Shown piece after piece: positions 1-21,893 of a stretch of DNA of 21,893 nucleotides. Below the pieces are notes generated by a model. It ran no database searches. It was not told the DNA's origin and saw only the letters and a list, made by a program, of their open reading frames with translations. Numbering within the stretch: position 1 is the stretch's first letter; each line of letters starts with the position of its first letter. The stretch comes from a virus: positions 1-21,893 of IMG/VR virus record IMGVR_UViG_3300042691_038786. The stretch is one strand, 5' to 3'. The translations under genes and the position numbers were made by a program.

Positions 1-6
1 TTCAAT

Positions 7-2346
7 TTATGCCGTTGGGAATGTAGCGCCCGTTGGAAGCACGTTGAAATCAAGGATAATGAATTCAGCGGTCTTCGTTGGCTGTAGATAGAGTTGTCCG
101 TAAAGGATATTTCTATCAATGATGTCCGGTGTATTATTGGATTCATCCATAATTACACGGAACGCATACAATCCAGAGCGTTCTTGGACACTTGCCAAGT
201 ATGGATTGACGATGTTCAAGAAGCGATTGCGTGTTGCTTCAACGTTTTGTTCGAATACGAGATAACGTGAGGCACTTGCAATATATTTCTTCACAGCGAT
301 TAACAAGCGACGGACATTGACACGATCAAGTGCTGATGCACGGCGTTGGAGTGTCTTTTGACCCCAGATACAAATACCTTGGCCTGGGAATTGTGCGATT
401 GGATTGACCTTTCCTTCATACAAGGTATCACGACTTGCTTGTGGGAGACGGACCTTCACGCCCACTGCACTTGCAATACCGCCACGATTCAAACCGGCTG
501 GAGCAAACCATTCGGCTGCAACGTTGTCATTGTATGCATAGATTTCTGGAAGGATGACTGACGGTGGAACCCAAATCAACTTGTTCGTGTTCGTATCGAT
601 TACGCGCAACCACGGATAGTAAGTTGCTGCATAATTACTGTCAATTTCTCCGGCCTTTGCTGTTGCAGTTGCCAAGGTTGCATTTAATCCAGTGGTATCC
701 ATGATGTAGAAGCAATCTCCACGGTCTTCACACAATGTTAATGCTTCATTTGCAACATATGAATGATAATCATAAATGACACCTGGGAGCACTAACAAAT
801 TGAAATCCCATTGATCTGGATTACTGATGGCATTTAGTGCTTTCTTATATGCCTTGGAACCATCGGATGTTGAATTCTGTAAATTAAATCCTTGACTGTT
901 TGTAGCAACAATGTCGCCGCCCATGTTAATATCACGTGCTGGATTTAATCCATCAAAGCCGCCTTGGAATGGAACAGTAAACTTACGATATGCCAAGCTA
1001 TCGGCATCACTCAAAGAAACTGCCTTTGCAGTGGCTCCGTTTGGAACATCAACCACTGCACCGAGATCAAATGCCGAGCCAACCGATACGGATCCTGATG
1101 GTAATGGTCCAAGATATGAATTGTTCGTTTCGTTTGACATATCGAAGTCCCAGCCATAGTAATACCGCTTATCAATGGCAGTTACAGAATATCCACCGGT
1201 TCCACCATCATACCACCGTGTAGTGACATGCGATGGAGCAACTAATTCACTTGATGCAGCACTTACTGTTGAGCTAAGTGCTTGGAATCCAAATGGCAAT
1301 GCAGTTGCAGGAATTGCTGCATCCGTCATTTCGACACGAATGTATTGTGAACGATTTGGGAAATCGCCCTGATAATACATTTCACCAGTGACTTGATCTT
1401 CAGTTGGTGCACTGTTACCAATGACTCGTGCAATATATTGTGGACTATCTGGATCAAGTGTTAAGTTTTCATATTGTTCCAATACTTCTATCTTGTTATC
1501 TGTGTCATTATAACGACGGACCAACATGCTGAATGTGCCGTAATCATATTCAGCATCATCACTTGGCTTCATATTGAGGAATGATACTTTGATTTCCTTG
1601 TTTGCGGAATTACCATCACTTAATGTATGAATCTTGAACAAATCAACTTTTGTTCCGCCAATTTCTTGTGAACGAATCCACGGTGTTGATGCATTGTTGT
1701 ATTCTCCATATGTTGAGCCGGAGAAGTTCAATGCGATACTTGATGTTTCTGCTTGGAAAACAATACTTGGTCCCAAGCTACTCGTGATAGCTTCTGGGAA
1801 TAGTGCATATACATATGCATTTTTACTTGTTGATGTTGAACTTACGAAGAAATCTGCAAAGTAATTACTTGATCCTTCAACTGGGCTTAGTGAACTTGCG
1901 GATGCAACACTTCCACCAGATGAAGATACTACGATGCCAAAACTTGCTGTCGTTCCAACCATCGTGATTCCAGTCAAACTATTACCTGTGCTGGTTGGAT
2001 GTAACACAGCATATAATTTACGACCGTTTGATCCAGAGGCATAAATTACAGCGGACTTTGCTGATGTTGGCAAATATCCTTCGGTTCCAAGAACACGAAC
2101 GATAGTTGCTACACCAGATTCGCGCAGATAATTCTTTACTGTTAGCCCTGTGTAGTGATTCGTATCGGCTTCACCAAAACGGGTAACATATTCTTGTTGA
2201 CTTCTAACAATTGTTGGGATGAATGCTGGACCTTTTGGCGTTGGTCCGATAAATGCACCCCCGATTTCACTGATGCCTTGGGTTAAGAAACTTAAGTCTC
2301 TTTCCCGTGTGAAAACGCCAGGGGAAACAATTCTTTCATTTGCCAT
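7..2346 (-). CDS. 18: Contractile tail sheath protein (gp18)
   Basis: A 779-residue sheath subunit. The N-terminal domain opens SPGVFTRERDLSFLTQGISE (8-27) and continues GAFIGPTPKGPAFIPTIV and YLRESGVATIVRVLG, the canonical sheath start. The C-terminal domain has NVEATRNRFLNIVNPYLASV and LYLQPTKTAEFIILDFNVLP, the conserved region that interlocks subunits and drives contraction. It is longer than T4 gp18 (659 aa), with the extra length in Ser/Gly/Ala-rich surface domains in the first half. GGAGG lies just upstream of ATG 2346. The tail tube gene (gp19) would be expected beyond the left edge. Confidence 0.97.
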   Translation of the reverse strand: MANERIVSPGVFTRERDLSFLTQGISEIGGAFIGPTPKGPAFIPTIVRSQQEYVTRFGEADTNHYTGLTVKNYLRESGVATIVRVLGTEGYLPTSAKSAVIYASGSNGRKLYAVLHPTSTGNSLTGITMVGTTASFGIVVSSSGGSVASASSLSPVEGSSNYFADFFVSSTSTSKNAYVYALFPEAITSSLGPSIVFQAETSSIALNFSGSTYGEYNNASTPWIRSQEIGGTKVDLFKIHTLSDGNSANKEIKVSFLNMKPSDDAEYDYGTFSMLVRRYNDTDNKIEVLEQYENLTLDPDSPQYIARVIGNSAPTEDQVTGEMYYQGDFPNRSQYIRVEMTDAAIPATALPFGFQALSSTVSAASSELVAPSHVTTRWYDGGTGGYSVTAIDKRYYYGWDFDMSNETNNSYLGPLPSGSVSVGSAFDLGAVVDVPNGATAKAVSLSDADSLAYRKFTVPFQGGFDGLNPARDINMGGDIVATNSQGFNLQNSTSDGSKAYKKALNAISNPDQWDFNLLVLPGVIYDYHSYVANEALTLCEDRGDCFYIMDTTGLNATLATATAKAGEIDSNYAATYYPWLRVIDTNTNKLIWVPPSVILPEIYAYNDNVAAEWFAPAGLNRGGIASAVGVKVRLPQASRDTLYEGKVNPIAQFPGQGICIWGQKTLQRRASALDRVNVRRLLIAVKKYIASASRYLVFEQNVEATRNRFLNIVNPYLASVQERSGLYAFRVIMDESNNTPDIIDRNILYGQLYLQPTKTAEFIILDFNVLPTGATFPTA

Positions 2347-2369
2347 ACGAATCCTCCAAATGGGTTATA

Positions 2370-2630
2370 TTATTCTGTTATTTCGCCGGTTTCCATGTCT
2401 ATACTTCCGGCTCCATACTTTTGCTGCAACTGTTCAAATAAAACCCTTTCTTTTTGCTGGAATTCTTCAAACTTCTTTTCTTGTTCTTGTGTCTGTGAAT
2501 TGATATCATCAATTTGTTTTTCCAAAAGCATTTTACCTAAATGCAGTTCGCCAATTGATGCTAATATTGTGAACAATGAATCACGAAGAGTTTGAATTTC
2601 CTTAAATTCTTCCTCGGTAACCTTTTTCAT
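2370..2630 (-). CDS. Small coiled-coil protein preceding the tail sheath gene
   Basis: An 86-residue protein that is one long predicted coiled coil (MKKVTEEEFKEIQTLRDSL onward), ending in a conserved-looking tail (YGAGSIDMETGEIT). I recall similar short proteins before gp18 in aquatic T4-like phages, but no function is known to me; a tail-assembly or chaperone role is possible. The open frame includes an upstream TTG (2636), but ATG 2630 has AAGAGGG (2637-2643) at six bases. It is the first gene of the sheath unit. Confidence 0.83.
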   Translation of the reverse strand: MKKVTEEEFKEIQTLRDSLFTILASIGELHLGKMLLEKQIDDINSQTQEQEKKFEEFQQKERVLFEQLQQKYGAGSIDMETGEITE

Positions 2631-2661
2631 AACCAACCCTCTTATAAAGTAGTATACATAT

Positions 2662-2669
2662 CATAAATA
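2662..2669 (-). promoter_or_regulatory. TATTTATG element before the sheath unit
   Basis: One mismatch to TATTTATA, 31 bases before ATG 2630, in the gap after the gp15-like gene. It continues as TATTTATGAT, which holds a TATGAT -10-like box. Confidence 0.38.
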
Positions 2670-2689
2670 TACAAAAAATATCCAAAACA

Positions 2690-3484
2690 TCATTTATTAT
2701 TTGGATTAGCCAAAAATTCAGTATCGAAGACCACCTTTTTGGGAGAGTATGCCAGCTTTGTCGTGCGCTGGCGATTGCCGTTTTTATCAAGTGCACTTTG
2801 TGGTAAAATATAGGCTTTAATATTTAATGTAAATTTACTGCGAACTAACCGTGCCTCTCTTGCAGGTAAATCAGTAATTTGTTCAATCTGACCCAATTTC
2901 GCGATAAATTTATAATTGTTATCTTCTCCCCAGTATTCGTTACTTTCAAATGAAAGATTTTCTACAACTTTGTTCATCTGTTCCATAAATTCTGTCCAGA
3001 TTAATCCATCATATGAAATATCATAATAATCCGGAATCAGTGTTTGGTGATATCGTTCACTTGGTTTTATACCATTCACTACAGCAAACCGATCATATAC
3101 GTTGCGTGAATTCCACCCAGTCTTAAATAGGTAATTTTGATACTTGTTTGTTGGATTATTTATTTCATTTTCTTTCATACTGATGCGGCGTATCATCATA
3201 ATCGGCAATTGTATCATGCCATTCTTATCACGAAGTGCTCCATCTACTTGTGCACTCTTCCACCGTTCTGGATTTCCATACATAACGGGAACTTGGATTT
3301 GTTTTCCATGTTGTGTAACAATTGGCTTGATCTTTGTTTGCAAATATTTCAAGACTGCCGTATCAATTGTTTGTAATCCAACAGAAACAGGAGTGCTGTT
3401 TCCTTCCGTAGAATTTGTATCAGTTCCTCTATTTTGCCAATTAGGCATAACTATTTTATTTCTATTAAATGTTGGATTACTCAT
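2690..3484 (-). CDS. 15: Tail completion / sheath-stabilising protein, gp15-like
   Basis: A 264-residue protein comparable to T4 gp15 (272 aa), the ring that caps tail tube and sheath and contacts the neck. Supporting features are the QIQVPVMYGNPERWK block (about 62-76), followed by IQLPIMMIRRISM (about 91-103) with the conserved Pro and Arg, and PDYYDISYDGLIWTEFMEQM (about 149-168), which aligns in form with gp15's central helix region. The C-terminal strand-rich part (TLNIKAYILPQS) also fits. GAGG lies upstream of ATG 3484, and the start overlaps the previous stop by four bases. The gp15 call is supported by motif and by gene order (13-14-15, then sheath). Confidence 0.82.
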   Translation of the reverse strand: MSNPTFNRNKIVMPNWQNRGTDTNSTEGNSTPVSVGLQTIDTAVLKYLQTKIKPIVTQHGKQIQVPVMYGNPERWKSAQVDGALRDKNGMIQLPIMMIRRISMKENEINNPTNKYQNYLFKTGWNSRNVYDRFAVVNGIKPSERYHQTLIPDYYDISYDGLIWTEFMEQMNKVVENLSFESNEYWGEDNNYKFIAKLGQIEQITDLPAREARLVRSKFTLNIKAYILPQSALDKNGNRQRTTKLAYSPKKVVFDTEFLANPNNK

Positions 3485-3942
3485 ATGTGAGTTTCCTCAA
3501 TATTAAACGTGCTTCTGCGTGTCAAGTGACATTCACACAAAATCGTTTGATTGTATTCTGGTCTACCTGCAATTAATTGTGCTTCATTCACATTATTGAT
3601 ACTATAAAAGTTATCATTGTATTTAATCACGTCTCCAACTTCCGGATATACACTGACATCATTCAATGTTTTTCTAACAAATCTAAACTCAACATCGGTT
3701 TGTGCTACATCATACCCAAACCCATCTTCTGTTTCTGCTAATTTTTTCGGGTATTTAATTAACGCGTTCAAACTAATACCCCGATACGTTGGCTTATCAA
3801 CAGCTTCTCCATAAATATTTACTTTTGTGATATCGGCTATTATTTTATATAATACAACTTCCACATCAACTATATCAACAACAATTTCTCTGTTGATGTG
3901 TTGAAAAAAATCAAAATCTCTTGCAGAAACAAAACGTGGCAT
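3481..3942 (-). CDS. 14: Neck/head-closure protein, gp14-like
   Basis: A 153-residue protein. The pattern DVEVVLYKIIADITKVNIYG (26-45), then FGYDVAQTDVEFRF and YPEVGDVIKYNDNFYSINNV, resembles the gp14 neck proteins of T4-like phages (compact beta-rich proteins that complete the neck with gp13). It is much shorter than T4 gp14 (256 aa), so the assignment rests partly on its place directly after gp13 and before a gp15-like gene. It has no clear Shine-Dalgarno and follows the gp13 stop by one base, so coupling is likely. The stop overlaps the next start (ATGA). Confidence 0.75.
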   Translation of the reverse strand: MPRFVSARDFDFFQHINREIVVDIVDVEVVLYKIIADITKVNIYGEAVDKPTYRGISLNALIKYPKKLAETEDGFGYDVAQTDVEFRFVRKTLNDVSVYPEVGDVIKYNDNFYSINNVNEAQLIAGRPEYNQTILCECHLTRRSTFNIEETHI

Positions 3943-3943
3943 A

Positions 3944-5110
3944 TTAGGCTATGAATATAGGAGAAGGAATTCGCATGAAAATATTTTGCAGTGCTTCTGA
4001 ATTTTCCATTTGTTTTTTTAATTGTGCTTTGTAACCAGTTTCTTCCAATGTTTCACGAATTTCTTTTATCAATCCGTCTTTTTCTTGCGCTGCTTCGCGA
4101 CGAAGCAGTTCTCCATCCATCCGAATGGTTGCATCTGGAATTGGAATCTGTTCATACTTCGACCGTATTAATCCTAATAATTCTTTTGCCAATGCTAATG
4201 TATACCGATAAATCCACAAACGTCCCATTTCATTGATATTCTTGTATTGAATATTATCATATGGAATATTTGAAAAATCTGATACTGAACTATTTTCTGA
4301 ACCCGATTGTAGTAATGCGCTACCTGATTGCTTTTCATCCACCACCATATAATCAAACCAGACGACTGTATTTTGTTTAAAAATTGGGGCGAACCGAACA
4401 ACATTGTTTGATACACTAAAACTATATTGACTCTTACGAATCATATCATTGATTTCAATTGCTTGAATGCGAAGAAGATCTTCGTATGCTGGCATCATGA
4501 CAAACGTGACCGGTGGTGAGTATCCGTCAAATCCAAACTCACTCATCAAATTAGTTAATCCAAGACCGGTTGTAGCAAACGGATCATAATAACGAGCAAT
4601 TGCCGGTGGCATGTAGTGGTAAATGCGACGAATTTCAATTGCTTTTCCACTTTCACTCACATCTGCCCACAATGTTTTTAAATCATATGACTGTTGATAT
4701 GCTGATGCACTAATATATCCTTTCTTGATTGTTGTCGTTCCACCACTCTCTGCTTCAGTTCCATATTGTGCTGAGAGTTTTACCAGTTGCGGAATAGGAC
4801 TTCCCACGATATTCCGCTGCGTAATATTGAGATTTGTGCTCGCTCCCTGCATGGTAAGCATATATTCGCGAGCATTAAATTGATTTACCTGATTGCTATA
4901 TGTGGTGATTGCTTCTTCTAAACACGCATATATTTGCTTGTGTGTTAATTCTACATCAACAACTGGATAGCCCAACCTACGCGCAACAAAGGTAGCAACG
5001 TCTGGTGCTTCTTGTTGAAATTGTAAATCATTATCATAAAAACCAAACGGGGTAATGCCGTTTGGATTTACTGATATTTCTTCAAATATAATCGGTTCAC
5101 GATTTTGCAT
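3944..5110 (-). CDS. 13: Neck protein gp13 (head completion)
   Basis: A 388-residue homologue of T4 gp13 (309 aa), which joins the portal and prepares the packaged head for tail attachment. Two blocks match T4 gp13: ARRLGYPVVDVELTHKQIYA (43-62) near the N-terminus and, at the C-terminus, YTLALAKELLGLIRSKYEQI (303-322) followed by RMDGELLRREA (330-340). The middle is longer than in T4. A GTG at 5122 is in frame, but ATG 5110 has GTGAGGG (5116-5122) at good spacing, so I chose it. The first gene of its unit, it has a TATTTATA element at 5134-5141. The stop lies one base before the gp14-like ATG. Confidence 0.9.
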   Translation of the reverse strand: MQNREPIIFEEISVNPNGITPFGFYDNDLQFQQEAPDVATFVARRLGYPVVDVELTHKQIYACLEEAITTYSNQVNQFNAREYMLTMQGASTNLNITQRNIVGSPIPQLVKLSAQYGTEAESGGTTTIKKGYISASAYQQSYDLKTLWADVSESGKAIEIRRIYHYMPPAIARYYDPFATTGLGLTNLMSEFGFDGYSPPVTFVMMPAYEDLLRIQAIEINDMIRKSQYSFSVSNNVVRFAPIFKQNTVVWFDYMVVDEKQSGSALLQSGSENSSVSDFSNIPYDNIQYKNINEMGRLWIYRYTLALAKELLGLIRSKYEQIPIPDATIRMDGELLRREAAQEKDGLIKEIRETLEETGYKAQLKKQMENSEALQNIFMRIPSPIFIA

Positions 5111-5133
5111 ACACGCCCTCACTTAAAGACATA

Positions 5134-5141
5134 TATAAATA
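5134..5141 (-). promoter_or_regulatory. TATTTATA element before the neck gene unit
   Basis: Exact octamer 23 bases before ATG 5110, in the gap between the endonuclease stop and gp13. Confidence 0.45.
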
Positions 5142-5162
5142 GCATTTTCTCATATCTAATCG

Positions 5163-5726
5163 TTATTTAGTGGCTATAAATGTTCCTCGCTCATTCCGTG
5201 CCAACTTTCTATTGCGAAGACTTTCTGAGCGTTGTTTGTAAAATTCTTCGCCTTTTTCTGGTCCATATTTATCAATATACCATTGCAGAGAGAATCTTCC
5301 CTTTGCTTTTTCACGTTGTTTTTGCTTGGCCTCTTCAGTTTGTTGTTTACCAAACATGCCATTTTTTTCACCAGCAGTAACATGAGACATTTTTTTCCTA
5401 AACGTTTGTAATTTTTCTGGCTGGTTTTTAAATACGTTGCCACCGGAACCTATATACGTGTCATTATATCCATACTTAACAGAATCAAATTGTTTAATTA
5501 GTGCTTCTTCTAATAATTGAGCAGCTTCTTGACTAGGAGCAGTTGCTATAATTTCTTTAGTAAAGTTTTCCCAACCATATTTTCTTATAGCTTTGTATAA
5601 AGTATATTCTTTCCTACTATTTTTAACTTCATACTTATGCTGTGCCATGCGATCTTCAAAATTTTGCGTTCTGCCAATATATACTTTTCCAGACGGCGAT
5701 GTTAGTTTGTAAATTACATGTTCCAT
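5163..5726 (-). CDS. GIY-YIG homing endonuclease, free-standing
   Basis: A 187-residue protein. The GIY-YIG nuclease domain occupies about 1-95: VIYKLTS (4-10), KVYIGRT (14-20), R27, and catalytic Glu at E73/E74 in LLEEALIKQF. A NUMOD3-like DNA-binding motif follows, GEKNGMFGKQQTEEAKQKQ (119-137), and then WYIDKYGPEKGEEFYKQR (149-166), a block also seen in phage homing endonucleases. Such enzymes cut related phage genomes lacking the insertion and spread by recombination. The frame extends upstream to 5867, but ATG 5726 has AAGGAG at 5733-5738 and gives a complete domain. It sits between gp23 and gp13, behind the capsid terminator, with its own candidate promoters. It is not inside an intron or an interrupted gene. 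Confidence 0.93.
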   Translation of the reverse strand: MEHVIYKLTSPSGKVYIGRTQNFEDRMAQHKYEVKNSRKEYTLYKAIRKYGWENFTKEIIATAPSQEAAQLLEEALIKQFDSVKYGYNDTYIGSGGNVFKNQPEKLQTFRKKMSHVTAGEKNGMFGKQQTEEAKQKQREKAKGRFSLQWYIDKYGPEKGEEFYKQRSESLRNRKLARNERGTFIATK

Positions 5727-5732
5727 AAAATT

Positions 5733-5738
5733 CTCCTT
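5733..5738 (-). promoter_or_regulatory. Ribosome binding site of the homing endonuclease
   Basis: AAGGAG on the minus strand, six bases before ATG 5726. This site decides the start: the longer open frame to 5867 would run through the capsid terminator and into the end of the capsid gene. Confidence 0.85.
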
Positions 5739-5742
5739 TTTA

Positions 5743-5750
5743 TATAAATA
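5743..5750 (-). promoter_or_regulatory. TATTTATA element before the homing endonuclease
   Basis: Exact octamer four bases upstream of the endonuclease ribosome binding site, downstream of the capsid terminator. If it is a promoter, the leader would be very short. Confidence 0.4.
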
Positions 5751-5770
5751 GAGAGTTCTACGGTGAAACG

Positions 5771-5778
5771 TATAAATA
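5771..5778 (-). promoter_or_regulatory. TATTTATA element within the terminator T-tract
   Basis: Exact octamer at the end of the capsid terminator's T-run, 44 bases before ATG 5726. It may simply be part of the terminator. Confidence 0.25.
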
Positions 5779-5802
5779 AAAAGGGGTGGCGTTTGCCACC
5801 CC
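5771..5802 (-). terminator. Rho-independent terminator after the major capsid gene
   Basis: On the minus strand, GGGGTGGC pairs perfectly with GCCACCCC across an AAAC loop (5783-5802), followed at once by TTTTTATTTATA. It lies 28 bases downstream of the capsid stop codon and is the only strong intrinsic terminator I see in the window. It would isolate the capsid transcript from the endonuclease and neck genes. Confidence 0.93.
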
Positions 5803-5829
5803 AATTTATTACGTTCGTTACAAAATCTA

Positions 5830-7425
5830 TTAGACGAGCGTGAGCTTGTCGATGTAGATTTTTCCAAAAAATTCGGGTCTTACAATTTTCTTCGCGTAAC
5901 GTGTCATCACGCCACGACGTGGTGTGAAGTTGTTTGGATCGTAGACAAGCGGTGTCATGATCAATGGAATGTATGGAGCATAGACTGCACCAGTTTCCAA
6001 GAATTGTGAACCACGGAAGCCCATGAGCATGACGTTTTCCTTCATGTATGGGTTCTTGTATACTGTGTAACGGTTTTGGAATGAACCAATCTTGGTTACG
6101 CCAGCAGCGAATTCCATCTTGTCACCATCTGTGCCAGCTTGGAAGCCAGGGATGGTTTCAAGAATTGTTGCAACGGTTGGTGAAACAACTGCGAAGTTTG
6201 CACCACCACGCATTGTCAACTGATGGATCTTGTTACTGACCTTTTGCATCTTCTGACCAAGTGTTTGGAACCAGGTCATGTTTGTCCATGCTGTGCCAGC
6301 GAAAGATGAAGCAGCGAATGTTGTGCCGTTCCATACTGAACCGATTTCTGCTGACCAGTATTCGGTTGTTTGTGCTGCATTGATCAACATGTCAAGGATT
6401 TCAAGATCAATTTCTGTTGCAACATAGTCTGAAAGCATACTGGTCAATTCTGCTTCTGCATCAACTGAGTGGTATGCGTTCAAGTCTTGTGCAAGTTCTG
6501 GTGACCATACTGCCTTCAACTTACGTGTCTTGGCAACGATGGTTTCCGAACGGAGTTCCAAATCAATTTGTGGGATTTGGAGATCTGTTGAGCCGTCGCG
6601 ATCTTCGAAGTCGCCACGGTTCGTGTCGGTTGGTTGCTTGCTATAGCCAACACTTGTAAGTGTCTTGCCAACAAGGGTGCTGGTGTTGATGATGAATGTA
6701 ACGTTTGTTCCGTCATACTTTGTGAATTCTGGTAGAACTAATGAAGCAAAGTCAACGCCTGAGCCACTTGGAACGAATGAGCGAACAGCAAGGAAGTCAG
6801 CATTTGGTGTTGAACCACCAAAATTTGAACCAACAGGAACAACATACTTTGCCAAGCTGGCAGTTGCGACGAAATCTTGGTTGAAATTTACATCTGCGAA
6901 TGATGCGGATACAGCAGCAATTGAAACGGTTGAAGATGTAGCATCATTGATGGAATAACCAAAACGACCTGCACCATACAAGCCGCCTGAATCGGTGTTA
7001 CCGAATCCACCCCATGTTGAGCTTGCGGCTGTGCCATAGAGAGAAGTTCCTGATGTTTGGCCGTTGTTTGTGTTGCCATACTTGAAGTCCATGTAGAACA
7101 CAAGACCGGCTGGGAGATTCATTGGTTGAACTGAGACGAAGTTCTTACTTGCGATACTTCCGAATACCTTGCGGACTAATGGAAGTGCAACACCGGCCCA
7201 GTTTTCACCTGCTGTTCCTGCACCTGCTGGATTGGTCTTACTGTTTTCTTGCAAGAGTTGCATTGCTTGGTTTTCAAGCATAACTGCCATACCTTGCTTG
7301 TCATATCCCTTCAAGCCTTCTAGAAGACCTGAGTTTTCCCACTTTGCGGCGAGCTTACGAGTCTTCTCAGTGATGACTTGGTGAGCACTACCGGCTTCGT
7401 TGATAAAATGTGATACATCTGACAT
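5830..7425 (-). CDS. 23: Major capsid protein (gp23)
   Basis: A 531-residue HK97-fold capsid protein. Matches to T4 gp23 include VQPMNLPAGLVFYMDFKYG (residues about 99-117), TRKLKAVWSPELAQDLNAYH near the middle, the stretch MLSDYVATEIDLEILDMLIN, and the C-terminal GAVYAPYIPLIMTPLVYDPN. A predicted maturation cut is L-Q-E60|N61, close to the T4 cut at residue 65; another match, I-N-E10|A11, lies at the very N-terminus. AAGGAG (7436-7441) precedes ATG 7425. Codons are noticeably richer in G/C-ending forms than in the small genes around it, as expected for the most abundant virion protein. The gene ends 28 bases before a perfect terminator hairpin. Confidence 0.98.
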   Translation of the reverse strand: MSDVSHFINEAGSAHQVITEKTRKLAAKWENSGLLEGLKGYDKQGMAVMLENQAMQLLQENSKTNPAGAGTAGENWAGVALPLVRKVFGSIASKNFVSVQPMNLPAGLVFYMDFKYGNTNNGQTSGTSLYGTAASSTWGGFGNTDSGGLYGAGRFGYSINDATSSTVSIAAVSASFADVNFNQDFVATASLAKYVVPVGSNFGGSTPNADFLAVRSFVPSGSGVDFASLVLPEFTKYDGTNVTFIINTSTLVGKTLTSVGYSKQPTDTNRGDFEDRDGSTDLQIPQIDLELRSETIVAKTRKLKAVWSPELAQDLNAYHSVDAEAELTSMLSDYVATEIDLEILDMLINAAQTTEYWSAEIGSVWNGTTFAASSFAGTAWTNMTWFQTLGQKMQKVSNKIHQLTMRGGANFAVVSPTVATILETIPGFQAGTDGDKMEFAAGVTKIGSFQNRYTVYKNPYMKENVMLMGFRGSQFLETGAVYAPYIPLIMTPLVYDPNNFTPRRGVMTRYAKKIVRPEFFGKIYIDKLTLV

Positions 7426-7446
7426 AATTCTATATCTCCTTAAAAA

Positions 7447-8592
7447 TTAAATGATTCCTGCGAGTTCTTGAAGTCTCTTGGCTACCGTATTTTCTACGAT
7501 AACTTCCTTCTTTGGTGCTGTAGATGGAGTTGCCTTTGAAGCAAAACCTTCTGCAACGATTTTCTTGCGTGATGCTGCAAACGTCTTAGCTGCTGTTGAA
7601 AGATTTTCAACAAGTGCTGCATAAACAAGCTTAACTTCACGAACTGTTGTTGCACGATCAAATGACTCAACGATGCGAACACGTTGTTCGTTGGTTAACC
7701 CTTGATTACGGAAGATCTTGTTTGTAAAGAGTAACTTTGAATTTAACAAGTTAACTTCTTGTAGGCGTTCACGTAGGGTATTGATAACCGAACGATGTTG
7801 TGCCAATTCTTTCCTGAGTCTCGCAAGATGAGCAGCCACTTCTTTTTTGTCCATTCCAGGCTTCTTTTGCATACCCATGTCATCGTCATCGGCATGTTTT
7901 TCGCCTTCTTCTTCTTTTTCTTCGGCTTCAAGTTCTGCAAGAATTGCTTCAAGATTTATATTTTCGTCTTCCATTTCTTCCGCGCCGTTTTCCTCTTCTT
8001 CTTCATGTTGCTTTTCAACTACTGGAGCCTTGGAGAATTTTTGGACATCGGAATCTTGTGTATCATGGCTCACTTCCTTCTTCATTTTCCATGATTCGTC
8101 TTTTGCTTCTTCTTCACCTTCTTCTTCCTTCTCTTCTTCAGGAGCATGTTCTGCTTCTGCAAGAGCAGCAATATCTTCTTCTAATTCCTTGATTACTTCG
8201 TCAAGGTCAAAATCACTTTCGGACCAGTCATCATACCAATCCGTGTGACTGTCTTCTTTGTTTTCGCCACCGTCACCGATGCCAGATTCGTCGTTGGCTG
8301 CATCAGATGGTTCCTTATTGTCACCAGTTCCAACTGCTGATGTATCGGCGGGGAAGTCTGCACCTCCTTCTGCCTCGCCTTCTTCATGTGGAAGTTCTTT
8401 TGCTTCTTCAACGTCAACGGCACCTTCTTCAGCCATTTCGGCTTCAACACGAAGACGACGAGCAATCATATCACGAATTTGTGGTGTGATTGCTTCTTCT
8501 AAAACTAGCTTTGCATTTGCAACGGCAGTTTCGCGAACTGCTTCTGCATCGGCAATGGCTTGCTTTAAGAGATTATTTGTGATCTTTGCCAT
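7447..8592 (-). CDS. 22: Prohead core scaffolding protein (gp22-like)
   Basis: A 381-residue, very acidic protein encoded directly before the capsid protein; in T4-like phages this position holds the main core scaffold, which is cut to small peptides by gp21. An N-terminal helix (1-56) leads into an extended Glu/Asp/Gly-rich middle (57-240). The C-terminal helical block is typical of these scaffolds (LRERLQEVNLLNSKLLFTNK, 273-292, and ESFDRATTVREVKLVYAALV, 309-328). Two copies of a short acidic helix lie inside the low-complexity part: FDLDEVIKELEE (128-139) and INLEAILAELEA (212-223). T4 gp22 is 269 aa, so this one is longer through the acidic insert. A strong AAGGAG precedes ATG 8592. The stop is 21 bases before the capsid start. 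Confidence 0.93.
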   Translation of the reverse strand: MAKITNNLLKQAIADAEAVRETAVANAKLVLEEAITPQIRDMIARRLRVEAEMAEEGAVDVEEAKELPHEEGEAEGGADFPADTSAVGTGDNKEPSDAANDESGIGDGGENKEDSHTDWYDDWSESDFDLDEVIKELEEDIAALAEAEHAPEEEKEEEGEEEAKDESWKMKKEVSHDTQDSDVQKFSKAPVVEKQHEEEEENGAEEMEDENINLEAILAELEAEEKEEEGEKHADDDDMGMQKKPGMDKKEVAAHLARLRKELAQHRSVINTLRERLQEVNLLNSKLLFTNKIFRNQGLTNEQRVRIVESFDRATTVREVKLVYAALVENLSTAAKTFAASRKKIVAEGFASKATPSTAPKKEVIVENTVAKRLQELAGII

Positions 8593-8686
8593 ATAATTTG
8601 CTCCTTGTAGGAATTGAAGTAGATATTAAGAATCCACTATATATAAAATAATTTATCACCAATATTAATGATTAGTGTTTCACTAT

Positions 8687-8694
8687 TATAAATA
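8687..8694 (-). promoter_or_regulatory. TATTTATA element before the scaffold-capsid unit
   Basis: Exact TATTTATA continuing into AT (TATTTATAAT), so it also contains a consensus TATAAT -10 box. It lies about 95 bases before the scaffold ATG, in the 123-nt gap after bS21, the largest gap in the window. The rest of this gap is AT-rich with only a weak five-base-pair hairpin. Confidence 0.5.
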
Positions 8695-8715
8695 TATAGT
8701 TCGTTTTGAAAAACA

Positions 8716-8931
8716 TTAATTATCGTATTTTTTCTGCCGAGCAAGTCTACGTTCTTCGCGTTTACGTCTCCGCAATGCTTCTTGACGCTTAAATATGCGT
8801 TTTTTTGATGGTTTTAAAAAATGTTCACGGTTCTTAAGTTCTTGAATCAGTTCGGACTTCTTCACCATTTTACTAAATTGCCGCAAAGCTTTGTTTAATT
8901 CATCCTTGCCTTCGTTGACCTTTATATACAT
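8716..8931 (-). CDS. rpsU: Ribosomal protein bS21 homologue, phage-encoded
   Basis: A 71-residue protein, the same length as E. coli S21. It shows the bS21 pattern: VNEGKDELNKALRQFSK (4-20), KSELIQELKNREHFLKPS (25-42), and an Arg/Lys-rich helical C-terminus (KRIFKRQEALRRRKREERR, 44-62). In bacteria bS21 sits on the 30S platform beside the 3' end of 16S rRNA and aids initiation. Phage copies are known, including in a T4-like SAR11 phage and in huge phages, and are thought to replace host S21 and bias translation toward phage mRNAs. A GAGGG site precedes ATG 8931. It is the last gene of the protease unit, directly ahead of the scaffold-capsid unit. Confidence 0.93.
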   Translation of the reverse strand: MYIKVNEGKDELNKALRQFSKMVKKSELIQELKNREHFLKPSKKRIFKRQEALRRRKREERRLARQKKYDN

Positions 8932-8940
8932 GAAACCCTC

Positions 8941-9324
8941 TCAACTTGTTAAAATTGTATATGATAAAGCAACCATTTCGTTAAGTGATCGCTTTACAAA
9001 TTGTTGTTGATTTTGTTCATTTAATTTATTAAAAACTGTCAGTAATAACGACGCGGTGTACTTGTCAATTAACGTGCCCTTTACATAGTCTGCTTGATTA
9101 TTCTCAACTATCGAATGTAATGTATCAACTATGTATTCTACTGAATGAAATAATTGTTTTAAGTCTGTGCGTTCAGCTAAGGCATATTTCTTTGCCATAT
9201 CTGGAGAAATATGCCTTGCCAATTTTATAATTCGGGAATCCACACTATTTTCTGAAAGCTTTCCCGTTTGATACGCATGGACCATACCAAACAGTTTTTG
9301 TTGTTGTGTATTTCCTACTGACAT
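8941..9324 (-). CDS. DUF3008-like small helical protein
   Basis: A 127-residue protein. The N-terminal half, QQQKLFGMVHAYQTGKLSEN (7-26) followed by KLARHISPDMAKKYA (34-48), fits the pattern of DUF3008-type small proteins (QQRFMGMV.A...G, then a helix with MS..D...YA); their function is unknown. The C-terminal half is helical and more hydrophobic. The start lies three bases after the preceding stop and has no clear Shine-Dalgarno, so translation is likely coupled to the gene above. It is followed after nine bases by the bS21 homologue. An internal-protein or core role is possible from context only. Confidence 0.78.
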   Translation of the reverse strand: MSVGNTQQQKLFGMVHAYQTGKLSENSVDSRIIKLARHISPDMAKKYALAERTDLKQLFHSVEYIVDTLHSIVENNQADYVKGTLIDKYTASLLLTVFNKLNEQNQQQFVKRSLNEMVALSYTILTS

Positions 9325-9327
9325 AAT

Positions 9328-9594
9328 TTATGTAGTTTTCTTTTTCCGACCAGGTGTTTTTTTGGTTTTTGTAGTAGTGGTTTTTGCTGCTCGTATTTTA
9401 ACAGCAGGTTTTTGTTTTGCTACTTCTGCTACAACAGAAACTTCCATCGGTGGCGGTGCACCATTAATCTCATCTGCTTTTTTCAACGGTACGTTTTGTG
9501 CAGTTAATGTATCATTTAATGGTGTGTTTAAATCTCGTAATGTATACCATGCAAAAATAATTGCAACAGCAACAACTCCAAGTAATACTAACAT
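9328..9594 (-). CDS. Small membrane-anchored protein with Lys/Thr-rich tail
   Basis: An 88-residue protein. Residues 1-18 (MLVLLGVVAVAIIFAWYT) form one hydrophobic helix, without a positively charged N-region or a lipobox. A short polar region follows, then a low-complexity basic tail (about 62-88, AAKTTTTKTKKTPGRKKKTT) that resembles histone-tail composition and could bind DNA or membrane phospholipid. No family is recognised. A strong AAGGAG precedes the ATG, implying good expression. A membrane protein inside the head-assembly unit is unusual. It may help the prohead assemble on the membrane, as T4 gp20 and gp40 do, but that is inference. Confidence 0.78.
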   Translation of the reverse strand: MLVLLGVVAVAIIFAWYTLRDLNTPLNDTLTAQNVPLKKADEINGAPPPMEVSVVAEVAKQKPAVKIRAAKTTTTKTKKTPGRKKKTT

Positions 9595-9604
9595 ATAGTT
9601 CTCC

Positions 9605-10189
9605 TTATTTAACTTCGCTTAAGAAATCGTGAATTAATTTATCAATACTATCATATGGAGTAAGACCAGTCGGAGAAGTGTTTTCCGTAATAAATGCCCC
9701 ATATGTTGACGGATTACTAACAATATCAAAACATATAAGTGAAAAATCTTCTTGAACTTCCACCGTGTTTTCTCCCATTTGTCTGACAGAACCCATGCCG
9801 CGAGATGATACACCGAGACGAATATTATTCTTAATTAATTCACGAACAATGTTGCCCGTTGGAGTTGTGAGTATTTCAATATCTCCCCGAACATCATCAC
9901 CTTCTGTCCACAAACCAACAACATTGCAGCATACATTTTTCAAATTCACCACCGGACTTTCTGGATGATCTAATTCACCAAGAGCACGGCGTTGATTTAC
10001 AAAGTTTTGCTTGTATACTGCTGCCTCACGCATTAAAATATCTTTTGGATATACTCGCCCATTTTGATTTTTAGCATTTGCGCGTTGCAATACAACATTT
10101 TTAAGAACGAGTGGCTTGTTGCCATCAATCGTTTCTAATAAAATATTTCTGTCATATTGAAGTTCTGTGTATTCACAAAGTAATGCCAT
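9605..10189 (-). CDS. 21: Prohead core protease (gp21-like serine protease)
   Basis: A 194-residue maturation protease of the HK97/T4 (herpesvirus assemblin) fold. It sits in the prohead core and cleaves scaffold, capsid and internal proteins after (L/I)-x-E. Hallmarks are NQNGRVYPKD (41-50), RRALGELDHPESP (67-79) with catalytic His75, and GVSSRGMGSV (126-135) with the nucleophile at S128 or S129. D155 in CFDIVSNPSTYGAF is a candidate third residue. Length is close to T4 gp21 (212 aa). ATG 10189 has AGAGGAT upstream. Its presence makes the LxE sites in neighbouring proteins meaningful. Confidence 0.96.
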   Translation of the reverse strand: MALLCEYTELQYDRNILLETIDGNKPLVLKNVVLQRANAKNQNGRVYPKDILMREAAVYKQNFVNQRRALGELDHPESPVVNLKNVCCNVVGLWTEGDDVRGDIEILTTPTGNIVRELIKNNIRLGVSSRGMGSVRQMGENTVEVQEDFSLICFDIVSNPSTYGAFITENTSPTGLTPYDSIDKLIHDFLSEVK

Positions 10190-10190
10190 A

Positions 10191-10697
10191 TTATCCTCTC
10201 ATTTCACGGATGCGTCTAGCAAGTTCAATTAACTTGCCTTCTAACCTTGTCATTTGATTTTGTGTGCGCTTCCACAGTGCTTCGTTACTAATACCGTATT
10301 CATTTTTTAATCGGTCGTTATAACGCAATGCCTTTTCAACAGTTTTTAGTTGTCTATTGATTTGTGAAATTGCTTCCCCAATTTTTTGATGAGGAAGTTT
10401 TGTCGCATCGTTGCGATATGCATAATAGTTTTCATTTAACTCCGTTGCCATCTGTTGCAAGGAATGTAATGATTCTTGTAATTTATCACCAGGTTTTGTA
10501 TCCAATGATCCACGGTTTGTCAACGTATATCCAATTTTTCTAGCAAGATCTTTTATTCTTTTTTTAGAATCATGCTTATCACCGGCAAATGCGTTGGGTG
10601 TTAAATAACCAGCAATATTTCCGGTGGTACTAATTTCATTAAGTTCATTTTTTATTAGTTCACGAATAAGTTCGCGCAATTTCTGTTCATTATTCAT
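10191..10697 (-). CDS. Helical protein with LxE-type N-terminus, candidate core protein
   Basis: A 168-residue protein that is helical and mostly basic. The N-terminus MNNEQKLRELIRELIKNELN is an amphipathic helix ending in L-N-E|I (19-22), with an earlier I-R-E|L (11-14); both match the prohead-protease signature. The family is not recognised. It starts three bases after the preceding stop with a poor ribosome binding site, suggesting coupling. Its stop is one base before the protease ATG, and its last codons supply the protease's ribosome binding site. The position directly before gp21 corresponds to gene 68 of T4, so a core or internal protein is the best contextual guess. Confidence 0.82.
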   Translation of the reverse strand: MNNEQKLRELIRELIKNELNEISTTGNIAGYLTPNAFAGDKHDSKKRIKDLARKIGYTLTNRGSLDTKPGDKLQESLHSLQQMATELNENYYAYRNDATKLPHQKIGEAISQINRQLKTVEKALRYNDRLKNEYGISNEALWKRTQNQMTRLEGKLIELARRIREMRG

Positions 10698-10700
10698 ATA

Positions 10701-11567
10701 TTAGCTCAACAAATCAAGTTCTTTTGAAATTTCGTAGGCAATTAGCAATGCAGTAATATTATTTTCCTTAACAGATGACTTTTCTTGAATTGAATTTAGT
10801 TGAGACATGACTTCATTTAATTTTATTCGTGTAATATCATTCTTAATTTTAGAAGAATTCTTTTTAATTTGTTGAGCTAACGTAGTGGCTTCAGAAGAAA
10901 CATATTTTGTAAATTTGTCTAAATTTGTACCATTGTTGATATATTCTCTCAACAACGCTTTTTGCTTTTCGCTAAAGTTACTGTATTTTTCGTTAAACTT
11001 TTCTAACAAAAATTTATAAGATAGATGTCTAATTTCTTCTGGTTGTTGTTTTATGATTTCTGTATAATTGTTTTCTTTAATCACCGGTTCTTCTTTGAAC
11101 GCGCCTTGTAAATGTTCAACAATTACAAATCTAGATGATATAATTTCATTTATTTCCATCATTGATTCATTAGTCTTAGCCGTTTCAAACAATTTATAAA
11201 GAGATGCATATACTTTATACGACGGAACTCTTCCTGACATAAATGTTTTAAGATCACAGTGTTCTTTTAATTCCTTGATCAATAAAAATTTTTGTGCAGC
11301 TAACAGTTTTTCATTCAATGAACGCCGTCTTTCTAGAACCAGATCAAGCATGTTAAACGCTTTTGTTTCAGAAAGCTTGGGTGTATTAAAAAATGAACGA
11401 TACAACTGGAGTTCTTTTCCCAATTCTGATTTCGAATGGAAGTGTTCTCTCATTATCTTGACCGCAAAACTATCAGACTTTCCATCTAACACGTCAGCGG
11501 CAACTTTTCTTACTAGCAATTCAAATAATATACCAGTATTTTTAATCTTATTGTGCTTTATGTTCAT
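10701..11567 (-). CDS. Conserved helical head-module protein, unknown function
   Basis: A 288-residue, predicted all-helical, charged protein. The N-terminus (NIKHNKIKNTGILFELLVRK, 2-21) is a block I recall as conserved in T4-like aquatic phages, always close to portal and prohead protease. I know no function for it. It lies between portal and protease, where T4 has the core proteins gp67 and gp68, so a prohead-core or assembly role is plausible from position. No prohead-protease site is found near its start. ATG 11567 has only a weak ribosome binding site. A 62-nt gap separates it from the portal and contains a degenerate copy of the octamer found in other gaps. Confidence 0.85.
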   Translation of the reverse strand: MNIKHNKIKNTGILFELLVRKVAADVLDGKSDSFAVKIMREHFHSKSELGKELQLYRSFFNTPKLSETKAFNMLDLVLERRRSLNEKLLAAQKFLLIKELKEHCDLKTFMSGRVPSYKVYASLYKLFETAKTNESMMEINEIISSRFVIVEHLQGAFKEEPVIKENNYTEIIKQQPEEIRHLSYKFLLEKFNEKYSNFSEKQKALLREYINNGTNLDKFTKYVSSEATTLAQQIKKNSSKIKNDITRIKLNEVMSQLNSIQEKSSVKENNITALLIAYEISKELDLLS

Positions 11568-11608
11568 ATGTTATCCGTATTGAGACGAGTAAACAACATC
11601 CATATATA

Positions 11609-11616
11609 AGTAAATA
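11609..11616 (-). promoter_or_regulatory. Degenerate TATTTATA-like element after portal
   Basis: TATTTACT on the gene strand (two mismatches) in the 62-nt gap between portal and the 288-residue protein. It is listed because it occupies the same kind of position as the better copies. Confidence 0.25.
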
Positions 11617-11629
11617 TATAGAATTTTGG

Positions 11630-13525
11630 TTAACCTTCTATTTTATCCTGCGAAGTTATACTTTCTGCTATAATTTGTTTATATTTACTAACCCCCTTTT
11701 GGGGAAGTTTATCTAAAAAGTTTTTTGTTTCTACTGACAAGGTAGATCTCTTATAAGTTTTTTTGTTTTCTTTGTGCCCAAGAGGATCTCTACCTAACGG
11801 ATGGCGATCCGTTCCAAATTTCAACCCTTCTTTTGGTCTACCACCACGATTTCGTACAAGCATTTCTTCAAGCTCATCTTCTTCGTCATCGTCATTTATA
11901 TTCTGCAAACTGTTTAAAATCTGATCTACGTCATCTATCTGTGCTTCCTGTTCATCGGGAGTTTGTTCTTTTTCTCCTGAGTCACCTTCTGCATCGGATG
12001 AAGTTGGTTCAGAAGGTTGTTCTGCAGATGGCTCTCCTTCCGGAGTTGGCATCCCTGGCATAGGCGGTTGTTGTGCAGCCAGCATCTCTTGTTGACGCTT
12101 CAAGTCCTGATCAATTTGTTGACGCTGTTCACGAACTTCTTCTTCTGACATTTCAAGGATGTGCTTGTATACCCAATCTTGTGAAAGAATTTGTACTTGC
12201 CCACCAGTCATATCTCTTGCAAGAGAGAATTTTTGTTGCCACAAATTAATCTTTTCTTGTTCGTACAACGTAGATGGATTGGTCAATGATATTTCAAAAT
12301 TCACCAATTTTTCATCAGTAAATCCCTGAACATATAAATGAATGATTGCAATCTTCGTTAATTCCGAAATCATAATACGCTGAATACGTTCAATCGTGCG
12401 AGCAAATCGAACATCTTGTGCTGCCAACGTTGCCTTACCGTTAATATCTTCTTCGTATCCAATAAATGATTTCGGTACCTTAAACGCAGCAAGAAGTTTT
12501 TTCCGGAGATATTCAATGTCTTCAATTGCATTAAATTGCAACCCTTGCATAGTTTCAATTTCCGTTCCACTATCTTTGCCACGTACTGGAAGATAGAAAT
12601 CTTCCGTAATGTTCATCATATTGTAGCGGAGATTATAATCACCTGTCTTCGGATCAACCAACGGTGTCTTTTTCATCCGATCAATAATGCGATTCATATA
12701 CGTTTCCACTTCAGCCGGTGGAATATTTCCAATATCAATCTTAAATTTGCGCTTGTCTGGTGCTCGCATGATACGATGTACTAACATTGCGTCTTCCATC
12801 AGTTGAAGCTGCTTCCACACACGACGACCACCTTCAATCATGGCTTTTCCATATGGAAGGAAGTTCGTATCGGCCAATAAACGAAAGTGTGCAATTTCAT
12901 AATTATCAAATTCTTTCTTACCCAACGCTAAGAAATCATTTTGAATAGTAAAACGAACCGAGAATGGATTTCCTGGTTCTTCACCTTCGACACGAACAGT
13001 TTCATAAATTGATAATGGAATTGCATTAACAATTCCGTATTCCGGATCAATATCTAGATATAAGAAGAAATCTCCGTATTTTGCCATGTTACGAATCCAC
13101 GGCCAGAGATTAAATTCAACATTTAAAATGTCATAAAATAAATTATGAAGAATTTCTTGGACTTGCTTGTCATCCGTTTTAATACTTAAAATGCGATTAA
13201 ATTCATCTTTTACAGTTGATTCGTCCGCGTAGATATCCAATACCGATGCAATAATAGGATCATTATCCATCATGTCATAATCACGGAACAGTTGAAGACG
13301 TGCGCCTTGGAAAGCAGCGGCTGCTTCATAACGACCGTGATGTGATCCGTAACCGCCTGTTCCTGATTGGTATACTCTGTGATACCGATCTACACCCCGA
13401 CGATTAACGAATGATTGGATTTGATCCGTATCGGCTATTTTTAAACGCTTTCCACCAACATTACGAACAATCGTATTAGTAGAAAATAGCTTTTTTAGCC
13501 GACCAAAAATACTGGTATCTGCCAT
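11630..13525 (-). CDS. 20: Portal vertex protein (gp20)
   Basis: A 631-residue protein forming the dodecameric ring at the head-tail vertex that initiates prohead assembly and holds the terminase. It is recognised by the T4 gp20 core: MEDAMLVHRIMRAPDKRKF (243-261), the IGNIPPAEVETYMNRIIDRM region (265-284), MNITEDFYLPVRGKDSGTEI (304-323), and the crown-proximal region KLLAAFKVPKSFIGYEED (343-360). It is longer than T4 gp20 (524 aa) because of a C-terminal extension from about 470: Gln-rich, Pro/Glu-rich, then strongly acidic (DDDEEDELEE, 545-554), then basic (VRNRGGRPKEG...GRDPLGHKENKK). An I-A-E|S site lies at 619-622 near the end. ATG 13525 has GAGGAG just upstream. It closes a nine-gene unit. 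Confidence 0.97.
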   Translation of the reverse strand: MADTSIFGRLKKLFSTNTIVRNVGGKRLKIADTDQIQSFVNRRGVDRYHRVYQSGTGGYGSHHGRYEAAAAFQGARLQLFRDYDMMDNDPIIASVLDIYADESTVKDEFNRILSIKTDDKQVQEILHNLFYDILNVEFNLWPWIRNMAKYGDFFLYLDIDPEYGIVNAIPLSIYETVRVEGEEPGNPFSVRFTIQNDFLALGKKEFDNYEIAHFRLLADTNFLPYGKAMIEGGRRVWKQLQLMEDAMLVHRIMRAPDKRKFKIDIGNIPPAEVETYMNRIIDRMKKTPLVDPKTGDYNLRYNMMNITEDFYLPVRGKDSGTEIETMQGLQFNAIEDIEYLRKKLLAAFKVPKSFIGYEEDINGKATLAAQDVRFARTIERIQRIMISELTKIAIIHLYVQGFTDEKLVNFEISLTNPSTLYEQEKINLWQQKFSLARDMTGGQVQILSQDWVYKHILEMSEEEVREQRQQIDQDLKRQQEMLAAQQPPMPGMPTPEGEPSAEQPSEPTSSDAEGDSGEKEQTPDEQEAQIDDVDQILNSLQNINDDDEEDELEEMLVRNRGGRPKEGLKFGTDRHPLGRDPLGHKENKKTYKRSTLSVETKNFLDKLPQKGVSKYKQIIAESITSQDKIEG

Positions 13526-13535
13526 AACTCCTCAC

Positions 13536-13871
13536 TTAGTATACGAGAACTTCATCAAGTGCTTTTACAACTGTGCGACAATCAATCTTTTTCTGTTCGC
13601 ACACACGAACGACTTCTTCCTTCAATTCAGCAAGCTTTGCGTTCATGGCAGCAACCAATAATCTCCATTCAGCTAAACTACTTTCAGTTCTAATAAAAGG
13701 CTTTGTATTTAATTGAGAAGCCATCAAATGTGCTTCCGTGCACAATTCCATAATTTTCTTAGCTTGCTCGCCGGTTAATTCAGGATAGAGTTTTTCCATG
13801 ACGGCTTGCACTTTCATTAAATTAACGCGGTTTTCTGGGTTTTCTACCAGCAAGTCTTTTAAGCGAATCAT
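13536..13871 (-). CDS. Small helical protein with MIRL leader, upstream of portal
   Basis: A 111-residue, all-helical protein of unknown function. The leader MIRLKDLLVE is followed by Asn, giving L-V-E|N at 8-11, a match to the prohead-protease signature. It is nearly the same peptide as that of the upstream gene, although the codons differ. The remainder (MEKLYPELTGEQAKKIMEL, then two more helices with C44, C92 and C98) matches no family I can name. The start shares one base with the previous stop and has a strong AAGGAG (13880-13885) inside the upstream gene, so it is likely well translated. It ends ten bases before the portal ATG. The position next to the portal suggests an internal head or core protein. 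Confidence 0.82.
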   Translation of the reverse strand: MIRLKDLLVENPENRVNLMKVQAVMEKLYPELTGEQAKKIMELCTEAHLMASQLNTKPFIRTESSLAEWRLLVAAMNAKLAELKEEVVRVCEQKKIDCRTVVKALDEVLVY

Positions 13872-14281
13872 TATTGCTTCTCCTTATTGAGATGCTTCCG
13901 CATCTTTTTAACATCTTGTGGTTTTGGTGCTGCATTAATATAACCACCTGGAAGGTTTAAGCCAATCCCCCCGGTGGGGGCACCATCTTCTTTTTTCATC
14001 TTTTTTGGTTCTACATGTTGTTTTAGCTTTGTATAATAATCAGGAACTTCGCGTAAATGTGCGGCAGCAATCATTGCTGTTTTCACAAGACTGCCGTCTG
14101 TCACATCTTGATGTTCCAGTTCCACATTCATACCCAAAACAAATTGGTTGAAGTCAAAATCATATCCCATATAATCATAGATACGTTGTGCTTCTTCCTT
14201 ACTAATATAAGTATCCCCACTCATATACGGAGTGTCTTTTTTGGTGTCCGCTTCGGCTAGTAAATTACGGAGACGGATCAT
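13871..14281 (-). CDS. DUF5661-like small protein with MIRL leader
   Basis: A 136-residue protein. The first ten residues, MIRLRNLLAE, are followed by Ala, giving L-A-E|A at 8-11; the T4 internal proteins are likewise cut ten residues in, after A-E. The body contains SKEEAQRIYDYMGYDFDFNQ (27-46) and then MNVELEHQDVT...KTAMIAAAHLREVPDYY (51-83), the pattern I associate with DUF5661, a family of unknown function. The open frame extends upstream to 14353, but that would overlap the previous gene by about 70 nt. ATG 14281 sits one base after the previous stop and gives the leader shared with neighbours. Its TAA shares one base with the next ATG (TAATG). Confidence 0.82.
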   Translation of the reverse strand: MIRLRNLLAEADTKKDTPYMSGDTYISKEEAQRIYDYMGYDFDFNQFVLGMNVELEHQDVTDGSLVKTAMIAAAHLREVPDYYTKLKQHVEPKKMKKEDGAPTGGIGLNLPGGYINAAPKPQDVKKMRKHLNKEKQ

Positions 14282-14282
14282 A

Positions 14283-14705
14283 TTACCATTTGCGGCACGA
14301 CCAATACCGTGCTTTAGTTCTTGGTCCTGGATTAGAACAACGATGACGAGCACGAAAGCTTTTCCGACGAGCCGGAATAGATTTCTTAATCTTCATTTTC
14401 TTGTCACCAAAATTAACTTTCTTAATATTACCGGTAGATGGATCTTTCACGAACACCTTAAATTTTTTTACATCGCCCCGCATCGGTTTACCTAGCGGAA
14501 CTTTGCGTCCACGATATTCCGCTTCGTTCACGTATCCACCAATATGTGCTTCTAAGATATACTTGGCAAGACATGCTGGACAAAACTCACCATCATATAT
14601 ACAATCTTCTTCTAGCGGAACACAGTTTGGAACCATCTTTCCATCCTTGTCTTTCATGCCGACTTGTTTATACCCATCCCAACAGGTTTCTGTAATAGTA
14701 TCCAT
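14283..14705 (-). CDS. Cysteine-rich small protein, basic Trp-containing C-terminus
   Basis: A 140-residue protein. The N-terminal half carries five cysteines (C8, C28, C35, C42, C45) in the blocks CWDGYKQVGMKDKDGKMVPN and CIYDGEFCPAC, suggestive of a zinc or disulfide-stabilised fold. The second half, beginning GRKVPLGKPMRGDVKKFKVF (67-86), includes DPSTGN and ends in a basic block with C122 and C137 (ARHRCSNPGPRTKARYWSC). Prohead-protease-like sites lie between the halves: I-L-E|A (50-53) and a weaker V-N-E|A (59-62). The C-terminal block recurs in small proteins of many large phages; I do not know its function. AAGAG precedes ATG 14705. The stop ends one base before the ATG of the next gene. 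Confidence 0.8.
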   Translation of the reverse strand: MDTITETCWDGYKQVGMKDKDGKMVPNCVPLEEDCIYDGEFCPACLAKYILEAHIGGYVNEAEYRGRKVPLGKPMRGDVKKFKVFVKDPSTGNIKKVNFGDKKMKIKKSIPARRKSFRARHRCSNPGPRTKARYWSCRKW

Positions 14706-14709
14706 AATA

Positions 14710-15033
14710 TTAGCTCTTCTTATATGTTGCTACCATCGTAGGTTTCCCACCAGCATTTCCTGCTTTTCTTTTACGAACAACCGCCGAACGCTTTTCACTT
14801 TTACTCATTGCTGCAGCAGACCGTGCTGGGCGACACTTTGGATATTTTGCACTACCACCCTTGCGTTCTTTTTTACCAGCAGACGCACCACAAGGTGGAT
14901 GCTTACCACTTTTATCTTTACGGGAAATGTCCACCCATTTTTGACGAAGCCATTTACCCAAATTACCCTTGGTTTTATACTTCTCATCAAGTTCCTCTAC
15001 TACTTCATCCAATATTTCAGTTAAACTAATCAT
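14710..15033 (-). CDS. Small basic protein with two cysteines and LxE leader
   Basis: A 107-residue protein. The N-terminal helix MISLTEILDEVVEELDEKYK contains L-D-E|V at 8-11, a prohead-protease match, and resembles the T4 Alt leader in form. The LDEKY motif (15-19) is shared with the lysine-rich protein upstream (24-28 there). The rest is highly basic: C48 in HPPCGASAGKK, C67 in YPKCRPARSAAAMSKSEKR, and a tail RKRKAGNAGGKPTMV. This looks like a small phage family of unknown function with a potential metal site (C48/C67 with nearby His45). It overlaps the preceding stop (ATGA) and lies four bases before the next ATG. It is probably a structural or internal head protein by context. Confidence 0.8.
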   Translation of the reverse strand: MISLTEILDEVVEELDEKYKTKGNLGKWLRQKWVDISRKDKSGKHPPCGASAGKKERKGGSAKYPKCRPARSAAAMSKSEKRSAVVRKRKAGNAGGKPTMVATYKKS

Positions 15034-15461
15034 ACAGATTTAGATTTAGTTGTGCCACCGCGCTTCCGTTTTTTACGACCGGCGCAATGTGCTTTTTGAC
15101 TAAAACCTTTCGGATTACTACAGTCAATAGACTTTTTATATTTCTTGGTCCACTTCTCGCCCCTCTTCCATCCACCACCCATACTCTTATATTTTTTTGC
15201 TGCCCAGAGATTGGCGTATGCAGATGGATATACTTTGAATTTTGCACGAGCAGCAGCTTTTGCTTTTGCCCATTTATCGGGACTAGTTGGCGTATTCTTT
15301 TCTAGCAATGCTACCAACTCTTCAATTTTCTTTTTATGTGGATCGGGATTGTGCGTTGAATATGTATCAAAATCTGGCTGTGGTGCGCCGAATGTGTCTC
15401 CGGTATATTCGTTACAATTTTCGCCCTCGCACAAATCTTCATAAAAATCTTTGTATTGCAT
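15030..15461 (-). CDS. Basic cysteine-containing protein, DUF5872-like
   Basis: A 143-residue protein of unknown function. The acidic N-terminus MQYKDFYEDLCEGENC contains L-C-E|G (10-13), a match to the prohead-protease signature. The central motif KAKAAARAKFKVYPSAYANL (66-85) followed by WAAKKYK is the hallmark of a small family found in phages and large DNA viruses that I believe is DUF5872. The C-terminus, CSNPKGFSQKAHCAGRKKRK (114-133), is strongly basic with two cysteines, and two more cysteines (C11, C16) lie at the N-terminus. The start follows the previous stop by one base with no clear Shine-Dalgarno, so translation is probably coupled. The stop overlaps the next start (ATGA). A virion-internal, nucleic-acid-contacting role is my inference. 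Confidence 0.8.
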   Translation of the reverse strand: MQYKDFYEDLCEGENCNEYTGDTFGAPQPDFDTYSTHNPDPHKKKIEELVALLEKNTPTSPDKWAKAKAAARAKFKVYPSAYANLWAAKKYKSMGGGWKRGEKWTKKYKKSIDCSNPKGFSQKAHCAGRKKRKRGGTTKSKSV

Positions 15462-15462
15462 G

Positions 15463-15825
15463 TTATTTAAGAAATTTGAGTTTGTATATTGTGCTTGAAA
15501 TCAACCCTGAAATCTCATCTACCGTATTATTCAATTCACCATCTTGTGGTAATGTTGTGCGAATACCATCAACAAACTTTTGCAATCCAACAAAATACTT
15601 TAGTGCGGAATCATCTTCAAAAATTTGTTCTGACATTCCATAACCACGAATAATTCCATAACGACCCTGTGCCATTTCTGCATAGGCGTCAATTAATTCT
15701 ACGATATCATCGTAATATTCATTCAACGCCTTGTGTGCAGCAAACGATGATGTTTGTAAATGAAAAATATGTGCTTGTGTTCTACTAGACATCAATGTGC
15801 CAAGAAACTTTCCCAACGGTTCCAT
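15463..15825 (-). CDS. Small Dps/ferritin-like four-helix protein
   Basis: A 120-residue, mostly helical protein. The segment HIFHLQTSSFAAHKALNEYY begins at residue 19 and continues to A49-E50. H19, H31, D46 and E50 reproduce the spacing of the E. coli Dps ferroxidase residues H51, H63, D78 and E82 exactly; the D67 position is Asn35. The second half (about 72-120) reads as two more helices, with hydrophobic spacing like the Dps C-terminal pair. This suggests a minimal Dps-like fold that could bind iron or DNA. It resembles a phage family of unknown function that I believe is DUF5856. It lacks the LxE leader seen in its neighbours. ATG 15825 follows AAGGAA and sits one base after the preceding stop. 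The gene call is firm; the Dps link is an inference from spacing alone. Confidence 0.8.
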   Translation of the reverse strand: MEPLGKFLGTLMSSRTQAHIFHLQTSSFAAHKALNEYYDDIVELIDAYAEMAQGRYGIIRGYGMSEQIFEDDSALKYFVGLQKFVDGIRTTLPQDGELNNTVDEISGLISSTIYKLKFLK

Positions 15826-15826
15826 A

Positions 15827-16537
15827 TTACTTTCCTTTGTGTGATTTGTAGCCTTTGCCCTTCATGTAGTATGCAAGTGCCCACGGGTTGTCAATTTTAT
15901 CTGAATGTTTTTTCATGGCCTTTACAGTACCTTCCCAACCTTCCGGTGCCTTTTCATTCATGGCATCAGGTGATGTTGGTTCTGGCGTAGTTGGCTTATT
16001 ATTTTCGTGATAATTGTTTGCTGCTTGTGAAATGAAATTAGCAGCATTGGTAATGTGATCCTGAATCCATGCCGGAATATCCTTTTCTTCTTGACCAAGC
16101 TTACCTTTTAGATCATTTGCATGCTGAATAATCGTATCTAATGAATTATTAGCCATTGATACTTCGTGGTCATTTGAAGGAGTTGGCTTGTCAGCTTCTT
16201 TCAAATTATTTTCCTTTCCCATCGACTTGCCAATTGCATCACGACGATTTTTCAAATATTTATCGGTTGAATCTACATCGCCGTCATTGTCAATATCCGC
16301 ATCTTCTTGTCCAACCTTATCTAATGCTTCAATAAATTGATCAATTTCATCAAGCTCTTCCATCGTGCATTGACTACCTTCGCGAAGTTTTTTGAGTGTC
16401 ATTGCAATGCGTTCTTTTTTACCAAGCTTTTTACCTTTTTCCGCATCAGCCTGTACTTTTTCTACTGGAACAGTTTCATCCTGTTCTGCTAATGGGGCAG
16501 ATTTTAAATCTACTAATCCGGCTAAACGTATCATCAT
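15827..16537 (-). CDS. EF-hand/dockerin-type calcium-loop protein
   Basis: A 236-residue protein. It starts MMIRLAGLV and has L-A-E|Q at 16-19, matching the prohead-protease signature; a second match is L-K-E|A at 112-115. The stretch [12 protein letters not shown] (81-92) is a complete 12-residue EF-hand/dockerin loop with Asp at positions 1, 3, 5, 7, 9 and 12, Gly at 6 and Val at 8. Two further recognisable blocks follow: [20 protein letters not shown] (153-172) and a C-terminal block around [12 protein letters not shown]...[13 protein letters not shown] (200-229). I recall both blocks from small proteins of other large phages but cannot name the families. ATG 16537 overlaps the preceding stop (ATGA). 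The adjacent ATG 16534 has better spacing to GGAG and may be the true start, giving MIRLAGLV. The function is unknown; calcium binding is inferred from the loop. Confidence 0.85.
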
Positions 16538-17304
16538 GATTCTCCAGCATGAATGGATTTAATAATTTCTTTTAATTTAGTTGATTTCTTTTCACCTGAC
16601 GCAGACGCTTTTTTAGCCGCCGCTCTTTCTCTTGCTTTTTTTGATGCAGCCTTTTCTTTGGATGTTTTTATTGGCATTCCAACAAGCTTTTCAAGATCTT
16701 TACCAAGACCTTTTGTCACCGCGCCTCGTTTAGCTGCAGCAGATCTCTTTTTAGCAGACGCGGTAGCTTTTTTACCAGAAGGCTTGGTAGCCGGTGCCGC
16801 TTTCTTTTCCGGTTCAGTAGATGCTGGCTCTCCCTTTGGTTCTGCAAAAAGATCTGTTTGCGACGGGTCAGTTGGTTTCTTTCTGGATCTTTTCTTTGGT
16901 TCGGTCTTTTCTGGTTCAGCTTTTCCAGACGCTGCTCCTTTCTTTTTCTTTGTTTTTGGTGGTGGGAAAGCTTTTCCTTTAATTGCCCAGTCACTTGCCA
17001 TCGCCCACACAAATGAATTCATAGTTTTTTCATCGGTAGCATCGCGGTCGTGCGATGCGGCCCATCTAATAAATGCTGCACGAAGTTTATTTTTATCTTC
17101 CTTATCACCACTCCCGCCTTTAAGAACCGAAAATATTTTATTACCTAAAGTATGGCGCTTGGCAATTTGTGCTTTGGTCATCGTTCTACCATGAACAAGC
17201 GGCACAGTTCCCGCTGATGTATATTTTTCATCTAATGTTGCAATTTCTGCAAGCGCAGCTTCTATTTCTTCAACAATTATTTCTTCTAACTCACTGCGTG
17301 TCAT
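16534..17304 (-). CDS. Lysine/alanine-rich, histone-H1-like protein with capsid-targeting-like N-terminus
   Basis: A 256-residue protein. The N-terminus ([20 protein letters not shown]) is an amphipathic helix with two matches to the (L/I)-x-E prohead-protease signature, after E12 and E20. A folded, Trp-containing region follows (about 25-115), then a long low-complexity stretch (about 117-240) rich in Lys, Ala, Pro and Ser with motifs such as [20 protein letters not shown], similar in composition to linker histones. I infer a DNA-contacting virion-internal protein; the family is not recognised. An upstream ATG (17331) exists, but ATG 17304 has GGAG (17312-17315) at seven bases and gives the leader shared with neighbouring genes. 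It is the first gene of its unit, behind a candidate promoter at 17338-17345, and overlaps the next ATG by four bases (ATGA). Confidence 0.85.
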
Positions 17305-17337
17305 AAAAAATCTCCATAGTGAACAAAGCACGACAAA

Positions 17338-17345
17338 TATAAATA
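17338..17345 (-). promoter_or_regulatory. TATTTATA element before the small-gene/portal unit
   Basis: Exact TATTTATA on the gene strand, 33 bases before ATG 17304, in the gap after the terminase gene. The complementary strand reads TATAAATA, the T4 late-promoter octamer. A promoter role is inferred from recurrence in gaps. Confidence 0.45.
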
Positions 17346-17364
17346 TAAGACAACTTTTTAATAC

Positions 17365-18945
17365 CTATGAAATTAGCCATCGAAGGTCTTCTTTTTCTGT
17401 TCCATTTAAACTCATTTCGTATGGATTTTCCTGAACCCCGCCAACTTTTACAAATGGCATAGAATTAAATGCGGTCTTGTCAAGAGAAAGCTTGGTCAAT
17501 TCAATTCCCTGTTGACGTAACCGTAATGCTGTATCCCGTACCCACAGGCCAATACCCAGCGCCAATATCAAGTCGTCATTATACCCAACCAACGCTTCTG
17601 CCTTTCCATTTTTCCAAATAAACGTTTCGAATTCCGCCATTGTTCTCGATGACCGAACCGTTATACCTTGTTCTCGCATGTATTCTTCCAATTTTGCAAT
17701 TAATAACGGTCTTGTTCGTGAAGAAATGGTAAATCCTGGCTTCATATTTCTTTCAGAAATATAATTTCTACTGGTAATTTGATTTTCTACATCCACATAA
17801 TGCATGTCTGCCGACATATAAAATAAATTTTTATATCCCCGATCTATTACTTGTTGAATAGATGCCCATCCAATTGAACTATTATCGGGTATCAATAACG
17901 CATCATTATATTGTGTAGCAAGTGATACCATTAAATTACCAAATTCTTTAGGTGGCAACTTGCCTTTATATTCTGCGACCTGAACGGATCGCTCTGCTTC
18001 AATAATATGCACGGTAGAATAGTCTTCTCCGTCTCCACGAGCCACGTCAGCCGCCGCAATATATGTTTTTGATGGATCGGGGTATTCCCATATCCACAAG
18101 TTTGAATCAAATCCTTGCTTTGCAAGTGGCTCCATTACATACGTATTTTTATAAAATTCTATAATATCAGGAGAAACAACTGTATTACCTGAAAAGATAA
18201 ATGAGGCATCGTGTTCCTGTGCCGATAGCATTTCCCCGAGCTTTTCTGTTTGGCTATCACGCCATGCCTGATCGCGCTCTGGGTGCACTCGCCAATCTAA
18301 TAGTATTGGATTGAATCCATTGTTCTTGGATTCCGCACCCTGCCACATTTTATGGAAGAAATTACCTACGCCGTTTGGAGTAGAAATCAATACTGCTTTA
18401 CCACCTGTAGACAATGTGGATGATGCGGCTGTCCAGATAATATCCGCATCTTCAATAAATGCACACTCGTCAAGAATCAAAAGAGACAATGCTTCAGAAC
18501 GACCAGCATCTTTACTACTCGCCACAGCTTTAATCTGTGATCCGTTGGCAAATCGCATAGAAAGTTTATTATCTTCTACACAATTACCTCGTAGCCACAC
18601 AGGAAGATTGGCATGCATAAAGCGAACTTTGGTTACAAGATTTTTAGCAGTTTCTTGTTTCGTCGCAATAACTAAAATGTTTTTATCAGTGTGAAATAGC
18701 ATGAGCCACAAAGCATATCCGGCCACCAATGTAGAAAATCCTAACTGACGCCCTTTGAGAACAATATTATAATCATGCTCTTCGAAATCTTTCATCGCTG
18801 TTACTTGATATGGGTATAAATCAAACAACACCCGACCACGAACCGGGTGCTGTATGTAAGAGTATCTGCTTAAAAAATAATGCGGATTAACTGCACACTT
18901 TTTATATTCTAACTTAATAACTTCTTTAATATTTGCTGATGACAT
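17365..18945 (-). CDS. 17: Terminase large subunit (gp17-like, ATPase plus nuclease)
   Basis: A 526-residue DNA-packaging motor that docks on the portal, translocates DNA with ATP and cuts the concatemer. The ATPase P-loop is KGRQLGFST (64-72): the lysine sits at the beginning, as in the deviant Walker A of lambda gpA, and the T4-type lysine position is Phe70. Walker B is LLILDE (155-160, D159 E160), and the coupling motif is LISTPNG (186-192). The RNase H-like nuclease has D300 in AAADVARGDGEDYS, D354 in LIPDNSS and D457/D458 in YNDDLILALG. Length is shorter than T4 gp17 (610 aa), mainly through a short N-terminus. ATG at 18945 has an AGAAGG site upstream and follows the previous stop by one base. 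Recognition is firm. Confidence 0.97.
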   Translation of the reverse strand: MSSANIKEVIKLEYKKCAVNPHYFLSRYSYIQHPVRGRVLFDLYPYQVTAMKDFEEHDYNIVLKGRQLGFSTLVAGYALWLMLFHTDKNILVIATKQETAKNLVTKVRFMHANLPVWLRGNCVEDNKLSMRFANGSQIKAVASSKDAGRSEALSLLILDECAFIEDADIIWTAASSTLSTGGKAVLISTPNGVGNFFHKMWQGAESKNNGFNPILLDWRVHPERDQAWRDSQTEKLGEMLSAQEHDASFIFSGNTVVSPDIIEFYKNTYVMEPLAKQGFDSNLWIWEYPDPSKTYIAAADVARGDGEDYSTVHIIEAERSVQVAEYKGKLPPKEFGNLMVSLATQYNDALLIPDNSSIGWASIQQVIDRGYKNLFYMSADMHYVDVENQITSRNYISERNMKPGFTISSRTRPLLIAKLEEYMREQGITVRSSRTMAEFETFIWKNGKAEALVGYNDDLILALGIGLWVRDTALRLRQQGIELTKLSLDKTAFNSMPFVKVGGVQENPYEMSLNGTEKEDLRWLIS

Positions 18946-18946
18946 A

Positions 18947-19609
18947 TTACCTTCTTGCTAAATAATCTCCAACAAAAACTCCACCGGCAAAAGCAACAAT
19001 TCCAATCGTTTTCTTGCTAATCCAATTACGTGGTGCTTTTGGTGCTGGGAGTTTTATTAAACTATCCACAACTGTTTGTAACCGATCTCCTCGTGCATTA
19101 GCCAATGCAACCGCTGAATCAAGCTTAGATACCTTGTATCGTTCCAATTGCAAAAGCTTTTTTAAATCTGTCATTGTGGAATCGGCTACATTCAATTGAC
19201 TTTTCAAATTATCTATTATATGACCTTGAACAACAACTAATTCAGCCGTGTCTTTTGCAACAACGAGATCTTTTTCCAAGTCTACCAAATCACGCCGCAA
19301 TTCATTCCGCTGAGTCTCTCGCAATTCAACGCTAAACGTTAATTTTTTTATAACTTCGTTTTTTGAATTAACATCGTTTGATAATGATGCAATTTTATTT
19401 TTTGCGCTGTCCGCAAACAATTTCGCTGAAACTGCTTCGGTTTGTAGTTGCTCATACTTAACTACAAATTGTTTAATTTTTTTGTCTCCCTCACAACTGC
19501 CAAAATTAAATGCAATCGCAATCAATGCAATTACAACCGCAACTTGACCAATTTGCGATAGTGATTGAAATGCTTTTCCAAATTTAATAACGTTATCAAG
19601 TATTTTCAT
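18947..19609 (-). CDS. Membrane-anchored coiled-coil protein (spanin-like architecture, function unproven)
   Basis: A 220-residue protein. A short N-terminal segment is followed by one hydrophobic helix (about 20-38, IGQVAVVIALIAIAF), then a long charged region (about 42-185) with the heptad pattern of a coiled coil. The C-terminus (about 200-220) is a second, Gly-rich hydrophobic segment ending in Arg-Arg. An N-terminal anchor followed by a coiled coil resembles inner-membrane spanins (Rz type), but the hydrophobic C-terminus is not typical of them. Other possibilities are a holin-associated or head-vertex membrane protein. Three in-frame ATGs exist (19636, 19615, 19609). I chose 19609 because AAGAGA (19616-19621) lies six bases before it. 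This start overlaps the end of the upstream gene by 14 nt. The stop is one base before the terminase ATG, which implies translational coupling. Confidence 0.8.
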   Translation of the reverse strand: MKILDNVIKFGKAFQSLSQIGQVAVVIALIAIAFNFGSCEGDKKIKQFVVKYEQLQTEAVSAKLFADSAKNKIASLSNDVNSKNEVIKKLTFSVELRETQRNELRRDLVDLEKDLVVAKDTAELVVVQGHIIDNLKSQLNVADSTMTDLKKLLQLERYKVSKLDSAVALANARGDRLQTVVDSLIKLPAPKAPRNWISKKTIGIVAFAGGVFVGDYLARR

Positions 19610-20180
19610 GAGCATTCTCTTTTTCAAAATCTGCAAGATATCCCTTTAATTCATCAATGTCTTTTTGAATATCTTCCTTTACTTTATCAATATCCACATC
19701 CCACTTTTCAATCATAAGTATTCGTGCATCGTCCGCATGAATAATTTCTGGGGCGCTTGTTGTGTCACGCAAATCTTCTAAAAATGCAATACGATCTTTG
19801 AGCGAGGCAAGATAATTTGCCTTCATTTTCTTTTCTTCGTATTCTTTCCACTGACCAGTTCTGCGTAATTCGGTTTCATATTTGATAACACAATCCATAC
19901 ACTTGCCGTGCAAATTCCAATACTTTGTGTCCAACCTATGTGACATAGTTTTCTGGCATTCTGGACACCACCACGGTGTTTTTGCAGCATCAAGCTTGGT
20001 TACTCGTTGACGAATGCCGCCTTTGATGGTCCACTGACGACCATCATTATCTTCCCACACATCGCCTTCTTTGTAATCATCTAATCCTGGACGCCAGCCG
20101 ACAACAATTCGTTCGTCGGTTTTTTTCATAACCTCATTTAGTTTACGTCTTACGTTATTAATTGCAGCATGGTCTGACAT
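19596..20180 (-). CDS. Four-cysteine zinc-finger protein with C-terminal coiled coil
   Basis: A 194-residue protein of unknown function. C72-P-E-C75 and C94-M-D-C97 form a CxxC-x18-CxxC pair expected to bind one zinc ion. The region before it is rich in Trp and Gly (GDVWEDNDGRQW, 39-50). From about residue 110 onward it is charged and helical, with heptad-like spacing that suggests a coiled coil. ATG at 20180 is preceded by AAGAGG at good spacing; that site overlaps the stop region of the gene above. The position directly before the terminase unit's membrane protein and TerL suggests a late or packaging role. It could be a small-terminase analogue by position, but nothing in the sequence shows a gp16-type DNA-binding or oligomerisation domain, so I leave the function open. 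Confidence 0.85.
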   Translation of the reverse strand: MSDHAAINNVRRKLNEVMKKTDERIVVGWRPGLDDYKEGDVWEDNDGRQWTIKGGIRQRVTKLDAAKTPWWCPECQKTMSHRLDTKYWNLHGKCMDCVIKYETELRRTGQWKEYEEKKMKANYLASLKDRIAFLEDLRDTTSAPEIIHADDARILMIEKWDVDIDKVKEDIQKDIDELKGYLADFEKENAHENT

Positions 20181-20189
20181 AGTAACCTC

Positions 20190-21893
20190 TTAGGAGTCAT
20201 AAGTTCTTTTCTTTGGAACTCCTGCACGTGTTGAGTAGCCTTTCATATAATGTCTAATCGTATTTAATGCAACTATGTGTGCAGGGTGTTGCTTGTTATA
20301 ATCCATCGCGGTATCAATTTTTACTTGGTTACCCGTTTCTGGATTTGTTATTCTCATTTGCATAACTCTATTGAACATTTCTTTTTCTTTTTCTGTATCT
20401 ATCACGCCTTTCTTATCAACATCAACGGGTGCTTGTATAGGAGTACTTGGTAATAATGGTTTCTTTTCATAGGTCAAAAGTTTTACTGGCATAGTTTTTC
20501 CCATAGAAGCCAGTACTGACAACCTTCTATTACCTCCCAGTAAATAATAACCTGTCGGATGCTTAATAACAATAGGCATTGGCAAATCTTCATCAGCTTT
20601 GATAGCTTTTAAAATACTGACTATTGCTTTTTTATCTTCTTGTGCAAACTGTTTCATAATTTTCATCGCACTTTCGCCACTTAAAATACTACTCACATCA
20701 GAATTTCCTAGTTTTTTCAAATCATCGCGTTCTAACGTAACTGTTGGTGCACTTGATATCATATCCATCAGTTGTTGTTTATCTTTTGCTAGATCAGGAA
20801 ACGCTTTGAATGTTTTTTCGTTATCAAAATACTCACCAATTTCATTTGCAAGTTCTTCTGGTTTAAAGTCTCGTACATGTAAATAGGTTTTCATTTTGAC
20901 AGACCCCACTTCTTCCGTCAAAATTATTTCATTTGTATCGGTACTTGATTTTAAAAAGTCATCCAGCATTTTTCTAGCTGCCTGATGCACTGGTTCTGTT
21001 GACTTTCTTTTGTATAAAGCATATGCAACAGATACCATGTTTCCAGTCTTTGGATTTTTTATCTTCTGAGAAAGAACTGATTTTGCTTTTTTGCGAATAT
21101 CGGGTGGTAACTCCTGTGACTGTTTCTCGGGTTGAGTTGGTGTATCTTTTTGTTTGTGTTGTGTTGTAATCTTTCGGTCTTCTTCTGCCTTAGACGATAC
21201 TTTTGTAATCATATCAAACACATCCCGATCAAATTTACCATATAGTGTAGTAAATAACTGCTCTTTGGCTCTATCAGTGTGTTCAGGAGTACCAAAAATA
21301 TACCGAATCTGCGTTCCGGTGAGTTCTTTTTTTCCTTCTACGGCTGGTTTAACCCAGACATATCCCTTTGTTGGATGTCCCTCAAGAGATCCTTTCGGAT
21401 CGTAAGGGGCAAAATACTTACCACCCAGCCGATCTTTATCCTTTTCAGATAAAGCGAACACTACTGGAGTGTTTTCCGGAAGATCTTTTGTTATTTCTTC
21501 TGGTCTATATGGAGATTTTACCTTGACAATCTTATCTTCTGGTATTCCGAACATTTTCGTCATGATTTCAACCTTTTGATTGAACGAAAATGGTGATTTT
21601 CCAGCAGCATCCTGTTTGTCTGACGTAGCAATATATACACGGTCTTTTCCAAACTTCTTCACTAGTTGTAAATATGTTACATAGTGATCTGCGTGGAATG
21701 GTTGGAAACGTCCTGGGAATATCCCCACCGGCTTTTGTGGCTCAAGCGGTTCTGCTTCAGGCTCACTAACGGTCACATCAGGTTCTTTTGCCGATGTTGG
21801 TTCAGACTTTTCTGGTTCAGTTAGTTCCTTTGCCTTCTTTGAACCACGATCATATTTCATAATACCCATAATTTGATTTACGGGAGCAAACGA
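20190..21893 (-). CDS. Nucleotidyltransferase / ParB-like fusion protein, 5'-partial
   Basis: Residues are numbered from the first in-window ATG (21869). An acidic linker precedes a cytidylyltransferase/NMNAT-like nucleotidyltransferase domain (about 48-225): GIFPGRFQPFHADH (49-62) is the nucleotide-binding HxGH-type motif, here HADH, and LTGTQIR (183-189) corresponds to the C-terminal ISxTxxR motif. A second domain (about 325-467) contains GGNRRLSVLASMG (445-457), the signature of ParB/sulfiredoxin-fold domains. Two copies of a short motif, NPxTGNxV...A..Y...P.H..A, lie at 272-304 and 509-540. The family catalyses nucleotide transfer, for example in NAD or CDP-precursor synthesis; the substrate here is unknown. 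The frame stays open from 21869 to the window edge and no ribosome binding site precedes that ATG, so the true start is probably outside the window. The gene heads the terminase unit and ends 9 nt before the next start. Confidence 0.8.
   Translation of the reverse strand, partial: SFAPVNQIMGIMKYDRGSKKAKELTEPEKSEPTSAKEPDVTVSEPEAEPLEPQKPVGIFPGRFQPFHADHYVTYLQLVKKFGKDRVYIATSDKQDAAGKSPFSFNQKVEIMTKMFGIPEDKIVKVKSPYRPEEITKDLPENTPVVFALSEKDKDRLGGKYFAPYDPKGSLEGHPTKGYVWVKPAVEGKKELTGTQIRYIFGTPEHTDRAKEQLFTTLYGKFDRDVFDMITKVSSKAEEDRKITTQHKQKDTPTQPEKQSQELPPDIRKKAKSVLSQKIKNPKTGNMVSVAYALYKRKSTEPVHQAARKMLDDFLKSSTDTNEIILTEEVGSVKMKTYLHVRDFKPEELANEIGEYFDNEKTFKAFPDLAKDKQQLMDMISSAPTVTLERDDLKKLGNSDVSSILSGESAMKIMKQFAQEDKKAIVSILKAIKADEDLPMPIVIKHPTGYYLLGGNRRLSVLASMGKTMPVKLLTYEKKPLLPSTPIQAPVDVDKKGVIDTEKEKEMFNRVMQMRITNPETGNQVKIDTAMDYNKQHPAHIVALNTIRHYMKGYSTRAGVPKKRTYDS

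Follow-up and report, generated by a model that had tools for sequence, protein, structure and literature searches.

Leader peptides resembling T4 capsid-targeting sequences on a block of small genes in a T4-like virus

In a 21,893-nt stretch of DNA from a T4-like virus (IMG/VR record IMGVR_UViG_3300042691_038786, positions 1–21,893; hereafter the window), a block of small minus-strand genes lying between the terminase (17365–18945) and the portal gene (11630–13525) encodes proteins that begin with a short leader ending in (L/I)-x-E. We consider it very probable that these leaders are T4-type capsid-targeting propeptides, removed by a gp21-type protease. Internal proteins of T4 carry an N-terminal capsid-targeting sequence of about ten residues, cut by gp21 after (L/I)-x-E, and a sequence-only reading of the window had proposed the same role here. 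The gene starts and peptides on which that reading drew were all found in the sequence, on the minus strand, and the protease that it placed in the window was confirmed by its profile match. The features are listed below from the terminase to the major capsid protein (MCP).

17365–18945, minus: terminase large subunit (TerL; phrog_2, E=2e-46), the block boundary; it too has LxE near its start
16534–17304, minus: gene H, Lys/Ala-rich, strongly basic (+25)
17245–17304, minus: N-terminus of gene H, another leader type, candidate cuts IIVE|E and ALAE|I
15827–16537, minus: gene G, 236 aa; MIRLAGLV from 16534, with an ORF start possible one codon earlier, at 16537
16484–16537, minus: conserved N-terminus of gene G, weak candidate cut before Q19 (LAE|Q, residue 18)
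15463–15825, minus: gene F, DUF5856/Dps-like (Pfam PF19174, E=2e-22; phrog_858, E=3e-25), without a leader
15030–15461, minus: gene E, basic (+15)
15426–15461, minus: leader of gene E, MQYKDFYEDLCE, predicted cut before G13 (DLCE|G)
14710–15033, minus: gene D, DUF5872-like, basic (+17)
15004–15033, minus: leader of gene D, MISLTEILDE, predicted cut before V11
14283–14705, minus: gene C, basic (+16), with a CWDGYKQVGMK motif
14688–14705, minus: short leader of gene C, MDTITE, predicted cut before T7
13871–14281, minus: gene B, DUF5661 protein (Pfam PF18905, E=8e-14)
14252–14281, minus: leader of gene B, MIRLRNLLAE, predicted cut before A11
13536–13871, minus: gene A, 111 aa, predicted four-helix body
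13842–13871, minus: leader of gene A, MIRLKDLLVE, predicted cut before N11
11630–13525, minus: portal protein (phrog_213, E=4e-68), without a leader
10191–10697, minus: 168-aa gene beside the protease, LxE at residues 9, 13 and 21 (including ELNE|I), another leader type
9605–10189, minus: gp21-type prohead protease (phrog_207, E=2e-49)
7447–8592, minus: scaffold/core protein, acidic (net −47) and resembling gp22 in position and composition; a PHROG search gave no meaningful match
5830–7425, minus: MCP (phrog_138, E=7e-71)

Judged by their sequences, genes A, B and D carry textbook leaders, each with the propeptide form of 10–19 residues ending in (L/I)-x-E. Genes C and E appear to have variant leaders, with junctions supported by relatives: the leader of C is only 6 residues long, and MDTITE|TCWDGYKQVG in the window corresponds to MDNITE|ACWEGYRQVG and MIRLADILCE|ACWDGYKQVG elsewhere, while relatives of E begin MKYTEFFKE|YAGDTF or MKYTDFFNE|YGNDNF, with the same body after the junction. 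The candidate sites of gene G, gene H and 10191–10697 are weak and fit poorly, and were rated lower because the bodies are E-rich or the N-termini are of a different type; relatives of gene G keep MIRLTGLVxL, yet the LxE comes later and varies. The leaders had been described as amphipathic, which holds only weakly (moment 0.35–0.40 vs a background of 0.29±0.15) and is not exceptional. As had also been claimed, the proteins are otherwise unrelated, with no BLAST similarity except a weak one in the basic parts of D, E and H. The bodies of C, D, E and H are strongly basic, those of A and B neutral and that of G acidic. In the structure prediction for gene A the leader has no confident fold, and a fold search with this model returned nothing informative, only generic helical bundles.

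Conservation is concentrated in a few leader positions. L4 and E10 are invariant in an alignment of family A (29 sequences), the bodies of which are as low as 30% identical, and the same two residues are invariant in a kinase-like cargo family (25 sequences) unrelated to family A; residues 7 and 8 are hydrophobic. The sequence-only reading held that the MIRL leaders use different codons and that the peptide is being kept, rather than recently duplicated, and both statements stand: synonymous sites are near saturation, and the leader changes synonymously under protein-level constraint (pN/pS 0.16 vs 0.21 for the body). A recent duplication of one gene's 5' end, with the shared leader inherited without function, would draw support from the tandem copies of B and the truncated copies of E with a new leader that occur in related genomes. 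The near-saturated synonymous sites and the protein-level constraint argue against it, as does the divergence of leaders within family A (MIRLKDLLVE, MALSLKSILRE, MSKTTSLKTLLRE) with LxE kept, and we regard it as highly improbable. Judging by those copies of B and E, the leader is indeed spread by duplication or recombination. The tag is modular: portable, and gained and lost by different genes. Part of the gene B family lacks a leader despite the presence of gp21.

A chance origin, with short L/E-rich N-termini picked post hoc, would fit the leader contrast within the window alone, which is not significant (5/17 vs 0/9, p=0.09); relatives were therefore needed. Across six genomes, the leader regex matched 30 of 111 genes from TerL to MCP and 7 of 672 elsewhere, and by family the contrast was 10/23 vs 6/378 (p=3e-10). 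In T4, which served as positive control, this regex picks out ipII, ipIII, alt and gp24. A plain LxE with its E at residues 7–12 occurred in 44/111 head-region genes vs 45/672 elsewhere in the six genomes (p=5e-18), so that the motif is not equally common at other N-termini; its internal background is 0.6–0.8%. In a scan of IMG/VR for MIRLxDLLxE, with Arg written as CGN, the pattern was found in at least 120 stretches vs 16 for the Lys variant MIRLxDLLxK, almost all of the latter spurious; among the matches listed, 117 of 122 had a plausible gene start, vs 3 of 16 for the Lys variant. The leaders are thus not a product of chance, an explanation to which we give almost no weight: it is refuted for A, B and D, and possible for G, H and 10191–10697, whose sites are weak.

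The sequence-only reading had suggested a search for such leaders across related genomes and for their association with gp21. The leader is widespread, and phrog_207, the gp21-type family, is present in 20 of 50 leader records vs 3 of 44 random records (p=1.4e-4); in records of at least 100 kb the figures are 10/11 with the leader and 0/5 for random records. Six phages in which no gp21-type protease could be detected have homologues of cargo D that start directly at the domain and are leaderless. With the N-terminal LxE contrast, two of the three refuting conditions set by the sequence-only reading were thus examined, and both outcomes support the T4-type interpretation.

The protease and capsid sequences are consistent with such processing. 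Besides its profile match, the protease has the conserved His and Ser of a gp21-type head maturation protease, with H75 and S129, GELDHPES and SSRG all invariant in 17 aligned sequences; sites of its own lie near the N-terminus (LLCE|Y) and near the C-terminus (FLSE|VK). The MCP begins MSDVSHFINE|AG, and its maturation site, QLLQE60|N, is the gp23 site, with (L/I)xE|(N/A/S/V) invariant in 20 variants; the (L/I)xE of the predicted leader cut is the same motif. The earlier reading had overlooked the protease and MCP sites, and the leader of gene C. In mutagenesis of the T4 IPIII capsid-targeting sequence, residues 4 and 7 affected targeting and residues 8 and 10 processing (PMC9026906), and the fixed leader residues here are these same four. 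It is conceivable that the peptide mediates docking in some other assembly step (tail, portal or membrane) and that LxE is a by-product of an L/E-rich helix rather than a protease site, since LxE is common in such helices, TerL carries one near its start and some leader genes are lysozyme-like. The invariance of E10 in diverged families, the rarity of Lys in place of Glu, the gp21 association and the exact match to the T4 targeting and processing residues all make this improbable.

Given the T4 precedent, we envisage that each protein would be docked onto the scaffold core by its first ten residues (hydrophobic at 4, 7 and 8; Glu at 10) while the prohead is being assembled, and so become enclosed in it. 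The gp21-type protease would then cut after (L/I)-x-E, as on the MCP, leaving the mature body free within the head. The basic bodies of C, D, E and H would likely sit on the packaged DNA, and at least some of the cargo may enter the host with the DNA, like T4 Alt and the internal proteins; ejection is less certain than packaging and cleavage. T4 IPI, IPII, IPIII and Alt (MKTYQEFIAE|A, MELITELFDE|D) share with the window the 10-residue leader, the hydrophobic residues at 4, 7 and 8, Glu 10, the cut motif, a gp21 protease in the genome and small bodies, some of them basic. T4 gene 61.1, which begins MKTFKEFIKE|D, is a further candidate in T4 itself. Unlike in T4, the leaders here have an MI(R/K)L consensus, several stand in one terminase–portal block and many more cargo families occur in the wider group; Pfam and PHROG searches found no IPI–III or Alt homology in the bodies of A–H.

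Targeting by propeptide is also shared by a different account, in which only the fate of the bodies changes: the leader proteins would be core or shell components, like T4 gp67, gp68 and gp24, trimmed or destroyed by the protease, and would build the head rather than be delivered. The T4 vertex protein gp24 has a leader of near-identical form (MAKINELLRE|S), the MCP here begins MSDVSHFINE|A, and gene A, present beside the portal in nearly all relatives, has the distribution expected of a structural part. Since gp24 is a shell protein with the same leader, the leader would mark prohead entry and not necessarily ejection. Most leader-bearing bodies, however, are accessory parts exchanged from genome to genome, with enzyme-like domains (Zeta_toxin, lysozymes, a kinase fold) among them; C, D, E and H share their basic character with the T4 internal proteins, and, unlike gp24, the block bodies have no match to capsid families in Pfam or PHROG. 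We hold this account to be rather unlikely, and retain capsid targeting with proteolytic release of packaged proteins. A further parallel is found in phiKZ/SPN3US, where inner-head and ejection proteins have N-terminal propeptides cut by a gp21-family protease, and where the diverged paralogues gp53 and gp54 have identical N-termini (PMC5694885). As is proposed for the window, several inner-head proteins are involved; unlike in the window, most propeptides exceed 100 residues, with another cut motif, and only that of gp45 is short, at 20 residues (PMC5694885). Our literature search found no paper on this leader in environmental phages and no virion proteomics for Flavobacterium phage immuto, such absence not being proof. 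Both immuto and Microcystis phage Mel-JY01 encode the protease together with leader-like proteins, for example at 24569 in immuto (MIKLIDLLTE|S) and at 60276 and 62056 in Mel-JY01.

The sequence-only reading had anticipated an unusually large set of such proteins. This holds for the wider group, with about 10–14 strong leaders in genomes G046, G056 and G040; in the window itself, 5 good and 3 weak leaders compare with IPI, IPII, IPIII, Alt and gp24 of T4. In G046, seven consecutive genes carry the leader. Upstream of the genes, a ATATTTAT motif shows enrichment in G056 but not in every genome, and was given no weight. About 63 cargo clusters bear the leader, among them zeta-toxin-like (Zeta_toxin), peptidoglycan-hydrolase and kinase-fold proteins; those that are lysozyme-like might be tail parts. 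The kinase fold was seen by fold comparison only, in a well-folded model with pLDDT <50 for residues 1–9 and ~90 for the body, the disorder ending at the predicted cut. Several cargo proteins with LYHAT, LYHFT, VYHYT or RVWHVT motifs were considered as ARTs, an identity that Pfam did not confirm; another protein gave a weak Tox-ART-HYD1 match (E=8e-4), which did not reach the family cut-off. When relatives of one ART-like cargo were sought, only the query itself came back, and comparison of the ART-like and kinase-like cargo with PDB sequences yielded nothing of use. Based on these observations, we lean modestly towards the view that MI(R/K)LxxLLxE serves a large group of uncultured T4-like phages as a general, portable head-entry signal, which has been shuffled among dozens of unrelated bodies, frequently in runs of adjacent genes, and which marks a virion-borne stock of effectors. 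These effectors would comprise zeta-toxin-like proteins, candidates resembling ARTs, peptidoglycan hydrolases and a small family with a kinase fold and no match in isolated phages.

The proposed mechanism is already known; its use would be much wider. To our knowledge, the T4 internal proteins are a handful of known cases, and what phages deliver into cells besides DNA is mostly unknown. A tag on dozens of protein types can be used to pick out proteins that are probably packed, and may be delivered, by such phages, and a leader recognizable in sequence, with a matching protease in the same genome, makes it possible to list the proteins of uncultured phages that are probably packaged in the head. 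Concrete candidates for counter-defence, or for taking over the host early in infection, are the kinase-fold, zeta-toxin-like and hydrolase cargo. If this reading is true, the leader would be a readable signal peptide for proteins delivered by the phage head.

Coding in this IMG/VR virus record (21,893 bases) lies almost entirely on the minus strand, in the order nucleotidyltransferase-like gene, terminase large subunit, eight small genes (H, G, F, E, D, C, B and A), portal, 288-aa and 168-aa genes, gp21-type prohead protease (phrog_207, E=2e-49), three small genes, acidic scaffold, major capsid protein (MCP), neck genes and tail sheath. The head module also holds a ribosomal protein S21-like gene (8716-8931; phrog_21469, E=1e-7), and an ORF at 5163-5726, between the MCP gene and a neck gene and GIY-YIG-like by sequence appearance only, is probably a homing endonuclease. 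In the closest isolated relatives by portal, Microcystis phage Mel-JY01 and Flavobacterium phage immuto (51-54% identity), terminase adjoins portal and the small genes are absent between them, so the block is not universal. Comparisons drew on 80 IMG/VR loci whose portals are closer than those of these two phages.

The sequence-only reading had proposed that the small genes share a short leader ending in (L/I)-x-E, and all the peptides it quoted are present in the window at their places. Strong leaders (↓, predicted cut) occur on A (MIRLKDLLVE↓N), B (MIRLRNLLAE↓A) and D (MISLTEILDE↓V). For E (MQYKDFYEDLCE↓G), support comes from relatives in which MKYTEFFKE↓Y or MKYTDFFNE↓Y, peptides closely resembling T4 MKTYQEFIAE↓A, precede the same body; G, H and the gene at 10191-10697 are weaker members. 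Gene C, previously overlooked, starts MDTITE↓TCWDGYKQVG; because some relatives have MIRLADILCE↓ACWDGYKQVG, a full leader is joined at the same junction. Gene F (15463-15825) has no leader. It is a Dps-like DUF5856 gene whose homologues adjoin leader clusters in two related genomes, G056 and G040, and T4 rI.-1 is annotated with the same family. A second N-terminal type, such as MKxxxLRxxIRE, recurs on other head-module genes (16534-17304, 10191-10697 and homologues at L002-L081).

Chance occurrence was weighed in six genomes with a pattern devised after the leaders had been seen (a hydrophobic residue, any two residues, a hydrophobic pair, any one residue, then Glu, close to the protein start), which matched 30/111 genes from terminase to MCP versus 7/672 elsewhere. 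Since genes of related genomes are not independent, counts were also made by family (10/23 versus 6/378, p=3e-10). At internal protein positions 0.6-0.8% match. Nor is the plain LxE signature, as first named, equally frequent at other N-termini: its E falls at residues 7-12 in 44/111 terminase-to-MCP genes versus 45/672 elsewhere (p=5e-18). Within the window taken alone the contrast is not significant; the gene caller, home-made, missed D there and gave C a wrong start.

The leader is conserved as a site. Across 29 family A sequences with identity down to 30%, an alignment that left out homologues with other or over-extended N-termini (for example, the fused one in L024), only L4, E10, R15 and N55 are invariant, and widely varying leaders (MIRLKDLLVE, MALSLKSILRE, MSKTTSLKTLLRE, MIKLTDLITE) all retain LxE. 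Synonymous change is near saturation and the peptide is retained (pN/pS 0.16 in the leader versus 0.21 in the body). A cargo family unrelated to A keeps I2, L4 and E10 invariant (25 sequences, 42-88% identity):

L424-L462 and L281:7624-8163, kinase-like cargo family with leader, 39 IMG/VR loci

In its AlphaFold model residues 1-9 have pLDDT <50 and the body lies near 90, so the boundary between disorder and body coincides with the predicted cut. The body is predicted to adopt a small kinase fold; Foldseek ranks protein kinases and aminoglycoside phosphotransferases highest (best E=5e-4, probability 0.99), which agrees with the family's motifs GDNGxVY, FK and DLDxDFxxDNVM...LVDW. The family has no match among isolated phages (50,697 phage records).

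The T4 parallel is close. T4 ipII, ipIII, alt and gp24 are known gp21 substrates, and the pattern recovered all four among 12 genes of T4 (150 kb, 292 called genes), missing ipI. T4 gene 61.1 (L463:18966-19130) starts MKTFKEFIKE↓D, possibly an unrecognised capsid-targeting sequence. Residues 4 and 7 of the T4 IPIII leader serve targeting and 8 and 10 processing (review of Black's work, PMC9026906), the positions conserved here. MCP residue 60 reads (L/I)xE↓(N/A/S/V) in 20/20 variants, corresponding in place to the gp23 cut site, and the same P1' residues follow leaders. The MCP N-terminus (7396-7425) is itself leader-like (MSDVSHFINE↓AG), conserved in the clade and absent from immuto and Mel-JY01. 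In the window's group the protease carries LLCE↓Y or LLVE↓Y close to the N-terminus and FLSE↓VK close to the C-terminus, paralleling LIE-9 and the C-terminal cut of T4 gp21 (PMC9026906). In giant phages longer propeptides fill this role (PMC5694885).

Across IMG/VR, with Arg coded as CGN, MIRLxDLLxE occurs in at least 120 stretches, against 16 for MIRLxDLLxK in the whole collection; among the matches listed, 117/122 Glu matches versus 3/16 Lys matches have plausible gene starts. Among the matches listed, phrog_207 was found in 20/50 leader records versus 3/44 random ones (p=1.4e-4) and, at ≥100 kb, in 10/11 versus 0/5. One 167-kb record with a match, where phrog_207 was not found, may reflect either a chance hit or incompleteness of the genome. 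The proposed association with gp21 is supported by six phages in which phrog_207 was not found and D homologues begin directly at the domain:

L416-L421, D-domain homologues without leader: four Pelagibacter phages, 023Pt_psg01 and DSL-LC04

Pooled from all sources, leader-bearing proteins form 94 body clusters, 63 with a strict leader and some certainly spurious. Genome G046 (L258:7760-10599) has seven neighbouring small genes, each with a MIKLKSLLxE-type leader and an unrelated body, and G056 has a comparable cluster adjoining its DUF5856 gene. In G056 (L267-L275), ATATTTAT, perhaps a promoter or initiation element, lies ≤30 bases upstream of 6/16 leader genes versus 22/219 others. Most cargo has no known Pfam domain; the remainder includes Zeta_toxin (three), a cupin, Phage_lysozyme2 (in one case together with a GDSL domain), and both a phage lysozyme and a cell-wall hydrolase accompanied by LysM. 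Other cargo contains motifs that give no more than a hint of ART likeness. Locus L002 encodes a 51-aa E-domain protein, MIKLVDIILE↓KWTKKYKKS, a truncated copy of gene E's end with a new leader joined directly, which argues for leader shuffling.

Most likely, the leader would dock its protein onto the scaffold core, the shell would close around it, gp21 would cut after LxE and release the leader, and the freed body would remain with the DNA. Later ejection is uncertain: a leader of this form is also found on the T4 shell protein gp24, and gene A, highly constant and very near the portal, may be structural. The mechanism itself is already known from T4; what appears to be new, along with the clean control in phages without detected protease, is how widely and modularly it is used in uncultured T4-like phages, with a single leader shuffled onto dozens of bodies and occurring in runs.
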